DNA of 64,000 bases from an uncultured bacterium. GTDB lineage: Bacteria; Bacillota_I; Bacilli_A; RF39; UBA660. Numbering within the stretch: the first letter of the stretch is position 1; the number at the start of each line of letters is the position of its first letter. Position numbers and translations under genes: made by a program. This document shows positions 1-64,000 of the stretch, in pieces. Below the pieces are notes generated by a model that worked only from the letters and a program-made list of their open reading frames with translations, did no database searches and was not told where the DNA came from. Location: assembly GCA_947646655.1 (NCBI GenBank), contig CANSHI010000003.1, positions 1 through 64,000 of the forward strand. The letters are read 5' to 3'.

Positions 1-329
1 CAAGATTGGAGGACGACACTCACATCAAATATTCCTATTACAATTATATAATAATGGTAACATTAAAACAAGCAAACTTGTAAAATTATTGACCTTTCTT
101 TCAAGAGTTATGTTATAATAGTTATAGAAATTAATCTTAATACGAATTTCCAAACATGGTTTACTCACGCACCAAATTTGATTGATACTCGAACTTTGAT
201 TCAAAATAGCAAAACGACTTGATAAAATATTTGTCAAGGAAACTTGCATAAAATAAAAAAGGGAATACTTAACACATCAAGTAAAAAGTAAGGCTATGGG
301 TAAGAATATAGAATAAGAGATGTTATACT

Positions 330-362
330 ATAGTTAGTGTTTATTACTAACTATTTCTTTTT
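330..362 (+). terminator. Rho-independent terminator-like hairpin
   Basis: ATAGTTAGT (330-338) pairs perfectly with ACTAACTAT (346-354) around a 7-base loop, and is followed by TTCTTTTT. No gene is seen directly upstream on this strand, so it may belong to a transcript entering from outside the window. Confidence 0.5.
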
Positions 363-453
363 ACTCAAAAGAACGGTTGTAATTCTCTCTTTCGGGCATC
401 TTAATGTTATTAACTTGAACCCTCTTATTTGTTGGGAATTCGAGTGATATTTT

Positions 454-481
454 AAAATCTTCACAAGTGTGTGAAGATTTT
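454..481. terminator. Perfect 12-bp inverted repeat, possible bidirectional terminator
   Basis: AAAATCTTCACA (454-465) and TGTGAAGATTTT (470-481) form a perfect stem with a 4-base loop. Both outer ends are A/T runs, so it could terminate in either direction. Confidence 0.5.
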
Positions 482-639
482 GCGTTTTATAGTAATTTTT
501 TTATAATAGTTATAAATCAGGAATTAAACTAATTTTATTTGGAAATAGAACATAAATTATTAAGAAATTATTTGATATATGCTATAATTAACTTATAAGT
601 AAATAGTAATTTGAAAATTAGAAATATGAGGGTATAATT

Positions 640-886
640 ATGGTACATTTAGTATATTGTGATAATCAAATGAATTATTAAATATTTTAAAGGGCAGAAA
701 GATAATAATAGCAAATTAAAAGAAAGATGGGATGAAAAAAGTTTATGTTTAGTTGAGTTTGATAATGTAGATAGTATTGAATCATTAGATTTTGATCATA
801 TGGATGATTGGCTAATTATAGAAAAAATAGAAGATGTAGTTGTAGGCACAAGTATTCCATATAATTATGAAAAATCAAGATTTTAG
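640..886 (+). pseudogene. Decayed ASCH-like hypothetical gene
   Basis: The frame starts at ATG 640 with MVHLVYCDNQ and stops after 13 codons at 679. A shifted frame then reads to a stop at 884-886 and contains KLKERWDEKSLCLVEFDNV and MDDWLIIEKIEDVVVGTSIP. From memory these two ends match the N- and C-termini of one family of roughly 140-residue hypothetical proteins that I associate with the ASCH fold, so I infer that a central part was deleted and the frame shifted. Family assignment is from recall; the frame break is seen directly. Confidence 0.5.
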
Positions 887-1172
887 AGGTGAGATTTTAT
901 AGCAAAAAGTATATATTTTTTTCATTCATGCACTTATAGCAAGGTTATGGATTAGGAATGTACAGAAATATGAAAACCTTAAGCATAGAATATGCCGATT
1001 TAAAAAATTGAGAAAAAAAGTTACAATGTTTAAAGATCCTGATTATTGGAAAAAAAGAAAAGTAATTCAAATTAAAAATTTATTAACTAGATCCGTTAAT
1101 AATAACTAGATGTCAAAGACTTTTGACAGACAAAAATATCGTTTTTTTATAAAATGTAATTGGAGGTGCAAA

Positions 1173-1754
1173 ATGAATGTTGGAGCAAGAATTAAAAAGC
1201 ATAGGGAAAAACAAAATATTTCACAAGACGAATTAGCATTAAAAATATTTGTTTCAAGACAAACGATTTCTAATTGGGAAACAAATAAAAGTTATCCTGA
1301 TATAAAAAGTTTAACCATGTTGTCTAACATTTTTCATGTAACTCTAGATGATTTTATAAAAGGAGATATAGAGGAGATGAAAAAGATTGTTAGTAAAGAG
1401 AAAATAAAAAAGTTTAATATAATGGGCTATATTTTCTTGGTAGAAATGTTAATTTTAATGTTTAGTGCATATCCGTTATTTAAGATAGATGGATATATTG
1501 GTGCTATTATTTGGGCATTGTTTTTTGTAATAACAATTGTAACAGCAATAATCATTGAGAAGTTTAAAAAAAATAATGATATTCAAACTTATAAAGAAAT
1601 TATTGCTTTTATGGAAAATAAATCATTATCTTATGAAGAAGTACAGCAAGAAATAGGAAAAAGAAATTATCAAAAGATTTTGTTAGCAATTTTGGCAGGT
1701 TTAATAACATTTATTATTTTTATAATTGAAATATTTATAATGAAAAAAATATAG
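1173..1754 (+). CDS. XRE-family HTH regulator with C-terminal membrane segments
   Basis: This 193-residue protein has a Cro/CI-type helix-turn-helix in residues 1-65 (IKKHREKQNISQDELALKI, then VSRQTISNWE, the recognition helix region). It is followed by two hydrophobic segments around residues 85-125 and a last one at the C-terminus. It is therefore probably a membrane-tethered transcription regulator sensing an envelope signal; the signal is unknown. I chose ATG 1173 over an earlier in-frame ATG at 1110 because TTGGAGGTG lies just upstream and the HTH begins there. A 35-codon membrane peptide follows 31 bases later with a strong ribosome site, suggesting one transcript. The target genes are not known. 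Confidence 0.85.
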   Translation: MNVGARIKKHREKQNISQDELALKIFVSRQTISNWETNKSYPDIKSLTMLSNIFHVTLDDFIKGDIEEMKKIVSKEKIKKFNIMGYIFLVEMLILMFSAYPLFKIDGYIGAIIWALFFVITIVTAIIIEKFKKNNDIQTYKEIIAFMENKSLSYEEVQQEIGKRNYQKILLAILAGLITFIIFIIEIFIMKKI

Positions 1755-1785
1755 TTTAAAAATTTTGTAGGAGAGGAGGTAGAAT

Positions 1786-1893
1786 ATGGAATTTTGGATA
1801 TTTATGATAGTATTTATATTTATTGGTGGAGGATGTTCACTTACTGGTACTTGGTGGAGTAAAAAGAAAAAAGATGAAAAATTTAGAAAGTAA
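1786..1893 (+). CDS. 35-residue small membrane protein
   Basis: ATG 1786 is preceded by the very strong ribosome site GGAGAGGAGGT and opens a frame of 35 codons. The product has a hydrophobic N-terminal segment with a glycine cluster (FIFIGGGCSLTG), a WW pair and a basic tail (KKKKDEKFRK), as expected of a single-pass membrane peptide with a cytoplasmic tail. It lies 31 bases after the XRE regulator gene and is probably co-transcribed. Function is unknown; a partner or small anti-regulator for the membrane-tethered XRE protein is a guess from position only. Confidence 0.6.
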   Translation: MEFWIFMIVFIFIGGGCSLTGTWWSKKKKDEKFRK

Positions 1894-2422
1894 TAATTTT
1901 CACACAATTAGTTAGGTTTGAAATAAAAGTTGCTAACAGAAACAAAATGAAAATTATTTAAAAATTATTAGAAAGTTGAGAAAGTAAAAAAAGATATAGT
2001 AGAGGAGTGTTAAAATAAAACTTAAAGAATATCTATTCTCAGGCTGTTGACAAATATATAAAGAACAGTCTTTTCTTTTTAATAAAAAAGTAAAATAATA
2101 AAAGTGCGTGAAAAATGTCCTTATTTAACCAATTAGACATTCCAAAAAAATCCGCTCTTTTTTGATAAAGAAATGAAAAAGAAAATTGAATTTAATACGA
2201 GATCTACTATTTTAAATGGTGCTTCATAGTCTAAAAATTTTTTTGATACTAGAGTAAGTATAACTCGAACTCTCAAATTAATAATTGAAAACAATTCAAT
2301 AAAAGTAGTTTATATTTTATTAAGTTTTTTTAGCTAATTGACAATCTTAAAAAATATTATATAATACGGATCATTAAATGAATGTTATAAGTGAATTATC
2401 ATTGATAAGAAAGAGGTATTTT
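1894..2422. other. Intergenic stretch with terminator and gene scrap
   Basis: A hairpin GGCTGTT (2042-2048) / AACAGTC (2064-2070) followed by TTTTCTTTTT looks like a terminator for the XRE unit. From ATG 2115 a frame reads MSLFNQLDIPKKSALF to a stop; skipping one base continues an open frame to 2230, which looks like a gene scrap that I cannot name. The last part (from about 2320) probably holds the promoter of the next gene. Confidence 0.4.
2042..2080 (+). terminator. Terminator-like hairpin downstream of XRE unit
   Basis: GGCTGTT and AACAGTC form a 7-bp stem with one G-U pair, followed by a U-rich tract with one C interruption. It lies about 150 bases after the small membrane peptide gene. 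Confidence 0.45.
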
Positions 2423-3694
2423 ATGAAATCTATTCAATTACTACCAGGAAATGGACAAGAAATATATGTCGATACTGATGCCCTTTATATAAAACCAGAA
2501 TGGATAAATACAGAATTACAATGTATAAATTTTCCTGATATTCCAATTAGTCAAAGTAATCCTGTTTATGAAGCTTATAAAGAGTTGTTTAAATGTTTAT
2601 ATATAAACAATTATAAAGTAGTCACAGATAGTAGTTTGGTTCAGGATGGTGCATTTTTTTTAACACCTTGTTTAGATAAACACATTAATAACACAAAAGA
2701 AGATTATGATCTTAATAAAAAAAATAAAATTGACTTTTATCTTAATAGTGAAGGTATTACTGAGCCTTTTAGTGTTTCATTTCCTGTTGATGCTTTCCCA
2801 ATAAATCTACCAAATTTACCATTCGTCCTTAAGAACGAAGAAAGTCAAGGTGGGATGGAAAAGTTTTTAATAAAAACTTCCGAACAATTATCAATACTTA
2901 AAAGGTTTTATGATGAAATAAATCAATATGCTCGTCAGAAAACTATAGAAACAGTAAAGAGTAAGTGGGCTTGCTTTCCAGATTTAGAATTTGATGAAGA
3001 GGGATATTCTAATAAAGGAATATATGTAAATTTTATAGATTATAAAAAAGTATTTCATCAAAATGTGAGAATACAATCGTTTGTTAAAACTCCAACTAAA
3101 TATAATACATCTTTAAGAGTTCTTACATCTTCTTCAGGTGATATTTTAGCTGCGAGTCTTAAGTATTTGGAACCTTCTCCAAATATTTTAGAAAAATATT
3201 GTGGCCTTTTCGATAAGTATTTATCAGATCCTTTATCTCCATATTTTTTAGGAAGTGAGAGTATTATCTCAAATACTGTAGCAGGTGGTAACAGTATATT
3301 GCTTGAAAAAGACAGTTATTCTGAATTGGAACAAGAAATTTTAAAAGCGCATGGTATTAATCCAAATAATGCTACAGTTCCTGCCGATGTTGCGAAAGCA
3401 TGTATAAAAATAGCCAGTAATTGCAGTCGTGAAATCGGTGCCATTTGTGGTTTAGATTTCATTTATGATGAAGAAGAACAAGCTTGGAAATATCTTGAAG
3501 AACATGAGTATCCTATGTTATATTCTTATGCTGAGAAGTTTAATTTACCATATGCTCCTTTGGAAAATGATTTTTTTAATGCATCTCAATTACTTGATTT
3601 AAGGGTAAGAATACATGCTTTATATTTAACGATGAAAAAGAAACAAATATTTAATTTAGAAACTCAAAAGAGCTTGAAACTTTTTGAGAAGTAA
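2423..3694 (+). CDS. ATP-grasp-like protein of unknown substrate
   Basis: This 423-residue protein is not one I recognise by name, but its central and C-terminal parts show the layout of an ATP-grasp ligase. There is a strand with a basic residue and a Gly-rich loop near residue 140 (PFVLKNEESQGGMEKFLI), a lid-like strand with NVRIQSFVKTP near 215 and ASLKYLEP about 40 residues later. A metal-binding-like strand ICGLDFIYDEEEQAWKYLE lies near residue 355. The last is reminiscent of the D...E-x-N triad, but the usual asparagine is replaced by E-H-E. If active it would join a carboxylate to an amine using ATP. I chose ATG 2423 (AGAGG 7 bases upstream) over 2378. No partner gene of known pathway adjoins it. 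Confidence 0.5.
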   Translation: MKSIQLLPGNGQEIYVDTDALYIKPEWINTELQCINFPDIPISQSNPVYEAYKELFKCLYINNYKVVTDSSLVQDGAFFLTPCLDKHINNTKEDYDLNKKNKIDFYLNSEGITEPFSVSFPVDAFPINLPNLPFVLKNEESQGGMEKFLIKTSEQLSILKRFYDEINQYARQKTIETVKSKWACFPDLEFDEEGYSNKGIYVNFIDYKKVFHQNVRIQSFVKTPTKYNTSLRVLTSSSGDILAASLKYLEPSPNILEKYCGLFDKYLSDPLSPYFLGSESIISNTVAGGNSILLEKDSYSELEQEILKAHGINPNNATVPADVAKACIKIASNCSREIGAICGLDFIYDEEEQAWKYLEEHEYPMLYSYAEKFNLPYAPLENDFFNASQLLDLRVRIHALYLTMKKKQIFNLETQKSLKLFEK

Positions 3695-3784
3695 AAATTT
3701 TAAAATATTTAAAAATTATTATTGAATGAAGGTATTGAAATATGTAGATTAAAATGCTAGAATAGCTTTTCGAGGAGTGTTATT

Positions 3785-4942
3785 ATGGAAAAAAACGAAA
3801 AACAAAATATATATTTAGACAAAGTAAAAGAAGAATTATCTCTTAGTGATTTAAGATATTATGTCGATTTACAAAAATCTTTTAACTTGTTAGATAATCA
3901 TATGGATGTTGTAGTTTCAGATGGAAATGATTATCAGTTATCAGGAAATAGACTGTTATTGCCGAAGAAATATAGTACTTTAAAGACGAGTGAAGATTTT
4001 GATACTTTAGATGAAGAAGATAGATTTAAATTCGCAAGATTAGCTTTGCAAGGCGAAGGATTTAATTTTAGGGATGACGAATATAATATAAACTTTAAAA
4101 GTATGGTTGCAGGTTATTTCGCTAGTAAAAGAGTAGAAGCTGGATCTTGTAAAATACCTTATGCAGGAGCAACTTTTAATGTTTTAACACCATATAGTAA
4201 TATTTTGGAAACAGTTATGTCTGAGATAGCACAAATTGTTTCTAATAAAGAATTGAGTTTTGCTTTAATGTGTGGCTCAAATAGGCTTTATTTCATTTTG
4301 AGAGAGATAACTAAGAAGTCTAGTTCAAAATTTTTTGACAAGTTAGAGGCAGTGGATGAAGATATAAAACGATGTGAAAAGTTACGCAAAATTGTGGTTT
4401 GTAATGATAGACTAAAAAATAAAATCAAAAAGTTAGAGACTATTTTTCAAAATAATAAATCTTTTTATGGATATCCAGATCTTAGTGCAATAGTTTATGA
4501 ATATGCTGATTTCGATTTAAATGAAGCTTTTCCTAAAGATGAATATGATTCCAGTGACCAACTTACTGAAAGTGAAAAAGAATTAGTAAAAAAATATTTA
4601 GAGTTAGCAGAACAAAGAAATCTCCGTTTTAGAGAAAGTATCGCGTTAGCTAAGTCAAATAAGCATTCTGTATTTGTAAATAAATTAGATTGTGTTTTTG
4701 ACGATTATGAACATCAACTAAATATTGCAGAACAGTCATTGTTAATTCATTTTAAAGAATTACAAAGGTATATCTTAAGAATTTTAGTACCTGCTGCTAA
4801 TAAAGTATCAGGAATCGATACATTTAATTTAGATACATTATTATTGTACAGTTCTTATGATCATCCTTCTAAACCATTTAGTTTAGAGAGTGATAGTAAA
4901 GTGCAAAGATTAGATAGGAAAATTAATAATCATAGTATATAA
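3785..4942 (+). CDS. Hypothetical protein, 385 residues
   Basis: I do not recognise this protein. It is soluble, with no signal peptide or membrane segment. A possible globular part spans residues 60-180 and includes GYFASKRVEAGSCKIPYAG, and a lysine/glutamate-rich helical part from about 185 to 340 may form coiled coil. CGAGGAGTG precedes ATG 3785 by a good distance. It ends nine bases before the converging gene at 4952-5275. It sits in a run of similarly orphan genes with their own ribosome sites and spacers of 60-100 bases, so it is probably a single transcription unit. Confidence 0.7.
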   Translation: MEKNEKQNIYLDKVKEELSLSDLRYYVDLQKSFNLLDNHMDVVVSDGNDYQLSGNRLLLPKKYSTLKTSEDFDTLDEEDRFKFARLALQGEGFNFRDDEYNINFKSMVAGYFASKRVEAGSCKIPYAGATFNVLTPYSNILETVMSEIAQIVSNKELSFALMCGSNRLYFILREITKKSSSKFFDKLEAVDEDIKRCEKLRKIVVCNDRLKNKIKKLETIFQNNKSFYGYPDLSAIVYEYADFDLNEAFPKDEYDSSDQLTESEKELVKKYLELAEQRNLRFRESIALAKSNKHSVFVNKLDCVFDDYEHQLNIAEQSLLIHFKELQRYILRILVPAANKVSGIDTFNLDTLLLYSSYDHPSKPFSLESDSKVQRLDRKINNHSI

Positions 4943-4951
4943 AAAAGCGAT

Positions 4952-5275
4952 CTATTTAAAGATGCTCTTTTTTAGACGTTTGCCCGAATGTGTAGGAGTA
5001 GTTTGCTTAGACTCTTCTTTTTTTATAGCTTCGGCTATGGAAGCTTTGATAATTCTTGCTTGTAGTTCTAATTGCTTTTCATTATAACTTTTTAAAGCAT
5101 GATTAGCAGGATTCTTTAAATTAACTAGTACTTCAGTCGGTACTAAATATAGTGGATCTATCACTGTATAGTCATCATCTAGTTGGCTATCGTTTGGCTC
5201 ACTATTAGTTTCTAAACTATCCCCTTGTTCTTCCATAAGTTCATAATATTTTTGCAAAAGTTCAGCTGTTAACAT
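4952..5275 (-). CDS. Hypothetical protein, 107 residues
   Basis: A short, charged protein read on the minus strand, starting at the ATG complementary to 5273-5275 with GAGGTG eight bases upstream. The middle part is acidic (NSEPNDSQLDDDYTVID) and the C-terminus is lysine-rich (SGKRLKKSIFK), separated by a predicted helix rich in A, K and E. There is no membrane segment and no domain I can name. It is transcribed toward the preceding gene and away from the following one. Confidence 0.65.
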   Translation of the reverse strand: MLTAELLQKYYELMEEQGDSLETNSEPNDSQLDDDYTVIDPLYLVPTEVLVNLKNPANHALKSYNEKQLELQARIIKASIAEAIKKEESKQTTPTHSGKRLKKSIFK

Positions 5276-5423
5276 AATTAATCACCTCGAACATCTTAAC
5301 ATAATAAAGCTAGTTTTACAAATGTTTTTCATTGTTTTAACATTTTTATTGTAAAATTTTTTAAAATATTTGACTTTATTAATTAAATACTCTAAAATAT
5401 CGAATTACTGGGAGGGAAAATTT

Positions 5424-6491
5424 ATGGATTTTTCAGTACAAGAATTAAAAAAATTGAGGTTGGCAAGTAAGTTTATCTCAAAAGAAAGTTGTTTGAGGAA
5501 TTTAGATATTATGGAATCTTCCTTGAAGAGTTTTTTTAACTATGTAAGATTTGGTGAAATTAATTCAAGCAATTTTGCAGAAATTCAACAGCATTTGATA
5601 AATTGTGAAGTAGGAGTTTTAAGAGAAACAAAATCATTTTTAAAGGACAGAAAGAAAGAATTGAGTTTGCAAGATAAAAGGAATTTAAGCGATCGCATTA
5701 ATGAGATAAAAGCTCTTTATAGTAAAATGATTTTGCCGTATGAAAAGTTAAAAAATGATATCGATAATTTAATACGCAGTTTAGATTTTTTAAAAACAAA
5801 TATTGATGAAAAAAGAGATCTTTGGAATAAAGTAAATGAAACATATGATAGAGTAGTAAACTGTATTATGCCTAGGCATGATGATTCCGATAGAAAAGAA
5901 AATTTATTCGTTTTTGTAGAGCGAGCTTTAGTTTATTTTATAGATTCAATGAAAATAGAAGCTAATAGCTCGGTATCTTTACTCGACAGTATAGACACAG
6001 CTTTAAAAGATTTGGCTTCTTATGGATTTAGTGATGATGAGCTTCAAATGGCATATAAAGAAATAGAAGGGTATATAAAAAATTCTTTAAATAGACTAAA
6101 AAACTTGAATGGAAGCTATCCTTCATATTATGATAACAATCCTTATGCATCATTTACCCAAGAAGATTTTAGACAAGAGTTAAGAAAGTTTAAATCTATA
6201 ATGAATACGAAGATTTTTGAGTGTCTTTCACTAAATGCAGTCGATGTAATATTAATTATTTTACTTGATCGTTTTTTGAAAGCACCTTATTGTAGTGAAG
6301 AAATTTATAGAGCTGCTATAATGCCTCTTTTAACAGCTAATTTATATTTTTATGAAAAAGCTGATGCACGTTTGTCACGTGAAGAGACAGAAAATCTACA
6401 AATAAGTGATACTTTAGAAAATTATAATCGTTTGAGAGATGAGTATTTAAATAACCATACTGATAAACAGTTAAAAATTGGAAGTATTTAA
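5424..6491 (+). CDS. Hypothetical helical protein, 355 residues
   Basis: I do not recognise this protein. It is almost wholly helical and charged, with likely coiled-coil stretches around residues 70-160 (for example SLQDKRNLSDRINEIKALY and SLDFLKTNIDEKRDLWNKV). There is no signal peptide or membrane span. ATG 5424 is chosen because GGGAGGG lies seven bases upstream; the open frame itself reaches back to 5370. It is a lone gene between spacers of about 150 and 70 bases. Confidence 0.7.
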   Translation: MDFSVQELKKLRLASKFISKESCLRNLDIMESSLKSFFNYVRFGEINSSNFAEIQQHLINCEVGVLRETKSFLKDRKKELSLQDKRNLSDRINEIKALYSKMILPYEKLKNDIDNLIRSLDFLKTNIDEKRDLWNKVNETYDRVVNCIMPRHDDSDRKENLFVFVERALVYFIDSMKIEANSSVSLLDSIDTALKDLASYGFSDDELQMAYKEIEGYIKNSLNRLKNLNGSYPSYYDNNPYASFTQEDFRQELRKFKSIMNTKIFECLSLNAVDVILIILLDRFLKAPYCSEEIYRAAIMPLLTANLYFYEKADARLSREETENLQISDTLENYNRLRDEYLNNHTDKQLKIGSI

Positions 6492-6563
6492 ATACTTTTT
6501 TTATTGAATTTATTTTTAGGTGTGATATTATTATATTAGATCAGTTATGGGGTGAGGTTAATA

Positions 6564-7541
6564 ATGAGTGGTTATGATTTTTATGTTAAGGGAAAGAGAA
6601 ATTTACATAGGCCTCTTATTGCTAGAAAATATTTTGAAATATCTTATTCATTTGCAAATATGAGATATAAATCTCTTTTAAAGCTTATCATGCTAGATAT
6701 TAATGAGTCGAATTATAAGAGTGCAAGAAAACTTATAAACACAGGACTTAATGACTACCCAGATTCTGTAGAACTATATATTTTTAGAAGTTTTTTAGAA
6801 TTTGATGAATACAATTTTAATAAGTGTAGATCATTAATTTTTGGAAATATGAACGAAGATAATTATATAAATATTTTGTTAAAATCAATCGATATAGATA
6901 TTCAGTTGGGGGACTTTTCTCAAGCAGAGGAAAAAATACTAGATTTAATAAATAATGACAATACTTACTTGATAGCAGTATTTAAATTAGTTTCGTTAAA
7001 AATTTTAGAAGGTGATTATGAAGTTGCCATGTTTTTGCTAAAATCTATAGAAGTTAAAAAATTATCAAAATTAGATTTATATCTTTATCGAGATTTTATG
7101 GCTTACTTAAAATATTTAAAAGGTGAGTTGGAACATAGTAATGTTAAATTATATAAACATTTGAGACTTTTAGAAGAAGGTAATAATAGTTTGTATGATC
7201 ATTTAAAAAAACATAAAAAAGCGAGACATGATCATAATGATGGATGTTTTCTAAGTGATATTAATTATAGTAATTTGGTTTCTCAAGTAGAGGACTGTTT
7301 AGATAGACTAAGACCTATTCATTATTTAGCTACTGATAAATATCGTTTTAGAATGGATAGAACAATAGGTAAATTAGGTGATGTAAAGATGCGCGATCTA
7401 TGTGTTGTAACACATATTAATACAAAGAAAATTATTACTATGTATCCAATTATATTATCAAAAGGTTTCGATAGGGAAGGTTATGGTGTTTTAGATGTTC
7501 CGTCTTCTTATGAAAAACAAAAAATTATTTTGCCTAATTAG
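6564..7541 (+). CDS. TPR-like hypothetical protein
   Basis: This 325-residue protein shows repeated paired helices of about 34 residues from roughly 20 to 190 (for instance NESNYKSARKLINTGLNDYP and LGDFSQAEEKILDLINND). These fit tetratricopeptide-type repeats, which normally mediate protein binding. After residue 210 the sequence changes to a basic, histidine-containing linker (KKHKKARHDHNDGC) and a C-terminal part I cannot place. ATG 6564 follows GGGGTGAGG. Partner and role are unknown. Confidence 0.6.
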   Translation: MSGYDFYVKGKRNLHRPLIARKYFEISYSFANMRYKSLLKLIMLDINESNYKSARKLINTGLNDYPDSVELYIFRSFLEFDEYNFNKCRSLIFGNMNEDNYINILLKSIDIDIQLGDFSQAEEKILDLINNDNTYLIAVFKLVSLKILEGDYEVAMFLLKSIEVKKLSKLDLYLYRDFMAYLKYLKGELEHSNVKLYKHLRLLEEGNNSLYDHLKKHKKARHDHNDGCFLSDINYSNLVSQVEDCLDRLRPIHYLATDKYRFRMDRTIGKLGDVKMRDLCVVTHINTKKIITMYPIILSKGFDREGYGVLDVPSSYEKQKIILPN

Positions 7542-7614
7542 TATTGTTTTAATCTTTTAAAAGTGGTAATATGATTTTGTATTGTTATTATAAAAATAGT
7601 TAGGGAAGTTTGTT

Positions 7615-8391
7615 ATGAAACAAAGTGATTTATATTCTAAAAGAGAACTAAAAGGGATTATAGCATTTTATAAGACGAAGTCGTTTATCGTTAAATCTTT
7701 TTTAAAAACAGGTTTAGCTGTCGATAGGATTTGGCCATTCATTTTTGCGGGTTTGTTATCTTTATATGGATATAAAAACTTAACAGATGATTATGTCGTT
7801 AAAAAAACAGAAGAAGTAGGTCAAGATTTATTAGATAAGATTGAAGAATTAGGCGAAAATGAATTTTTATTTTCTACTTCATGGCAAAGTGTCGATGGTA
7901 AAAGTAATCTTTCTAGAACAGAAATACGCTATAAATTGAATGATGCGATTGATATAGATGATGCTGAGGGTATACTTTCTATGTCGGAAGAGGAACTTAT
8001 GCAAAGCTTTTCTATCGAAGATATTAAAGTTATCGAAAAGCATAATGATAATACTGATTATATGTATAATACAGATTTAATCGTATTACCAGAAGTTTTA
8101 TTTAGTGAAGACGAAAATTTAGTTAGAACAAAATATCATAAAGAAGATAAAACTTTATTAATATTGCTAATAGGATTATTTCTTGGTGGAGGAATACTAA
8201 GTCGGGCAGAAGATATTTTGACAAAATCTTATGTTAAAAATTATTTGACGGGTAAGTTTGAGTCTTTGAGTGAATATTATAAAGACGAAATACATTGTTG
8301 GATGAATATTTATAATGAAAAACAGAAAAATAATAAAGGGCATAAAATTAAGAATATATCTTACAAAATTTCTAAAATGTCGAAAAATTGA
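7615..8391 (+). CDS. Two-pass membrane protein of unknown function
   Basis: This 258-residue protein has two hydrophobic segments, near residues 37-55 (RIWPFIFAGLLSLYGY) and 183-198 (TLLILLIGLFLGGGIL). They enclose an acidic domain of about 125 residues that would lie outside the cell if the N-terminus is inside. Both ends are basic and would be cytoplasmic. ATG 7615 follows AGGGAAG. I see no catalytic motif and cannot assign a family. Confidence 0.65.
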   Translation: MKQSDLYSKRELKGIIAFYKTKSFIVKSFLKTGLAVDRIWPFIFAGLLSLYGYKNLTDDYVVKKTEEVGQDLLDKIEELGENEFLFSTSWQSVDGKSNLSRTEIRYKLNDAIDIDDAEGILSMSEEELMQSFSIEDIKVIEKHNDNTDYMYNTDLIVLPEVLFSEDENLVRTKYHKEDKTLLILLIGLFLGGGILSRAEDILTKSYVKNYLTGKFESLSEYYKDEIHCWMNIYNEKQKNNKGHKIKNISYKISKMSKN

Positions 8392-8460
8392 AAATTAGGG
8401 CTTTTAAAAAATAATTAGTTTTGTTATAATAGAGTTTAAAAAGTGGAGGGTATATTTTGA

Positions 8461-9423
8461 ATGAATAGTTTTTTATTGAATGATTATAAAGATGAGCTGA
8501 TTAAAAGATTCAATTATGAAGAAGAGTTTGCACAGGAGATCGCTTTAATGGCAGAAAGCTTAGCTGATTATTTTGGAGAAGAATTTAGGTCCATTATATA
8601 TGATGCGATCGCTTCTTGCAAATTTGTCAAAGCTACTTTAAGAAAAAATAGTGTGATACATGAAAACGTTTCAGACGTTATGAACAGAGAAAACATATTT
8701 GTAGGAGAAAATTTGAATGGGTTAAAAACTGATAGAGGTTTTTTCTCGAGACCTATTTTAACTTTTGATAATGGTCATTATAAGTTAAGTAGTGTTGAGC
8801 GAATAATAGTACTTCCTGCACATTTTAATTCTGCTAGTCCTGAATCTTTAGGCATTTTAGCAAGGGCTTGTATTGAACTTGTAAAGAGTAGTTTTAATAC
8901 TTATACGATAAGAGGTAATGTTCTTACAACAAAAAGTGGATTTATGACTGTTAAAGAAAATTTGGAATACAAAGATGGAAGTGTTGTTAGAACAGTTGCT
9001 TCTTGCATTGGTAAGAGTTTAAAACGCGGAATGGATTCTTATGATCAGCTATGTGTAATTAGAAGTATGTATGATTGTTTATATGATGTTCATGGAGAAG
9101 ATTATGAAAGACTTTGGGCTGGTTTTATATTAGAGACACGTGGATTGAAAGATGAACTTAGATTAAGTGAAATAGTTCATGACGATTCCCAATTAAAAGA
9201 TTTGTTCAAACAGAGCATGGGAGTTTCATTTGAGAAATTTTTAGTAATGATGGACGGATTAGCAATTAGAGAAGAAAAGAGATTAGACTCTTTAATAGAT
9301 GCCGATTCTCTAATTACAGCTAATGCCGATTTAGATGAATATTTTGGAACGATTATAACAGAAATACAATGTATGCAAAATGCAACTGATTATCAAGAGG
9401 CAAGTAAAAAGAGAACTGCTTAG
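8461..9423 (+). CDS. Hypothetical protein, 320 residues
   Basis: A soluble, mostly helical protein with no domain I can name. GTGGAGGG lies ten bases before ATG 8461. An alternative TTG two codons earlier is out of frame and stops at once. A promoter-like TTGTTATAATAG lies at about 8421-8432. The gene ends 18 bases before the converging gene at 9441. Confidence 0.65.
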   Translation: MNSFLLNDYKDELIKRFNYEEEFAQEIALMAESLADYFGEEFRSIIYDAIASCKFVKATLRKNSVIHENVSDVMNRENIFVGENLNGLKTDRGFFSRPILTFDNGHYKLSSVERIIVLPAHFNSASPESLGILARACIELVKSSFNTYTIRGNVLTTKSGFMTVKENLEYKDGSVVRTVASCIGKSLKRGMDSYDQLCVIRSMYDCLYDVHGEDYERLWAGFILETRGLKDELRLSEIVHDDSQLKDLFKQSMGVSFEKFLVMMDGLAIREEKRLDSLIDADSLITANADLDEYFGTIITEIQCMQNATDYQEASKKRTA

Positions 9424-9440
9424 CAAATTCTCTTTTATTT

Positions 9441-10244
9441 TTATGCTTTTTTTCTAGAATCTTTAATGCTAGTTATTATTACATATAACATTATAATAAT
9501 TATTGTTGCAATAATAGTAGCCATAAATTCACTAGTTAAGCATTTTAAAAAGTAATCAAAAGTATTAGCGCCACTCATTAAATTTTCTAAAAATAAGATT
9601 GGCATAAATATTATACGATCTGTAATTGCCGCTATAAATACACTAAGACCGATTGCTAAATAGTCGACTGTGTACTTATGAATAGCATTATATATAGTTG
9701 CAAAAAGTAGATGACTTATAGTAAAGGCAGTGATTATGCCAAAGAATTGTCCTAAAGTTGGATAAAATATTTTTGTATTGCCGAGCATAAAGAAATTGTT
9801 AGTATATAAGTATTGTACAACTGCATTATAATTGGAAGTTTGATTGTTGGCTTTTGGTATAACACAGATTGCGGTTAATAACATAAATATTATAAATAAT
9901 AGGACACTGCCAAATATACACTTTCTAGTTTCTTTAAAACCATAATATCTAAATACGTAGGCTAAAACGAGAAAAGTAAGAGGATAGACTATGATGCCAC
10001 CAGTAATCATAATATTATTTACAGGTTCGTAAGTTTTAAGTGTAAATATATATGAGATCAGTAGTAAAATAGTTAATAGACCTAAAGCAAAACTCGGTTT
10101 TTTTTGTACTACAGTAACTTTTTCTATTTCTTTTTGTTCAATCGGTTTAATTTGTATCGTATCTGTGGATACTTTTTCTAAAGTGGAAGTGGCATTTAAC
10201 CTTCTTTCACTTGGCCTTTGTAGAACCCCTTTATTATTGTTCAT
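9441..10244 (-). CDS. VUT-like (queuosine-precursor transporter type) membrane protein
   Basis: This 267-residue protein has a cytoplasmic N-terminal tail of about 50 residues followed by six hydrophobic segments. The pattern of the second and third segments (ITGGIIVYPLTFLVLAY, then YGFKETRKCIFGSVLL) and the later FLKCLTSEFMATIIATI resembles the VUT/DUF165 family of integral membrane proteins. That family includes YhhQ, an importer of queuosine precursors. The match is by overall pattern, so the substrate is uncertain. The gene is read on the minus strand from the ATG complementary to 10242-10244, preceded by GGTGAT. Confidence 0.5.
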   Translation of the reverse strand: MNNNKGVLQRPSERRLNATSTLEKVSTDTIQIKPIEQKEIEKVTVVQKKPSFALGLLTILLLISYIFTLKTYEPVNNIMITGGIIVYPLTFLVLAYVFRYYGFKETRKCIFGSVLLFIIFMLLTAICVIPKANNQTSNYNAVVQYLYTNNFFMLGNTKIFYPTLGQFFGIITAFTISHLLFATIYNAIHKYTVDYLAIGLSVFIAAITDRIIFMPILFLENLMSGANTFDYFLKCLTSEFMATIIATIIIIMLYVIITSIKDSRKKA

Positions 10245-10360
10245 ATTTTATCACCGACTTTATCATATCTTATTTTTTAAAAAAAGAAAAGAGAATTTTT
10301 GTCGAAATACTTTAAAAAGTGTCTAGTTTGTGAAAAGATGTAAATAGAGAGGTGAAATAT

Positions 10361-10468
10361 ATGCCAAGAATAGATATGCTTCTTTCGGATTTAATCGATG
10401 AAGTTAAAAGGGCACAGATCATGTATTTGTCTAACAATTGTAGCAAAGAATTAAATGTTGAAAATTAA
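10361..10468 (+). CDS. 35-residue small protein
   Basis: ATG 10361 follows AGAGAGGTG at proper spacing and opens 35 codons (begins MPRIDMLLSDLIDEVKRAQI, ends ELNVEN). The stop is followed at once by a terminator hairpin, which supports a real, self-contained small gene. The product is amphipathic, helical and cytoplasmic. Function is unknown. Confidence 0.55.
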   Translation: MPRIDMLLSDLIDEVKRAQIMYLSNNCSKELNVEN

Positions 10469-10495
10469 ACTGCCAGTGCCCAGTTTATTTTTTTT
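10467..10495 (+). terminator. Terminator of the 35-codon gene
   Basis: AAACTG and CAGTTT form a stem around an 8-base loop, directly after the stop codon, followed by TATTTTTTTT. Confidence 0.7.
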
Positions 10496-10560
10496 AAATA
10501 TTTTGATATAATTGGTTTATAGTATTTAAAATAGTCGGCAGTAGAAAGAAGTGTAGAAGT

Positions 10561-11673
10561 ATGAATTTGTTAAAAACTTTGTTTAATAATAAAAAAGTTA
10601 TAAAATATATTACTATTTCTTTTATGTCGATTGTTTTATGTTTAGTCCTTTTTTTAACGGTCAATCTTTTTGTATTTTATAATAGAAATATCAAGAAAAG
10701 TGATGATGGGACGATCCTTTATTATAATTTTAAACCACATACCATTGCATACTATCAAAAATATCCCGATTATAGTGATGTCGACATAAGTGAAAAGTTT
10801 TTATCATATGGTATATCTTATGGTATCGATGTTTCGGAGTGGCAAGGAAATATAAATTGGCAGAAAGTTAAAAATACAGGGATCAGTTTTGCAATGATAA
10901 GGTGTGGTTATAGAGAGATCGTTGGAAATAATTTTTACGAGGATGCTAAGTTTAGAAAAAATATTGAAGAGGCTACTCGAGTTGGATTACAGGTAGGAGT
11001 TTATTTTTATGGTACTGCTAGAAATGAAAAAGAGGCCTTAGAGGAGGCAGAATTTACCGTTAATTTAATCAAAGATTATAATATTACTTATCCTGTCGTG
11101 TATGATGCCGAAGTATTTAATAGAGGAAGACTTGCAAATGTTAGCAATTCGACTATAACTGATAATATTTTAACGTTTACAGAGACGGTCGCTTCTTATG
11201 GATATGAAACGATGGTTTATTCTTATTATGATGCTTTAACTAATATTTTGGATACTGGTAAATTTGATGGCAAGTTAATTTGGTTGTCTCACTTTTCTGA
11301 AACAACGGGTTATACTGGAAATTATAATATGTGGCAATATACTGAAGAGGGAAGAGTAGATGGTATAAGCACAAATGTTGATTTAAATATTTCATATTTT
11401 CAATATGTCGACAATGAGGAAGATATTGTTCCTAATCCCCGTTATAAAAATATAAAGGATGACGACATGGTAGTTTGTTTGGATGAAGTTAAAACTGTTA
11501 AAAATTCTGTTTTAAGGAGTACACCGACAAGTTCATTGCCGAATCGGTTTGGGAAAGTTAATAGAGGAACAGTCTTAAAAAGAACTGGTTATAATGACAA
11601 TTTTTCTAGAATAGATTATAATGGTAGAACAGTTTATATATCGAATGATAATATAGAAATAAATAAAGCTTAA
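10561..11673 (+). CDS. Membrane-anchored GH25 lysozyme (muramidase) with SH3-like tail
   Basis: This 370-residue protein starts with a single membrane anchor (residues about 15-40) followed by a glycoside hydrolase family 25 domain (about 88-280). Family motifs are GIDVSEWQG with the conserved Asp at the start of the barrel, AMIRCGYR, GVYFYGTA and PVVYDAE, whose Asp and Glu are the expected catalytic acids. NMWQYTEEG closes the domain. The last 60 residues (from DEVKTVKNSVLRSTPTSS) resemble a bacterial SH3 wall-binding domain. It would cut the MurNAc-GlcNAc bond of peptidoglycan on the outer face of the membrane, probably in remodelling. The next genes are gpsB and rnpB. Confidence 0.9.
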   Translation: MNLLKTLFNNKKVIKYITISFMSIVLCLVLFLTVNLFVFYNRNIKKSDDGTILYYNFKPHTIAYYQKYPDYSDVDISEKFLSYGISYGIDVSEWQGNINWQKVKNTGISFAMIRCGYREIVGNNFYEDAKFRKNIEEATRVGLQVGVYFYGTARNEKEALEEAEFTVNLIKDYNITYPVVYDAEVFNRGRLANVSNSTITDNILTFTETVASYGYETMVYSYYDALTNILDTGKFDGKLIWLSHFSETTGYTGNYNMWQYTEEGRVDGISTNVDLNISYFQYVDNEEDIVPNPRYKNIKDDDMVVCLDEVKTVKNSVLRSTPTSSLPNRFGKVNRGTVLKRTGYNDNFSRIDYNGRTVYISNDNIEINKA

Positions 11674-11712
11674 ATTGGCTTATAATGGCATATTATATTG
11701 GGCTTATTCTGC

Positions 11713-11741
11713 TTGACAAAAATGTAAAACTTAAGTAAAAT
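11713..11741 (+). promoter_or_regulatory. Sigma-A promoter of gpsB-rnpB
   Basis: TTGACA (11713-11718) and TAAAAT (11736-11741) are separated by 17 bases, ahead of gpsB. The RNase P RNA that follows may share this transcript. Confidence 0.75.
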
Positions 11742-11770
11742 GTATCTTGTAAGAAGGGTGATGTCCATTT

Positions 11771-12109
11771 ATGTACGATATAGACATAAGATTATCTCCT
11801 AAAGAGATATTAAATAAGGAATTTAAGTTTGATGCAAAAGGTTATAGACCTAAAGAAGTAGATGAGCTCCTTGATGTCGTAATCGAGGACTATAATGAAT
11901 TCATCCGATTCATAAAAAGGTTAGAAAAAGATAACCAAGATTTAAGAGAAGATAATATGCATCTTAAAAATGAAAATAGAAAGCTTAAGATGACTATTGA
12001 GGCCCAAGAGGAAGAAAATAGTATTACTAGTAAATTGGGTAGCAATAATGTCGATATTTTGAGAAGAATATCTAACTTAGAAAAAGCAGTTTATGGTAAA
12101 AATGAATAA
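11771..12109 (+). CDS. gpsB: Cell-division protein GpsB (DivIVA family)
   Basis: This 112-residue protein has the DivIVA-type N-terminal membrane-binding domain (LSPKEILNKEFKFDAKGYRP and VDELLDVVIEDY) followed by a coiled coil (residues 50-85) and a short C-terminal multimerisation segment. GpsB coordinates side-wall and septal peptidoglycan synthesis by binding penicillin-binding proteins. Length and order fit the family. GpsB next to rnpB is the arrangement known in Bacillus and many other Firmicutes. The RNase P RNA starts inside or next to the stop codon. Confidence 0.9.
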   Translation: MYDIDIRLSPKEILNKEFKFDAKGYRPKEVDELLDVVIEDYNEFIRFIKRLEKDNQDLREDNMHLKNENRKLKMTIEAQEEENSITSKLGSNNVDILRRISNLEKAVYGKNE

Positions 12110-12460
12110 TATGGAAGACAAACGCTGGTAGTTTTCTACTTGAGGAAAGTCCTTGCTCACTCAATCTGTGATGATTGGTAATGTTTGTGCTAGGGGAATA
12201 AATAACCCTAGGTATGCTTCGGCATAACGGCTTTGAGGAAACCTAACCATGGTTTTATTAGATGTAAAAGTGCCAAAGAGACGAGTCTTACTGGAAACGG
12301 TAAGGGTGGAACGTGGTAAACCCCACAAGTGAGAAACCCAAATTTGGTAGGGGAGTTCATGTGAGAGAACAAGAATCGAGCATGAGTATAGATTTTATCT
12401 ATAAGATAAATGTTTGTCGCTCTTTATAGAGTACAGAACAAGGCTTACGAAGTATTATTT
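12104..12460 (+). ncRNA. rnpB: RNase P RNA, class B (Bacillus type)
   Basis: Conserved P RNA blocks are present in order: GAGGAAAGTCC near 12144, AAAGTGCCA with GAGACGAGTC near 12270, GGTGGAACGTGGTAAACCCC near 12305, GTGAGAAACCCAAATTTGG, GGGGAG, and ACAGAACAAGGCTTACGA near 12432. The segment order and ATAAGATAAATGTTTGTCGC part fit the Bacillus class rather than the Escherichia class. Outer helix P1 is AATAATA (12105-12111) with TATTATT (12453-12459), so the mature 5' end overlaps the gpsB stop codon. A T-run follows at 12462. This is the catalytic RNA that matures tRNA 5' ends. Confidence 0.95.
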
Positions 12461-12485
12461 ATTTTTTTATAATGAGGTGAATATT

Positions 12486-12938
12486 TTGAACGAAATAGGA
12501 ATGGATTTAAAACTAGCTAGAGAAGCTTCTAGTGTTTCTTTAGAAGAAGCTAGCAACGATACGAGTATTCCTTTAGAAGCTTTAGAACAAATAGAGGAAG
12601 GATCGATAGGTAGCTTTAAAGATATTTTTAAATTAAAAGAGTATTTGCAAACTTATTCGAAGTATTTAGGTTTAGATCCTACTAAAATAATAGATAGTTT
12701 TAATGAGTATATGTTTGAGTATACTTCTAAAATACCTTTAGATGATTTAGCGAAAGAGATTCAAGCTCAAGAACGAGAAAAGGAAAAGATATTAGAGGAA
12801 ACAAATGATATTCGAGTTGTTACTCCTTATTTAAAAAAGGAGAAGACTAAACATTTGTGGAAATATTTAATTATGGCGGGAGTAATTTTGGTTTTAGCTA
12901 CGATAACTATAATTTGGGCAATACAGCAAGTCATGTAA
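12486..12938 (+). CDS. RodZ-like HTH/membrane protein
   Basis: This 150-residue protein has an N-terminal helix-turn-helix of the RodZ/YmfM type (DLKLAREASSVSLEEASND, then TSIPLEALEQIEEG and LQTYSKYLGLDP). A charged linker and one C-terminal membrane segment (about 126-148) follow. RodZ links the MreB cytoskeleton to the wall-synthesis machinery. The usual extracellular beta domain is missing, so it is a short form. I chose the TTG at 12486, which has GAGGTG seven bases upstream; ATG 12501 is the alternative. It lies directly upstream of pgsA, as ymfM does in Bacillus. Confidence 0.8.
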   Translation: MNEIGMDLKLAREASSVSLEEASNDTSIPLEALEQIEEGSIGSFKDIFKLKEYLQTYSKYLGLDPTKIIDSFNEYMFEYTSKIPLDDLAKEIQAQEREKEKILEETNDIRVVTPYLKKEKTKHLWKYLIMAGVILVLATITIIWAIQQVM

Positions 12939-12949
12939 GGAGTGAAGTT

Positions 12950-13546
12950 ATGAATTTACCAAATAAAATAACAGTAAGCAGGATAGTTTTATCGATCATA
13001 GTTTTAGTGATGATGGTGTTTCCTTTTTATCAGGTTGGAATTAATTGGCCAACGTATATTATTGGAGGCAGGGTTGAAGTCAGTCTAAAATATATTATAT
13101 GTGCAGTTCTTTTTATAATCGCGAGTTGTACTGATTTTTTAGACGGATATATTGCAAGAAAGTATAATTTGGTGACAGATTTTGGTAAAGTTATGGATGC
13201 TATCGCGGACAAAATTTTAGTAAATGGAATTTTAATCGTTTTAGCAGTCGATGGTTTTATACCGATGGCAATACCTGTAATAATTATTACGAGAGATACT
13301 TTTGTCGATTCTATAAAAATGGTGGCTGGACAAAGTGGACATGCTGTTGGAGCTTCTATAGCAGGTAAGATAAAGACTATATGCATGATGACTGGTGTAA
13401 GTTTAATGTTAATTTACAATTTGCCATTTGAACTTATAAATATCAAAGTTGCAGATGCTCTTATAATTCTTGCTACAGTTTTATCTGTAGTTTCAGGAGT
13501 TCAATATTATTATAATAATAGAAAGGCTTTATTTAAAGAAATGTAA
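12950..13546 (+). CDS. pgsA: CDP-diacylglycerol-glycerol-3-phosphate 3-phosphatidyltransferase
   Basis: This 198-residue integral membrane enzyme carries the CDP-alcohol phosphatidyltransferase signature D-G-x2-A-R-x8-G-x3-D-x3-D, seen as LDGYIARKYNLVTDFG followed by KVMDAIADK. It makes phosphatidylglycerophosphate, the precursor of phosphatidylglycerol. AAGGAGTG precedes ATG 12950, eleven bases after the RodZ-like gene stops, so the two are probably co-transcribed. Confidence 0.93.
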   Translation: MNLPNKITVSRIVLSIIVLVMMVFPFYQVGINWPTYIIGGRVEVSLKYIICAVLFIIASCTDFLDGYIARKYNLVTDFGKVMDAIADKILVNGILIVLAVDGFIPMAIPVIIITRDTFVDSIKMVAGQSGHAVGASIAGKIKTICMMTGVSLMLIYNLPFELINIKVADALIILATVLSVVSGVQYYYNNRKALFKEM

Positions 13547-13655
13547 GTCTTTTTTTTATTTATTAATTACTAGTTATATTTTTTGACTTGAAAAAGGAAA
13601 TAAAGTTGTTTATAATTTTATTGTATGATTGAGACTAGAACAGGAATGAGGAAAA

Positions 13656-14992
13656 ATGAGAAAAAATAAAAAGAAAATATTGATGACTTCTATAGCAGGA
13701 CTAGCTGTTTTTGGAAGTATATTGGGAAGCCATTTATTAAAAGAAGAAGGAACTTTATTACCCCCCCCCCGAGCAGTAAAACTTTAGCGGTATATATAGA
13801 AGATGAGAATAGTGAGACAGGCTATAGTAAAAGTGACTCTACACAATTTCCGACAGAAGGATACATATTAAATATAGAAAAGAGTACATGTACAAATGGA
13901 GGAGTATTAAATCAAGATACGAGTACAAAAAAGATATCATTAAGTATAGAACATAAAAGTAGTTGTTCATTGTACTTTGATAAAGAAATGCTTAAGGCTT
14001 CGGATATATTGGCGAAAAAGATAGCAAATGCAAAATCATCAGAAAATCTAAATTTTGCAGAACCAGCAATAACAGATGAGACATCAGATGGCTTGTATGC
14101 AATGGAAGACGATTATGGAACGAGTTATTACTACAGAGGCGCAGTAGAAGATAACTATGTCAAATTTGCAGGTTTTTATTGGAGGATAATAAGAATCAAT
14201 GGAGACGGGAGTTTGAGAATAATATATGATGGTACACAAGCACATGAGAATGGAGCAAATAGTACAGATAGATTAGTCATACTAAGTTCATATAATGCAA
14301 ATAGAAATGATGCGAAATATGTAGGATATATGTATGGACCGAGTGGATCAGGAGCAAGTACAAGCAAGAGTCAGGCACAGTCAAACACAGCTGATTCAGA
14401 TATAAAGACAGTAATAGAGAATTGGTATAAGACAAACATAGCAGATAAAGGGTATGATGGATACATAAGTGATAATGTCTTTTGTAATGATCGGACAATA
14501 CCAGGAAAAGAGGCAACAGGATGGAGTAGTGATACAGGGTTAGGGTATGGAACAAATACGACAGCATATGGAGCATATGCAAGATTAGGAGCAAATTCGT
14601 TAGGGGCAAACTATTACAATCCAGTACCGAAGTTTATATGTGAGAATAAAAATGATGCGTTTACGAACGAAGATACAAAGAAAGGGAATGGAAAGCTAGG
14701 ACAAAAAGTAGGAATGATAACAGCAGATGAGATAGTAGTAGCAGGAAGTGGAAAGTGTAATACAACAAATAGTAGTTATTACCTATTTAAGGGACCATGG
14801 TATTGGTCGTTCTCGCCTTTTTATATCGGTCCTGGTGGTTATGCTTACGTATTTGCTATTGGTAATGGGGGGATTCTTAACTATGGTAGTGTCAATAATG
14901 CAGGCGGCGTCGCCCCAGTTATCTCACTGAGTGCAGATTACGTAAGAACCATGAGCGGAAATGGTACTATGAGTTCTCCGTTTGAAGCTTAG
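13656..14992 (+). pseudogene. Secreted surface protein, frame set by a C10 tract (phase-variable, OFF as read)
   Basis: ATG 13656 opens a signal-peptide-like N-terminus (basic start, then MTSIAGLAVFGSILGSHLL) that runs into ten C residues at 13761-13770. In the sequence as given the frame stops at 13785-13787 after 43 codons. Eleven or eight C residues would join it to the long open frame that ends at 14992, giving about 445 residues. The mature part has a Cys pair near its start, a WYWSF region near 14800 and a C-terminal cassette ending in a GVAPVISL motif. That end resembles C-type-lectin-fold variable domains (DUF6273-like), an inference by pattern. Codon use changes sharply near 14795. 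A true pseudogene or a base-count error in the tract are alternatives. Confidence 0.7.
13761..13770 (+). repeat. C10 homopolymer tract inside a surface-protein gene
   Basis: Ten consecutive C residues in DNA that otherwise has very few C runs. The tract lies 35 codons after the start codon, between the signal peptide and mature region. A change of +1 or -2 restores the downstream frame exactly. Confidence 0.9.
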
Positions 14993-15014
14993 AGTGATTT
15001 GAAAGGTAAAAGAA

Positions 15015-15053
15015 AAAAGGCAAGATCGTGAATTAATCTTGTCTATTTTTTTT
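15015..15053. terminator. Bidirectional terminator between surface protein and yfhO
   Basis: CAAGAT and ATCTTG form a stem around CGTGAATTA near 15021-15041, flanked by an A-rich side and a run of T (TATTTTTTTT). It serves both the gene ending at 14992 and the converging gene ending at 15052. Confidence 0.7.
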
Positions 15054-17493
15054 ATTTAAAAGATTTTTTCTTGTAGGAATAAATGCTCCATCCAATAGTA
15101 ACTATTAAAGCATAAATGCTAATTAAAAGTCCTTCTGTAAATCCTTTAGGTATATAGTCTATAGTTATCGTGTGATGACCTTTTTCTAATGGAAGTCCGA
15201 TTAAGCTGTCTAAAATAATGTCGGGTTGTACTTCGTTATTATCTATATAAACTTTCATACCTTCCTCGTATTCAATGCTTGTAAATAAGTAATCGTTTTC
15301 AGTGACATCGATAGATGCTTTTAAAATATGACCTTCTACATTGGTTTTGGCTTGAAGTAAATCTTTTTCTAATATTTTGATGTGCTCTTCATAAGCATCT
15401 AAGTTGAATAAAGTGAATTTAATATCTTCTGAGTCATAGCTTCCTGCAATAGAGTATTTAAATATTACTTTGTCACCTTTTGAAATTTCTTTAAATGTTT
15501 TACCGAAAGAGCTTTCTAAATCATTTACTTTAATTGATCCTCCAAAGTCTTCAGGCATTATAAGATAGTGACCGTCACTTGTAAATTCGTGAGTGAGAAT
15601 ATATTTTCCATTGGAGCCTTCACTTGCGGTAAATTTATCAAAAGTTATAGTTTTATAAAGGTCGGCATCGCGACCTGAAAGTGTTTTTAAAAGATTATTC
15701 CTGTTGGCAATCGGATTAGCAGTTTTGAAATAAAAATCTTTGATGTCATCTTTAGCGGTGAACCCTAGTGCTAGAGGATGAGGATTTTCGAAGATGGAAG
15801 TGTTGACTTCTTTGTAATAATTGGCACTTCGGCCATATAAATATTTAACATTAAATATACTCATGAGGACTGGGTCAAATTCTGTTAGAACAAAATGACA
15901 ACGATCTGTAACTCTTAAGCCTAAGTCATCCATAAGATTTACTACATTGACATTTCTTGCCGAGTTGAAATAGTTGATCCCATTGAATCCAAAATATAGT
16001 CCATCGTTGGAAGTAAAATCATCGATAAATTCTAAGCGATAAAAATTATTATTTTCTTTGTTTAATTCTTCGATAGTTGGTGGCAATTCTTTTTTGATAT
16101 AATCGTAATGAGTATATGATTTAAAACGATAATTTTGTTTTAAGCTGTTAAAAGTGTTTAGAGAAACATCTATTAAGGTGAACACTAAAAGCATGGTTAG
16201 AAAACCTTTTTTGTCTAATAAGAAAAACATTTCAATAATTAGAAGTATACTGAATCCAAAAAGAAAGTAAGTGTAAGCTTGTACTTTGTCATTATCAGTC
16301 AGTTTAAAGATTGCTCCTATGGTTATTAATCCTATTAAGCTTAGGCAGATAGGAATACGATGATGCATTTTAAACTTTGTATGTTCAATATTCATCAATG
16401 TATTTGCGGCAAGCGTTATTAAGAAAAAGCTGAAAGTAAAAGAAAATCTACTTTGCCACCAAATAGGCTTTTGGAAAAGTTGCCAAGCATAATTTATAAA
16501 CTTTAAAGAAAAAGAAAGATAGAAAAATATTATAAATATAAGAGTAGCAATTTTTTGCTTTTTAGTAAACTTTGTATTGAAAAAGTAGAAACAAGTGAGT
16601 ACTAAAACTAATATTGAGGAGTAGATGAGTGCTGGACCTAAAATTTGATCTGATTGTAAGTAAGTTCCTGTCGTTAAAGTGTAGAAAAAAGTTTTAGCAC
16701 TTTCAGTGAAGCCTGAATAATCGACTGAGCCATAAATAGAAGCTTTACCAGTCATAAGTGCAAATACACTCGGTAAAATTACAACCGCGGACATTAAACC
16801 AGAAAGAAGTGATGAAAATATAAATGTTTTAGTTACTTTATTTTTTTCAGTTCTAGTTACAATTTTATATATGAACCATAGTAAAGAGAATATACAGATC
16901 ATGTAGCCGATGTAGTAGTTTATGCATATTGCAAACGTTAGAGAAATAATATAGAATAGAGGATTTTTATCTTCGATTAATTTATCTAAACCGTGGATGA
17001 CTAGTGGCAACATAATAATGGAGTCAATCCAAATATAGTTGTAGTAATAAGTACTTGTATAACCCATAAGGGCATAAATAGTTGAAAATACGACGATTAG
17101 GGAAGGCTTAATATTTTTTTTAGATAAGTAAAAACACATGGTGAAGCCTAGAAGTGCAAATCTGATAAAAGTCATAACTACTATAAAGAAGTGATAATTG
17201 CCAGGTGTTGCAAAGACTGCTAAAAGGTTTAGAGGACTAATACAATAATATGTTATGGTGCCAAATAAGTTAAAACCTAAACCAGCTCTCCATGAGTAAA
17301 AAATATTGCCTGTTTGTAAACCCCGAATGTATTCTAAAAGCATGCCTGGATATTGAGTAAATGAATCATATGAGTTTAGCATTTCATCTTTAAAGGGTAG
17401 AAAGCCATTTAGATAAGTACATATTAAAAAAATACAGACAGGTATTAACATAGATAGAGTATATACTAAAAATTTTTTCTTTTTCATAAGCAA
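15052..17493 (-). CDS. YfhO-family membrane protein
   Basis: This protein of about 813 residues has a dozen hydrophobic segments in its first 460 residues, a long extracellular domain (about 470-780) and a final membrane span. It starts with a short basic tail and the pattern LPFKDEMLNSYDSFTQY near residue 32, as in YfhO-like (GT-C fold) proteins. In Bacillus and Listeria this family decorates wall teichoic or lipoteichoic acid with sugars. The donor and acceptor here are unknown. TTG at 17493 has AGGAAG at good spacing; ATG 17487 two codons later is the alternative start. The gene is transcribed alone on the minus strand. Confidence 0.85.
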   Translation of the reverse strand: MLMKKKKFLVYTLSMLIPVCIFLICTYLNGFLPFKDEMLNSYDSFTQYPGMLLEYIRGLQTGNIFYSWRAGLGFNLFGTITYYCISPLNLLAVFATPGNYHFFIVVMTFIRFALLGFTMCFYLSKKNIKPSLIVVFSTIYALMGYTSTYYYNYIWIDSIIMLPLVIHGLDKLIEDKNPLFYIISLTFAICINYYIGYMICIFSLLWFIYKIVTRTEKNKVTKTFIFSSLLSGLMSAVVILPSVFALMTGKASIYGSVDYSGFTESAKTFFYTLTTGTYLQSDQILGPALIYSSILVLVLTCFYFFNTKFTKKQKIATLIFIIFFYLSFSLKFINYAWQLFQKPIWWQSRFSFTFSFFLITLAANTLMNIEHTKFKMHHRIPICLSLIGLITIGAIFKLTDNDKVQAYTYFLFGFSILLIIEMFFLLDKKGFLTMLLVFTLIDVSLNTFNSLKQNYRFKSYTHYDYIKKELPPTIEELNKENNNFYRLEFIDDFTSNDGLYFGFNGINYFNSARNVNVVNLMDDLGLRVTDRCHFVLTEFDPVLMSIFNVKYLYGRSANYYKEVNTSIFENPHPLALGFTAKDDIKDFYFKTANPIANRNNLLKTLSGRDADLYKTITFDKFTASEGSNGKYILTHEFTSDGHYLIMPEDFGGSIKVNDLESSFGKTFKEISKGDKVIFKYSIAGSYDSEDIKFTLFNLDAYEEHIKILEKDLLQAKTNVEGHILKASIDVTENDYLFTSIEYEEGMKVYIDNNEVQPDIILDSLIGLPLEKGHHTITIDYIPKGFTEGLLISIYALIVTIGWSIYSYKKKSFK

Positions 17494-17574
17494 ACCATCT
17501 TCCTAATTCAATGATACAGAAAAAATTGTAATATGTCAAAAAAAATGTTATTATTATAGAGGAGATGTAATAAA

Positions 17575-18651
17575 ATGATGAAGTTAAAAAAGAGGGTTAA
17601 AAGAAAATTAATAATTTTTATTTCTGTAGGAGCTGTTTTACTTGCGGGAGGTATTACGACATTTTGTCTTTTAAACAGTAAAGTACCTCAGGAGCAGACA
17701 CCAGAAGATAGCGAAGAAAAGCCTATTGTAGAAGCTAAAAAGGTACAAATAATCGATGAAGAAAGTAAGAGTAGACCTTATGCGGTTATGATCAATAATA
17801 ACGGTGCGGTGTGGAAGTATCAATCTGGTATGAACAAAGCTTATATGGTTTATGAAATGTTAGTCGAAGGCGGTATTACTCGAGAGATGGCTCTGTTTAG
17901 AGATTCTGATGTGGAAAAGATTCAGAGTGTTAGAAGTAGTAGACATTACTTTTTAGATTATGCTTTAGAAAACGATGCCATATATGTTCACTGGGGATGG
18001 AGTCCTAGAGCACAAGCCGAGATTCCTTCTAGAGGTATAAATAATATAAATGGATTGACTTATGAAGGTACATATTTCTTTAGAGATAAAACAATAAGTG
18101 GCGTAGGAATGGAACATAAGGGATATACGACAATGGAAAGTTAAAAAAAAGCTACTGAGAGATTAAAATACAGAAGTACGACTGAGAAGGGTGTTCTTCT
18201 AAAGTATGAAGTGGATCCAATAGATTTAGCTAGTAGGGAAAACGTAGTCGATGCCAAATATATCGAAATTCCTTATTCTGGTTCTTATAAATCGAGATTT
18301 TTCTATGATGAAGAAAGTAAGATGTATAAAAAGAGTCAAAACAATACTGAGATGATCGATTATACTTCTAAAGAGAGATTTGTAACAAAAAATATTATCG
18401 TATATAATGTAGGATATAAAACGATGGATTCATACGGTAGACAAGATATGGAAAATACTGGTTCAGGAAATGGTTATTTCATAAGTGAGGGAAAAGCAGT
18501 TCCTATAACTTGGACAAAATCTAGTAAAGATGCACGTACTCAATATAAATATGCAGATGGAACTGAATTAAGTGTAAATGATGGATCAACTTACATTGCT
18601 TTACAGCCTAATGGTAGAAGCCCTGTTATAAATGCTGAATTGCCACAGTAA
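17575..18651 (+). pseudogene. DUF3048 (YerB-like) protein split by an in-frame stop
   Basis: An N-terminal membrane anchor (residues 12-32) is followed by a DUF3048 domain: SRPYAVMINNNGAVWKYQSG, VYEMLVEGGITREMALFRD and VRSSRHYFLDYALENDAIYV. A TAA at 18142-18144 interrupts the frame, after which the same frame continues with KKATERLKYR and the second half of the domain (KNIIVYNVGYKTMDSYG, ALQPNGRSPVIN) to 18651. Because the frame is unchanged, a single substitution (for example TTA to TAA) explains it better than an indel. Together the parts have the normal YerB length of about 358. Either the gene has just died or readthrough yields some product. The biochemical role of the family is unknown. 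Confidence 0.85.
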
Positions 18652-18863
18652 GAATGAGTAAAAGAATAGTTTTTATAAATATATAAATGTAAATGTGAGT
18701 AGCAACTAATAGTTAGCTGTTTGTCAATAAAAAAATGTCTTGAGCCTAGTAATTTGGGTATAAAGCTTTAAAAAAATTAAAATATAAAAACTTTTGATAT
18801 TTTAATTGTAGAAAAAATAAACTGGATTTGTTATAATGTGTAAGAAATGTTAGGAGGATGACA

Positions 18864-19676
18864 ATGACTTTATCGTCAGTTTGGAGTACTATTTCAAAGA
18901 TATTAGATATATGTATTCTTTGGTATATGGTATACTTCGTTATTAAAAATTTAAAAAACAATATTAAGATGGTACTGATCTTTAAGGGTGTCGTATTTAT
19001 AATCATCATAAAGTTACTCAGTAGTGTTCTTAATTTGTATGCAGTGGGGTTATTGCTTGAATATGTTATCATGTGGGGACCGCTCGCTTTAATAATCATA
19101 TTCCAACCTGAAATTAGAACTTTCTTAGAACAACTTGGTAGAAGTCAACTCTTGGGACAACATAAAGTTTTAACTGGAGATGAACGTGAGAAGCTAGTCA
19201 ACGAAATTATGGAAGCAGTAGAGTATTTGCGTAAAAATAAATTTGGAGCTTTGATGGCAATCGAAAGAAATGTCAGCTTACAAGAATATATTGCACCTGC
19301 TACTAAAATTTATGCTGAAATTTCTAGTCAGATTTTGGAAAGTTTATTTTATCCAAATAGTGCACTTCACGACGGTGGTGTAATAATTCAAGGTACTAAA
19401 GTTACATGTGCTGGTTGCGTTTTTAAAACAAGTATGGATAATAATCTAAATAAGTCTCTTGGAACAAGACATAGAGCAGCACTTGGACTTTCTGAAGAAA
19501 GTGATGCGATAATTTTAATCGTCAGTGAAGAGACAGGTAGAATCAGTATAGCTCTAAATGGTACAATGAACTATAACTTGACTTATGAAGAGTTTAAGAA
19601 AATATTGTATAATGAATTGTCTCCAAAAACTGAGATTTTCTATGCCGCTGATGAAAGAGGTGAAGAAGATGAGTAA
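18864..19676 (+). CDS. cdaA: Diadenylate cyclase CdaA (c-di-AMP synthase)
   Basis: This 270-residue protein has three N-terminal membrane segments and a DAC domain. Motifs are NSALHDGGVII, where most family members have DGA, and GTRHRAALGLSEESDA with the RHR motif, then VSEETGRIS. It condenses two ATP into c-di-AMP at the membrane, a signal for potassium and wall homeostasis. AGGAGG at 18852-18857 favours ATG 18864 over ATG 18858. The following gene starts eight bases before its stop and encodes its regulator, so they form a cdaA-cdaR operon. A TATAAT at about 18833 is a likely -10 box. glmM, often third in this operon, is absent. Confidence 0.95.
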   Translation: MTLSSVWSTISKILDICILWYMVYFVIKNLKNNIKMVLIFKGVVFIIIIKLLSSVLNLYAVGLLLEYVIMWGPLALIIIFQPEIRTFLEQLGRSQLLGQHKVLTGDEREKLVNEIMEAVEYLRKNKFGALMAIERNVSLQEYIAPATKIYAEISSQILESLFYPNSALHDGGVIIQGTKVTCAGCVFKTSMDNNLNKSLGTRHRAALGLSEESDAIILIVSEETGRISIALNGTMNYNLTYEEFKKILYNELSPKTEIFYAADERGEEDE

Positions 19677-21057
19677 GAGAAGTCAAAATAAAAAGAAAAG
19701 ATTTAATCCTTTTATGAGTCTTATAAGGGGTATTCATAAAGTATTAGATAAAGTTATTGTGACACCTATTAGTAGAATTGTATATAAATTCAATAAATTT
19801 TTGAAGAAAAATACTGGAGTATTTGAAGGTTTATTAAATAAACCGCATTCTTTAATTATTACTTCGTTAGTAATAGCATTATTTGCGTTTTTACTAGTCG
19901 ATAGTAAAGCTTTAAATATAGTGGAAACAGAAAGTGAAATTCTTTCTAGTCAACCAGTTACAGTTATATATAACGAAGAAAAGTACGTTATAGAAGGCAT
20001 TCCTGAAGTAGTCGATATAATTTTGATGGGAAGAAAAAGTGACTTATATTTAGCTAAACAGCTAGGGGAACATAAAGTCGTTTTCGATCTCAGTGATTAT
20101 AAAACAGGAGAGTATACAGTTAAACCTAAATATAATCACTCTGTAGAGTCAGTTCAATATAAACTCGATCCTTCAAGTGTTACTGTTAAAATTAGTGAAA
20201 AGATTTCTAAGATTAAAACATTAACTTATGATTTATTAAATCAGGAAAAATTAGATAGCAAGTTAAATGTAAGTGAAGTTAATTTAGAGACGAGCGAAGT
20301 TTATGTAAAAGGTTCAAGTGAAACTTTGGATAAAGTTGCCACTGTTAAAGCTTTGATAGATGTTTCTACTCTCGATTTACCGGAGGCTGGTGAGTTCGAC
20401 ATCGATTCTATACCTATGGTTGCGTACGATGAAAATGGTAAGTTAGTAGATAATGTCGAAATAGTTCCTTCTACGGCAAAAGCTAAGATTAAAGTCGATT
20501 CATTTTATAGAGATCTACCAGTAAATGTTGTTCCTAAGGGAGTGTTTGCAACGGGATATGCTATTGCATCTACGACTTCTAGTGTGACAAATGTAAGAGT
20601 ATATGGAGATCAAAACTTGATAAGTAATTTAACATCTATATCAGCTGAAATAGATGTCGATGGAATGAATGCAGATAAGAAGTTCAATGTTACATTGACA
20701 AAACCTAGTGGTGTCAGATATATGAGTGAGAGCACTACTACAATAGAAGTTAAAGTAGGAAGAGAGGCTACGCGCGAGCTTACAGATGTTCCAGTAAATG
20801 CTGAGAATGTCGGATCAGGCTTAGTAGCGCAGGCTGCAAACCAAAGCGATACAACATGTACAGTCATATTAAAAGGTGTTCAAGAAGTAATCGATAAAAT
20901 CAATAAAGAAAATGTACGCGCCTATGTAGATCTTTCGGGCTATACAGCTTCTAATACGCCTTATGATGTACCGATTATAGTTGATGGCCAAAATCTGACT
21001 GTCACATACACGGCAAAGGTTAAGACGATTCCAATTAACGTAAAAAATCAATCTTAA
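19669..21057 (+). CDS. cdaR: CdaR/YbbR-domain regulator of CdaA
   Basis: This 462-residue protein has a basic N-terminal tail, one membrane span (about residues 55-78) and four repeats of the YbbR fold outside the membrane (for example residues 85-160, 175-260, 270-345, 355-440). CdaR binds CdaA and modulates c-di-AMP synthesis. ATG 19669 overlaps the end of cdaA by eight bases, which implies coupled translation. A strong terminator overlaps its stop codon. Confidence 0.92.
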   Translation: MSKRSQNKKKRFNPFMSLIRGIHKVLDKVIVTPISRIVYKFNKFLKKNTGVFEGLLNKPHSLIITSLVIALFAFLLVDSKALNIVETESEILSSQPVTVIYNEEKYVIEGIPEVVDIILMGRKSDLYLAKQLGEHKVVFDLSDYKTGEYTVKPKYNHSVESVQYKLDPSSVTVKISEKISKIKTLTYDLLNQEKLDSKLNVSEVNLETSEVYVKGSSETLDKVATVKALIDVSTLDLPEAGEFDIDSIPMVAYDENGKLVDNVEIVPSTAKAKIKVDSFYRDLPVNVVPKGVFATGYAIASTTSSVTNVRVYGDQNLISNLTSISAEIDVDGMNADKKFNVTLTKPSGVRYMSESTTTIEVKVGREATRELTDVPVNAENVGSGLVAQAANQSDTTCTVILKGVQEVIDKINKENVRAYVDLSGYTASNTPYDVPIIVDGQNLTVTYTAKVKTIPINVKNQS

Positions 21058-21082
21058 AACACGTGAGAAACGTGTTTTTTTC
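21056..21082 (+). terminator. Terminator of cdaA-cdaR
   Basis: ACACGT (21059-21064) and ACGTGT (21070-21075) form the stem, with AAAA before and a T7 run after. The hairpin begins within the cdaR stop codon. Confidence 0.85.
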
Positions 21083-21144
21083 ATTTGATTTTTAAGCAAA
21101 TTTGAAGTATAATTTTTTTATTAGATTAGAAGGGAGTCGTCATT

Positions 21145-23898
21145 ATGAATTTTAAAAATCGATTCCTTAAAAATAATAAAGTTGGTTTTACTATAGCAGA
21201 ATTAATTATAGTGATCGCTTTATTAATAATTATGATTGGAATATTTTCTTTCAATATGATAGGTTCGTTGAATAGACAAAAAAAAGAAGACAGTAATAGT
21301 CTTGTGAATCAAGTAAAATCAGCCGCAAATGTATATGTCGCAACTAATAAAGAAGAAGCAGAGGAATTATATAAAGGGTATGGGTATATAGATATACCGA
21401 TAGGTGACTTGAGAGAATCAGGTTTATTAAACGAAGATTTAAAAGACCCTGAGACTGGTGAGCGAATACCTGATGATGATTTAGTTAGGGTAAAGCTCAA
21501 TATTGAGGAGCAAGTCGAAATTATATATCCTGTAAATGATAGTTTAAATGCTTGGAAATTGGAAGCTCAAGATTTGATTTTAGAAAATGCTAGTATTAAT
21601 ACACAAGATTGGTGTGATGAAGCAAGTACAGAGAAGTTAAATAGAGTTTTTAAGGGGTTAGTATTAGATGTAGAAAATATTAATGATGGCAGTAAATTAT
21701 ATTTAATTAATAATAGTAAAAATGAGTTTAAAGAAAGACTTTATCGCGGTGGAGAAAGTGGCTATTTTAATGATGTAAAACTTAAAGTTACGGCATGTGA
21801 TGTCAATCCACAAAAACCTGGTACTTATAATGTAAAATACAAGTATTTTGATATAGATCAAGAGATTTATAGAGAGGTTAATAGAAAAGTATTCGTTCAA
21901 TCTAGTAATAGTGATGTTGTAGATTTTAGTTTTGTTATTAATAACGGAGAAAATATAAGACAAGATACTTCAGATGAAAATGTTGCAATAGACATTATGG
22001 AAAATTTAAGAAGTGGTGAGACAAATATAATACGTACTAATGTGCGAGATCTCGCTTTCAATTATAAACTTTCTGACTTTTCTACTAAGGTTATTGGTTC
22101 ATTTAAAGCGAAGATGATCAGAACGGTTACTAATTCAGATGGGTCTTATGTACAAGATAGGAAAGCTGATTATAAGATTATACCTAACGTTTATAATATC
22201 GATTTTGATCCAAATGGTGGAGTCGTTGCTGGTGGAAGTAAAGAAGTGACATTTGGCGAAATGTATGGTGAATTACCAGTGCCTACACGATATGGTTATA
22301 CTTTTGGCGGGTGGTTCATTCCTCCTAAAAAAGATTTAATTATAAGTGCTACGTCGATTGTAGATTTGCATGAAGATACGACACTAGTTGCACTTTGGAA
22401 TCCAATTGTGTCAACAGTTAATTTTAATCCTAATGGTGGTGTAGTTGACTATAATAATAAACAGGTTTCATATGATGATGTATATGGTGAATTACCTGTG
22501 CCAACTAGAATAGGTTATAACTTTTTAGGGTGGTATACAGCAGTCAGCGGAGGATCTTTAGTAAATAGTGAAACAAAAGTTAGTATAGTATCTAGTCAAA
22601 CTTTATATGCTAGATGGCAGCCAAAAAATTATGTTGTAACATTTAATCCCAATACTGGATATGTTTCACCAGGTGAAAAGACTGTAACATATGATTCAAC
22701 TTATGGTACTTTACCCGTTGCTTCAAAAACAGGTTTTGACTTTTTAGGGTGGTTTACTTCCAGTTCGGGAGGAAATCAAGTGACTGCTAATTCGAAAGTT
22801 ACGATTACTGAAAATCAAACTCTTTATGCACATTTTAAAGAAAAGGTTTTAACTGTCAGTTTTAATGCAACAGGTGGAAGTGTTTCGCCTAGTAGTAAGA
22901 AGGTTACTTATAATGGTAAGTATGGAGATTTACCAACTCCTATAAGATCTGGTTATAGTTTCAATGGATGGTTTACTTCTAATAGTGGAGGTAGTGAAAT
23001 TACTGCTAGTTCTAGTGTAACTATTGTTGATAATCAGACGTTGTATGCGAGGTGGACACCTAAGACATATAGTGTTTCTTTCGATGCAAATGGTGGATCA
23101 GTGAATACCAAAAATAAAGTGGTCACTTTTGGACAATCATACGGCAATCTGCCGACTCCTACCCGAAGTGGTTATGAGTTTTTAGGGTGGTACACTTCTA
23201 GTTCGGGAGGAAATAAAATTACTTCTAACTCAATTGTAAATAATGCGAGTAATCATACTTTATATGCAAGTTGGAAAAATCCTATATGTCGAGTTAAATT
23301 TAATTATCAATCTTACTTTGGTCATTTAAACGGTCCTGATGAATACGAAGTACCTTGTGGAAGTAAACTTAGTAGAATACCTATTCCTGTCGGATGGGAG
23401 TCTTATGTCGATTCTGTATTTTTAGGTTGGGAAGCAAGAGGCTATCGTGTAATCAATTATAATACAGTTATCAATGAAGACATAGAGGCTTATGATGCGT
23501 GGGATAGAAAATATTTTATGTTAAGTTTCGATGGTAATGGTGGGTCTGAGCCTTCTTCTGAAGTTTTTAATTCTGATGGAAACGATACTTTTTATGAAAT
23601 TTATCATAGAACTAGTCGAGCAGGGTGTACTTTTCAAGGTTGGTATAGTAGTATTAATGGTGGATCACGACTGTATGATAATTCAAAAATAACTCGAAGT
23701 CAGCATTTGTATGCGCATTGGAGTGGCGCTAATTGTCCAAATGTAGGTGGAAGAAAACCTTCGAATCCAGGAATATTTTATGATGATCAACCTTTTTGTA
23801 CTGAGCTTGGAACTGCTAAGGTGACAGATGGTTCTTGTTCAGTGTACTTCGATTATTATGGAAATACTTTTTATAATTATAAGTGTGTATGCTATTAG
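21145..23898 (+). CDS. Prepilin-like protein with seven InlB-type repeats (adhesin)
   Basis: The 917-residue product begins with a short basic leader and a class III prepilin site, KVG/FTIAELIIVIALLIIMI, with Gly at -1, Phe at +1 and Glu at +5. After a middle domain (about 45-345) come seven repeats of about 70 residues of the InlB B-repeat/Listeria-Bacteroides type. They start near residue 350 with units like FDPNGG, YGELPVPTR, GYTFGGW and TLYARW. The sixth and seventh are diverged, and a Cys-rich end (CPNVGGR to YKCVCY) closes the protein. I infer a surface adhesin or minor pilin. No prepilin peptidase or pilus ATPase lies in this window. GAAGGGAG precedes ATG 21145. Confidence 0.85.
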   Translation: MNFKNRFLKNNKVGFTIAELIIVIALLIIMIGIFSFNMIGSLNRQKKEDSNSLVNQVKSAANVYVATNKEEAEELYKGYGYIDIPIGDLRESGLLNEDLKDPETGERIPDDDLVRVKLNIEEQVEIIYPVNDSLNAWKLEAQDLILENASINTQDWCDEASTEKLNRVFKGLVLDVENINDGSKLYLINNSKNEFKERLYRGGESGYFNDVKLKVTACDVNPQKPGTYNVKYKYFDIDQEIYREVNRKVFVQSSNSDVVDFSFVINNGENIRQDTSDENVAIDIMENLRSGETNIIRTNVRDLAFNYKLSDFSTKVIGSFKAKMIRTVTNSDGSYVQDRKADYKIIPNVYNIDFDPNGGVVAGGSKEVTFGEMYGELPVPTRYGYTFGGWFIPPKKDLIISATSIVDLHEDTTLVALWNPIVSTVNFNPNGGVVDYNNKQVSYDDVYGELPVPTRIGYNFLGWYTAVSGGSLVNSETKVSIVSSQTLYARWQPKNYVVTFNPNTGYVSPGEKTVTYDSTYGTLPVASKTGFDFLGWFTSSSGGNQVTANSKVTITENQTLYAHFKEKVLTVSFNATGGSVSPSSKKVTYNGKYGDLPTPIRSGYSFNGWFTSNSGGSEITASSSVTIVDNQTLYARWTPKTYSVSFDANGGSVNTKNKVVTFGQSYGNLPTPTRSGYEFLGWYTSSSGGNKITSNSIVNNASNHTLYASWKNPICRVKFNYQSYFGHLNGPDEYEVPCGSKLSRIPIPVGWESYVDSVFLGWEARGYRVINYNTVINEDIEAYDAWDRKYFMLSFDGNGGSEPSSEVFNSDGNDTFYEIYHRTSRAGCTFQGWYSSINGGSRLYDNSKITRSQHLYAHWSGANCPNVGGRKPSNPGIFYDDQPFCTELGTAKVTDGSCSVYFDYYGNTFYNYKCVCY

Positions 23899-23910
23899 GA
23901 GGTAAATTTT

Positions 23911-24486
23911 TTGAAGAAAGTTAAGTTAATAATTATAATATTAAGCATATTGGCGATTTTATTAGGCTCGCTAATTATATTAAAAAGTTTATTGAGTGAT
24001 GAAAAGAAAGTTACTGATGAAAATAACGAAAGTATTTCAGAGTTAGAAAAATTTGATCGCGAGTTTTATAGAAATTTGGCAGCATTATTAGAAATTGTTA
24101 ATGATGTGAACGAGGTATTAAATATCAATAGTATTGATAGAGAACAAAGCTTAAAAATAAAAGATGATATATTTTATAAATATATTGGCGAGAATGAAGA
24201 AGAAATCATAAATATGTTAGATACAGTTTATAGTGTAGTAAATTATGAAGGGGGTTATTTTCATATCGACTCAGAAAATGGAAGGGATAAATTATATATA
24301 CGAGCAGACTTAAATCAAGTTTATGAAATAAACATAGTAGATGCTTCACTTGTTTATAGTGAAAAAGATAAAAAGATAATCCAAATAGGAAATTCGACAT
24401 TTGGGATGAACAATAGTAGAGGGCATTGGATTTTCGACTTGCCTGTAGTAGTTTTTAAAGAAGATATTGATAAAATCATAATATAG
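23911..24486 (+). CDS. Single-pass envelope protein, 191 residues
   Basis: TTG 23911 follows AGGAGG and lies 12 bases after the adhesin gene, so the two are probably one operon. The product has one N-terminal hydrophobic segment (VKLIIIILSILAILLGSLII) and a charged extracellular domain of about 155 residues with no motif I know. By position it may help display or assemble the repeat protein before it; this is inference. Confidence 0.7.
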   Translation: MKKVKLIIIILSILAILLGSLIILKSLLSDEKKVTDENNESISELEKFDREFYRNLAALLEIVNDVNEVLNINSIDREQSLKIKDDIFYKYIGENEEEIINMLDTVYSVVNYEGGYFHIDSENGRDKLYIRADLNQVYEINIVDASLVYSEKDKKIIQIGNSTFGMNNSRGHWIFDLPVVVFKEDIDKIII

Positions 24487-24555
24487 ATTGAGATTTAATT
24501 GTTATTTTAATATATAGATTATATAATTATAATAAAGAGAGAGAAGTTGAAGTTT

Positions 24556-25911
24556 ATGAAGTGTAAAAATTGTAATTCAGAAATTAAAGAGGGATCTTTA
24601 AAATGCGAAGCGTGTGGAAGTAATATTAATGAGGAAGTGTTAGAGACGTTTAGTCATACTGGTGATACTTCAAGTGAGGAAGTTTTTAGTATCGATGGAA
24701 GTTCTTCGTCAAATGAAGTAGAAACGTTTGTTTATGATAATAAACCAAAGAAGAAGTCTGTGATACCTTTTATTGGAGTTATTGCAGCAGTGGTGTTATT
24801 GTTAGGAGCGGGGTTCTTAGTCTATTTAAGAATTTCGCCTAAATTAGCTTTTGAGTCAGTGATCGAACAATCGATTAAGAAATTCGAAAAAGGAATGGGT
24901 TTTGGATATGATACGTCGAAAACAGAATTCGATTTGAAGTTTAAAATAAATGGTTCAAAGTTACAAGATGATTATTTATCTATTATTAATAAGTTGAGTT
25001 TGAGTGGTAAAGTAGAAAGCGATTATAAAAATAATAAGTCTTTTATTTCGATCGATACAAAATATGATAAAGAGGATTTAGTAAAAACTGATTTATTTAT
25101 TAATAATGATACAACTTATATTTATTTTAAAGATATTTATGATAAATATATTAAATATGATATGGGGGATGCAAACAAACAGCAAAATTTAACTAAGGAC
25201 TATGAAGTTTTAACAAGAAAAATTGTAGAACAAATTAAAAAAGCACTTAAGATCGATTATTTTAAAAGAAAAAATGATGGTGAGTTTGTTAAAAATATTT
25301 TAACTTTAACAGATAAAGAATTATATGATGTATTTAGAAGTGTGTTAGATAATTTAGTAAAAGATGATGAGTTTTTAAATAGCTTATCGAATATAACTCT
25401 TATAAATAAAGCAGATTTAATCGACTATATGAATGGATCTATCGATGATTATAATTTTACAAATGAAGAAATCCTAAGTATTGAGTTATATTCACGTAAG
25501 GGTTCTGAAAAAGTCGAAAGGATTGTTTTAAGAACTAATGATTCGGAGTTGGAAATAGAGATTGCTAATGATAATTCTTACATTATTAAGATAAAAACGG
25601 GCAGAAATGAAATTATTTATAAAGTTAATTTTTCTAAAAGTGGTGATAAAGATAAGTTAAATTTTGAAGTATTTCTTGGGGATTATTCTTTTTCTGCTGA
25701 ACTTGTATATGCAGTTAAGTATAACGAACAAATTACAGTTCCTGATGTTAAAAATGTTATAGATTATAAATCGATAAATCAAAGTGATCAAGAAAAAATA
25801 TTACTAGCATTGATGGAAAATGCAGGAGCTAAAAAATTATTAGAAGATACAGGATTTTTAAGTAATCAAGTGTATAACGAACTAGGAAGTACAAGTGAAA
25901 GTTTTGATTAA
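24556..25911 (+). CDS. Zinc-ribbon membrane protein with extracellular domain
   Basis: The 451-residue protein begins with a zinc ribbon (CKNCNSEIKEGSLKCEACGS, four cysteines in two CxxC pairs), then an acidic Ser-rich linker and one membrane span near residue 70-92 (VIPFIGVIAAVVLLLGAGFL). An extracellular domain of about 350 residues follows. Such zinc-ribbon/TM proteins are common in Firmicutes and mostly uncharacterised. The frame extends to a TTG at 24547, but ATG 24556 begins directly before the ribbon and is better spaced from AGAGAGAAG. A terminator follows its stop. Confidence 0.75.
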   Translation: MKCKNCNSEIKEGSLKCEACGSNINEEVLETFSHTGDTSSEEVFSIDGSSSSNEVETFVYDNKPKKKSVIPFIGVIAAVVLLLGAGFLVYLRISPKLAFESVIEQSIKKFEKGMGFGYDTSKTEFDLKFKINGSKLQDDYLSIINKLSLSGKVESDYKNNKSFISIDTKYDKEDLVKTDLFINNDTTYIYFKDIYDKYIKYDMGDANKQQNLTKDYEVLTRKIVEQIKKALKIDYFKRKNDGEFVKNILTLTDKELYDVFRSVLDNLVKDDEFLNSLSNITLINKADLIDYMNGSIDDYNFTNEEILSIELYSRKGSEKVERIVLRTNDSELEIEIANDNSYIIKIKTGRNEIIYKVNFSKSGDKDKLNFEVFLGDYSFSAELVYAVKYNEQITVPDVKNVIDYKSINQSDQEKILLALMENAGAKKLLEDTGFLSNQVYNELGSTSESFD

Positions 25912-25916
25912 AATGT

Positions 25917-25945
25917 AACAAACAGCTATCCTGTTTGTTTTTTGG
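25917..25945 (+). terminator. Terminator after zinc-ribbon protein gene
   Basis: AACAAACAG (25917-25925) pairs with CTGTTTGTT (25931-25939) around a five-base loop, then T6. Confidence 0.9.
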
Positions 25946-26000
25946 TTTTTGCCGTTTCGGAATAGTCTTATTTTTCTATTATATAATAGGAGGTGAGACT

Positions 26001-26900
26001 GTGAAATATGTATGGATTGGGTTAGCTATATTGGTAGTTATCCTTTTGATTATTTATTTTATAAGAAGAAAAAGAGCAATTAGGAAAGTACGTTCTACAT
26101 GTGTTACAGAAAAGCTATGTAGAGTAAATAGCATTTTAGAACCTTTTGGATTTGCATTCGATTTAGGAGATGGAATAGTAATTTCTCGAAATGACGGATG
26201 GCAAAGAGATTTAGGTTATACTGATCTTTACGATATAAAGGCACCATTTTTAAATATGGTTATGGATGCTGAGCCGATATATTTTGATTATTGTGGAAAA
26301 CATTATCGCTTAGAGTTGTGGAAAGGACAGTATGGGATAACTACTGGTGCAGAAATGGGATTATACATAAAAGATGAAAGTTCTCCTTTTTCTAGAAAAT
26401 ATTATAGAAGCGCTAGAGATGATGAAAGAATAAAAATGGGATTTATTTTATTTAAAGAATGTAAGCTGTTCTCAAGATGTCATATCAGTTGGTGGTTGAC
26501 TGGTTTTGACGTAGGGGTGTTCTCTAGACCAAAAGATTTAGGAATGAAAATTTTTGTGGAGCTATTCGATGAGGAAATGACTGCATCTTTTGTAAATGGA
26601 CTTTTGTGCGCAGGTTATGATCCAAATGATATTGAAGTTGACTGTAACTGTGTGTATTTTTGCTTTGGAAAGCCTAAAAACTTTAAGTTAAATCATTGGT
26701 TTAAAATTGTTAAGTTTATTGTGCAAATATTTAATCGTATAAACTGTTCACTTTATATGTTTTTTACAAGAATGTTTAACAAGAGTTTAGACAAAATTGC
26801 TTATATAACGTATATGTTTCCTCATTTATCTAAATTTATAATTAGGCTTTGCATTCCTAGAAGAAAACATAAAAAATGTAGAAAAAATCATAAAAAATAA
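26001..26900 (+). CDS. DUF4474-family membrane-anchored protein
   Basis: GTG 26001 is preceded by AGGAGGTGAG, which decides the start. The 299-residue product has one N-terminal membrane segment and a domain with the DUF4474 signature (IYFDYCGKHYRLELWKGQYG followed by ITTGAEMGLYI). Its C-terminal 40 residues are strongly basic. DUF4474 proteins occur in gut Firmicutes and have no established function. The gene converges with the LysR gene downstream across a shared terminator. Confidence 0.8.
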   Translation: MKYVWIGLAILVVILLIIYFIRRKRAIRKVRSTCVTEKLCRVNSILEPFGFAFDLGDGIVISRNDGWQRDLGYTDLYDIKAPFLNMVMDAEPIYFDYCGKHYRLELWKGQYGITTGAEMGLYIKDESSPFSRKYYRSARDDERIKMGFILFKECKLFSRCHISWWLTGFDVGVFSRPKDLGMKIFVELFDEEMTASFVNGLLCAGYDPNDIEVDCNCVYFCFGKPKNFKLNHWFKIVKFIVQIFNRINCSLYMFFTRMFNKSLDKIAYITYMFPHLSKFIIRLCIPRRKHKKCRKNHKK

Positions 26901-26903
26901 CAA

Positions 26904-26938
26904 CTTAAAACACTTGTTTAAAGCAAGTGTTTTAGTTT
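26904..26938. terminator. Bidirectional terminator between DUF4474 and lysR-type genes
   Basis: AAAACACTTG and CAAGTGTTTT form a perfect 10-bp stem with a seven-base loop. The A and T tracts make it usable on both strands, fitting the convergent genes. Confidence 0.88.
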
Positions 26939-27822
26939 GAAGTCTTTTTTAAGAAGTCAATAAATACTTTAATGTGGTGAGGTAGAATGTTAGAATCTAG
27001 TAAAATTAACCCATATTCTATTTGTTCTGTTTCAGGACTTACGTTAAGCTCAAAGAGCCTCTTATTTTTAATTTCTTCTTCGACATAAAGCTTTGTCACA
27101 TAGCCTATACCTAGACCATTGACTAAAAAATCGCAAAGTAGATTGGCGCTTCCGATGTTCATAATAGGATCTACTTTAATGTTTAAATCGCTAAAATATT
27201 TTTCGGCGGTTGCTCTAGAATTTGAAGGACTTTTTTGTAAAAGAAGAGGATACCGAGTTAGTTCCTCAGCTGAAATATTATTGTTGAATTTACTATAATA
27301 GTCGTAGTTTGTTACAAATATATATTTACTGCTACCTAATTTTAAATAACTTAGTCCTGTTTCTCTTTTGGTAGGAAATTTGCCAATTATGAAATCAAGT
27401 TCTCCATTTTTTAGAGATTCTATAAGTTTTTTAGTAGGATCAGTGTATATGTCGATTGTAATATTCGGATAAAGAGAATGAAAATCTTTAACATATTTAA
27501 CGAGATATTTTTTGGCAAGTGTCGTACTAATTCCTAATTTGATCGTACCACTTTGCATGTTATTAAACTCACTTATTTTAATTTCAGCTTCTTCTAATAA
27601 GGTGAATGCTTGTTTTACATTTAAAAATATTTTCTCTCCTGCTTCGTTTAATACTACTCCTTGTCGTGTTCTTGTGAAGAGGGGAGTATTCAATTCTTCC
27701 TCTAAGTTTTTAATAGTTTTACTTATTGCAGGTTGAGAAATATGCATATATTCAGCCGTTTTTGTTATGCTTTTAAGTTCTGCAACTTTGTAAAATACTT
27801 TGTAAGATTCTAAGTTTGTCAT
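26932..27822 (-). CDS. LysR-family transcriptional regulator
   Basis: The 296-residue protein has the LysR N-terminal winged HTH (AELKSITKTAEYMHISQPAI and LEEELNTPLFTRTRQGV) and a C-terminal periplasmic-binding-like effector domain (IKLGISTTLAKKYLVKYV onward). It controls unknown genes. The likely target is its own promoter and the divergent HD-domain gene, because a perfect inverted repeat of LysR-box form lies between them at 27840-27859. The start codon is at 27820-27822 on the minus strand with CTGGAGG upstream. Confidence 0.92.
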   Translation of the reverse strand: MTNLESYKVFYKVAELKSITKTAEYMHISQPAISKTIKNLEEELNTPLFTRTRQGVVLNEAGEKIFLNVKQAFTLLEEAEIKISEFNNMQSGTIKLGISTTLAKKYLVKYVKDFHSLYPNITIDIYTDPTKKLIESLKNGELDFIIGKFPTKRETGLSYLKLGSSKYIFVTNYDYYSKFNNNISAEELTRYPLLLQKSPSNSRATAEKYFSDLNIKVDPIMNIGSANLLCDFLVNGLGIGYVTKLYVEEEIKNKRLFELNVSPETEQIEYGLILLDSNILPHHIKVFIDFLKKTSN

Positions 27823-27839
27823 ATAACCTCCAGTTATGT

Positions 27840-27859
27840 ATACAATAAATTAATTGTAT
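27840..27859. promoter_or_regulatory. Inverted repeat fitting a LysR-type box
   Basis: ATACAAT (27840-27846) and ATTGTAT (27853-27859) are perfect inverted arms around six bases. This gives the T-N11-A core typical of LysR-type sites. It lies 18 bases upstream of the lysR-type start codon and about 50 bases before the divergent gene. Confidence 0.6.
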
Positions 27860-27910
27860 TTTGATTATAATAAAAATTTATGTATAATACAAGTAGGAAG
27901 TGAAAAGTTT

Positions 27911-28891
27911 ATGAAAAAAAGAATTGAAGATGCAGAAGATTTGCGAAAAATAGTGGAAGCTGCTTTGAAGTATGACATTGTTTTGTTTAAGGCCTTAAGA
28001 ATGAATAGTGAGTATGTTCAAAAAGTGGTGGCAATAAATGCTGACTTTGATGTTGTAAGAAAAGAGTTTTTTAGTGAGGAGAGTAAAAGTGATTTGAAGA
28101 ATTGGTTTGTGATGAATGGCTATTATGAAATAGGTGATTACAGTATAAGTTATAATCCCGAGGAAAATATAATACTTCAAGCAATCCAAGTTAAAGATAA
28201 TCTAAGTAATATTGCTCAGGCGATCAATAATAGTAGAGAAAGAAGAGAATCGAGTATTTGTGTACCTAATGTAAATATTATAACTGCTGGTAATAATAGT
28301 ATACTTAGGAAGGCCCGTGATTTCGCTTCATTTGCACATGATGGTCAGGCGAGATTAGATGGTACAGAATTTGTTTGTCATCCGCGTAGAGTTGCTGATA
28401 ATATTCGTAAGTTTTATAGTGGAAAGTTTGAAGTTGAGTATGAGACTGCAGGCCATTTGCATGATACAGCTGAGGATACTCCCGTTACAATCGCAGATAT
28501 AGAAGAAAATTTTGGTACAACAGTTGCTGGATTAGTTTTAGAGCTTACTAGTGATGATATGATGAAGCATAAGCTTGGAAAAGCTGTATATTTAACACAA
28601 AAAATGTTAAAAATGAGTGATGGGGCACTTTTGATAAAATTGTGTGATAGATTAGATAATATTTCCGATTTAAATAATACAAGTCCTGAGTTTAGAAAAC
28701 GTTATAGTAAAGAAACATTAGAGATTTTAGAAAACTTGTTGATTTTTAGAAAATTAAATATATATCATTTAAGAGTTATAAGTGAAATCCTAGTAAATTT
28801 AGCTAAGTTAAAAGATTTAGATAAAGAAAAAAGCGCTTCTATAAAGCGACTAAATTTAAAAGTTGTCGAAAAATATAGTATGGTTAGGTAA
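27911..28891 (+). CDS. HD-domain (SpoT/MESH-type) phosphohydrolase-like protein
   Basis: The 326-residue protein has an N-terminal region I cannot place (1-125) and a C-terminal HD domain. Its metal ligands are visible in order: H in FVCHPRRVA, HD in GHLHDTAEDT, and D in LCDRLDNI. The ED pair after the HD motif is that of the RelA/SpoT hydrolase group, whose members remove pyrophosphate from (p)ppGpp or similar nucleotides. No synthetase domain is present. ATG 27911 is chosen (GGAAGTG upstream); an upstream extension overlaps the promoter region. It may be controlled by the divergent LysR protein. Confidence 0.8.
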   Translation: MKKRIEDAEDLRKIVEAALKYDIVLFKALRMNSEYVQKVVAINADFDVVRKEFFSEESKSDLKNWFVMNGYYEIGDYSISYNPEENIILQAIQVKDNLSNIAQAINNSRERRESSICVPNVNIITAGNNSILRKARDFASFAHDGQARLDGTEFVCHPRRVADNIRKFYSGKFEVEYETAGHLHDTAEDTPVTIADIEENFGTTVAGLVLELTSDDMMKHKLGKAVYLTQKMLKMSDGALLIKLCDRLDNISDLNNTSPEFRKRYSKETLEILENLLIFRKLNIYHLRVISEILVNLAKLKDLDKEKSASIKRLNLKVVEKYSMVR

Positions 28892-28904
28892 AATAACCTT
28901 TTTT

Positions 28905-30035
28905 TTATAAGTGCAAAACTTTTTGTTCATAATAGTTTTCTAATTCATTTAGCGTGCCAAAGATATTCGGCTTTTTTCCAACTTTTTGATACAATTTAAA
29001 CCAATTAGAAAGAGCTTTTTCAAAAACATTAGCATTCCAACTTAAATCATGAGGATTGTAATGTTCCAAAATAGATAAAAATGGAATATCGTACTTTTTA
29101 TACATTTCATTATATAGTTCTTGGCATTTAGCCATAGTCATAAAAGAAAGATATCTGTTATTTTCTTTGATAGCGGTGTACATGTTAGTTCGCCATTTAG
29201 AATATATAAGTTCACAAGTTCCCGTTAGAGCTTCGTCTGTAATCGGTTCTCTATTCAATGGTATAGATGGTAAACTTTTTCTTGCAACTTGCTGATATTG
29301 AATGTCGAGGCTATCTAGCGTTTTTTTGAGACATATAATCATTGATAAACTCGCTTTTTTAATTTCGTCTAAAGTGTAAGCACTAACTAAGCCTTCATAA
29401 GCTTCGGCAAATTTATTAGGCAAAAAATCTAATTGTAAAATTGTAGATTTAACACTTTTTAAATCATTTGGTAAAGAACGATGATTTAACATAAAAATTA
29501 TATATTCTGTTCTTTTAATGATTTTATATAAATATTTAAAAGCCTGCCTAAAATCATAAGTCGCTAGTATGTCATCATAACGACGTAAAATTTCTATAAA
29601 ATGTTTGCTTACATATAAGTATATACTTTCGTCTCGGTGCATGTTTTGGTCAAGCAGATCAGCAATATTGTAATAATATATCCAATGTTCTAGTGTTTTT
29701 TTATAAGAAGCTGTAAAATTTCTTAAAATATTAACTGATGGATTTTCATACTCAGCCAATTTTAATATTTCGGACCAGCTTTTAGAAAATATGCTAAAAT
29801 ATTCATCTTTAATAACAAAACATTGGTCTAGTGCGTGAAAATCTTCTCGCTTTGTTATTGCAATCATATTAAAACCTTTTGAACCATAAATGCTCGGACA
29901 ATTGACATAGGGATTTAAAATTACTAGGTCTACTTCGTCAAAGTATTTATTTTTACTCTCAGCTCCAATTATTTGACTTATTAAGTTATTTCTTTTAAAA
30001 AGTTCATATGGTTCGTAAGTGGTATTTAAATTCAT
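28905..30035 (-). CDS. Hypothetical protein, 376 residues
   Basis: I do not recognise this soluble protein. The first 95 residues look alpha/beta (VDLVILNPYVNCPSIYGSKG) and the rest is helical. It is read from the minus strand with a GGGGGA-containing leader just before the ATG complementary to 30033-30035. It converges with the HD-domain gene, only 13 bases from its stop, and diverges from the NHEJ operon. No partner is implied beyond position. Confidence 0.65.
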   Translation of the reverse strand: MNLNTTYEPYELFKRNNLISQIIGAESKNKYFDEVDLVILNPYVNCPSIYGSKGFNMIAITKREDFHALDQCFVIKDEYFSIFSKSWSEILKLAEYENPSVNILRNFTASYKKTLEHWIYYYNIADLLDQNMHRDESIYLYVSKHFIEILRRYDDILATYDFRQAFKYLYKIIKRTEYIIFMLNHRSLPNDLKSVKSTILQLDFLPNKFAEAYEGLVSAYTLDEIKKASLSMIICLKKTLDSLDIQYQQVARKSLPSIPLNREPITDEALTGTCELIYSKWRTNMYTAIKENNRYLSFMTMAKCQELYNEMYKKYDIPFLSILEHYNPHDLSWNANVFEKALSNWFKLYQKVGKKPNIFGTLNELENYYEQKVLHL

Positions 30036-30146
30036 TATTGTATCCCCCTATTATATTGTGCCATAATTTTTCATCTTTGTAAATAATATTCTTTTAGTTT
30101 TGTAATAATCAAAAAATAAAATATCATAATAAAAATGGTGAATGCT

Positions 30147-30890
30147 ATGGCAAATTTTAAAAGTACGATTTCGTTTGGGTTAGTAAATATTCCGATTTTG
30201 TACAATCCTGTTATAAAAAATAACGACATTACGTTTAATCAATTACATAAGAAATGTTTAAATCGAATAAGATATCAAAAATATTGTGAACATTGTAAAA
30301 AATTAGTTAAGGAGCCAGAAATTGTCAAGGGATATGAATTTGAGAAGGGCGAATATGTTACTTTTACTAAAGATGAGTTAAGTGGATTAAGTGATGCTTC
30401 CAAAGACGTAATAGAAATTGTATCTTTTGTACCTGAGGCAGAAATAGATACTTATTATTACGAAAAAAGTTATATTTTAACACCTCCTAAAAAATCAAAA
30501 GCGTATTCTCTATTTTTAGAAATTTTAAAAAAAAGTAAAAAGGTTGCTATTGGAAAAACACTTTTAAGCACTAAATTTTATTATGTGTTGTTAAAACATT
30601 TTCAAGGAAGCATTTTGATGTCGACGATGTATTTTTATGATGAGGTTAATATCCCAGAATCTTTAAGCGAAGTTAAATTTAGTAAGCAAGAATTAGATTT
30701 AGCAATGAAATTAGTTAGTAGTATGACAGGTCACTTTAAACCTGAAGAATATGTGGATGAAAGTTATATTGGTGTTAAAAATGCTATCGATATGAAACTC
30801 GATGGTAAAAAGACTCTTAAGAAGAGAAGCAAAAAGGTTGCTTCTACTAAAGATCTATTATTGTCTTTACAAAAAAGTTTGGAGAACTAA
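30147..30890 (+). CDS. ku: Non-homologous end-joining protein Ku
   Basis: The 247-residue protein matches the bacterial Ku core: FKSTISFGLVNIPILYNP at the start, KYCEHCKKLVKEPEIVKGYE with the CxxC pair, and a basic C-terminal tail (KKTLKKRSKKVASTKDLL). Ku binds double-strand DNA ends as a homodimer ring and recruits LigD. ATG 30147 is preferred over an ATG four codons upstream because GGTG lies upstream and family members begin at this point. The ligase gene starts three bases after its stop, so ku and the split ligD form an operon. Confidence 0.95.
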   Translation: MANFKSTISFGLVNIPILYNPVIKNNDITFNQLHKKCLNRIRYQKYCEHCKKLVKEPEIVKGYEFEKGEYVTFTKDELSGLSDASKDVIEIVSFVPEAEIDTYYYEKSYILTPPKKSKAYSLFLEILKKSKKVAIGKTLLSTKFYYVLLKHFQGSILMSTMYFYDEVNIPESLSEVKFSKQELDLAMKLVSSMTGHFKPEEYVDESYIGVKNAIDMKLDGKKTLKKRSKKVASTKDLLLSLQKSLEN

Positions 30891-30892
30891 GT

Positions 30893-31774
30893 ATGGTTTT
30901 TTTGAAATTTTTTAAACCTATGCTTCTAAGCGAAAGATCACATGCATTTGATGATGATAAGTTTTTATATGAATTAAAATACGATGGTTATCGGGCGACG
31001 ATACATGTAAGTCCTAAAACTATAAAAGTTTATTCTCGAAATGGTATAGATCTTACATCTAATTTTCCAGAACTAAAGAGCATTAAAGGTTTAGTAAAAC
31101 ACGAGACTATTTTTGATGGTGAAATCGTTTCATTTTTAAATGAAAAGCCAAGTTTCAGTGATCTACAAGTAAGGGGAAGAATAAAAAGCAAATACAAAAT
31201 TGAAGAGAAAGCATTGGAAAATCCAGTTGTTTTTGTAGCATTTGATTGTCTATATGAAGACGGAGAAGATTTAACACATTTTGATCTTTTAAAAAGGAAG
31301 AAAATTTTGGAAAAGTTTGGTACAAATGATAATTTCATTTTAAGTTCATATTCGATAGGGCAAGGTAAAAGCTTATTTAAAAAGATTAAAAAACTAGATT
31401 TAGAAGGAATAGTCGCTAAAAGAATAGATAGTGAATATGTTCCTGAAGCTAGAACTAAGGATTGGATTAAAATAAAAAACTATAAATGTGAAAGTTTTTT
31501 TATTGGAGGATTCATCGATACACAATTTAAACGTTCATTGCTTTTAGGGGAATATCGAAGTGATGACAAACTTTACTTTGTAGGAAAAGTGTCTGTTGAT
31601 AAATTGAAAGTTTTCGACAATAAGGTGTATTCAAGAAGTCCGTTTTGTAATTACAAAGAAAAGGAAATAAACTATTTTAAAAAATTATCAAAATGCGAAG
31701 TCATATATATTGAAAGAACTCCAAATGGTAACTTAAGAGAGCCTGTATTTAAAAGGATGGTAGAAAATGGATAA
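30893..31774 (+). CDS. ligD: ATP-dependent DNA ligase of NHEJ (LigD ligase part)
   Basis: The 293-residue protein carries the nucleotidyltransferase core of ATP-dependent ligases. YELKYDGYRA holds the lysine that receives AMP, FDGEIVSF is motif III, LEGIVAKRID motif IV and TKDWIKIKNY motif V, with the OB-fold at the end. It corresponds to the ligase domain of LigD as a separate polypeptide. It seals the breaks that Ku holds and LigD polymerase fills. It overlaps the next gene by eight bases. Confidence 0.92.
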   Translation: MVFLKFFKPMLLSERSHAFDDDKFLYELKYDGYRATIHVSPKTIKVYSRNGIDLTSNFPELKSIKGLVKHETIFDGEIVSFLNEKPSFSDLQVRGRIKSKYKIEEKALENPVVFVAFDCLYEDGEDLTHFDLLKRKKILEKFGTNDNFILSSYSIGQGKSLFKKIKKLDLEGIVAKRIDSEYVPEARTKDWIKIKNYKCESFFIGGFIDTQFKRSLLLGEYRSDDKLYFVGKVSVDKLKVFDNKVYSRSPFCNYKEKEINYFKKLSKCEVIYIERTPNGNLREPVFKRMVENG

Positions 31775-33179
31775 ATTAAAAAATTATAAATCAAAAAGAG
31801 ATTTTAAAAAAACTAGTGAGCCTAAAGGTAAGGAGAAAAAGTCTTCTAAAAAACTTAGATTTGTCGTGCAACATCATTTAGCGAGAAGAGATCATTATGA
31901 TTTTAGGTTAGAATATAATGGTGTTTTAAAAAGCTGGGCAGTTCCAAAAGGCCCTTCATATAAAACAACTGACAAACGTTTAGCAGTAATGGTTGAAGAT
32001 CATCCTTTCGAATATAGAAATTTTGAAGGAACTATACCAAAAGGTGAATATGGTGGTGGCACTGTAATGCTATGGGATGAAGGGTTTTGGGAATGTGAAG
32101 GTAATATAAGGGAAGGTCTTAGTAAAGGATCTATCAAGTTTATTTTGCATGGGAAAAGACTCAAAGGAAAATGGACTTTGGTAAAATTTAAAGAAGACAA
32201 CTGGCTTTTAATTAAAGAAAGAGACAATATTTCTTTGTTTGAGAATATTGAAGATTTTAATACTAGTATTAGAACTGGAAGAACGATGGAAGAAATAACA
32301 AATAATGTTAAAAAAATTAGAAACAGTAAAAAGAAATCGCTAGTCGAAGGCATAGAAATAAGTAATGGAAGTAAACTTGTATACCAAAAACCAAAAATTA
32401 CAAAGTGGGATGTTGTCAATTATTATAAACAGGTAACAGAGAAAATGTTTCCATATATAAGTAACCGCTTGTTAAGCACGGTTAGATGCCCAAATGGTGT
32501 CGAAGGTGAGAAGTTTTTTAAAAAACATTTAGGGGAAAATAAGTATGGTTTAGCATCTTTAAAAATAAAAAGTGAAAATGGAAAACGTGACGATTATTAT
32601 TATATGGTAGATGAATCGGGCATTATTGGTGAAGCTCAAATGAATGGAATTGAATTTCATATTGGAGGTAGTAAAGTGGGCGAAATAAACAAGCCCAATA
32701 CTTTGGTTTTCGATTTAGATCCCGATGAAAACTTAAGTTTGAGTAAGGTTAGACAAGGAGTTCGTGATTTAAAGAGTATTTTAGATAAATTAAAGTTAAA
32801 AGCATTTTTAAAAACGAGTGGTGGCAAAGGTTATCACGTCGTTGTTCCCACTAAAAAACTTAAAAATTGGAAACAGTTCAGTGAATTTGCGGAGAATATT
32901 GTCAAGGTTATGGTTGAGTCTTGGCCAGACTCGTATACTAGCAATATTAGAAAAGAGAAACGCAAAGGAAAGATTTTTATCGATTGGTTTAGAAATAAAA
33001 AAGGTTCGACAAGTGTTGCACCGTATTCTTTAAGGGCTAGAGAGGGAGCTTGTGTCTCTATGCCTATTAAATGGAGTGAACTAGATAAAGTAAAACCAAA
33101 TGGTATCGATATAAAAGAGGCGATTAAAAGACTTAAAAGAAAAGATCCTTGGGAAGGTTTTTTCGAGATTAATCAATAA
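31767..33179 (+). CDS. ligD: LigD phosphoesterase-polymerase protein
   Basis: The 470-residue protein has an N-terminal 3'-phosphoesterase domain (about 25-150) with VVQHHLARRDHYDFRLEY, AVPKGPS and IPKGEYGGGTVMLWD, including the histidines that bind manganese. A primase-type polymerase domain follows (about 205-465) with FDLDPDENLS (metal-binding aspartates), KTSGGKGYHVVVP and FIDWFRN. It trims and fills DNA ends during NHEJ. The order phosphoesterase-polymerase with a separate ligase differs from single-chain LigD proteins. Translation is coupled to the ligase gene through an eight-base overlap. Confidence 0.92.
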   Translation: MDKLKNYKSKRDFKKTSEPKGKEKKSSKKLRFVVQHHLARRDHYDFRLEYNGVLKSWAVPKGPSYKTTDKRLAVMVEDHPFEYRNFEGTIPKGEYGGGTVMLWDEGFWECEGNIREGLSKGSIKFILHGKRLKGKWTLVKFKEDNWLLIKERDNISLFENIEDFNTSIRTGRTMEEITNNVKKIRNSKKKSLVEGIEISNGSKLVYQKPKITKWDVVNYYKQVTEKMFPYISNRLLSTVRCPNGVEGEKFFKKHLGENKYGLASLKIKSENGKRDDYYYMVDESGIIGEAQMNGIEFHIGGSKVGEINKPNTLVFDLDPDENLSLSKVRQGVRDLKSILDKLKLKAFLKTSGGKGYHVVVPTKKLKNWKQFSEFAENIVKVMVESWPDSYTSNIRKEKRKGKIFIDWFRNKKGSTSVAPYSLRAREGACVSMPIKWSELDKVKPNGIDIKEAIKRLKRKDPWEGFFEINQ

Positions 33180-33247
33180 TAAATTTCTATTTAAAGTAAT
33201 TTGACAATAGTAGAGATTTAATGTATTCTTATAATAGGAGTGAAAAT

Positions 33248-34150
33248 ATGACATTAGTAATTATGGCTGCTGGTATGGGCAGTAGATATGGAGGACTTAA
33301 ACAAATTGATGCTGTAGGTCCAAATGGAGAGTTTATCATAGATTATTCTGTCTATGATGCAATTAAAGCAGGATTTGACAAAGTAGTCTTTATTATAAAA
33401 CGAGAAAATGAAGAAATATTTAAGGAAACAATCGGTAAAAGAGTTGAAAAGTATATAGATGTAAAATATGCTTTTCAAGATTTAGATAATATTCCAGAGG
33501 GAATAGAAGTTCCTAGTGATAGAGTAAAACCTTGGGGAACTACGCATGCGATTTTAGCTTGTAAAGATATCGTTAAAGAAAATTTTGCCATTATAAATGC
33601 CGATGATTTTTATGGGTTTGATGCCTATAAGACTGTCAGTGAATTTTTGAATAACTTAGATAGTAATTCTTTTAATATAGGTTTAGTCGGCTATAGAGTA
33701 GAAAATACTTTGACAGAAAATGGATCTGTTAAAAGAGGAATATGTGAAGTTGAAGATAAATATTTAACTAAGCTAATAGAAAGCCAAGTATCCAGGGAAA
33801 ATGGTATTATAAATGCTAAGCCTTTAGATGGGTCGCAATCTTTTGTTATAAGTAATAATCAACTTGTTTCAATGAATATGTTAGGTTTTACGCCAAAGAT
33901 ATTCGATTTGTTGGAAGAAGATTTTAAAGAATACTTAAATGAAAATAGAGAAAATTTGAGCAAATGTGAAAGACTTATACCTGACACAGTTTATAAATAT
34001 ATAAAACAAAATAAAGTTAAAGTTGAGGTTCTTGATACTACTTCTACGTGGTATGGAGTGACATATAAGGAAGATAGGCCGATGATTATTTCATCTATCA
34101 ATAAACTATTAGATGATGAAGTTTATCCTCGTGACTTATGGAATAAATAA
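33248..34150 (+). CDS. NTP-transferase-family sugar nucleotidyltransferase
   Basis: The 300-residue protein starts with the nucleotide-binding pattern of sugar-1-phosphate nucleotidyltransferases (LVIMAAGMGSRYGGLKQIDA) and has the metal-binding INADDFYG near residue 117. This group activates sugar 1-phosphates as NDP-sugars; which sugar cannot be told from the sequence. ATG 33248 follows AGGAGTG. A promoter with TTGACA near 33201 precedes it. It stands alone after the NHEJ operon and before a decayed toxin-antitoxin-like unit. Confidence 0.85.
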   Translation: MTLVIMAAGMGSRYGGLKQIDAVGPNGEFIIDYSVYDAIKAGFDKVVFIIKRENEEIFKETIGKRVEKYIDVKYAFQDLDNIPEGIEVPSDRVKPWGTTHAILACKDIVKENFAIINADDFYGFDAYKTVSEFLNNLDSNSFNIGLVGYRVENTLTENGSVKRGICEVEDKYLTKLIESQVSRENGIINAKPLDGSQSFVISNNQLVSMNMLGFTPKIFDLLEEDFKEYLNENRENLSKCERLIPDTVYKYIKQNKVKVEVLDTTSTWYGVTYKEDRPMIISSINKLLDDEVYPRDLWNK

Positions 34151-34155
34151 AAGAC

Positions 34156-34270
34156 TTGAGAAAGAAACTCAAGTGTAGTATTATTAATTTAGAGAGCACG
34201 TACTATTTACTACGTGTTCCATGTGTGGATGCACGAGTGAATTTTTAGGAATTTACTCGTATCTTTTTGT
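34156..34270 (+). ncRNA. Small RNA of module A1 (peptide part lost)
   Basis: This is the first of three related units. Promoter TTGAGA (34156-34161), 17 bases, TATTAT (34179-34184). The predicted RNA starts near 34191, has a first hairpin CACGTA/TACGTG and ends in a long hairpin (CACGAGTGAAT... ATTTACTCGT, 34232-34260) followed by a T5 run. The opposing peptide frame present in A2 and A3 is missing here and replaced by the poly-G promoter of the next gene, so only the RNA half remains. Confidence 0.6.
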
Positions 34271-34331
34271 ATTAATTAGTTGTGGCAATGATTAGTTTAA
34301 AAATATCTCTTTTTATAACAAACGATCATCC

Positions 34332-34365
34332 TTGACAAACCTTGGGGGGGGGGTGATAAAATGTT
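34332..34365 (+). promoter_or_regulatory. Promoter with a G10 tract between -35 and -10
   Basis: TTGACA (34332-34337) is followed by AACCTT, ten G residues (34344-34353) and TGATAAAAT, in which TGA-TAAAAT can serve as an extended -10. The spacer is 19 bases with ten G and would be 17 with eight. Changes in the tract would therefore tune promoter strength, a recognised form of transcriptional phase variation. Seen: the sequence. Inferred: the switching. Confidence 0.65.
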
Positions 34366-34403
34366 AATATAAGCATATAAATGTGAGAGGTATGGAAAAT
34401 TAT

Positions 34404-35360
34404 ATGAATGAAGTGAATAAAAAGGCAGAATATAACGCGATTAAATTTTCAAAATATGATTGGAAGAAAATATGTGCAGTAGTTTTTATGATAATATTAT
34501 TATACTCAGTTTCAACGAAATTTGTAACTTTAACTGGTGATAATATAGTTTTATTAGACATGTACATGTTCGAAGTTTCAAGTGTACAACTAACATTATC
34601 TTTTGCCATAATATATTTATATTCAATATTTACTGACAAAAAGAAATTGTCTTATTTAGTTCTTTTCCTATTATTTGTCAGTTTTATATATTCAGCTTAT
34701 ATATATTTTAATATAGAAATTGTAGTGTCAAATATGAGTGAACAGACCATAGTATATATTCAAAATCACACGCAGTATGGAGAAGGAATTGTTTTTTACT
34801 GTATAAGTTTTATAATACTTATAATAAACGTTTTTTTGCCAGGGAAAAAGAAAACTAGAAACGAAACACAAACGTTTAATAATGAAATAAATAATTCATT
34901 TGCTATAAATGACAATTATATTTTTGCAACCTATATATATGGAATAGAAAAGTGTCCTAGTTTATATAATAAGCTTTCCGTGTTGATTGATGATGATACA
35001 TCTGGAATTTTAAATATTAATATAAATATTGAGGCCGAAAAACCCGAGATTATTTCTATTCCTAAAAAAGATATAAAAGATATAAAATATAAACTTAGTA
35101 TAATATCAAAAGAAGTAATGTCGGAAAAGGTCTACGGTCCAGCGGAGCATGTAAGAGACATTGCGCTTTTCGGAGGGCCGACATTTTTAATTATAAAATG
35201 TATAAAAGGGGATAAAATAAAAGATTATTATAAAATGAAAAGTACCCAAGTATATGACATAACTATTATTTATTGTGAAGATAATGAGGAAAAGAAAATT
35301 ATGTTTCAAACTAAAGAAAATCCAAATAAATTTTTAAATAATATAAAAAAATTGGCATAA
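34404..35360 (+). CDS. Four-TM membrane protein with cytoplasmic C-terminal domain (paralogue 1)
   Basis: The 318-residue product has four hydrophobic segments in residues 22-145 and a C-terminal domain of about 170 residues. That domain contains IPKKDIKDIKYKLSIISKEV, DYYKMKSTQVYDITIIY and the end pattern FQTKENPNKFLNNIKKL. It is clearly homologous to the protein encoded at 58516-59439 (FQTKFNPAEFLNKLKE). I know no named family. AGAGG lies about 12 bases before ATG 34404; the frame extends to GTG 34383, but the paralogue has the same leader layout and supports the inner start. The promoter contains a G10 tract, so expression may switch. Confidence 0.75.
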   Translation: MNEVNKKAEYNAIKFSKYDWKKICAVVFMIILLYSVSTKFVTLTGDNIVLLDMYMFEVSSVQLTLSFAIIYLYSIFTDKKKLSYLVLFLLFVSFIYSAYIYFNIEIVVSNMSEQTIVYIQNHTQYGEGIVFYCISFIILIINVFLPGKKKTRNETQTFNNEINNSFAINDNYIFATYIYGIEKCPSLYNKLSVLIDDDTSGILNININIEAEKPEIISIPKKDIKDIKYKLSIISKEVMSEKVYGPAEHVRDIALFGGPTFLIIKCIKGDKIKDYYKMKSTQVYDITIIYCEDNEEKKIMFQTKENPNKFLNNIKKLA

Positions 35361-35488
35361 AAAATATATTTTAGATAATTTTGATGATTTAGTATAGTTA
35401 TTGTTTATTATTCCGTGTGTTCTTCAGTTATGATTAATCTTTTGTAAAACTTTTTATTAAATAACTTGAGAAAAAAATTCAAGTGTAG

Positions 35489-35580
35489 TATTATTAACTC
35501 AGAGAGCGCGTACTATTTACTACGTGTTCCTGTTTGGGTTGCACGAGTGAATTTTTAGGAATTTACTCGTGTCTTTTTGT
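35489..35580 (+). ncRNA. Candidate antitoxin small RNA, module A2
   Basis: Promoter TTGAGA (35466-35471), 17-base spacer, TATTAT (35489-35494). The predicted RNA of about 80 bases starts near 35501, forms a hairpin CGCGTA/TACGTG and ends with the long terminator stem (CACGAGTGAAT / ATTTACTCGTG, 35542-35571) and T5. It runs toward the peptide gene on the other strand and would overlap the 3' part of that mRNA. This is the layout of type I antitoxins such as RatA. Role is inferred. Confidence 0.65.
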
Positions 35581-35589
35581 CTTAATTAG

Positions 35590-35658
35590 TTAATTAAATA
35601 TGACTATTACAATGATGACTAAAATAAGCAATATATTAAGTATAAATAATTTATTCAT
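35590..35658 (-). CDS. 22-residue hydrophobic peptide, candidate type I toxin (A2)
   Basis: Read on the minus strand from 35658, the frame gives MNKLFILNILLILVIIVI followed by VIFN and TAA. AAGGAGTG lies at good spacing before the ATG. The peptide is one hydrophobic helix with a lysine near the start, like membrane-acting type I toxins. A promoter on the same strand, TTGACA (35805-35800) with a 17-base spacer and TAGACT (35782-35777), places the start of the mRNA near 35770 with a leader of about 110 bases. The identical peptide is encoded in A3 and a related one in cluster B (shared FI-x-NILLI). It is not similar to Fst or TxpA as I recall them. Confidence 0.65.
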   Translation of the reverse strand: MNKLFILNILLILVIIVIVIFN

Positions 35659-35885
35659 AACTAACACTCCTTTTCATCTTACCCCTAAAATTGAGTACCA
35701 AAACCCCCTGAAAAATCAAAAAGTCTTAAGACAAAAAGAAAAACACAAATAAATAAAGTCGAACTCTCGAGGTAATAGTCTAGCATATCATTTTGTCGAT
35801 GTCAAAAATTTGGGTATAAAAAAACTATTTAACATTTAAAAATTTTTTTGAAAAATAAACACTTGAGAAAAAAATTCAAGTGTAG

Positions 35886-35978
35886 TATTATTAACTCGGA
35901 GAGCACGTACTATTTACTACGTGTTCCGGTTTGGATTTTCACGAGTGAATTTTTAGGAATTTACTCGTGTCTTTTTGT
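35886..35978 (+). ncRNA. Candidate antitoxin small RNA, module A3
   Basis: Promoter TTGAGA (35863-35868), 17-base spacer, TATTAT (35886-35891). The RNA from about 35898 has the CACGTA/TACGTG hairpin and the terminator stem at 35940-35969 with T5. It opposes the A3 peptide gene. Confidence 0.65.
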
Positions 35979-35987
35979 CTTAATTAG

Positions 35988-36056
35988 TTAATTAAATATG
36001 ACTATTACAATGATGACTAAAATAAGCAATATATTAAGTATAAATAATTTATTCAT
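35988..36056 (-). CDS. 22-residue hydrophobic peptide, candidate type I toxin (A3)
   Basis: The peptide is identical to that of A2, with the same AAGGAGTG ribosome site and leader. Its promoter differs: TTGACA (36203-36198), 17-base spacer, TAAACT (36180-36175). Retention of an intact promoter, leader and frame in both tandem copies suggests selection for function. Confidence 0.65.
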   Translation of the reverse strand: MNKLFILNILLILVIIVIVIFN

Positions 36057-36261
36057 AACTAACACTCCTTTTCATCTTACCCCTAAAATTGAGTACCAAA
36101 ACCCCCTGAAAAATCAAAAAGTCTTAAGACAAAAAGAAAAACACAAATAAATAAAGTCGAACTCTCAAGATAATAGTTTAGCATACCACTTCAGTAATGT
36201 CAAAAGTTCGGCTTAAACAGGGCATTTGTGGATAAAAATTGTATTTTGACATAATGCTTTT

Positions 36262-36277
36262 CTTACAATAATGTAAG
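36262..36277. promoter_or_regulatory. BceR-type operator
   Basis: CTTACA-ATAA-TGTAAG is a perfect inverted repeat and contains TTACA-N4-TGTAA, the form TNACA-N4-TGTAA known for BceR-like response regulators. It lies about 50 bases before the response regulator gene, next to TTGACA (36247) and upstream of a TATAAT (36299). Autoregulation of the module is likely. Confidence 0.75.
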
Positions 36278-36324
36278 TATATAGTTTAAATTTTATGTTA
36301 TAATATTTATCAGGTGAATGACTT

Positions 36325-36984
36325 ATGAAAAGTGTTTTTATTATTGAGGATGACATTTCTGTTAGAGAAGAATTATTTATTTTATTAAATAATGCTGGCT
36401 ATAATACAAAAGTACTAACTACATTTGATAATGTAGTTCAAGATATACTCGATTTTAAACCTGATCTAGTATTACTCGATATAAATATTCCAGGTTTAAA
36501 TGGTGAGGTAGTTCTTCTAAATCTGAGAAAACGGTCAGATGTTCCTGTTATTATGGTAACAAGCAGAAACACAGAAAGTGATGAAGTATTGTCGATGTCT
36601 TATGGTGCAGATGATTATATAACTAAACCTTATAATCCAAACGTTTTATTACTTAGAATTGGCGCTGTGTTAAAAAGAACGAGCACATCTAATTTGCCAA
36701 ATTATAGGGATCTCGATATAAATATGCAAAAAGGAATCATTTCTAATGGCAAAGATGAAATAATTTTGACAAAAAATGAAATGATAATATTCAATTATTT
36801 GCTTATAAATCAATCTCGAATCGTTTCTAGAGATGAATTAATGACTGAACTATGGGATAATGACGAGTATATAAATGATAATGCACTTTCAGTTAATATT
36901 AGTAGATTACGAAATAAATTAAAAGAAATAGGAATCGAAAATCCGATCGAGACAAGGAAAGGAATCGGGTATATTTTGACATGA
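36325..36984 (+). CDS. BceR-like response regulator (OmpR family)
   Basis: The 219-residue protein has a receiver domain (phospho-accepting Asp in LVLLDINIPG, lysine in DDYITKPY) and a C-terminal winged helix of the OmpR type (ELMTELWDNDEYINDNALSV, then NISRLRNKLKEI). It is the DNA-binding partner of the sensor kinase encoded directly after it, with a four-base ATGA overlap. With the ABC transporter downstream it forms a Bce-type peptide-antibiotic detoxification module. A matching operator lies in its own promoter region. Confidence 0.92.
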   Translation: MKSVFIIEDDISVREELFILLNNAGYNTKVLTTFDNVVQDILDFKPDLVLLDINIPGLNGEVVLLNLRKRSDVPVIMVTSRNTESDEVLSMSYGADDYITKPYNPNVLLLRIGAVLKRTSTSNLPNYRDLDINMQKGIISNGKDEIILTKNEMIIFNYLLINQSRIVSRDELMTELWDNDEYINDNALSVNISRLRNKLKEIGIENPIETRKGIGYILT

Positions 36985-38012
36985 AGTTTAAAGAACACTT
37001 AAAAGATAGATTATATGCACTTTTGTTAATATCATTTTTATACTTGCTTCTAATACTTTTATTTTTAGCTTTTAAAAGTAATTTACAATTGATAATTGCT
37101 TGTTTTGTTTTATTAACGATTACATTTATTTTATTATTATTATATGATTTTTTTCGAAAGAGAAAATTTTATAATGATTTAATATTCAAAGTTGGTAATT
37201 TGGACAAGGCATATTTAGTATTAGAAATGATCGATAAACCGCGTTTTTATGAAGGTGAATTATTTTGTCAGATATTGTATGATATAGATAAATCTATGAT
37301 TGAAAGAGTAAGTAATTTTGAAGGTCAGATGAATGATTTTAAAGAGTTTATTGAAATGTGGATTCATGAAGTTAAAATACCTTTATCTTCCTTAACACTA
37401 ATGGCTCATAATCATAAAGATAAATATGATAAAAAATCTCTTTTACAAATGAAGAGAATAGAAAACTATGTTGAGCAAGTCCTTTATTATGTGAGACAAG
37501 ATTGTGCTGAGTCCGATTATTTAATTAATAAAATTAATTTATCCAAAGTTATTTCTAATGTCATTTTAAAAAATAAAGATGAGTTATTAGAAAATAAAAT
37601 AGAACTTTTAGTAGAAGTCAAAGAAAAAGAAGTCTTTAGTGATTCTAAATGGTTGGAATTTATAATAAATCAAATTTTTAATAATTGTATTAAGTATAAA
37701 AAAGAGAAAAACAGTTTTATAAAAATACAATCTTTAGAAGATGAAAATTCCGTATATTTAATAATAGAAGACAATGGAATAGGAATTAAAAAGTCTGATT
37801 TATCACGCGTTTTTGATAAATCTTTTACTGGCTCTAATGGCAGATATTCTTCTAGATCAACTGGAATGGGTTTATATATTTGTAAAAATCTTTGTAAAAA
37901 ATTAGGTCACAAGATTGAGATCGATTCAATTCAAGATGAATTTACGAGAGTAAGAATAACTTTTTCAAAAAATAACTTTTATGAAGAAGCTTTAAATGTT
38001 ACAAAAAAGTAA
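36981..38012 (+). CDS. BceS-like intramembrane-sensing histidine kinase
   Basis: The 343-residue protein has two close N-terminal membrane segments (about 12-30 and 36-55) with almost no extracellular loop, typical of BceS-type kinases that sense through their partner permease. The catalytic parts are the H-box FIEMWIHEVKIPLSSL, the N-box IFNNCIKYKKEKN, G1 EDNGIGIKKSDL and G2 GMGLYICKNL. It phosphorylates the response regulator whose gene it overlaps. Confidence 0.92.
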   Translation: MKFKEHLKDRLYALLLISFLYLLLILLFLAFKSNLQLIIACFVLLTITFILLLLYDFFRKRKFYNDLIFKVGNLDKAYLVLEMIDKPRFYEGELFCQILYDIDKSMIERVSNFEGQMNDFKEFIEMWIHEVKIPLSSLTLMAHNHKDKYDKKSLLQMKRIENYVEQVLYYVRQDCAESDYLINKINLSKVISNVILKNKDELLENKIELLVEVKEKEVFSDSKWLEFIINQIFNNCIKYKKEKNSFIKIQSLEDENSVYLIIEDNGIGIKKSDLSRVFDKSFTGSNGRYSSRSTGMGLYICKNLCKKLGHKIEIDSIQDEFTRVRITFSKNNFYEEALNVTKK

Positions 38013-38084
38013 TATAATATCAGATTGAACGAGCGACCTTTAAAGATTTTTGTAATAATATTTTAAGTGAAGGGAAGAATTAAA

Positions 38085-38858
38085 ATGGAAAATGAAAAAA
38101 TTTTAAAAGTGGATAAAATTGAAAAGTACTATGGAAATCGATCTTCACTTACTAAAGCAATCGATAATCTTTCTTTTGAAGTAGAAAAGGGAGAATTTGT
38201 GGCATTAATGGGGGCAAGTGGATCGGGAAAAACGACTTTACTAAATTGTATTTCAACTATAGATAGAGTGACAGCGGGACATATTTTTGTCGATGGGGAT
38301 GATATAACTAAGTTGAAAGGAAATGCCTTAAATAAGTTTAGAAGAGAAAAATTAGGATTTATATTTCAAGATTTTAACTTACTCGATACGTTAACGGCTT
38401 ATGAGAATATTGCACTTGCTTTGTCTATTCAAAATATTTCTGCCCAAGTTATAGAAGAGAAAATAAAAAAAGTTGCTAAAGATTTAGATATAACGAATGT
38501 ATTAAATAAATATCCTTATAATATGTCAGGTGGTCAAAAGCAGCGGGTAGCAAGTGCTAGAGCGATTATAACTGATCCAAAACTAATTTTGGCGGATGAA
38601 CCGACAGGTGCACTCGATTCGAAATCATCAAAGATGCTACTAGAGAGGTTTAATTATTTGAACCAAGAAATTAACGCGACAATTCTTATGGTTACTCATG
38701 ATGCTTTTTCAGCATCGTATGCGAGCAGAGTCATATTTATAAAAGATGGACATATATTTGATGAGCTTCATAAAGGCAATGATTCAAGAAAAGAATTTTT
38801 TGATAAAATTATCGATGTCGTAACATTACTTGGAGGAGATTTGAATGATGCTCTTTAA
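38085..38858 (+). CDS. BceA-like ABC transporter ATPase
   Basis: The 257-residue protein has Walker A GASGSGKTTL, the signature NMSGGQKQRVASARAI, Walker B KLILADEPTG and a switch histidine in MVTHD. It belongs to the MacB/BceA group that powers FtsX-type permeases acting on lipid II-binding peptide antibiotics. ATG 38085 (GAAGGGAAG upstream) is preferred to the GTG at 38067. It overlaps the permease gene by 14 bases. Confidence 0.93.
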   Translation: MENEKILKVDKIEKYYGNRSSLTKAIDNLSFEVEKGEFVALMGASGSGKTTLLNCISTIDRVTAGHIFVDGDDITKLKGNALNKFRREKLGFIFQDFNLLDTLTAYENIALALSIQNISAQVIEEKIKKVAKDLDITNVLNKYPYNMSGGQKQRVASARAIITDPKLILADEPTGALDSKSSKMLLERFNYLNQEINATILMVTHDAFSASYASRVIFIKDGHIFDELHKGNDSRKEFFDKIIDVVTLLGGDLNDAL

Positions 38859-40917
38859 ATTGTCGGTAAAAAATATTAAAAAAAGTATTAAAGACTATGC
38901 TATTTATTTCTTTACACTGATTTTAGGAGTAGCAATATTTTATGTATTTAATTCGATAGAAAGCCAAACTATTATGTTAAATGTTTCATCTAATACTCGG
39001 GATATAATCAAACTGATGATGAGTATACTTTCAGGTGTAAGTGTTTTCGTTTCGTGTATTTTAGGATTTTTAATAATTTACGCAAGCAGATTTTTGATAA
39101 AGAGAAGAAATAAAGAATTTGGAATATATTTAACATTAGGAATGAGTAAAAGAAAAATATCGACGATTTTATTTTTCGAAACTTTATTAATTGGAATTTT
39201 GTCGCTATTAGTAGGACTATTTTTAGGTGTATTTTTATCACAATTTATGAGTTTATTAGTCGCGAATATGTTTGAAGCGAAGCTAACGGAATTTGTATTT
39301 ACTTTTTCAAGTTCAGCTCTCGTTAAAACCTTGATATATTTTGGAATAATGTATTTATTAGTAATGATTTTTAACACTATCAATGTAAATCGTTACAAAT
39401 TAATCGATCTGTTACAGTCGCATAGAAAAAACGAAAAAATTAAGCTTAAAAATCCTATATTTTGTACAGTTGTTTTTATCATTTCAGTTATTATGTTGAG
39501 CTATGCGTATTATTTGGTTACATCCGGTTTAGAGAATTTGCGTTTTGCTAAAGATATTTTTAAACCCATAATTTTAGGTTGCATATCGACAGTGCTCATT
39601 TTTTGGAGTTTATCTGGTTTAATTATTCGCATCATGATGTATTTTAAAAAATCATACTATAAAGGTTTAAACAGCTTTATAGTAAGACAAATAAGCAGTA
39701 AAATTAATACCACTGTCATTTCTATTTCAGTAATATGTATAATGTTGTTTGTGACAATTTGTGTATTTTCTTCTGCTTTGTCGATTAAAAATTCGATGAG
39801 TAAAAATTTAAAAACTTTAGTTCCTATGGATTTGCAAATTATAAAGTCTGCTAATTTAGATGAATCCGATTTTTCAGAAAATGCAAATTATAAAGAAGAA
39901 CAAATTAGTTATTCTAAAAAATCTATCAAAGACACTCTTTTAACATTGGGATTTAATTCTGATAAATATTTAAAAGATTATTATGAATATGGTATTTATG
40001 CGACAGATCAAGTTACCCTTAAGGATACATTAGGTGTAAAATATGAATTTTACGAAGACAAGTTTTCATTTAATAATTTTTCGGCAAGTGAAATGATTAT
40101 GAAATTGAGTGATTATAATCGTTTAGCAGAACTATTTAATGAAGAAAAATATACATTAGAGAATGACGAATATATAATGATTTCCGATTATAAAGATATT
40201 ATAGATATGCGTAATGACGGTTTAAAAGCGAATACTAGTATCAATATAGGCGATAGTACATTATTTCCAAAATATGATAAATGCAAAGATGGATTTGTGA
40301 TAATGTCTTCTAATCATAGTAATTTTGGGATAATAGTTGTTCCCGATGAAGTACTAGATGATAATATGAAATCTTTAAGTCTAATGGTTTCTAACTATGA
40401 CGTCGTTTCAGAAGAAGAAAAAGAAAATATCGAAAAAATAATCATCGAAGATTTAGAAAAGAATGAACTTTTTAAGGCTACCACTCTAAATATTTATACT
40501 AAAAAGAAAATTTATGATTCTAGCATTGGGCTAGGTGCAATGGCAACATTTATCGGTTTATATTTAGGTATAATATTTTTAATAAGTAGTGCAGCAATTT
40601 TGGCACTTAAAGAGCTTTCAGAAAGTACTGATAACAAAAATCGTTTTATGATGTTAAGAAGAATTGGAGTTTCAGAGAAAATGATCAAAGGAGCTTTATT
40701 CAAACAAATAGCAGTATTTTTTATGGCACCTTTATTGCTGGCAATTATTCATTCGATTTTTGGTATTAAATTTTCAATAACTATATTATCAATTTTTGGA
40801 TCCAACGAATTGCTTCCATCGACATTTATGACAGCTGTATTTTTAATATTTATATATGGTGGTTATTTTTTCATTACATATCATTCAAGTAAAAATATTA
40901 TTAAAGTAAAAGATTAA
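38845..40917 (+). CDS. BceB-like permease with large extracellular domain
   Basis: The 690-residue protein has ten membrane segments: about eight in residues 15-330, then an extracellular domain of about 220 residues (330-560), then the last segments. Two FtsX-type regions are visible, for example near EFGIYLTLGMSKRKI and RFMMLRRIGVSEKMI. This is the BceB layout, in which the large domain contacts the antibiotic-lipid complex and the permease relays flux information to the BceS kinase. GGAGGAG precedes ATG 38845. Confidence 0.92.
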   Translation: MMLFKLSVKNIKKSIKDYAIYFFTLILGVAIFYVFNSIESQTIMLNVSSNTRDIIKLMMSILSGVSVFVSCILGFLIIYASRFLIKRRNKEFGIYLTLGMSKRKISTILFFETLLIGILSLLVGLFLGVFLSQFMSLLVANMFEAKLTEFVFTFSSSALVKTLIYFGIMYLLVMIFNTINVNRYKLIDLLQSHRKNEKIKLKNPIFCTVVFIISVIMLSYAYYLVTSGLENLRFAKDIFKPIILGCISTVLIFWSLSGLIIRIMMYFKKSYYKGLNSFIVRQISSKINTTVISISVICIMLFVTICVFSSALSIKNSMSKNLKTLVPMDLQIIKSANLDESDFSENANYKEEQISYSKKSIKDTLLTLGFNSDKYLKDYYEYGIYATDQVTLKDTLGVKYEFYEDKFSFNNFSASEMIMKLSDYNRLAELFNEEKYTLENDEYIMISDYKDIIDMRNDGLKANTSINIGDSTLFPKYDKCKDGFVIMSSNHSNFGIIVVPDEVLDDNMKSLSLMVSNYDVVSEEEKENIEKIIIEDLEKNELFKATTLNIYTKKKIYDSSIGLGAMATFIGLYLGIIFLISSAAILALKELSESTDNKNRFMMLRRIGVSEKMIKGALFKQIAVFFMAPLLLAIIHSIFGIKFSITILSIFGSNELLPSTFMTAVFLIFIYGGYFFITYHSSKNIIKVKD

Positions 40918-40963
40918 TAAACATTTATTATATTTAAAAAATTAAAATTTCATACAGTTGAAA

Positions 40964-40989
40964 ATGCCCTTATAAAAGGGTGTTTTTTT
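40964..40989 (+). terminator. Terminator of the bce module
   Basis: CCCTT and AAGGG form a short stem around a small loop near 40967-40980, followed by TGTTTTTTTG. Confidence 0.75.
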
Positions 40990-41029
40990 GTTAGCTTGAA
41001 TTTCTTTTTAATTTTTTGTTAAAAAGAGG

Positions 41030-41123
41030 TTGACTTTATGAGATGTTTTTAATATAATGTTAATAACAAGAGCGAAAACTCTTGTAAAAATTTACTGTAT
41101 GTTATTAATAATTTATTAATAAG
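41030..41123 (+). promoter_or_regulatory. pncA operon promoter with NrtR-like operators and leader hairpin
   Basis: TTGACT (41030-41035), 17 bases, TATAAT (41053-41058). Directly after it is half-site GTTAATAAC (41059-41067), then a leader hairpin ACAAGAG/CTCTTGT (41066-41085), then an inverted pair GTTATTAAT-N5-ATTAATAAG (41101-41123) with one mismatch. The prs promoter has the same arrangement, including a 27-base identical block (TTTTTAATATAATGTTAATA through ACAAGAG) and the same 42-base distance between first and second sites. I infer binding by the Nudix-type regulator encoded at 52128. Confidence 0.75.
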
Positions 41124-41141
41124 AGAAAGAAGGAAAAATAT

Positions 41142-41789
41142 ATGAAAAACATTAGTAAAATGAAAAACTTGTTAGAGTACAAAAAAGCATTATATACAAT
41201 CGATATGAATAATGGCTTTGTAAACTTTGGGGCAATGGCAAACCCAGAATATAACAAGTTAGTGCCTGAGCAACTAAAGCTTATCAATCAATTTAGAAAA
41301 GAAGGGGAATTAGTAAATTTTATTTTAGAAGGACATTCTCAGGATGCTGTGGAGTTCAGTTCGTATCCAGAACATTGTATTTTAGGTACAAAAGAAGCTG
41401 ATTTAATCCCACAATTTTATGATGAACAATTTAAAGATAATACAGCTCTATTTTATAAAAATTCTATCAATGGAATGTTTAACAGAAGCTTACAAGATAT
41501 GATACAAAATTTTAAAAATCTTCGCGAAGTAGTGTTTCAGGGGGTGTGTGCAGATCTCTGTGTCATGGATTTTGCAAGAGGATATGCGAGATATTTGGAT
41601 GAAATAAATCGTCAAGCGAAATTGTTTGTTGTGAAAAGTGGTATCGATACTTTTGATGCACCAGGTCATAACAGAGAAGAATGGCTTAACATCGCTTATA
41701 AAGTTATGGAACAAGCTGGCATAGAAGTAGTTGAAAATGTCGAAGAATTAAATGAAAGAGAAAAAGTCCTAGGATTAAGGGCTATTTAA
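41142..41789 (+). CDS. pncA: Nicotinamidase
   Basis: The 215-residue isochorismatase-fold amidase has the expected triad: Asp in YTIDMNNGF, Lys in ALFYKNSINGMF and Cys in GVCADLCVMDF. Metal ligands are less clear than usual (EGHSQDAVEFSSYPEHC). It converts nicotinamide to nicotinate, the first step of salvage. The pncB gene follows 13 bases later. The promoter region carries the candidate NAD-regulon operators. Confidence 0.88.
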   Translation: MKNISKMKNLLEYKKALYTIDMNNGFVNFGAMANPEYNKLVPEQLKLINQFRKEGELVNFILEGHSQDAVEFSSYPEHCILGTKEADLIPQFYDEQFKDNTALFYKNSINGMFNRSLQDMIQNFKNLREVVFQGVCADLCVMDFARGYARYLDEINRQAKLFVVKSGIDTFDAPGHNREEWLNIAYKVMEQAGIEVVENVEELNEREKVLGLRAI

Positions 41790-41802
41790 GGAGGATAAAT
41801 AT

Positions 41803-43272
41803 ATGAAAACTTATAATGGAATAGAAAGATTACCAAGAAATTATTCTTTATTTAATGATGAATATGAATACACAATGGGAGGAGCTTACCTTTTAAATGG
41901 GAAGAAAGATGAGGAGGCTGTCTTCGATGTATTCTTTAGAAAAATACCAAATCAAGGCGGTTATGCAGTGATGGCTGGATTAGATAAAATTATACCTTTT
42001 ATCGAAAATTTGAAGTTTACAGAAAGGGAACTCGATTATTTTAGAAGGGCAGGATATAAAGAGGAAGTTATCGAATACTTTAGAAACTTTAAGTTTACTG
42101 GAACTATTACTGCTATACCTGATGGAACACCAGTTTTTCCAAATGAGCCACTTCTTACAGTACACGCACCTATTATCGAAGCACAACTTTTGGAAACTTG
42201 TATACTTTCAATTATAAATGGTGCGATGGAGCATGCGACAGGTGCTAGACGAATAATTGAAGCTACTCCTAGAAATGTACCTGTCATGGAATTTGGTTCT
42301 AGAAGAGCAGATGGGTGTGAAGCAGGAGTCGATGCTTCTATATATGGAATTATGGCTGGATGTGCTGGTACTAGTAATTCACTAGTAGCAAATATGTTAA
42401 ATATTAAGGCTTTAGGAACGATGGCTCACAGTTTTGTAGAATCTTTTGATAACGAACTAGAAGCTTTTAAAACTTTTGCTGAAATTTATCCAGATAATTG
42501 TATTCTTTTAGTAGATACTTTTGATACTTTAAGAAGTGGTATTCCAAATGCTATAAAAACTTTCGAATATATGAAAGAAAAAGGATTGCCACTCGATAAG
42601 ATTGGTATTAGAATTGATTCAGGTGATTTAACTTATTTGTCTCGTGAAGCAAGAAAAATGTTAGTGAATGCAGGATTTCCACAAGCGAAAATAGTTTTAA
42701 GTAATGGATTAAATGCTAAATCTATTAAAGGTCTAATCGATACAGGTGCAGAGTTTGACAGCTTAGGCGTTGGAGACAATATATCTAAGCCTGAGGGACG
42801 AATGGGCTGTGTTTATAAAGAGGTTGCAATTAATAAAAATGGTATTTGGATACCAAAAATAAAATTGAGTGAAGACGAAGTTAAAATTGTCAACCCAGAT
42901 TTTAAAACTCTTTATAGAGCATACGATAAGGATACAGGTTTTGCAATTTGTGATGTTATGAAAAGAAAAGGGGAAGCTTTGAAGGCAGAAGATATGATAG
43001 TAGTAAGTCCAGCAAATTATTTAAAGAAAAAAAAGATTAGTAATTTTCTATTAGTTGAAATGCAAAAGCCAATTTTTGTAAATGGTAAATGCGTTTATGA
43101 AGATCCAACTATTTTTGAAAAACAGGCATATTGTGAAGCAGAAATGAAGAGAATTTACCCAGAAGTAAGGCGTGAAGAAATGCCACAAAACTATCATGTA
43201 TCTGCTACTGAAAGCTATGTAAAATTCAAAAATGAAATGATAGAAAATGCTAAAAGGATATCTTTGAGGTAA
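41803..43272 (+). CDS. pncB: Nicotinate phosphoribosyltransferase
   Basis: The 489-residue protein matches the long Gram-positive PncB type: YTMGGAYLLNGKKDEEAVF near the start, EFGSRRADGCEAGVDASIYG in the middle, and the phosphate-binding IRIDSGDLTYLSREARK with VLSNGLNAKSIKGL. It joins nicotinate to PRPP giving nicotinate mononucleotide. AAGGAGG precedes ATG 41803. It is the second gene of pncA-pncB-nudix-nadE; PRPP comes from the paired prs operon. Confidence 0.94.
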   Translation: MKTYNGIERLPRNYSLFNDEYEYTMGGAYLLNGKKDEEAVFDVFFRKIPNQGGYAVMAGLDKIIPFIENLKFTERELDYFRRAGYKEEVIEYFRNFKFTGTITAIPDGTPVFPNEPLLTVHAPIIEAQLLETCILSIINGAMEHATGARRIIEATPRNVPVMEFGSRRADGCEAGVDASIYGIMAGCAGTSNSLVANMLNIKALGTMAHSFVESFDNELEAFKTFAEIYPDNCILLVDTFDTLRSGIPNAIKTFEYMKEKGLPLDKIGIRIDSGDLTYLSREARKMLVNAGFPQAKIVLSNGLNAKSIKGLIDTGAEFDSLGVGDNISKPEGRMGCVYKEVAINKNGIWIPKIKLSEDEVKIVNPDFKTLYRAYDKDTGFAICDVMKRKGEALKAEDMIVVSPANYLKKKKISNFLLVEMQKPIFVNGKCVYEDPTIFEKQAYCEAEMKRIYPEVRREEMPQNYHVSATESYVKFKNEMIENAKRISLR

Positions 43273-43278
43273 TAGATT

Positions 43279-43875
43279 ATGGTAAATAGAGATTTGTTAA
43301 AAAAACTCGAAGCATTAAAAGAAGATTTGAAAGTTGTTAAAATGGAACTTGTAGAAAATCCGCAAAAGCATTTTTTGACAACTAAATCTTATGAGTGTAC
43401 TTTAAATAATGGTAAAGTTATCACAAGAGAGAGCATAATAAAGAATGGTGGTAATGGTAGTGCTGTTACAGTTTTGCCAGTTACTAGAGATATGAAAAGT
43501 TTGTTAGTTGTTCAACCACGTGTTTTTACTAAAAATAAAATAGGTATAGAACTACCCGCAGGTTATATTGATGTTGGTGAAGAAGCAATCGATGCTGCTA
43601 AACGAGAATTACGTGAGGAAACAGGATTCGACTCAAATAATTGGAAGTTCTTAGCCTCTTATTATCAAGACCAGGGTTGTTCAGAAGCATTTAATTATTC
43701 ATATTTAGCGTTAGATTGTGAAAAAATGTTTGAACAAAATTTAGATAGTGATGAATTTATACATTATATTCCTTGTAGCTTTGAAGATATCGTATCATTA
43801 GCAGAAGAAAACATTATTAATGATGCTGGTAGCTTGATTGCTATTGAGAAAGCAAAAAAATTTATATTGAGGTGA
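43279..43875 (+). CDS. Nudix hydrolase, ADP-ribose pyrophosphatase-like
   Basis: The 198-residue protein has a perfect Nudix box, GYIDVGEEAIDAAKRELREE followed by TGF, so it should be catalytic, in contrast to the regulator at 52128. The preceding ELPAGYID is typical of ADP-ribose pyrophosphatases. In this operon the likely role is hydrolysis of ADP-ribose or damaged NAD breakdown products, recycling ribose phosphate. It starts seven bases after pncB. Confidence 0.88.
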   Translation: MVNRDLLKKLEALKEDLKVVKMELVENPQKHFLTTKSYECTLNNGKVITRESIIKNGGNGSAVTVLPVTRDMKSLLVVQPRVFTKNKIGIELPAGYIDVGEEAIDAAKRELREETGFDSNNWKFLASYYQDQGCSEAFNYSYLALDCEKMFEQNLDSDEFIHYIPCSFEDIVSLAEENIINDAGSLIAIEKAKKFILR

Positions 43876-43881
43876 TTAAAA

Positions 43882-45813
43882 ATGGACAAGATTAATGGAT
43901 TTATAAGAGTAGGTGCTGCTGTTCCTAGTTTAAAAGTGGCGGACATAGATTTTAATATCGAAGAAATTAAAAAAAGTATGCAGGAAGCTTCAGAGAAAGG
44001 AGTAGAAATTACTGTCTTTCCTGAGCTTTCGATTACAGCATATACGGCAGGGGACTTATTTTTAAATAATACTTTGCTGAGAGAGGCATTGAATGGGCTA
44101 ATCTCTCTTCAAGATTATTCTAAAACAGTTAAAGGAGTATTTATAGTAGGTGTACCTATTAAGGCTGATAATCAACTTTTTAACTGTGCTGCCGTTATAG
44201 AAAACGGAAAAATATTAGGTATTGTTCCAAAAACTTATATCCCAAACTATAGTGAGTTTTATGAAAAAAGATGGTTTGCTTCTAGTAATAATAAGCTATC
44301 TGATAAGTTAGTTATAAACGGTTTAGAAGTGCCTTTTAAAACTGAACTTTTATTTCAAAAAAATAATTGCTCAGATGTTAAATTTGGTGTTGAGTTATGT
44401 GAAGATTTGTGGGGTGTTTTGCCACCTAGTTTAAGTCATACTTTAAATGGCGCAAATATGATTTTTAATCTTTCGGCTTCAAATGAGCTTATCGGCAAAA
44501 AGGAAGAAAGAGAGAGACTAGTTAATAATCAATCAGAAAAAACTATAAGTGCTTATGTGTATGCTTCTAGTGGACCAGGAGAATCTACTTCTGATTTAGT
44601 ATTTTCGGGGGCTAGTATGATTAGTGAGAATGGTCATATGTTAAAAAGAGGAGATAGGTTTAATTTTGAAAGTACTTTGATTTATAGCGATGTCGATGTT
44701 TATCGTTTAAATAGTGCGAGAGAGAAGAATACATCCTATATGGGAGTTTTGCCTCCTCGAAGAAATTATGAAACTGTTCAATTTCAAGGTTTCGATAAGA
44801 GTACTGATTTAGAAAGAATATATGAAGAGTATCCTTTTGTTCCAAACGATGAAAAAACAAAGGATGATCGTTTCAAAGAAATATTGACATTACAAGCTAT
44901 GGGATTAGCTAAAAGGTTAAAGCATACAAATTCTAAAAGTGTTGTGATTGGAATTTCTGGTGGATTGGATTCGACTTTAGCGTTTTTAGTAGCGGTTAAG
45001 GCTTTTGATATTTTAGGACTAGATAGAAAAAATATCATCGGTATTACGATGCCAGGATTTGGCACGACAGGCAGAACTTATAATAATTCTTGTCTTTTGG
45101 TGGAAAATTATGGTGCTACTTTAAAGGAAATTAGTATTAAAGATGCCTGTATTGGACATTTAAAGGACATTGGCCACGATATAAATGTTACGGATGTTAC
45201 TTATGAGAATGCTCAAGCTAGAGAGAGAACACAAATTCTTATGGACTATGCCAATCAATGTGGTGGGTTAGTAATTGGTACAGGTGATTTGTCTGAATTG
45301 GCACTCGGCTGGTGTACTTATAATGGGGATCATATGAGTATGTATGCCGTAAATTCTGGAGTACCTAAAACATTAGTTAGATATTTAGTAGAGTACTATG
45401 CAAAAGTGGAAGAAAATGAAAATGCCAAAAAAGTTTTAAACGATATTTTAAATACTCCTGTTAGTCCTGAATTATTACCACCTAGTGAAGCGGGGGAAAT
45501 TTTACAAAAGACTGAAAATACTATTGGACCTTATGTTTTACACGATTTCTTCTTATATCATTTTTTGAAATATGGAGCTGAACCAGAAAAAATATTTTAT
45601 ATAGCATGTCATACTTTTAAGCAAATGGATAAAAATGAGATAAAAAAATGGTTATTAGTATTTTTAAGAAGATTTTTCACTCAACAGTTTAAGAGAAATT
45701 GTGTTCCTGATGGACCTAAAGTAGGAAGTATCTCTTTATCACCTAGAGGTGATCTACGTATGCCAAGTGATGCTGAATATAGAGGTTGGGTTAAGAAAAT
45801 AGAAAAGTTATAA
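43882..45813 (+). CDS. nadE: Glutamine-dependent NAD synthetase
   Basis: The 643-residue protein has an N-terminal nitrilase-type glutaminase domain with Glu in FPELSITAY, Lys in PKTYIPNY and Cys in GVELCEDLWG. The C-terminal synthetase domain has the P-loop VIGISGGLDSTLAF and GTGDLSELALGWCTYNGDH. It amidates nicotinate adenine dinucleotide to NAD with glutamine as nitrogen source. GAGGTG precedes ATG 43882, six bases after the Nudix gene. It ends the first NAD operon. Confidence 0.96.
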   Translation: MDKINGFIRVGAAVPSLKVADIDFNIEEIKKSMQEASEKGVEITVFPELSITAYTAGDLFLNNTLLREALNGLISLQDYSKTVKGVFIVGVPIKADNQLFNCAAVIENGKILGIVPKTYIPNYSEFYEKRWFASSNNKLSDKLVINGLEVPFKTELLFQKNNCSDVKFGVELCEDLWGVLPPSLSHTLNGANMIFNLSASNELIGKKEERERLVNNQSEKTISAYVYASSGPGESTSDLVFSGASMISENGHMLKRGDRFNFESTLIYSDVDVYRLNSAREKNTSYMGVLPPRRNYETVQFQGFDKSTDLERIYEEYPFVPNDEKTKDDRFKEILTLQAMGLAKRLKHTNSKSVVIGISGGLDSTLAFLVAVKAFDILGLDRKNIIGITMPGFGTTGRTYNNSCLLVENYGATLKEISIKDACIGHLKDIGHDINVTDVTYENAQARERTQILMDYANQCGGLVIGTGDLSELALGWCTYNGDHMSMYAVNSGVPKTLVRYLVEYYAKVEENENAKKVLNDILNTPVSPELLPPSEAGEILQKTENTIGPYVLHDFFLYHFLKYGAEPEKIFYIACHTFKQMDKNEIKKWLLVFLRRFFTQQFKRNCVPDGPKVGSISLSPRGDLRMPSDAEYRGWVKKIEKL

Positions 45814-45860
45814 TAGAAATTTAGTGCTAACTTTTTAGAAATTTTTCTTGTTGAAAAAGC

Positions 45861-46180
45861 TTGTTTAAAGAATGTTGGTAATATATAATTATAGTGTGAG
45901 AACGTTTGATTATTATTTTATGTTTCTTATCGCTTTGGGATACGAGAAGACTAACAGGAAAAGTTTTTTGGTCGACAATATAATTTAAAACTAAATGATG
46001 ATAATTTGTATCAACAGTATATTAAAAAATCATTTTAGAAAACACCTCTTTCTGTTTAAACTTCCTGAAAATTGGTTTGTCCCCTGAAGTAAAAACCCCA
46101 TGAACTGAGATAGAAAGAAAAACTGACGAATAGATGTCAAACGTTTAAACTCACTGTAAAATGGTTAAAGGATGTTAAAT
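45861..46180. pseudogene. Degraded small-RNA/peptide module B1
   Basis: The plus-strand promoter is still visible (TTGTTT 45861-45866, 17 bases, TATAAT 45884-45889). The terminator stem is poor, the minus-strand peptide frame is reduced to ATG-ATT-TTT-TAA, and the minus-strand promoter has lost its 17-base spacing. The leader (CCCCTGAAGTAAAAACCCCA, as read on the plus strand) is still nearly identical to B2 and B3, so this is a decayed copy. Confidence 0.65.
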
Positions 46181-46283
46181 TTTTAGGTTTATTTACTAAT
46201 ATTTATGAGCGAAGAAGTGATTTGATAATACGAAAAAGTTGTAAATGAATAAAAAAATACTTGCTAATAAAAAGCAGGTACTA

Positions 46284-46380
46284 TATAATTAAATTAAGAG
46301 AACGTCAGATTATCTAATCAATGTTTCTCTATGTTGTGGAAACACGAATAGACTCTCAGAGATTTATTCGTGGTTTTTTG
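46284..46380 (+). ncRNA. Candidate antitoxin small RNA, module B2
   Basis: Promoter TTGCTA (46261-46266), 17 bases, TATAAT (46284-46289). The RNA of about 85 bases starts near 46296, forms AGAGAAC/GTTTCTCT and ends with CACGAATA/TATTCGTG (46343-46372) plus T6. A stretch in its first hairpin loop (TAATCAA) matches the plus strand opposite the toxin mRNA leader (TAATCAAACG near 46563), so it could pair with that leader too. Antitoxin role is inferred. Confidence 0.65.
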
Positions 46381-46386
46381 TTGATA

Positions 46387-46461
46387 TTACATTTTAAACA
46401 ACAAGATGATTATTACGAATATCAACAATATATTAATTATAAAAGCTTGCTTTGCATTCAT
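46387..46461 (-). CDS. 24-residue hydrophobic peptide, candidate type I toxin (B2)
   Basis: Minus-strand frame from 46461: MNAKQAFIINILLIFVII followed by ILLFKM and TAA, with AGAGG seven bases before the ATG. Promoter TTGACA (46610-46605), 17 bases, TATAGT (46587-46582) gives a leader of about 115 bases. In that leader CTTTCTATC can pair with GATAGAAAG, which abuts the ribosome site, so translation may be locked by structure. Shares FI-x-NILLI-x(2)-II with the cluster A peptides. Confidence 0.65.
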   Translation of the reverse strand: MNAKQAFIINILLIFVIIILLFKM

Positions 46462-46715
46462 AAAAATACCTCTTTCTATCAAAACCACCCTGAAAATTGA
46501 TTTGCCCCCTGAAGTAAAAACCCCATGAACCTGAGATAGAAAGAAAAACTAACGAATAGATATAATCAAACGCTCAATCTCACTATAACATGGATAGCTA
46601 TCGATGTCAAATTTTTGGCTTAAATACAGGCGTTCGCGAGCAAAAAAGGAAATTTGACAATACTAGAAAATTGTAAATAAATAAAAAAATACTTGCAGAT
46701 AGAAAACAAGTATAA

Positions 46716-46812
46716 TATAATTAAATTAAGAGAACGTCAGATTATCTAATCAATGTTTCTCTCGTATGGTGAAACACGAATAGACTCTCAGGAAATCTAC
46801 TCGTGCTTTTTT
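46716..46812 (+). ncRNA. Candidate antitoxin small RNA, module B3
   Basis: Promoter TTGCAG (46693-46698), 17 bases, TATAAT (46716-46721). The RNA from about 46728 is very similar to that of B2 and ends in a stem CACGA-x-TAGA / TCTA-x-TCGTG followed by T6. Confidence 0.65.
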
Positions 46813-46819
46813 GTTGATT

Positions 46820-46894
46820 CTACATTTTGACTAACAAAATGATGATTATTATAATCAACAATATATTAACTATAAATGCCATTTTAACATTCAT
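46820..46894 (-). CDS. 24-residue hydrophobic peptide, candidate type I toxin (B3)
   Basis: Minus-strand frame from 46894: MNVKMAFIVNILLIIIII followed by ILLVKM and TAG. AAAGGAAG precedes the ATG. Promoter TTGACA (47045-47040), 17 bases, TATAGT (47022-47017). Compared with B2 many codons differ while hydrophobicity, length and the FI-x-NILLI core are kept, which suggests the peptide is under selection. Confidence 0.65.
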   Translation of the reverse strand: MNVKMAFIVNILLIIIIIILLVKM

Positions 46895-47136
46895 AGAAAA
46901 CACTTCCTTTCTATCTAAACCCTCCTGAAAAATGGTGTGCCCCCTGAAGTAAAAACCCCATGAACCTGAGATAGAAAGAAAAACTAACGAATAGATATAA
47001 TCAAACGTTCAATCACACTATAACATGGATCGTTGCAGGTGTCAAATTTTGGCTTAAATACAGGGATTTACGAGTAAAAACTAAAATTTTCCAAAATGGT
47101 ATTTTTGGGTAAATTAAAAATTTTTTTGAAAAGTAG

Positions 47137-47230
47137 TTGACAAATTATCGTCTTTTTAATATAATGTTAATAACAAGAGAGATTGCTCTTGAAATTTTAT
47201 AACAATTGTTATTAACTAAAAGTTAATAAC
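47137..47230 (+). promoter_or_regulatory. prs operon promoter with NrtR-like operators and leader hairpin
   Basis: TTGACA (47137-47142), 17 bases, TATAAT (47160-47165), then half-site GTTAATAAC (47166-47174), leader hairpin CAAGAG/CTCTTG (47174-47191) and a perfect 23-bp palindrome GTTATTAAC-TAAAA-GTTAATAAC (47208-47230). The palindrome begins 42 bases after the first half-site, exactly as in the pncA promoter. This strongly suggests one regulator for both operons. Confidence 0.8.
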
Positions 47231-47251
47231 AAAGTTTTGGAGGGATTGAAT

Positions 47252-48328
47252 ATGAACAAATTAAAATTGGCTGCACTTAAAAGTGCAAAATATTTAAGTT
47301 TAAAAATAAATGAGGAATTAAAAAATATTAATCAAGTGGATGAAGATTTTTTATTGAACATTAATGAGAGCAGATTTAGTAATGGAGAAGGCAAAATTCG
47401 AATAGAAGAAAGTATTGATAACAGCAATTTATTCATACTAAGTGATGTAGGCAATTATGATGTCACTTTTCAGATGAGAGGTCGTGAGCATTATATGGGG
47501 CCCGATGAACATTTTGAGGACATTAAGCGATTGATCGCTGCGGCAGGTGGAAATGCATCTGGTTTAAATGTTATTATGCCATTATTATATGAATCAAGAC
47601 AACACAGGTGGAGAAGGGGAGAATCACTAGATTGTGCAATAGCACTTCAAGATTTAGAACATATGAATGTCGATTCGATTATAACTTTTGATGCACATGA
47701 TCCGAGTGTTTGTAATGCTATTCCAAGATTGCCTTTTTATAACTTTTATCCGACTCATTTAATTTTAGATAATATGTTAGAAAAAGAAGAACTTAATGAA
47801 GCATTAGTTATAAGCCCTGATATGGGTGCGATGCAAAGAGCAAGATTTTATGCCGATATGTTAAAATGCGATGTAGGAGTGTTTTACAAAAGAAGAGATT
47901 TATCAAAAGTAGTTAATGGTAAAAATCCAATAGTCGAACATATGTATATGGGAGTTGATCCAAAAGGAAAAGATGCAATTGTTGTCGATGATATGATTGC
48001 AAGTGGGTCATCTATTTTAGAAGTAGCCGAAAGTTTAAAAGAAAGAGGTGCCCGAAAAGTTTATTTAGTAGCGACTTTTGCACTTTTTACAGAAGGAATA
48101 GAAAGGTTTAAATCTGCTTTCGATGCTGGTCTTTTCAATGGTGTATATTCGACAAATCTTTCTTATGTTCCAGAAAGTATAAAAAATGAAGAATGGTTTA
48201 GAGAGGTAGACTGTAGTCCTTACATGGCTGAGATAATCAATTCTTTACATAAAAAAGAGAATATCGATGAATTATGGAAAGTTAAGTCTCATGTTTTAAA
48301 AAGAATAGAAAAGAAGAGAGGATTATGA
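47252..48328 (+). CDS. prs: Ribose-phosphate pyrophosphokinase (PRPP synthase)
   Basis: The 358-residue protein has the PRPP-synthase layout: DVGNYDVTFQMRG with the RGREHYMGPDEHF segment, MPLLYESRQHRWRRGESLD, FDAHDPSVCN, PDMGAMQRARFYADML, and the PRPP-binding loop AIVVDDMIASGSSILEVA. It is longer and diverged from the main housekeeping Prs, so it may be a dedicated copy. It supplies PRPP for PncB, which fits its place in the NAD regulon. ATG 47252 follows TTGGAGGG; the stop overlaps nadD by four bases. Confidence 0.88.
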   Translation: MNKLKLAALKSAKYLSLKINEELKNINQVDEDFLLNINESRFSNGEGKIRIEESIDNSNLFILSDVGNYDVTFQMRGREHYMGPDEHFEDIKRLIAAAGGNASGLNVIMPLLYESRQHRWRRGESLDCAIALQDLEHMNVDSIITFDAHDPSVCNAIPRLPFYNFYPTHLILDNMLEKEELNEALVISPDMGAMQRARFYADMLKCDVGVFYKRRDLSKVVNGKNPIVEHMYMGVDPKGKDAIVVDDMIASGSSILEVAESLKERGARKVYLVATFALFTEGIERFKSAFDAGLFNGVYSTNLSYVPESIKNEEWFREVDCSPYMAEIINSLHKKENIDELWKVKSHVLKRIEKKRGL

Positions 48329-48912
48329 AAATAGGAATCTTTGGAGGTAGTTTTAATCCTCCTCATAAAATGCATGTAGATATTGCAAAATATATTTTAG
48401 AAAATAAATATTTAGATAAAATTATTTTTGTTCCAACTGGTATATATTATAAATATAAAAGCAATTTAGCTCCCGATGAACAAAGACTTCAAATGTTAAA
48501 TCTAGCTTTAGAAGGTTTAGATAATATTTCAGTTTCGGATTATGAACAACAGGGAAAACTCATGTATACTTGTGATACTTTAGGACATTTTCAAAAAATT
48601 TATCCAAGTGATCAAATATATTTTATATGTGGGGCGGACAACTTAAGTTATATCGAAACATGGAAGAATGCTGTCTATTTGTTGGAGCACTATAGAATAT
48701 TAGTGGTAAGAAGAGGGCAGGACGATTTAGAAAGTATTTTAGCAAGATTGGGGCCTTATCAAAAAAATATAGAAGTTTTAAATATGGATCTAAATGGCTT
48801 GTCTTCAACGATAATTCGCGATAAAATTAAAAATGGGGAATCTATTGGAGAAGAGTATTTGAATCCAAAAGTATTAAAATTTATAAGAAAAAATAAAATG
48901 TATAAAAATTAG
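48325..48912 (+). CDS. nadD: Nicotinate-nucleotide adenylyltransferase
   Basis: The 195-residue protein has the nucleotidyltransferase motif GIFGGSFNPPHKMHVDIA, where HKMH stands for the usual HxGH, and the C-terminal GLSSTIIRDKI, equivalent to the SST-x-IR motif. It adenylates nicotinate mononucleotide to NaAD, the substrate of NadE. The ATGA overlap with prs indicates coupled translation. Confidence 0.92.
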   Translation: MKIGIFGGSFNPPHKMHVDIAKYILENKYLDKIIFVPTGIYYKYKSNLAPDEQRLQMLNLALEGLDNISVSDYEQQGKLMYTCDTLGHFQKIYPSDQIYFICGADNLSYIETWKNAVYLLEHYRILVVRRGQDDLESILARLGPYQKNIEVLNMDLNGLSSTIIRDKIKNGESIGEEYLNPKVLKFIRKNKMYKN

Positions 48913-48931
48913 AAAGTGATGTGTAAAATAT

Positions 48932-49402
48932 ATGTATAAAAGTATTGTGGAAAAGTTAGGAGTTTTAAACAAAACTATTGCAACGATGGAATCTTGTACA
49001 GGTGGTGCTGTTGCAAGTGAGATTACAAATTGTCCAGGTGCTAGTGAGGTTTTAAAGTTTTCAGCTGTGACTTATTCAAATGAATATAAAATAAAAATGG
49101 GTGTAAATGCTGATGTAATTGAAAAGTATAGTGTTTACAGCATGGAAACGGCAAGAGAGATGGCTTTTAATATTTCTAAATTTGCAAATAGTGATTTTGG
49201 GGTAGGAGTAACGGGCAAGATCAACACTCCCGATCCAGCCAATCCAAGCGGAGAAGATGATATGATTTATGTCGCAATATATGAAAAAGGGTGCGATAAA
49301 TATTACGAGTTCATTTATAAAGCACTTAAAAATGTTGAAAGAAGAGAAAATAAAAAATTTATAGTAAACAAAATTGGAGAAGAATTAATGCGAATTTTAT
49401 AG
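48932..49402 (+). CDS. pncC: NMN amidohydrolase (CinA C-terminal domain type)
   Basis: The 156-residue protein is a stand-alone CinA C-terminal domain: TMESCTGGAVASEITNCPGA with the catalytic Ser, YSVYSMETAREMA and FGVGVTGKINTPDP. It deamidates nicotinamide mononucleotide to nicotinate mononucleotide, feeding NadD and reclaiming NMN made by DNA ligase. It lies 19 bases after nadD. Confidence 0.9.
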   Translation: MYKSIVEKLGVLNKTIATMESCTGGAVASEITNCPGASEVLKFSAVTYSNEYKIKMGVNADVIEKYSVYSMETAREMAFNISKFANSDFGVGVTGKINTPDPANPSGEDDMIYVAIYEKGCDKYYEFIYKALKNVERRENKKFIVNKIGEELMRIL

Positions 49403-49473
49403 TTTTCTTCATTTCTTGTTCTGATTGTAGACTTTATAACTTCAAAATGTTACAATATTTTTGAGGTGTTAGT

Positions 49474-51267
49474 ATGAACGAAAATATAGATAAGATTAAA
49501 TCTTTTTGTCAGGTAACTCATTATACAGGAAATGCTAGTGATGAATATTTATTCACAGCAAACTGTGTCGATTACTATTTTTTTAATAAAAATATGGGAC
49601 AAACAGATTTTATCGATGGCATAACAGATGGTGCCAATGATGGAGGCATAGATTTCATTTGGAGTGATGGAGTAAAACTATATCTTATACAAGGAAAGTC
49701 TTCAAGTAAAATATCTTATAATGATATAAGAGAAATTTTTGATAAAATGTTAGAGACTTATAATAATTTGATGTCAAATAATTATTTTAACTATAGTGAT
49801 AGAGTAAAGAATATTTTTTTAGATAAAAAAGATGTATTATCTACTGATTTTGATGTCGATCTAGTACTTTTTACAAATGGTGAAATTACAGATTCAATTA
49901 ATAACAAATTTATTAACCTTCAAAATGAAGAAAAATATGAAAATTTTACTTTGAATATTTATGATAAAAATGATATAGATTCAAAAGTTTTAATAATTGA
50001 CCAAGGTAATAAGACAGTATCTGAATCAAGTTTGATGTTAGATTCCGCGAATAATTTTTTGGAGTATCAAGATGGAAAAGGTGCAATATTTTCAATAAAA
50101 GCAAGTTCTTTAAAAACTCTTTATGGAAGATATAAAGACAAAGGACTTTTTGGGTATAATCTTCGTGAACATATTAAAGAAAAAAAGGTGGATTCTGCAA
50201 TAGATAAAACGATCAATAACAAAAGAGAAGATTTTTGGTATTTAAATAATGGAATTACTATAGCTTGTTCCGATTATGATAAAGACGGTAACAAATTAAA
50301 ATTGTGGAATTTCTCGATTATAAATGGAGCTCAAACTACTTATAAAATAGGTAATGCGAGTAGTATCAATGAGAACTGTGATTTTAATTTAGTGTGTAAA
50401 GTTATTAAATCAGAAAATTCTTTAGACGATAAATTTATAAGAAACATATCTGAAGCTTCGAACTCTCAAAAACCGATCAGACCGAGAGATATACGAGCTA
50501 ACGGGTTAGAACAACAAATGTTGCAACAAAAAGCTATGGATAATGGCCGATACCAGCTAGCTATTGAAATTAAAAGAGGCGTTAGAGCAAATAATTACAG
50601 AAATGTGGATAGTTGGCAAAGAGTTACAAATGAACATATTGGCCAATTGCTGTTAGCTTGTGATTATCAACAGCCAGGTACTGCTAGAAGCCAAGTAAGA
50701 GATATATTCGACAAAGAGAAAATTTATAATTTATTATTTAGCAACAACAAAGTTAGAAGTTATAATTATAACTCTTTATATGATATGGTTAGAATTGCAA
50801 AGTATTATGATGACTTTAAAATAAATTATTCAACAGAAATGGATGAGAAAATCAGATCTACAAATAATGAAAATGAACAAAAAAAATTTTTGGACAGACA
50901 GAGAGTTTGTAAAAACGGAAAGTTTGTAATTATAGCATTACTATTTTATTTCTATAAAAGGCACTTTTTAAATATTCCAAAAGATAGTGAGAAAATATAT
51001 ATTAACAATATCGATAGTGATTTAACATTAAATTATGATAAAGATAATTATAATGAAAAACTAAACGGATTTTTTGAGTTTGCTGTTAGGATTTTGTCAG
51101 AAACTTATGATATTAATCAAGTATCACACAATTTGACAAGTCATTCAAATTTCTTTAAAACTGATTCTAATTACAGCGATATAATCATACCTGCCTTTGA
51201 GGAAAAATTTGAAGATGTTTATGATAAGCAAAGAATATTAGACTATATATGTATTTTTGAAAATTAA
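49474..51267 (+). CDS. AIPR-family protein (abortive-infection type)
   Basis: The 597-residue protein carries the AIPR domain: FWYLNNGITIACSDYD and WNFSIINGAQTTYKIG around residues 248-290, then NISEASNSQKPIRPRDIRA. The N-terminal part (GGIDFIWSDGVKLYLIQGKS) resembles a restriction-endonuclease-like fold, with D, and Q-x-K as possible catalytic residues. AIPR proteins are linked to phage resistance; their mechanism is not well settled. It follows pncC by 71 bases and has GAGGTG before ATG 49474. A weak promoter (TAGACT, 17 bases, TACAAT) may lie in the gap. It sits inside the NAD operon, upstream of nrtR. Confidence 0.8.
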   Translation: MNENIDKIKSFCQVTHYTGNASDEYLFTANCVDYYFFNKNMGQTDFIDGITDGANDGGIDFIWSDGVKLYLIQGKSSSKISYNDIREIFDKMLETYNNLMSNNYFNYSDRVKNIFLDKKDVLSTDFDVDLVLFTNGEITDSINNKFINLQNEEKYENFTLNIYDKNDIDSKVLIIDQGNKTVSESSLMLDSANNFLEYQDGKGAIFSIKASSLKTLYGRYKDKGLFGYNLREHIKEKKVDSAIDKTINNKREDFWYLNNGITIACSDYDKDGNKLKLWNFSIINGAQTTYKIGNASSINENCDFNLVCKVIKSENSLDDKFIRNISEASNSQKPIRPRDIRANGLEQQMLQQKAMDNGRYQLAIEIKRGVRANNYRNVDSWQRVTNEHIGQLLLACDYQQPGTARSQVRDIFDKEKIYNLLFSNNKVRSYNYNSLYDMVRIAKYYDDFKINYSTEMDEKIRSTNNENEQKKFLDRQRVCKNGKFVIIALLFYFYKRHFLNIPKDSEKIYINNIDSDLTLNYDKDNYNEKLNGFFEFAVRILSETYDINQVSHNLTSHSNFFKTDSNYSDIIIPAFEEKFEDVYDKQRILDYICIFEN

Positions 51268-51297
51268 TATGTATTGGTCGATTAGAGGAGGCATTGA

Positions 51298-52095
51298 ATG
51301 GATTTAGTAAGATTAATGTATCGATATATAAACAAATTTATAAATTCAAAACAGCTTTTAGAGGAATTAAACAATTTGGATTTATCAAACTATTCAGAAG
51401 AAGAAAAAAAGCAAATCAAAAAATTAATCAATGATTTAGAAACAATAATCGTAAATGTTCCTAATGAGTTTGACGATTATGAAAAGCAAAGACAGATTAA
51501 AATAGATAAATTTCTAGATTCATTAAATAAAGCTCAAAATAGTAGCACTTGTAGTGAAGAATGCAAAGATTTCTTTAATAGAGGGATCAAAAGTTTAAAA
51601 AGAGAAAAAACATTAGAATGCGACGGTGGGAAACTTTTTGAAGATATATTTTATTTAATGACTAGAAATGAACTCGTTTGTAAATACGCTAAATCGATGA
51701 CCGACAAAGAATTATTAGAATTTATTGCTCAGTATATTTCAGTGCCTTTGCCACCCCCTTTAGAACAAGAAGAGTTTGACAATCTTGTACAAGCTGGGAT
51801 AGAAGGGGACAAAAGAGAATGGTTATGGAGATTAGCAGTTAACTATAATAATAAAGGCTTTGATTTTTCTAAAATTGTCGATTATTTTATTCAAGTGAGG
51901 GATGGATACTATATTCAAGAATTGTTGAGTGCTTGTTGTGAGAGTGTAGATATATTTGAAGTAGCAAAAAAAGTAATCAAAACAGGTAATCGGGAATTTA
52001 TGATAGAAGTGCAAAATCGATGCTTAAAATTAGGACTTATAAACGAAAGTGACAGGCAAAAAATTATGAAAGATAATGGTATAGAAAGTGATTAA
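51298..52095 (+). CDS. Hypothetical protein next to AIPR gene
   Basis: I do not recognise this 265-residue, all-helical soluble protein. Residues 40-120 are highly charged, and a region SVPLPPPLEQEEFDNLVQ near 150 breaks two helical halves; the second half (170-260) resembles helical-repeat surface. GAGGAGG precedes ATG 51298, 31 bases after the AIPR gene, so the two probably form a pair. It lies between AIPR and nrtR. A partner or immunity role for AIPR is only a guess from position. Confidence 0.65.
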   Translation: MDLVRLMYRYINKFINSKQLLEELNNLDLSNYSEEEKKQIKKLINDLETIIVNVPNEFDDYEKQRQIKIDKFLDSLNKAQNSSTCSEECKDFFNRGIKSLKREKTLECDGGKLFEDIFYLMTRNELVCKYAKSMTDKELLEFIAQYISVPLPPPLEQEEFDNLVQAGIEGDKREWLWRLAVNYNNKGFDFSKIVDYFIQVRDGYYIQELLSACCESVDIFEVAKKVIKTGNREFMIEVQNRCLKLGLINESDRQKIMKDNGIESD

Positions 52096-52127
52096 AACTT
52101 GAATTTAATAGAATTGAGGTAATTTAA

Positions 52128-52952
52128 TTGAAAGAATATAAAAATGAAGCGGAGTTTTTAAAAGATTATAATCCGGAGCAGTTTGACAGATTGTCATTAA
52201 CGACAGACATCATCATTTTTAGTGTATCATCAGAGGAAGTAGAAAACTATCGAAAAACAGATAAAAAGAGTATGAGTGTATTATTGGTCAAAAGAAATAA
52301 CTATCCATTTAAAGACAAATGGTGTCTACCTGGTGGATTTGTTGAAATAGATGAAAATTTAGAAGATGCGCCAGCTCGTATTTTAAAAAATGAGACTAAC
52401 TTAGAAAACATCTACCTAGAACAACTTTATACATTTGGTAATGTTAAAAGAGATCCACGTATGAGAGTCATTTCTACTGCTTACATGGCTTTAATAGATA
52501 AAAATCGATTAGAAGGAAAATTAAGTACTGAGGCAAGTTGGTTTGATGTCGTTTTGTATGAAGAGGAAAATAATATCGTCGATATCGTCCTAAATAATGG
52601 ACAAGAACAAATATCTTTAAAAATAGAGAAGGTTTTGCGAGATCAAACTACAGATAGATACTCATTTCATGCTTTAAAAAATGATTCTCTAGCATTCGAT
52701 CACGATAGCGTTATATTAGCGGGTTTGGAAAGATTAAAAAATAAAATAGAATATACCGATATCGTATTTAATATGATGCCAGAATATTTTACTTTGGGAG
52801 AACTACAACAAGTGTATGAAGTAATTTTAAATAAAAAGCTTTTAGACCCAGCTTTTAGAAGAATAATTGAACCTAAGGTAGAAAAAACCGATAAAATTAA
52901 AAAGGGCGAAGGGCATAGACCTTCAGTATTATTTAAGTATAAAAGCAAATAA
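52128..52952 (+). CDS. nrtR: NrtR-type Nudix-fold regulator of NAD metabolism
   Basis: The 274-residue protein has an N-terminal Nudix fold (about 25-180) and a C-terminal winged helix (about 195-270: MPEYFTLGELQQVYEVIL with KLLDPAFRRIIE). Its Nudix box reads GFVEIDENLEDAPARILKNE, so RE is RI and EE is NE; catalysis should be lost while nucleotide sensing may remain. That is the design of NrtR, which binds ADP-ribose and represses NAD genes. It is the last gene of the prs operon, which would give autoregulation. TTG 52128 follows GAGGT. Candidate sites are at 41059-41123 and 47166-47230. Similar ADP-ribose-responsive proteins outside NAD control exist. Confidence 0.85.
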   Translation: MKEYKNEAEFLKDYNPEQFDRLSLTTDIIIFSVSSEEVENYRKTDKKSMSVLLVKRNNYPFKDKWCLPGGFVEIDENLEDAPARILKNETNLENIYLEQLYTFGNVKRDPRMRVISTAYMALIDKNRLEGKLSTEASWFDVVLYEEENNIVDIVLNNGQEQISLKIEKVLRDQTTDRYSFHALKNDSLAFDHDSVILAGLERLKNKIEYTDIVFNMMPEYFTLGELQQVYEVILNKKLLDPAFRRIIEPKVEKTDKIKKGEGHRPSVLFKYKSK

Positions 52953-52980
52953 TGGCAAGTTTGGTTGTCATTTTTTATTA
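52951..52980 (+). terminator. Terminator of the prs-nrtR operon
   Basis: AATGGCAA and TTGTCATT form a stem with one G-U pair directly after the nrtR stop codon, followed by a T-rich run. Confidence 0.7.
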
Positions 52981-53090
52981 GAAATAAAGTTATGAATTTC
53001 TAGCTAAGGCTAATGAAAAGTAAAGCTTTAAATGTAGATTTTTTTTGGTATTTTGTGATACAATAGACGAGGAAAAGAGTTGAAATATGC

Positions 53091-54248
53091 ATGTATAGAA
53101 AGACTTATATGGAAGTAGATTGTAGACGACTTGAAAACAACCTTAAAAACATTTGTGAAGTTTATAACGGTTATAAATATTATTTTGCTGTTGTTAAGGG
53201 GAATGCCTATGGTCATGGGGTAGAAATCATCGATTATTTAATTAAAGGTGGTATCAATTATTTAGCAGTTTCTAGTTTAGAAGAAGCATTAGAAATCAGA
53301 AGTCTAAATAAAAAAATTCCAGTTTTAGTAATGGAACCAATTATGTTTGATGGTGTAAAGGATGCGGCTTTAAACGATATAACTATTACTATAGATGATG
53401 TATCATATTTCAATAAGCTATTAGAAGAAAATATAGCAATTAAATTTCATTTAAAAATCGATTCTGGAATGAACAGGTTTGGTGTCAAATCTCGTGATGA
53501 TGCAAAATATATATATGAACATTCTAATGAAAAGCTTTTTATGGAGGGATTGTTTACTCATTTATCTAGTGGAGCTGGTGAAGTTTATAATAAACAGATT
53601 TCTACTTTTAAAAAGATAACAGAAGATATCGATTTAAATAAGATTCCTATAGTCCATTTAGATCGTTCTTTAACACTCGAATCTCATGAGAAAATCGAAT
53701 TTGCAAACGGAGTAAGGCTTGGTATAGTTATGTATGGATTTAATAAAAAAGAATACGTTCCTTCAAAAAAGAGACAAATTATCAATTTCTTGACAGGTCG
53801 AAAAAGTAATTTTGTTCCATCAAAGTTATCTTTATCTATGAGCGCAAAATTATATACTAACGTTATAGAAGTTAAGAAAGTAAATAAAGGTGAAGTAGTG
53901 GGATATGCAGGTATGAGTGACGATACTGAAGAAAAATATATAGCTATTTTACCGATCGGTTTTGCAGATTTTTCGTATTTAAAACCAGGTTTAAGTGTTT
54001 GTATTGGTGAGAAATTTTACAAAATTGCTGTTGTCAATATGGATGTTTGTATGGCGATTGTAGATAACAGTGTAAAGTACTCGGATAGAGTGGAATTTTT
54101 GGGAGATAATATAAGTATAAGAGATGTAGCGGAAAAGTGTGGAGTGAATGCATATAAAATACTTCTCAGTATTACTGATCGAGTACCAAGAGTCTATAAA
54201 TGCGAAGAAGAACAAAGTGAAATAAAGTATAGGAGAGTGGGTAAATGA
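53091..54248 (+). CDS. alr: PLP-dependent alanine racemase family enzyme
   Basis: The 385-residue protein has the Alr PLP motif AVVKGNAYGHG with the Schiff-base Lys near residue 37, FHLKIDSGMNRFG, and the late catalytic Tyr in VGYAGMSDD. It interconverts L- and D-amino acids, normally alanine for peptidoglycan. Because the next gene resembles a D-aspartate ligase, this copy may serve cross-bridge synthesis or simply supply D-Ala. The sequence cannot decide substrate. Its stop overlaps the next gene start by four bases, so they are one operon. Confidence 0.88.
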   Translation: MYRKTYMEVDCRRLENNLKNICEVYNGYKYYFAVVKGNAYGHGVEIIDYLIKGGINYLAVSSLEEALEIRSLNKKIPVLVMEPIMFDGVKDAALNDITITIDDVSYFNKLLEENIAIKFHLKIDSGMNRFGVKSRDDAKYIYEHSNEKLFMEGLFTHLSSGAGEVYNKQISTFKKITEDIDLNKIPIVHLDRSLTLESHEKIEFANGVRLGIVMYGFNKKEYVPSKKRQIINFLTGRKSNFVPSKLSLSMSAKLYTNVIEVKKVNKGEVVGYAGMSDDTEEKYIAILPIGFADFSYLKPGLSVCIGEKFYKIAVVNMDVCMAIVDNSVKYSDRVEFLGDNISIRDVAEKCGVNAYKILLSITDRVPRVYKCEEEQSEIKYRRVGK

Positions 54249-55480
54249 AAGATTTTAGAGTGTTAATAATTGGTACCGATATAAATGCTTATTATTTGGC
54301 TAGATGTTATCACGAATATACAGGTAAAAAGCCCGATATGCTGGGATATATTGAAGAGATTAAGCCACATGCTTATACTAAATATACAAATATTTGTAAT
54401 ATGAAATATATTCCTAATTTGTGGGAAGAAGAAGTTTTTCTGAATGCTTTAGATGAATATTATAAAGAGCATGAAGGTGAGAAGATACTTTTGATAAGTG
54501 CAACGGAGACTTATGGCGATTTTATTGCCAAAAATAGAGAAAAGCTGGAGGGAAAGTTTTATTTTAATTATCCTTCTCAAGAAATACAGAAAACTCTCGT
54601 TATAAAGGATTTATTTTATAAAACTTATGAAAATTCTTGCTTAGATTTGCCTAAAACTTTGTATTATGATTGCAGTAAGGATGATAAAATAAAGGATGAT
54701 ATACAGTTTCCAGTTATAGTTAAACCTTCTAATGTTATTAAGTTTAAGCATATAAGATTTTATGGCAAGAAGAAAATTTACCGATTAAATAGTATGGAAG
54801 AAGTTGAAACTGTAATCGGATATTTTAAAAGTGGAGGATACGATGATATACTTATCATTCAGGAGTATATTCCTGGAGATGACTCGCATTTGTGTGATGC
54901 AGTTGTATATTGTGATAAAAATGCGAAGGTTAAGTTGGTTTCATTTGCCCAAATTGGGTTACAAGAGCATGCTTCTAATATGATAGGGAATGCTGCTGTA
55001 CTTATAAATGGTTATAACCAATTTCCTAAAGAGAGTATGGAAAGACAAATTGAAAAAATAAAAGAGTTTATGGAAAGTATTCATTATCAAGGTTTTGCCG
55101 AGTTCGATATGAAGTATGATGCAAGAGATGGTAAATATAAAGTAATGGAAATAAATGCAAGGCAAGGTAGATGTTCTTATTATATTACGCCTTGTGGTTA
55201 CAATTTAATAGAAGTATTGGCGAAAGATTTAATATATGATGAAGAATTAGAGTTTAAGGTAATCGATAAGGAAGTTTTACTATCTTTTGTTCCAAAATCA
55301 ATTATGAAGAAGTATGTCGTCAATGATGAATATAGAAAGAAAGCTTTAAGCATGTGGAAAAATCATGTACATCCTTTGAAATATAAAAAGGATAGGAATT
55401 TTTTACGCAAGTTACTGCTTATAAAGATTAATCAAAATTATAAAAAATCTTACAAAAATGCTGTTTGGGATTGGGAGTGA
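54245..55480 (+). CDS. ATP-grasp ligase, D-aspartate ligase-like
   Basis: The 411-residue protein has an N-terminal Rossmann-like part (RVLIIGTDINAYYLARCYHE), then an ATP-grasp fold. FPVIVKPSN has the ATP lysine, ILIIQEYIPGDDSHL is the lid strand region, and KVMEINARQGR has the E-I-N metal ligands. The overall pattern recalls the D-aspartate ligase that adds a D-Asp branch to the lysine of the peptidoglycan stem in enterococci and lactobacilli. Neighbours fit: a racemase before and an asparagine-synthase-type amidase after. It overlaps alr by four bases; asnB starts four bases after its stop. Confidence 0.75.
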   Translation: MKDFRVLIIGTDINAYYLARCYHEYTGKKPDMLGYIEEIKPHAYTKYTNICNMKYIPNLWEEEVFLNALDEYYKEHEGEKILLISATETYGDFIAKNREKLEGKFYFNYPSQEIQKTLVIKDLFYKTYENSCLDLPKTLYYDCSKDDKIKDDIQFPVIVKPSNVIKFKHIRFYGKKKIYRLNSMEEVETVIGYFKSGGYDDILIIQEYIPGDDSHLCDAVVYCDKNAKVKLVSFAQIGLQEHASNMIGNAAVLINGYNQFPKESMERQIEKIKEFMESIHYQGFAEFDMKYDARDGKYKVMEINARQGRCSYYITPCGYNLIEVLAKDLIYDEELEFKVIDKEVLLSFVPKSIMKKYVVNDEYRKKALSMWKNHVHPLKYKKDRNFLRKLLLIKINQNYKKSYKNAVWDWE

Positions 55481-55484
55481 TCAT

Positions 55485-57320
55485 ATGTGTGGAATATGTG
55501 GTTTTGCCTCTTTAGAGGATAAAAAAACTAAGTCAAAAATAGTGAAAGCGATGGCCGATAGAATAATACATCGCGGTCCTGATAGTGATGGATACTATGT
55601 TGATGATGTGGCGGCATTAGGTTTTAGGAGACTTGCTATAATCGATTTAAAAGGCGGAGATCAGCCAATTTTCAATGAAGATAAGACTGTTGCAGTTAAT
55701 TTAAATGGGGAAATTTATAATTTTCAGGAATTAAGAAATGAGTTAGAAAAATTAGGTCATGATTTTAAGACTAAAAGTGATACTGAAGTAATAGTTCATG
55801 GTTATGAGGAATATGGGGTCGATGTTTTCTCACGTCTACGTGGGATGTTTGCAATTTTAATATACGATATAAAAAATAGTAAGCTCATTGGAGCAAGAGA
55901 TTATTTTGGAATTAAGCCTTATTACTATTATCAAAGTGCCGATGTTTTTATGTATGGCTCGGAGATTAAATCTTTTTTAGAGCATCCTAAATTTAAGAAG
56001 GAGTTGAATGAAAAAGTTTTAAAGTTATATTTGTCGTATGGTACTAATCATATGGAAGAAACTTTTTTTAAAGGTGTTAAAAAGTTATTGCCAGGTCATT
56101 ATTTCGAATATGTCGATGGTGATTTGAGAACAAAACCATTTTTTAAAGCCAGTTATGCTAAGAAAGAAAATACTTATGAGTTTTATCAGAAATTGACTGA
56201 GGAGACAATAAACAGTTCTATCGAATATCATAAAATTAGCGATGTAGAAGTTGGTTCTTATTTGAGTGGAGGAGTTGATTCTTCTTATGTTGTTAGTGCT
56301 GCTAAGCCGAATAAGACTTTTACAGTTGGGTTCGATGGTAAGGGCTTTTCAGAAATAGAGTATGCTAAAGATTTGTCGGACCATTTTGGGATTAAACATT
56401 ATTCAAAAGTTATTTCGGGTGATGAATTTTTTGATATATTGCCTACAGTACAATACCATTTGGATGAACCGAGTGCCAACGTTTCGGCAGTACCGTTATA
56501 TTTTTTAAGTAAGTTGGCTAGAGAACAAGTAAAAGTGGTACTTTCGGGAGAGGGTGCTGATGAGATGTTTGGCGGATATAATGAGTATAATGTTTCTAAG
56601 AAAGAGCAAATATATTTGTCTATGCCCCATTTTTTGCGAGCTATGATTGCTGGGATAGCTAAATGTTTGCCTCATTTTAAGGGTAGAAATACGTTAATTA
56701 AGTATGGAAATAATTTAGATAAAAGATATTATAATAAGACTGAGATGTTTTTACCAAAAGAAGTTGGCGAAGTTCTTAAGCCAGAATATATGCATGAACT
56801 TACTCCGTTTGATTTGTGTAAACCTTTTCATGAAGAAGTAAAAAAAGAAGATGACATTTTGAGAAAGATGTTTATCGATATAAACTTTTGGCTTCCTAAC
56901 GATATACTTTTAAAAGCTGATAAAATGAGTATGGCAAATTCTATCGAATTACGTGTACCTTTTTTGGATAAAGAAGTTTGGAATTTGTCGCGTGTCATTC
57001 CTACTAAATACTTTGTTAGAAATGGTGAAACTAAAGAGATATTTAGAAGTGTTGCCCATAAATATATTCCAAAAGAGTGGGCTAAGAGACGTAAACTGGG
57101 CTTTCCAGTTCCTTTTGGAAAATGGATTAAAGAAGAAAAATATTATAAAAAAGTTAAGAATATGTTTAATGAAAACTTTACAGCTGAGTTTTTTAAGGTA
57201 GATAAATTAAATAAAATGCTAGATGAACATTATAGTGGTAAAGCGTTTAATGGAAAGCAAATTTATGTCATATATAGTTTCTTGATTTGGTATAAGAGAT
57301 TTTTTGTGGATGCTTCTTAA
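55485..57320 (+). CDS. asnB: Asparagine synthase (glutamine-hydrolysing) family protein
   Basis: The 611-residue protein starts MCGICGF with the catalytic Cys2 of class II glutamine amidotransferases, followed by HRGPDSDGYY, and a synthetase domain with SYLSGGVDSSYVV (ATP loop) and LSGEGADEMFGGY. It amidates aspartate using glutamine and ATP. Directly after a D-aspartate-ligase-like gene, it may act like AsnH of lactic acid bacteria and amidate the D-Asp cross-bridge instead of making free asparagine. Both are possible. ATG 55485 follows GGGAGTG. Confidence 0.88.
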   Translation: MCGICGFASLEDKKTKSKIVKAMADRIIHRGPDSDGYYVDDVAALGFRRLAIIDLKGGDQPIFNEDKTVAVNLNGEIYNFQELRNELEKLGHDFKTKSDTEVIVHGYEEYGVDVFSRLRGMFAILIYDIKNSKLIGARDYFGIKPYYYYQSADVFMYGSEIKSFLEHPKFKKELNEKVLKLYLSYGTNHMEETFFKGVKKLLPGHYFEYVDGDLRTKPFFKASYAKKENTYEFYQKLTEETINSSIEYHKISDVEVGSYLSGGVDSSYVVSAAKPNKTFTVGFDGKGFSEIEYAKDLSDHFGIKHYSKVISGDEFFDILPTVQYHLDEPSANVSAVPLYFLSKLAREQVKVVLSGEGADEMFGGYNEYNVSKKEQIYLSMPHFLRAMIAGIAKCLPHFKGRNTLIKYGNNLDKRYYNKTEMFLPKEVGEVLKPEYMHELTPFDLCKPFHEEVKKEDDILRKMFIDINFWLPNDILLKADKMSMANSIELRVPFLDKEVWNLSRVIPTKYFVRNGETKEIFRSVAHKYIPKEWAKRRKLGFPVPFGKWIKEEKYYKKVKNMFNENFTAEFFKVDKLNKMLDEHYSGKAFNGKQIYVIYSFLIWYKRFFVDAS

Positions 57321-57467
57321 GGAAGTGTCTTTTTTATAAGATAATAGTTTATATAAAAGATTTATATGACACTTTTTCATTTTAAATAAAGCTTTAAGTA
57401 TTTTTACATAGATTTTATTTATAAGTAGTGTTACAATTAAGTCTGAATAAGTAAAGGGTGTATAAAA

Positions 57468-58223
57468 ATGAAAAACTTAACCAATGTCGATACAAAAGAG
57501 TTAAAAGAGATATATGATGATGCTTTAAAGCCTACTCTAAGGGAAACAGGAAAGGTTACTGCTTTGTTGCCTAGGGCAATTAAAAATGCTTTGTCAAAAG
57601 TTGAAATGTGGTGTTTAAATAAGGAGTTCATAGTAGAGGAATTTAAAATAGAATTAGAACAAAAGTTAAAAAATAGGAAGAGTGGAAATGTTGTCGATGC
57701 CGATCCTCGTGTGTTTGTTCCTACTTTGCAAGCTCTTAGTTATAGTTTTGATGAAAAGGAGATTAAAAACTTATATTTAAATTTAATGGCCTCAGATATG
57801 AATAGCAAGTATAAAAAGAAAGTTCATCCAGGATTTTCACTAGTTATTCAACAGATGGATGCTGTCGATGTTAAATTGTTTACGATGCTTTATAATAATC
57901 AAGTTTTGCCTGTATGTGAATTATCAGAAAAAGGTAATAAAGATAGTTTTAATTGTTTAGTCGAATATATTTTACCAGATCAATTTTATTCTATAGCTTC
58001 TACTCATGATATTCTTAACAGTTTAAACAATTTGGAAAGATTGGAGCTTATAAAGATTTCGATGGTTGAATATTATAGTGACAAGTCTTATTATGAATCT
58101 ATAGAAAATGGAAATTTAGTTTTAGAGTACAAGAAAGAATATGAAGACGATTTGGATCTTGCCTATGGATTAATAAAGAAGACCCAGTTTGGAAAAAATT
58201 TTTATGATGTATGTTGTAAGTAA
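57468..58223 (+). CDS. DUF4393 (Abi-alpha-like) protein
   Basis: The 251-residue protein has the DUF4393 pattern, for example NRKSGNVVDADPRVFVPTLQ and LYLNLMASDMNSKYKKKVHP, with FSLVIQQMDAVDVKLF in the second half. The family includes Abi-alpha proteins linked to abortive infection; a defence role here is inference. It is soluble and helical. Its own spacer upstream (about 150 bases) suggests a single gene. It begins the accessory region that continues to the end of the window. Confidence 0.75.
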   Translation: MKNLTNVDTKELKEIYDDALKPTLRETGKVTALLPRAIKNALSKVEMWCLNKEFIVEEFKIELEQKLKNRKSGNVVDADPRVFVPTLQALSYSFDEKEIKNLYLNLMASDMNSKYKKKVHPGFSLVIQQMDAVDVKLFTMLYNNQVLPVCELSEKGNKDSFNCLVEYILPDQFYSIASTHDILNSLNNLERLELIKISMVEYYSDKSYYESIENGNLVLEYKKEYEDDLDLAYGLIKKTQFGKNFYDVCCK

Positions 58224-58515
58224 GAAGCTTGTCTTTCAGGTTAAATAAATTAAAAACTTTTTTTAAATAGTACATAAGTTTTTTTAAATGGGATGTTTAA
58301 TTTCTTGAAAAAGAGATGAGGGAAGGGGAGAAGTTAATAGATTTTATTTTTCAAATGTATGATAAATGTTTTCATGAATTTAAATAATATCAATAGCTTT
58401 TTGAGGATTTTGTGGTAGAATATTATTAGGTATTTTTTATGTAGTGAGAAGATTTTAATAAAGGTTTTCTTTCCTAATTGTGCCTTGAACGAATGTGAAA
58501 GGAATGAAATTTTAT

Positions 58516-59439
58516 ATGAAGAATGATAACAATCAAGATGCTAAGCCTAAAAAAATAAACTTAAAAATGATTTTAGCAATAGCATCCTTTATATTAATAT
58601 TCTCCGCTGCAATTAATAAATTTATCACTATATCCACTGATAACGGCATAACCAGTGCCGAATTGCGAGTAAGAGGAGTTGAACTTATTATCTTCACTTT
58701 ACCATATTACATAGGATCTATAGCAATTAAAAAGAGAAAGCCATATTATATTTTTGGAATTATAGTTTTCTTATTATATTGTTATGGAACATATACGTAT
58801 TTAAATTTAGCTAATACACTTAAATACGCTCCTGAATATATTTCAGCGCGAATTCAAATAGGAGAAGGAGCATATCTTTATCTTGCTAGTTTTGTTTTGT
58901 TTGTTATAAGCATTTTTATACCAATCAAATTTGATAATCCTTATAAACAAAATAAATTACCGAAAGAAGTAGAACTAGAATGTGAAATCGAAAACCAATA
59001 TATTTTGGCTAACTACATTTTTGGTTTAAATAAACGACCGGATTTATACTATAAATTAGCCATTATATTAAACAAAGAAGACAGTGAAGATTTAGAAATA
59101 GAAATTCAATCTGAACATTTAGAAAGAATATTAATTCCCAAAAAAAGCATAAAAGATGTAACACAAAAGCTATCTGTTATATCTAAAGAAGTGATGGAAA
59201 CATGGAATTATAGTCCTTCAGCATCGCTACTTGATTGGTCAATTGATTTAAATTATGCATTAATAAAATCTGCAGTATATAAGGACAAAGTATATGATTA
59301 TTATAAAATGAAAACGGATACTGTTTATGACATTCAGATAATTTATGAGATTGAACGACAAGAATACAAATTGATGTTTCAAACAAAATTTAACCCCGCT
59401 GAATTTTTAAATAAACTGAAAGAAAGAAATGAGAAGTAA
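58516..59439 (+). CDS. Four-TM membrane protein with cytoplasmic C-terminal domain (paralogue 2)
   Basis: The 307-residue protein is homologous over its length to that at 34404-35360: four membrane segments (about 12-140), then IPKKSIKDVTQKLSVISKEV, DYYKMKTDTVYDIQIIY and FQTKFNPAEFLNKLKE. AAAGGA lies ten bases before ATG 58516; the frame extends to GTG 58495. This copy has no G tract in its promoter region. It overlaps an IS256 remnant at its 3' end, so its last codons may derive from, or have been joined to, insertion DNA. Function is unknown. Confidence 0.75.
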   Translation: MKNDNNQDAKPKKINLKMILAIASFILIFSAAINKFITISTDNGITSAELRVRGVELIIFTLPYYIGSIAIKKRKPYYIFGIIVFLLYCYGTYTYLNLANTLKYAPEYISARIQIGEGAYLYLASFVLFVISIFIPIKFDNPYKQNKLPKEVELECEIENQYILANYIFGLNKRPDLYYKLAIILNKEDSEDLEIEIQSEHLERILIPKKSIKDVTQKLSVISKEVMETWNYSPSASLLDWSIDLNYALIKSAVYKDKVYDYYKMKTDTVYDIQIIYEIERQEYKLMFQTKFNPAEFLNKLKERNEK

Positions 59440-59795
59440 AAACGGAAAAAAGAATGAATTAGTAAATGCAATTTTAGAAGCATATCGACTTGAAACGGCA
59501 GAAAATGTCCAAAATGCACTAAAAGACATATTTGGTCTTATGTTTGAAGCTGTGCTACAAGGTGAGATAAACAATCACTTGGGATATGAGAACAACTCTA
59601 AGGAAAAGAAAGAATTGAAATGGCTATATAAATAAGGATGTTAAGACAATTATGAAAGAAATGCAAAGCACCTAGAGATAGAGATGGCTAATTCTAACTT
59701 AAATAATACTTAAACGAACTAAAGACATTTTAAATATAGATCGAAAAGTTATAAGTATGTATACTAAAGGAATGAGTCAAAGAGTTATTGAATGA
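59429..59795 (+). pseudogene. IS256-family transposase remnant
   Basis: From ATG 59429 the frame reads an IS256/Mutator-type transposase N-terminus (NELVNAILEAYRLETAENVQ, DIFGLMFEAVLQGEINNHLG YENNSK) for 68 codons. Scraps in shifted frames follow: PRDRDG near 59674 and DILNIDRKVISMYTKGMSQR ending at 59795. The central and C-terminal catalytic parts are gone. It overlaps the end of the preceding gene and abuts the HD-kinase gene. Confidence 0.8.
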
Positions 59796-59838
59796 TAAAT
59801 ATATTTGTGGAGTTAAGTATATGGAGGTAAATGATATT

Positions 59839-61182
59839 ATGGATATTAAAGAAAAAGCAAAATTGTTCGCTATAAGAGCACATATGGGACAAGTTAGAAA
59901 AAGTGAACCAGATAAACCAATGATTATGCATCCAATTGGAGTAGGTCAGTTATTAGAAATTCTAGGATATGATGATAATGTCGTAGCAGCGGGATATTTG
60001 CATGATGTTGTGGAAGATACAAAATATACTATTGAAGATATAGAAAAAGAGTTTGGTAATGATATTGCTTCTTTAGTTATGGGAGCTTCAGAACCTGATA
60101 AATCTTTATCTTGGGAAGAAAGAAAAAAGCATACAATTGAAGAAACTAAAAAATTACCTTTACGAAATAAATTAGTTATTTGTGCTGATAAGATTAATAA
60201 TTTAGAAGATTTATTTTTGAAGTTTGAAAAAAGTGGAATAAGAGATTTTTCAGCATTCAAAAGAGGTGAAGAACAGCAAACATGGTACTATACAAGTATT
60301 TATGAAAGTTTAATTGCAGGAGAAGATAAAGATTTACCTATTTTTGTAAGATTAAAAGATATATTGGATAAAGTATTTTATAAAAAAGAAGATTCATTTT
60401 TAAGAAATATTATTTTTGCTGATAATCAAGATTATTATGCCAAATTAAGACGATTACATGCTATGAAAATAGAACTACAAAGATTAAAATCATTATGTTC
60501 ACTACCTAAACCTTTTGTTATCGAATTTAGTGGTACGCCTAGAACAGGAAAAACAACTACAATCAATAATTTATATGATTTCTTTAAAAAAGGTGGATTT
60601 AAGGTAGAGTTTATTGAAGAATTTACAACATCAAGATATTATAAAGAAAAATTTAGAAAGAATTATGATCAAATGAATTTAGGTGATGGAAATATCGCTA
60701 TTATGAACGAAGTCTATAAACAATTACAAGCTTCACTCGAATCTGATGCAGAGATTATATTGATAGATAGATCGATTAATGATAGACAAATTTGGAATTA
60801 TAGAAGATATGTTAGAGGAGATATGGCGGAGGAACAATATTTTAATGCTCGAGAAAAATATAAAGCAATTTCAAAGGAACTCATTGATTTTCTCCTTATC
60901 ACATATGCCGATCCAATGGTTTCATTAAAAAGAGATTATATATCTAGTTTAGCTTTAGAAAAAAGAAGATTTTTGAATCAAGAAAATATAGAAGAGTATA
61001 ATAATTGTTTGATCGCTTTAAAGGGTTTATTTTCTGAAAGTGTTGATTCTATGTTTTTCCTTGACACTTCTAAGATAGAATTAAAGGATGTCTCTATTGA
61101 AGCAGCTTTTCAAATTCTTCCTATTATGCGAAAAAGTTATATAAAAGCATTTGAGCAAAAATATAGTTTGACTAAAAGGTAA
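59839..61182 (+). CDS. Fusion of SpoT-type HD domain and P-loop kinase-like domain
   Basis: The 447-residue protein has an N-terminal HD domain (about 1-165) with H in PIMMHPIGVG (second residue pattern HP), HD in AGYLHDVVEDT and D in ICADKINNLED, as in (p)ppGpp-hydrolase-type enzymes. After a linker a P-loop NTPase follows (about 225-430): VIEFSGTPRTGKTTTINNLY is Walker A, IILIDRSINDRQIWNYRRY a kinase-like DRS motif. The second half resembles deoxynucleoside/thymidylate kinase folds. The fusion suggests nucleotide phosphorylation and hydrolysis in one protein; a defence or signalling role is inference. ATG 59839 follows ATGGAGGT. Confidence 0.75.
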   Translation: MDIKEKAKLFAIRAHMGQVRKSEPDKPMIMHPIGVGQLLEILGYDDNVVAAGYLHDVVEDTKYTIEDIEKEFGNDIASLVMGASEPDKSLSWEERKKHTIEETKKLPLRNKLVICADKINNLEDLFLKFEKSGIRDFSAFKRGEEQQTWYYTSIYESLIAGEDKDLPIFVRLKDILDKVFYKKEDSFLRNIIFADNQDYYAKLRRLHAMKIELQRLKSLCSLPKPFVIEFSGTPRTGKTTTINNLYDFFKKGGFKVEFIEEFTTSRYYKEKFRKNYDQMNLGDGNIAIMNEVYKQLQASLESDAEIILIDRSINDRQIWNYRRYVRGDMAEEQYFNAREKYKAISKELIDFLLITYADPMVSLKRDYISSLALEKRRFLNQENIEEYNNCLIALKGLFSESVDSMFFLDTSKIELKDVSIEAAFQILPIMRKSYIKAFEQKYSLTKR

Positions 61183-61318
61183 TATTTGGAATTTATAGTT
61201 TGATGTACAGCTAATATGTTAATATAACGGTGATAAGGACTAGAAATCACTTAAAATAATTTTTGATAATAATTATACTAAAAGAATTAGAGCTAAGAAA
61301 ATGTATTGAGAGGTAATT

Positions 61319-62695
61319 ATGAATAAAGATGAAATATTAAGAAAAGTAGATATTTTATATATAATGTGGAAGAAAGGCAGTCTTGGCGGAGAGTTTATGC
61401 CGGAAGATGAAAATCCTCATTTAGAAAAAGATTCGATAGAGAATTATTTATATTTTACATTGCCCATGGCTCTAAATTACCAAAGAAATTCTTATACATT
61501 ATGGGAAAGTGCTAGTAAAACATATAATGATAAAGAAACAAGGTTTGTATTTGATCCGCGAGTTTGTTTAGAAAAAAGTTTTGAAGAAGTACAATATGCA
61601 CTTACTAAATACAAAGTGGCATTACAAAAACAAAAGCAAACTGAAATATGGTTAGCCCTTTGTAATACTTTTATGGAATTATTTGATGGAGATATAAGAA
61701 AATTATTCGATTCGCTAGATAATGATGTAGAAAAGATTAGAGATTTTATACAAAAGCATAATAAAAAAATGTTCCCATATTTATCTGGTACAAAGATATG
61801 TAATTATTGGTTATACGTTATTTGGCAATATACCGATAGGGAATATAAAAATATAGAGAACTTTACAGTAGCTCCAGATACGCATGTTATTAAAGCAACA
61901 CGTAAATTAGGTCTTATTAATGATAAAGAATTAGAACGAACTGACGTTCAACTAATAGTAATAGATAAATGGAATAGGTTATTTAACGGAACTAAGTATA
62001 AACCCATTGATATTCATACTGCATTATGGTTATGGAGCAGAAATGGATTTATAGATTTAGATGAAAGCTTTTTAGATGCCAATTTTATGAAGAATAAAAT
62101 TAAAAGTTCATATGAAAACAATAACTATATAGAAAAATATAGAAAAAGAGATTTATTGCCTTTTGAAAAAAATGTTTTTGATAAGGTTATTGAATTAATA
62201 CCAAAACAAGGAAAGATCCTAGATTTGGGTTGTGGTAATGGCTATCCTTATGATTACTATTTTTGTTCTAAGGGATTTAGTCTTGTAGGTATAGATTTTT
62301 GTGAAAAACATATAGCTCAAGCAAAAATGATAAATACTAATGCCAAATATATTGTTAATGATATTGAAAATTATAAAATAGGAATACAATATAATTTAAT
62401 AATGATGTTATTTTCCTTACTTCATTTGTCAAGAGAAAAGCATAAAGAAATCTTATCTAATATATATAATAGTCTAAATGATGATGGTATATTATTACTT
62501 ACCCTTAGAGATGAAGATGCAGGTATAATGAAATATAAAAAAGATTTTTGTGATCAAGAAATGATGTGGAGTTATTATGATTATGAAACTTATATAAAAA
62601 TACTTTCAGCAATTGGATTTAAAGTGTTATATAGCGAAAATCAAAATAAATATGGTATAGCCGAAAGTCATAATTGGCTAATATTACAAAAATAG
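61319..62695 (+). CDS. Fusion of HhH-glycosylase-like region and SAM methyltransferase
   Basis: The 458-residue protein ends in a class I methyltransferase (about 275-455) with motif I KILDLGCGNGYPYDYYF, acidic residue GIDFCEKHI and a C-terminal beta hairpin. The first 250 residues show a stretch like helix-hairpin-helix DNA glycosylases: SGTKICNYWLYVIWQYTD, then VAPDTHVIKATRKLGL and IDIHTALWLWSRNGF. I infer possible DNA or nucleoside targeting plus methylation; both substrate and activity are unproven. GAGAGG precedes ATG 61319. It is a single gene between an HD-kinase fusion and a transposase remnant. Confidence 0.65.
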   Translation: MNKDEILRKVDILYIMWKKGSLGGEFMPEDENPHLEKDSIENYLYFTLPMALNYQRNSYTLWESASKTYNDKETRFVFDPRVCLEKSFEEVQYALTKYKVALQKQKQTEIWLALCNTFMELFDGDIRKLFDSLDNDVEKIRDFIQKHNKKMFPYLSGTKICNYWLYVIWQYTDREYKNIENFTVAPDTHVIKATRKLGLINDKELERTDVQLIVIDKWNRLFNGTKYKPIDIHTALWLWSRNGFIDLDESFLDANFMKNKIKSSYENNNYIEKYRKRDLLPFEKNVFDKVIELIPKQGKILDLGCGNGYPYDYYFCSKGFSLVGIDFCEKHIAQAKMINTNAKYIVNDIENYKIGIQYNLIMMLFSLLHLSREKHKEILSNIYNSLNDDGILLLTLRDEDAGIMKYKKDFCDQEMMWSYYDYETYIKILSAIGFKVLYSENQNKYGIAESHNWLILQK

Positions 62696-62744
62696 AACAT
62701 AAGCATACGAGAAAATTGAGTATGGAAAAAAAATTAACTGTCGG

Positions 62745-63055
62745 ATTTATTTAAATATTGACGGCATTTCACGAACTCATTTTTCCAACGATTCCTACCC
62801 AAACAAACGATTTCTTTAATATTACTATTATTAACGTTTAAGTTGGTAATATAATGGAAATTATTTGTTTTTTCTTTTATTATTTAAATTATAGTTATGA
62901 TTAGATAACCTAGTTCCATCAATAACTATTTGAAAGTATCCTTAATATTTATTTTTATCAAACTTTTTAGAGCGGGTTTAGGCTTTTACAATATATTTTT
63001 GCATATCTCTAAGTTCTTCTGTCTTAATATTCATAAATACATCCTGTTAATCTTA
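62745..63055 (-). pseudogene. Decayed DDE-type transposase remnant
   Basis: Read from the minus strand, shifted frames give EELRDMQKYIVKA, TRSKKFDKNKY, YFQIVIDGTRLSNHNYNLN, and further down YITNLNVNNSNIKEIVCLG and RNRWKNEF. The FQIVIDGT block and the late GRNRWK block match, from memory, the start of the catalytic region and the C-terminal part of one DDE transposase family in Firmicutes. Stops, frame shifts and a large internal deletion are visible. Confidence 0.65.
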
Positions 63056-63104
63056 TATAAAATAAAAACTCACGATACCACATGGTTCGTAAGTTGTTTT
63101 CAAT

Positions 63105-63128
63105 TGGAGCAAGTGAGGAGATTTGAAC
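63105..63128 (-). other. 3' fragment of a tRNA-Gly gene, probable attachment site
   Basis: On the minus strand the sequence reads GTTCAAATCTCCTCACTTGC then TCCA. This is a T-loop (GTTCAAATC), T-stem 3' strand, acceptor 3' strand CACTTGC, U73 and CCA. U73 with CCA and this acceptor fit tRNA-Gly. The rest of the tRNA is absent and the T-stem 5' strand does not match, so only the 3' end is present. Such fragments are left where an integrase inserted an element into a tRNA gene. Confidence 0.6.
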
Positions 63129-63158
63129 CCACTTATAAAATAATCTAGAAAGGTTAAA

Positions 63159-63407
63159 TTGGAAAAATTGCATTCTAGAGATTTTAGAAAAAAAAATCAT
63201 TTTGTAATATATGATAAGTATTTTAAGGATGAAATATTGTTATACATTGACAATTATGAAGAATTAACGCGCTATATTAATATACCAGCTTATAATTTAG
63301 TTTGTAGATTTAATAAATCTATGGATGATTGTATAAATGTAGTTATTGATAATCGATGTTATATTTTATATACATTTATTGATGATGAAAGAGAGGTATT
63401 TATATGA
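63159..63407 (+). CDS. Small protein of a putative mobile element, 82 residues
   Basis: TTG 63159 with GAAAGG upstream starts an 82-codon frame; the product (for example YDKYFKDEILLYIDNYEELT) is soluble and not one I recognise. The next gene overlaps its last codons by four bases (ATGA), so both are likely real and translated together. They lie just after the tRNA fragment and before a coat-protein-like gene. Confidence 0.6.
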   Translation: MEKLHSRDFRKKNHFVIYDKYFKDEILLYIDNYEELTRYINIPAYNLVCRFNKSMDDCINVVIDNRCYILYTFIDDEREVFI

Positions 63408-63553
63408 ATGAATCTTTAATAATAGAAATTTTTGATTTAATTGATGAAACGCTTAATAAAATGAAAGTATGTATAAAAAATAATGATTTAAATGGTATTT
63501 CATATTATTTAGGTATATTGAAAAGATTAGTTTATGAAATAAAACATTTTTAG
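63404..63553 (+). CDS. Small helical protein, 49 residues
   Basis: ATG 63404 overlaps the preceding stop and has GAGAGG upstream. The 49-residue product is helical and charged (EIFDLIDETLNKMKVCIKNN). A terminator hairpin follows the stop. It is unassigned; by position it belongs to the putative mobile element. Confidence 0.6.
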   Translation: MNESLIIEIFDLIDETLNKMKVCIKNNDLNGISYYLGILKRLVYEIKHF

Positions 63554-63557
63554 ATAA

Positions 63558-63582
63558 TTAAGAGATTTTTCTCTTTTTTATT
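63558..63582 (+). terminator. Terminator after small element genes
   Basis: AAGAG (63560-63564) and CTCTT (63571-63575) form a short stem followed by a T6 run. Confidence 0.6.
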
Positions 63583-63641
63583 ATGTTTTATATTTTTAAA
63601 AATTTTAGATGTTATATTTATATTAGAAAGGAGTTAAGAAT

Positions 63642-63794
63642 ATGGAAATACCAGCAAAATTAGTAAAAAAAGTATCTGAAAAGTCTGGAAAAGAATATAT
63701 GTGCGTAGAGTTAACTCTTGCTCCTAATTATACTAAAAAGATTTTTTTAGATACGGCTGAACTTGCATTGCTTGCATTACTTAATAATAAATAA
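63642..63794 (+). CDS. 50-residue protein of a putative filamentous-phage-like element
   Basis: ATG 63642 follows GAAAGGAG and encodes 50 residues, including SGKEYMCVELTLAPNYTKKI and a C-terminal Ala/Leu-rich helix (TAELALLALLNNK). The beta-strand start and helix end give no firm family match; a small nucleic-acid-binding protein is conceivable. The next gene looks like a phage coat protein, so I place it in the same element by position. Confidence 0.55.
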   Translation: MEIPAKLVKKVSEKSGKEYMCVELTLAPNYTKKIFLDTAELALLALLNNK

Positions 63795-63898
63795 TTTTTT
63801 ATTAGCAGATTTCCTACCTCTATCAAAACATTTTTAACAAATCGTTAGAGTGTTAGTGCTTGGCTCTAAAAATATATTATAGAAAGGTGGTTTTATCA

Positions 63899-64000
63899 TG
63901 TTTATGACTCAATTAGCAACTATTGCTCCAAGGGCTTATGTAATGCTTGAGGGTGTAACTACTGGTGGTATGTCAGATGCTCAAGCCGCTTCTTTAACAA
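63899..64000 (+). CDS. Start of a coat-protein-like small gene (cut by window end)
   Basis: ATG 63899 follows GAAAGGTGG. Only 34 codons are visible: MFMTQLATIAPRAYVMLEGV, then TTGGMSDAQAASLT. A short amphipathic N-terminus rich in Ala, Gly, Thr and Ser recalls major coat proteins of inovirus-like elements of gut Firmicutes, in which a hydrophobic helix follows. The diagnostic part lies outside the window, so this is tentative. Confidence 0.45.

Follow-up and report, generated by a model that had tools for sequence, protein, structure and literature searches.

Tandem antisense RNA genes opposite tiny hydrophobic peptides in uncultured gut Bacilli: a candidate family of type I toxin-antitoxin modules with an end-pairing leader

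Type I toxin-antitoxin systems are hard to find because their peptides fall below the limits of gene calling and their sequences are not conserved. The locus described here raises the question of whether a repeated, structured RNA gene that faces a very short hydrophobic frame on the opposite strand is such a system and, if so, how the ribosome site of the peptide mRNA would be controlled. It lies in a window of 64,000 nucleotides (G000:C3:1-64000), which is part of a genome of 1.43 Mb in 23 contigs. A preliminary description had proposed three tandem type I-like modules for this place, two of them intact, each with promoters on both strands and a toxin leader of 110 bases.

Three copies of a structured RNA gene of 80-90 nt are located on the plus strand between 34156 and 36211 (cluster A), and each consists of a promoter followed by a 5' hairpin and an intrinsic terminator. 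Promoters of the pattern TTGAGA-N17-TATTAT occupy positions 34156-34184, 35466-35494 and 35863-35891. The RNA extends from 34187 to 34273 in unit A1 (106 bits with the RNA model R1, see below), from 35497 to 35583 in unit A2 (terminator 35541-35572 plus T-run; fold z -5.4; 109 bits) and from 35894 to 35981 in unit A3 (terminator 35940-35969, placed by fold and R1 match). Compared with dinucleotide shuffles, the RNA folds of the cluster reach z scores of -4.3 to -5.4, and the region contains 5 terminator-like sites versus 0.4 in shuffles. Opposite A2 and A3, the minus strand encodes the same putative toxin, the 22-residue hydrophobic peptide MNKLFILNILLILVIIVIVIFN (35590-35658 including the stop codon, and 35988-36056). 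In both cases, it is preceded by the ribosome site AAGGAG, by a leader of about 111 nt (35659-35770 and 36057-36168), which is counted from an inferred start site, as the toxin mRNA ends are likewise inferred, and by a minus-strand promoter with TG before the -10 box (TTGACA-N17-TAGACT, 35777-35805; TTGACA-N17-TAAACT, 36175-36203). The architecture given in the preliminary description was thus recovered on both strands, with one amendment: what had been counted as the third module (34156-34281) stands as an RNA gene, but a search of the strand opposite A1 for a peptide or its remnant revealed none that is recognisable. In the same region, a run of ten G (34344-34353) separates TTGACA (34332) from TAAAAT (34357), at a spacing that is now 19 nt, upstream of a 325-residue membrane ORF at 34383 with no Pfam match; slippage in this run would alter the promoter spacing, as in phase-variable promoters.

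Altogether, the genome contains eight of the RNA genes and seven intact peptides in four places. A DNA search of the genome uncovered further pairs at 29.9-30.7 kb of contig C9 and at 46.3-46.9 kb of the window (cluster B). The latter comprises the antitoxin RNA B1 (46285-46386, plus strand; R1 76.9 bits) with the putative toxin peptide MNAKQAFIINILLIFVIIILLFKM (46390-46461, minus strand), and the antitoxin RNA B2 (46717-46819, plus strand; R1 74.7 bits) with the putative toxin peptide MNVKMAFIVNILLIIIIIILLVKM (46823-46894, minus strand). Moreover, a decayed unit, B0, which has lost both the RNA terminator and the peptide start, was recognised by alignment at 45855-46130. The model R1 was built from seven units, and a search with it identified an eighth, unit D, at C9:5429, which was absent from the model. 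On the strand opposite the RNA, unit D encodes the 23-residue peptide MNKLLFIEIIILLFIIILLIIKI with the ribosome site AAGGAGG, which argues that the arrangement is more than chance. A profile of the five distinct peptides retrieved only the seven frames from this genome (E<=1.3e-6), and all of them adjoin an antitoxin RNA, whereas many RNA units lack an intact peptide.

Diverged homologues were detected in three of the eight other genomes of the genus, with six units in G003, ten in G002 (E<1e-6) and three in G001. These relatives were found by the RNA model alone (R1, then R2, with lax filters), a search that is blind to the peptide; in total, they possess 19 RNA genes and 12 intact peptides. 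The preliminary description had regarded relatives that keep the RNA and lose the peptide frame as evidence against its reading. Across the four genomes of the genus, an intact hydrophobic frame of 22-26 residues with a ribosome site is present at the expected place in 19 of 27 RNA units. The opposite-strand peptides of the relatives are hydrophobic and differ by species (MKLSIDFDGLFWGLVALAVVIILLR, MSSNYKLYFIIYLLLFIILILSIKI, MVKLLNKMFNAIVVLILIILILLINR). About 700 further draws from the family and class, searched with strict filters that, with R1, had failed on the G003 units detected by lax ones, yielded nothing else convincing except a weak candidate with a 30-residue hydrophobic frame in another genus (G256; E 0.006), the sole one beyond the genus. 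RNA-model matches in G004, G006, G008, G018, G069 and G071 were treated as chance after inspection of the sequence, in which there was no module. DNA BLAST against the relatives gave only short chance-like matches, and the match in G007 consists of a promoter on its own, 5' of a greA-like gene. A pattern scan for RNAs of the A, C and D type in the genome and viral contigs returned none, and a promoter-type pattern scan had real matches only on contigs of G001 and G002. A tblastn search with one peptide against plasmids and phages found no match, a search that low-complexity masking makes uninformative. As for the toxin promoters, an element similar to CCTATTTAAGCCAAAAATTTGACA is conserved 5' of the promoter in most units of the genome under study (window 46630, 47064 and 36221, minus strand; L025), and elements of the GGGCATTTGACA or GGCGATTTGACA type occur at the site preceding the toxin promoter in the G003 and G002 units; this element is possibly an operator.

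Do the frames behave like genes for type I toxins? The peptides have 22-26 residues, of which about 0.8 are hydrophobic in this genome, and in this they resemble type I toxins, which are small hydrophobic peptides of fewer than 60 residues with one membrane helix. For the five own peptides, the summed pN/pS comes to 0.34, and for those of G002 to 0.22; values of 0.60 and 0.52 were obtained for the G003 and G001 pairs, whose sequences are too close to judge. These ratios suggest purifying selection on the peptide, with changes within groups being mostly synonymous per site, though the sequence varies between species. The peptides match no family in Pfam, NCBIfam or PHROGs. The PXXXG motif of Fst/Ldr is absent, and there is no proline in any intact peptide. 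Furthermore, neither Pfam nor NCBIfam links them to the toxins of the TxpA/BsrG, hok/Sok or aapA/IsoA systems, and for the Ibs peptides there is no Pfam match and no Rfam match at cluster A. At the gathering score, Rfam recognises only RNase P in the window, and its best hit in the A region (E=1.9) is chance. The earlier suggestion of a new peptide family unlike Fst or TxpA is therefore upheld, and there is a precedent in Clostridioides difficile, where novel type I toxins lack homologues among the known toxins (PMC6563280). An antisense RNA gene opposite the toxin gene, from which transcription is predicted, is indicated by promoters, folds and terminators on both strands. We consider it quite likely that the intact units are type I toxin-antitoxin modules and form a family that had no name before; both strands would be transcribed, and the peptide would be toxic.

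The convergent, type I-like layout of the preliminary description stands, but the overlap is probably larger than its wording suggests. In seven of the eight own units, a toxin-strand terminator is predicted just past the 5' end of the antitoxin, inside the antitoxin promoter (0-5% in shuffles of each); in A2, it is an inverted repeat followed by a T-rich stretch (35464-35484, minus strand), and in A3 it lies at 35859-35883 (minus strand). The hairpin shared by the two genes has no T-run on the minus strand. Because the predicted toxin terminator is located inside the antitoxin promoter, transcription of the toxin probably runs through the entire antitoxin gene, which, judged from the sequence, would be nested in the toxin transcript. 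Terminator prediction gave no evident toxin terminator in most relatives. By its position, the antitoxin can base-pair with the 3' part of the toxin mRNA, the end of which is predicted.

In the predicted folds, the ribosome site of the toxin mRNA is locked by a co-evolving leader helix. RNAalifold, applied de novo to the seven own leaders, paired a pyrimidine tract with the Shine-Dalgarno region and placed a hairpin at the start codon. For instance, the Shine-Dalgarno strand of A2, TAAGATGAAAAGGAG (35667-35681, minus strand), which contains AAGGAG, and the anti-Shine-Dalgarno strand in its leader, TTTCTTTTTGTCTTA (35727-35741, minus strand), can form 15 consecutive pairs. Among the own units, double changes affect 4 of 13 leader/Shine-Dalgarno pairs, a count from a hand-made alignment of 32 columns that was arranged around the helix and is biased in its favour, and 96.9% of the cells are paired versus 57-68% in slid versions. 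With an alignment-free longest-helix score, the cognate assignment of leaders to Shine-Dalgarno regions was the best of 5040 and of 40320 permutations for the main sets of group representatives, several of the permutation sets including related, non-independent units. Shuffle tests of single units are weak (p 0.02-0.6), and Fisher's method over ten groups gives 7e-4. Neither for the ribosome site nor for the leader did direct pairing with the antitoxin exceed shuffles or permutations.

A feature that goes beyond the claims of the preliminary description is pairing between the toxin leader and the 3' end of the mRNA that carries it. This pairing arises because the two RNAs of a unit start near-identically and the 3' part of the toxin mRNA complements the antitoxin; it requires a toxin mRNA that extends beyond the 5' end of the antitoxin. 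When the 5' ends of toxin and antitoxin RNAs were aligned, cognate pairs scored above permuted ones (1/5040 and 6/40320). Full-length folds contain 20-42 end pairs with the cognate 3' end, versus 7-17 when the 3' end is shuffled and 3-14 when it is non-cognate, and permutation tests of the end-pairing duplex gave 1/5040 and 3/40320, or 1/40320 when G256 was included. The candidate in G256 (L126 1370-1610) also has near-identical 5' ends, and on its toxin strand a hairpin followed by TTTTTT lies at the 5' end of the antitoxin; its end pairing reaches -36.9 kcal/mol, versus -8.5 to -24.5 for the G256 3' end with other leaders. Long-distance pairing between the 5' and 3' ends of the toxin mRNA, as in hok and AapA, is thus present in the predicted folds.

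The two pairings of the leader would be connected in a switch. When the 3' part was removed, mimicking antitoxin binding, the predicted Shine-Dalgarno/leader pairing increased in 14 of 14 units, and with non-cognate 3' parts it was again higher than with the cognate one in all 14. These folds were computed at 37 C for the RNA alone, ignoring proteins and ribosomes, and the full-length mRNA folds so that its ribosome site is freed only in part (0.14-0.73), which leaves the "open" state uncertain. According to the proposed mechanism, the minus-strand transcript would encode a single-helix membrane peptide of 22-24 residues that is presumably toxic. Its mRNA would be made untranslatable by the pyrimidine-rich leader strand lying on the Shine-Dalgarno region, with the start codon held in a hairpin too. 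The plus-strand RNA of 80-90 nt would be the antitoxin; as a full complement of the toxin mRNA's 3' part, it would form a duplex that RNase III presumably degrades. The toxin leader would act as an internal mimic of the antitoxin, able to bind the 3' end of the molecule to which it belongs, and this end pairing would draw the anti-Shine-Dalgarno strand away from the ribosome site. The antitoxin would win the competition for the 3' end because it is the perfect complement; the leader would be released and the ribosome site closed. That antitoxin binding closes the ribosome site comes close to an even chance in our estimation, the choice of the translated fold being an assumption. Tentatively, we put forward the idea that the leader imitates the antitoxin within the toxin mRNA itself, and that the ribosome site is toggled as the genuine antitoxin releases or captures this mimic.

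A variant within the type I reading, which does not exclude the switch, is that the end-paired full-length mRNA is an inert store, as for hok and aapA, and has to be trimmed at one end by an RNase before translation. The cognate 5'-3' pairing is indeed long and conserved, most folds hide the start codon, and such pairing keeps the aapA and hok mRNAs inert (PMC6733600). However, end pairing would unlock rather than lock the ribosome site because its 5' arm is the anti-Shine-Dalgarno strand itself, and we regard the inert store as somewhat less likely than closure of the site by the antitoxin.

Under the best reading, the module works most like BsrG/SR4, with hok/AapA-like end pairing, and is a member of no family tested. 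As in bsrG/SR4 and txpA/RatA of Bacillus subtilis, the genes are convergent, with complementarity between the antitoxin and the 3' part of the toxin mRNA. Binding of SR4 at the 3' end of the bsrG mRNA tightens sequestration of the Shine-Dalgarno sequence (PMC6562991), which is the effect predicted here. However, the toxins of both systems are longer and unrelated, their complementarity covers 100-140 bp, and a nested antitoxin gene and near-identical 5' RNA ends do not appear in the descriptions compared here. In the par/Fst-Ldr systems, the promoters are convergent, an internal stem holds the Shine-Dalgarno sequence and the 5' end of the toxin mRNA is sequestered (PMC7472228). The present modules share these three traits but lack the PXXXG motif. 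Direct repeats as in Fst, which make the 5' ends complementary, were rejected; the repeats are inverted, so that the 5' ends of both RNAs are alike, and pairing of antitoxin and leader is not above permutation. A shared bidirectional terminator was likewise rejected, given the minus-strand hairpin without T-run and the toxin terminator in the antitoxin promoter. With hok/Sok and aapA/IsoA, whose toxin mRNAs combine 5'-3' long-distance pairing and anti-Shine-Dalgarno strands (PMC6733600), the modules share both of these elements. However, the peptides are unrelated, the 5' pairing arm is here itself the anti-Shine-Dalgarno strand, and the complementarity to the antitoxin lies in the 3' part of the toxin mRNA, whereas it lies in the 5' part in hok/Sok. 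The multiple copies and the very short hydrophobic peptide are reminiscent of Ibs/Sib, which also occurs in multiple copies, but the geometry is different, there is no Pfam match and the two are unrelated by any test run. IbsC of Escherichia coli has 19 residues (PMC8309996).

Instead of being toxic, the peptide could serve, under antisense control, as a small membrane regulator that acts, for instance, on a sensor kinase or transporter encoded nearby. The gene neighbourhood speaks for this in part: clusters A (window 33221-40917) and C (L038) are located upstream of a response regulator/kinase pair, with genes for FtsX-type ABC permeases nearby. However, clusters B and D stand beside unrelated housekeeping-type genes without a regulator/kinase setting, the peptide sequence has been swapped between species while the silencing folds were kept, and the RNA genes outlast the peptide, as suits a toxin, which together make a regulator unlikely. 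Still far less probable is a repetitive intergenic element in which the plus-strand RNA is the sole functional product and the frame is fortuitous: hydrophobic frames arise readily in AT-rich DNA, and many are listed in the frame scan, but here several groups have retained the frame, its position, the ribosome site and the excess of synonymous changes, and the leader co-varies with the ribosome site.

In the type I reading, uncultured gut Bacilli harbour a family that is recognised by its co-varying RNA folds and has many copies per genome. Its units offer a natural series with concerted changes in antitoxin, leader and 3' end, which makes control of a distant ribosome site by a 3'-bound antitoxin testable. 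A built-in copy of the antitoxin would, if true, be a distinct regulatory logic that co-evolves while the sequences of RNA and peptide change. Furthermore, a leader resembling the antitoxin 5' end may serve as a search recipe for other unseen modules.

Elsewhere in the window, a run of ten C (13761-13770) lies between a signal-anchor-like start (MRKNKKKILMTSIAGLAVFGSILGSHLLKEEGTLLPPP) and a long open frame in another phase. This locus looks like a phase-variable surface-protein gene that is currently out of frame.

Follow-up and report, generated by a model that had tools for sequence, protein, structure and literature searches.

The window, i.e., the whole 64,000-nt stretch analysed here, contains a gene for a putative membrane protein at 34392, preceded by a promoter-like sequence with a homopolymeric G tract between its -35 and -10 boxes (Table 1). 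The layout at 34332-34362, which is preceded by cct, reads TTGACA-AACCTT-GGGGGGGGGG-TGA-TAAAAT, giving a spacer of 6 + 10 + 3 = 19 nt. The first-pass annotation had placed ten G exactly between the two boxes and had calculated that eight G would give a 17-nt spacing; its coordinates were right, the tract is exactly 10 G, and the calculation follows from the sum above. The predicted product of the downstream gene showed no confident family match in Pfam and profile comparisons, and its structure model reached a pLDDT of only 53; a homologue in another genus is 24% identical. Weak matches to the membrane region of lysyl-tRNA synthetase and to LysX fell below the cut-off, and both assignments were rejected.

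Table 1. Features of the promoter region and of the G and C tracts in the genome; positions without a contig number (C1, C3, etc.) refer to the window.
Feature	Position	Strand	Basis or remark
-35 hexamer TTGACA	34332-34337	+	shared by all 12 intact promoters with tracts in the genome
G10 tract in promoter spacer (19 nt in total)	34344-34353	+	sequence reading
Extended -10, TGA-TAAAAT (TAAAAT 34357-34362)	34354-34362	+	sequence; all intact tract promoters of the genome have TGn after the tract
Candidate switched gene	34392-35360	+	encodes a 322-aa membrane protein with a beta-rich C-terminal domain after about four helices near the N-terminus
Paralogue of the 34392 gene	58504-59439	+	37% identity; without upstream G tract
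Terminator-like hairpin just upstream of the G10 promoter	34233-34260	+	fold z = -3.7; within 134-nt repeat 34148-34281
Terminator-like hairpin after the 34392 gene	35541-35572	+	inside copy 2 of the 134-nt repeat, 35458-35591
C10 tract inside a surface-family ORF	13761-13770	+	N-terminus in upstream frame, downstream frame to 14992
Intact tract promoters on C1	C1:17624, 37709, 110436, 117141, 212822, 240374
Intact tract promoters elsewhere	C3:34344 (34392 gene), C4:62758, C9:15204, C9:35336, C13:20429, C21:4636
Thirteenth promoter, in halves	C19:5020 and C19:7192		split by inserted element
C tracts in ORFs	C3:13761, C1:74669, C16:6390, C23:285
Tract upstream of a related gene	C18:7067		without clear promoter boxes
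G8 tract	C7:28357		neither promoter nor C-tract class

The 34392 gene lies between two terminator-like hairpins, each in a copy of a 134-nt repeat, and therefore seems to form its own transcription unit, for which the G10 promoter is the only candidate; the upstream hairpin would insulate this promoter from the preceding gene. A search with conventional 16-18 nt spacing found no other + strand promoter from 34184 to the gene, an interval that includes the sequence between the upstream hairpin and the gene. It is thus very unlikely that the gene is driven by another promoter, or that the variable step is post-transcriptional and the tract promoter minor; the start codon is uncertain (GTG 34383 or ATG 34404 could be used instead) and the Shine-Dalgarno-like GAGAGG stands at an unusual spacing to the start, as such readings might have it, but the tract would be outside the transcript of the G10 promoter because it is located upstream of the -10. 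The 134-nt repeat, which has a third copy in the window at 35855-35988, folds into three hairpins, of which the last is the terminator-like one, and had no Rfam match; a 275-nt direct repeat (95% identical) was also found at 35539-35813 and 35937-36211.

A search of the whole genome (a 1.43 Mb assembly in 23 contigs, with one consensus length per tract) for G8 alone, with no promoter requirement, identified 20 tracts with a length of 8-12. Twelve of these represent intact promoters composed of TTGACA, 6-7 nt, G9-G12, TGn, and TAnAAT (TTAAAT in one of them), with spacers of 18-21 nt; because the tracts were found by G8 alone, this share of promoters does not stem from the pattern searched for. 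A strict pattern (TTGACA-N4..8-G7-N0..8-TGnTAnAAT) gave 11 matches in the genome and none in the reversed control. Markov models of the window, built with its two long tracts masked, predict about 0.6-2.3 G or C runs of at least 8, and about 0.01-0.1 runs of at least 10, per 1.43 Mb; the G10 promoter pattern is far beyond chance. As in porA- and opc-type promoters, a homopolymer of at least 8 lies wholly inside the -35/-10 spacer at 34344, and the spacer falls within the range (about 15-21 nt) in which a change of one or two nucleotides matters. The proposal that this is a candidate phase-variable promoter, made initially from the window only, is supported by the recurrence of the same architecture about 13 times in the genome, with tracts of 9-12 G; by their sequence, these would represent about 13 putative switches of one design, independent of each other. 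An origin of the tracts as sequencing or assembly artefacts (poly-G from two-colour Illumina chemistry) is extremely unlikely; a congener assembly (L267) has a G20 run that ends exactly at a contig end, as such artefacts do, but the tracts described here are contig-internal, lie in one and the same promoter context, and are found again in 28 genomes of the taxonomic family, with exact lengths that may be off by one.

Eleven of the 13 tract promoters are located in front of paralogues of one large surface-protein family, the members of which carry a SipW-type-looking signal anchor (e.g., MEKSKNIRKGIVIGIIVCSLMLVGFLGSYAFFIG); a query from this family matched 68 places in the genome. The twelfth (C1:212822) precedes a protein that resembles the products of the C-tract genes (YIEDD motif), and the C-terminal parts of the YIEDD-motif C-tract proteins belong to the surface family; the 34392 membrane-protein gene, not a member of this family, is the exception among the targets. 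The surface family shows a sub-threshold resemblance only to camelysin (CalY/TasA-like proteins), the best Pfam Peptidase_M73 score (19.7 bits) not reaching the cut-off of 22.5 bits. Surface-family genes without G tracts (L270-L273, L275, L276, and L279) have a common promoter type (resembling TTGAAAAATATACGTAAAACGTATATAAT) whose spacer contains an inverted repeat. An N-terminal hydrophobic segment was found in 61 of 87 proteins encoded after tract promoters as compared to 95 of 335 neighbours (p = 3e-12). The proteins encoded after tract promoters form 47 sequence clusters over 53 genomes and include prepilin-like, PARCEL-repeat, DUF285/leucine-rich, and PKD-domain types, some matches from single-match genomes possibly being due to chance. 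Judging from its upstream regions, the surface family seems to use promoters of a regulated type besides those with tracts.

The position of the tract relative to the promoter boxes shifts across 27 genomes (0-10 nt after the -35 and 0-9 nt before TATAAT), while the total spacer is 18.6 ± 1.9 nt (per-genome medians), with 19 nt as the most frequent length. The lengths before and after the tract are inversely correlated (r = -0.87; permutation p < 5e-5 in a test that treats genomes as independent and uses a pattern bounding spacers to 8-29 nt); random pairing gave a spacer standard deviation of 4.3, with a minimum of 2.37 in 20,000 trials. An earlier compensation test, with a pattern bound of 16-26 nt, was set aside for this version. 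The conserved quantity is therefore promoter spacing, without a motif around the tract, which represents the strongest evidence for the mechanism. Tract lengths range from 9 to 12 G among the promoters of the genome and up to 16 in other genomes, and most multi-copy genomes have at least two tract lengths; paralogous promoters of the genome with 84-90% identity in the 150 nt upstream differ in carrying 10 or 12 G, a difference between paralogous loci rather than between alleles or cells. These data make it unlikely that the G tract, rather than being a switch, is an invariant element with a regulatory or structural role (i.e., bound by a protein or forming stiff A-like DNA) within a promoter that is constitutive or regulated. 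The tract is always in the spacer, as expected for such an element, and the palindrome ATACG...CGTAT in the spacer of other surface-family members suggests a regulator there; however, the tract length varies within the genome, between close paralogues, and among genomes, and a tract that is free within a spacer of preserved total length is the reverse of the behaviour of a binding site.

Four surface-family genes carry C9-C11 between the signal-anchor N-terminus and an intact downstream frame. These include the C10 tract at 13761 reported in the first-pass annotation, which is real, intragenic, and out of frame as assembled. In all four genes, the frame that encodes the N-terminus up to the tract differs from the frame in which the conserved protein resumes after it; the downstream frames (at least 340 codons) are intact and 66-70% identical to the surface-family query, the arrangement of frameshift-type switches, with the tract inside the ORF. 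The four genes would thus be off as assembled and may represent translational switches. The earlier suggestion that this organism switches at both transcription and translation is consistent, as anatomy, with the promoter G tracts and the four out-of-frame C tracts.

Taken as a phase-variable promoter, which it very probably is, the G10 site would alter transcription through slippage of its tract; we infer both the slippage within the population and its effect on transcription, as well as which tract lengths are on or off. The site would represent a σA-type promoter in which a perfect -35 and an extended -10 flank a spacer that G10 makes prone to slippage. Slipped-strand mispairing during replication would add or remove one or two G and reset the spacer, which is 19 nt now and would be 17-18 nt with eight or nine G, altering the engagement of both boxes by RNA polymerase, so that sister cells would differ in transcription of the 34392 membrane-protein gene. 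Eleven of the approximately 13 promoters would control surface-family paralogues in this manner, with four more members switching at translation via C tracts; random on/off expression of these genes by gain or loss of G is probable from the arrangement of the tracts. MutS and MutL are both present in the genome and should lower slippage rates; loss of mismatch repair was thus rejected as a cause of hypervariability for this genome. In the meningococcus, such variants still appear under selection when mismatch repair is functional, and loss of mutS raises the rate (PMC3447861).

Most spacers in the genome (19-21 nt) are longer than the usual 17 nt, which would mean either that the promoters are mostly weak or off in the assembly or that the optimum is shifted by G-tract DNA. 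A-like G-tract DNA is less twisted; because of this, and because 19 nt is the commonest length, the optimum may be 17 nt or slightly more. The initial description of 17 nt as the optimum may thus not apply to a G-tract spacer, even though eight G would indeed give this length; none of the promoter tracts in the genome has eight G.

Some tracts are associated with inserted elements. A 2163-nt element (L053, G000:C19:5029-7191) is located inside a G-tract promoter, with G9 on both sides; its ends are 21-nt terminal inverted repeats (GAATGAAGCTTATACCCAAAA), and its genes encode a Fic-domain protein and an MBL-fold protein, with no transposase seen. Congener G007 (L265) has a comparable end (AAGCATATACCCAAAA) immediately after a G10 tract, and a cytosine-methyltransferase-like ORF follows it. 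Elements of the 2163-nt type may target G tracts. Another tract promoter was found in a Treponema MAG (JAAVAP010000012.1, 7450-8000; L092), where a promoter with a G9 spacer (19 nt) is located 104 nt before cas12a (TIGR04330, 1183 bits); smaller ORFs resembling cas4, cas1, and cas2 and an array of 13 repeats are found 3′ of this gene. From this arrangement, the CRISPR-Cas12a locus is possibly phase-variable.

At least 116 matching stretches were found among 84,980 species genomes; those among the matches listed are mainly from uncultured gut Bacilli and Clostridia, and also from Candidatus Ancillula, Treponema, Helicobacter, and others. Tract promoters are unevenly distributed, and genomes that have them often have many; counts in 50 genomes (the source genome included) were 24 in Ancillula, 25 in a rabbit-gut Bacilli bin, and 1-12 in the others, with none in the controls. 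Within the taxonomic family of the source genome, tract promoters were present in 28 of 193 genomes sampled (the union of 7 genomes with TGn required and 27 genomes with TATAAT), with up to 21 per genome and none in the reversed controls; the TGn form is rare in a wider high-completeness sample (3 of 392 genomes). Congener G007 has eight tracts by G8 alone, including seven TTGACA-N8/9-G10/11-TATAAT promoters and one interrupted after the tract; these promoters have no TGn, the tract begins 8-9 nt after the -35 and abuts TATAAT, and the spacers are 19-20 nt. Absence from congeners, as indicated by one of nine matching with TGn required, was rejected, as the seven promoters of G007 are intact once TGn is dropped. 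The tract-promoter battery seems to have arisen on more than one occasion among uncultured Bacillota. It is likely that batteries of poly-G spacer switches (about 25 per genome at most) have arisen repeatedly in uncultured gut Bacilli and in several unrelated bacteria; these switches would set surface-protein repertoires transcriptionally, with some mobile elements perhaps inserting at the tracts.

Tracts in the Campylobacter and Neisseria phasomes act mostly by frameshift, whereas most tracts here are in promoter spacers and only four are in ORFs. Two reports on these phasomes (PMC6321876, PMC5084427) describe many simple-repeat tracts per genome and phase variation. In Neisseria meningitidis, single-residue changes in the poly-G of the porA promoter spacer alter PorA transcription (PMC3899988); porA resembles the G10 promoter in the location of its G tract and, like most targets of the tract promoters here, encodes a surface protein, but it represents a single promoter in a proteobacterium rather than about 13 promoters with an extended -10 in an uncultured Bacilli-type lineage. 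The opc promoter of N. meningitidis, in which 11 or 12 C set the Opc level (PMC3447861), is likewise phase-variable and contains a homopolymer, with a reported effect of length on expression, but the tract is C on the coding strand and a single gene is involved. Chlamydia trachomatis lpxC likewise has a variable homopolymer between a predicted -35 and -10 (PMC4514472), in this case poly-A and at one gene. In a literature search, largely outside subscription papers, no title or abstract gave a description of this kind of system in Bacillota; the principle is known, and the scale and host lineage looked new within the literature searched. The system would let on/off states of surface genes be read from metagenomic reads, and it offers a natural test of the effect of spacer length and G-tract DNA on promoter strength. 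While G-tract phase variation is known mostly from mucosal pathogens, with promoter cases from single genes, the tracts described here suggest that uncultured gut commensals have a transcriptional system spanning the genome, with one simple pattern and a natural length series in many species.
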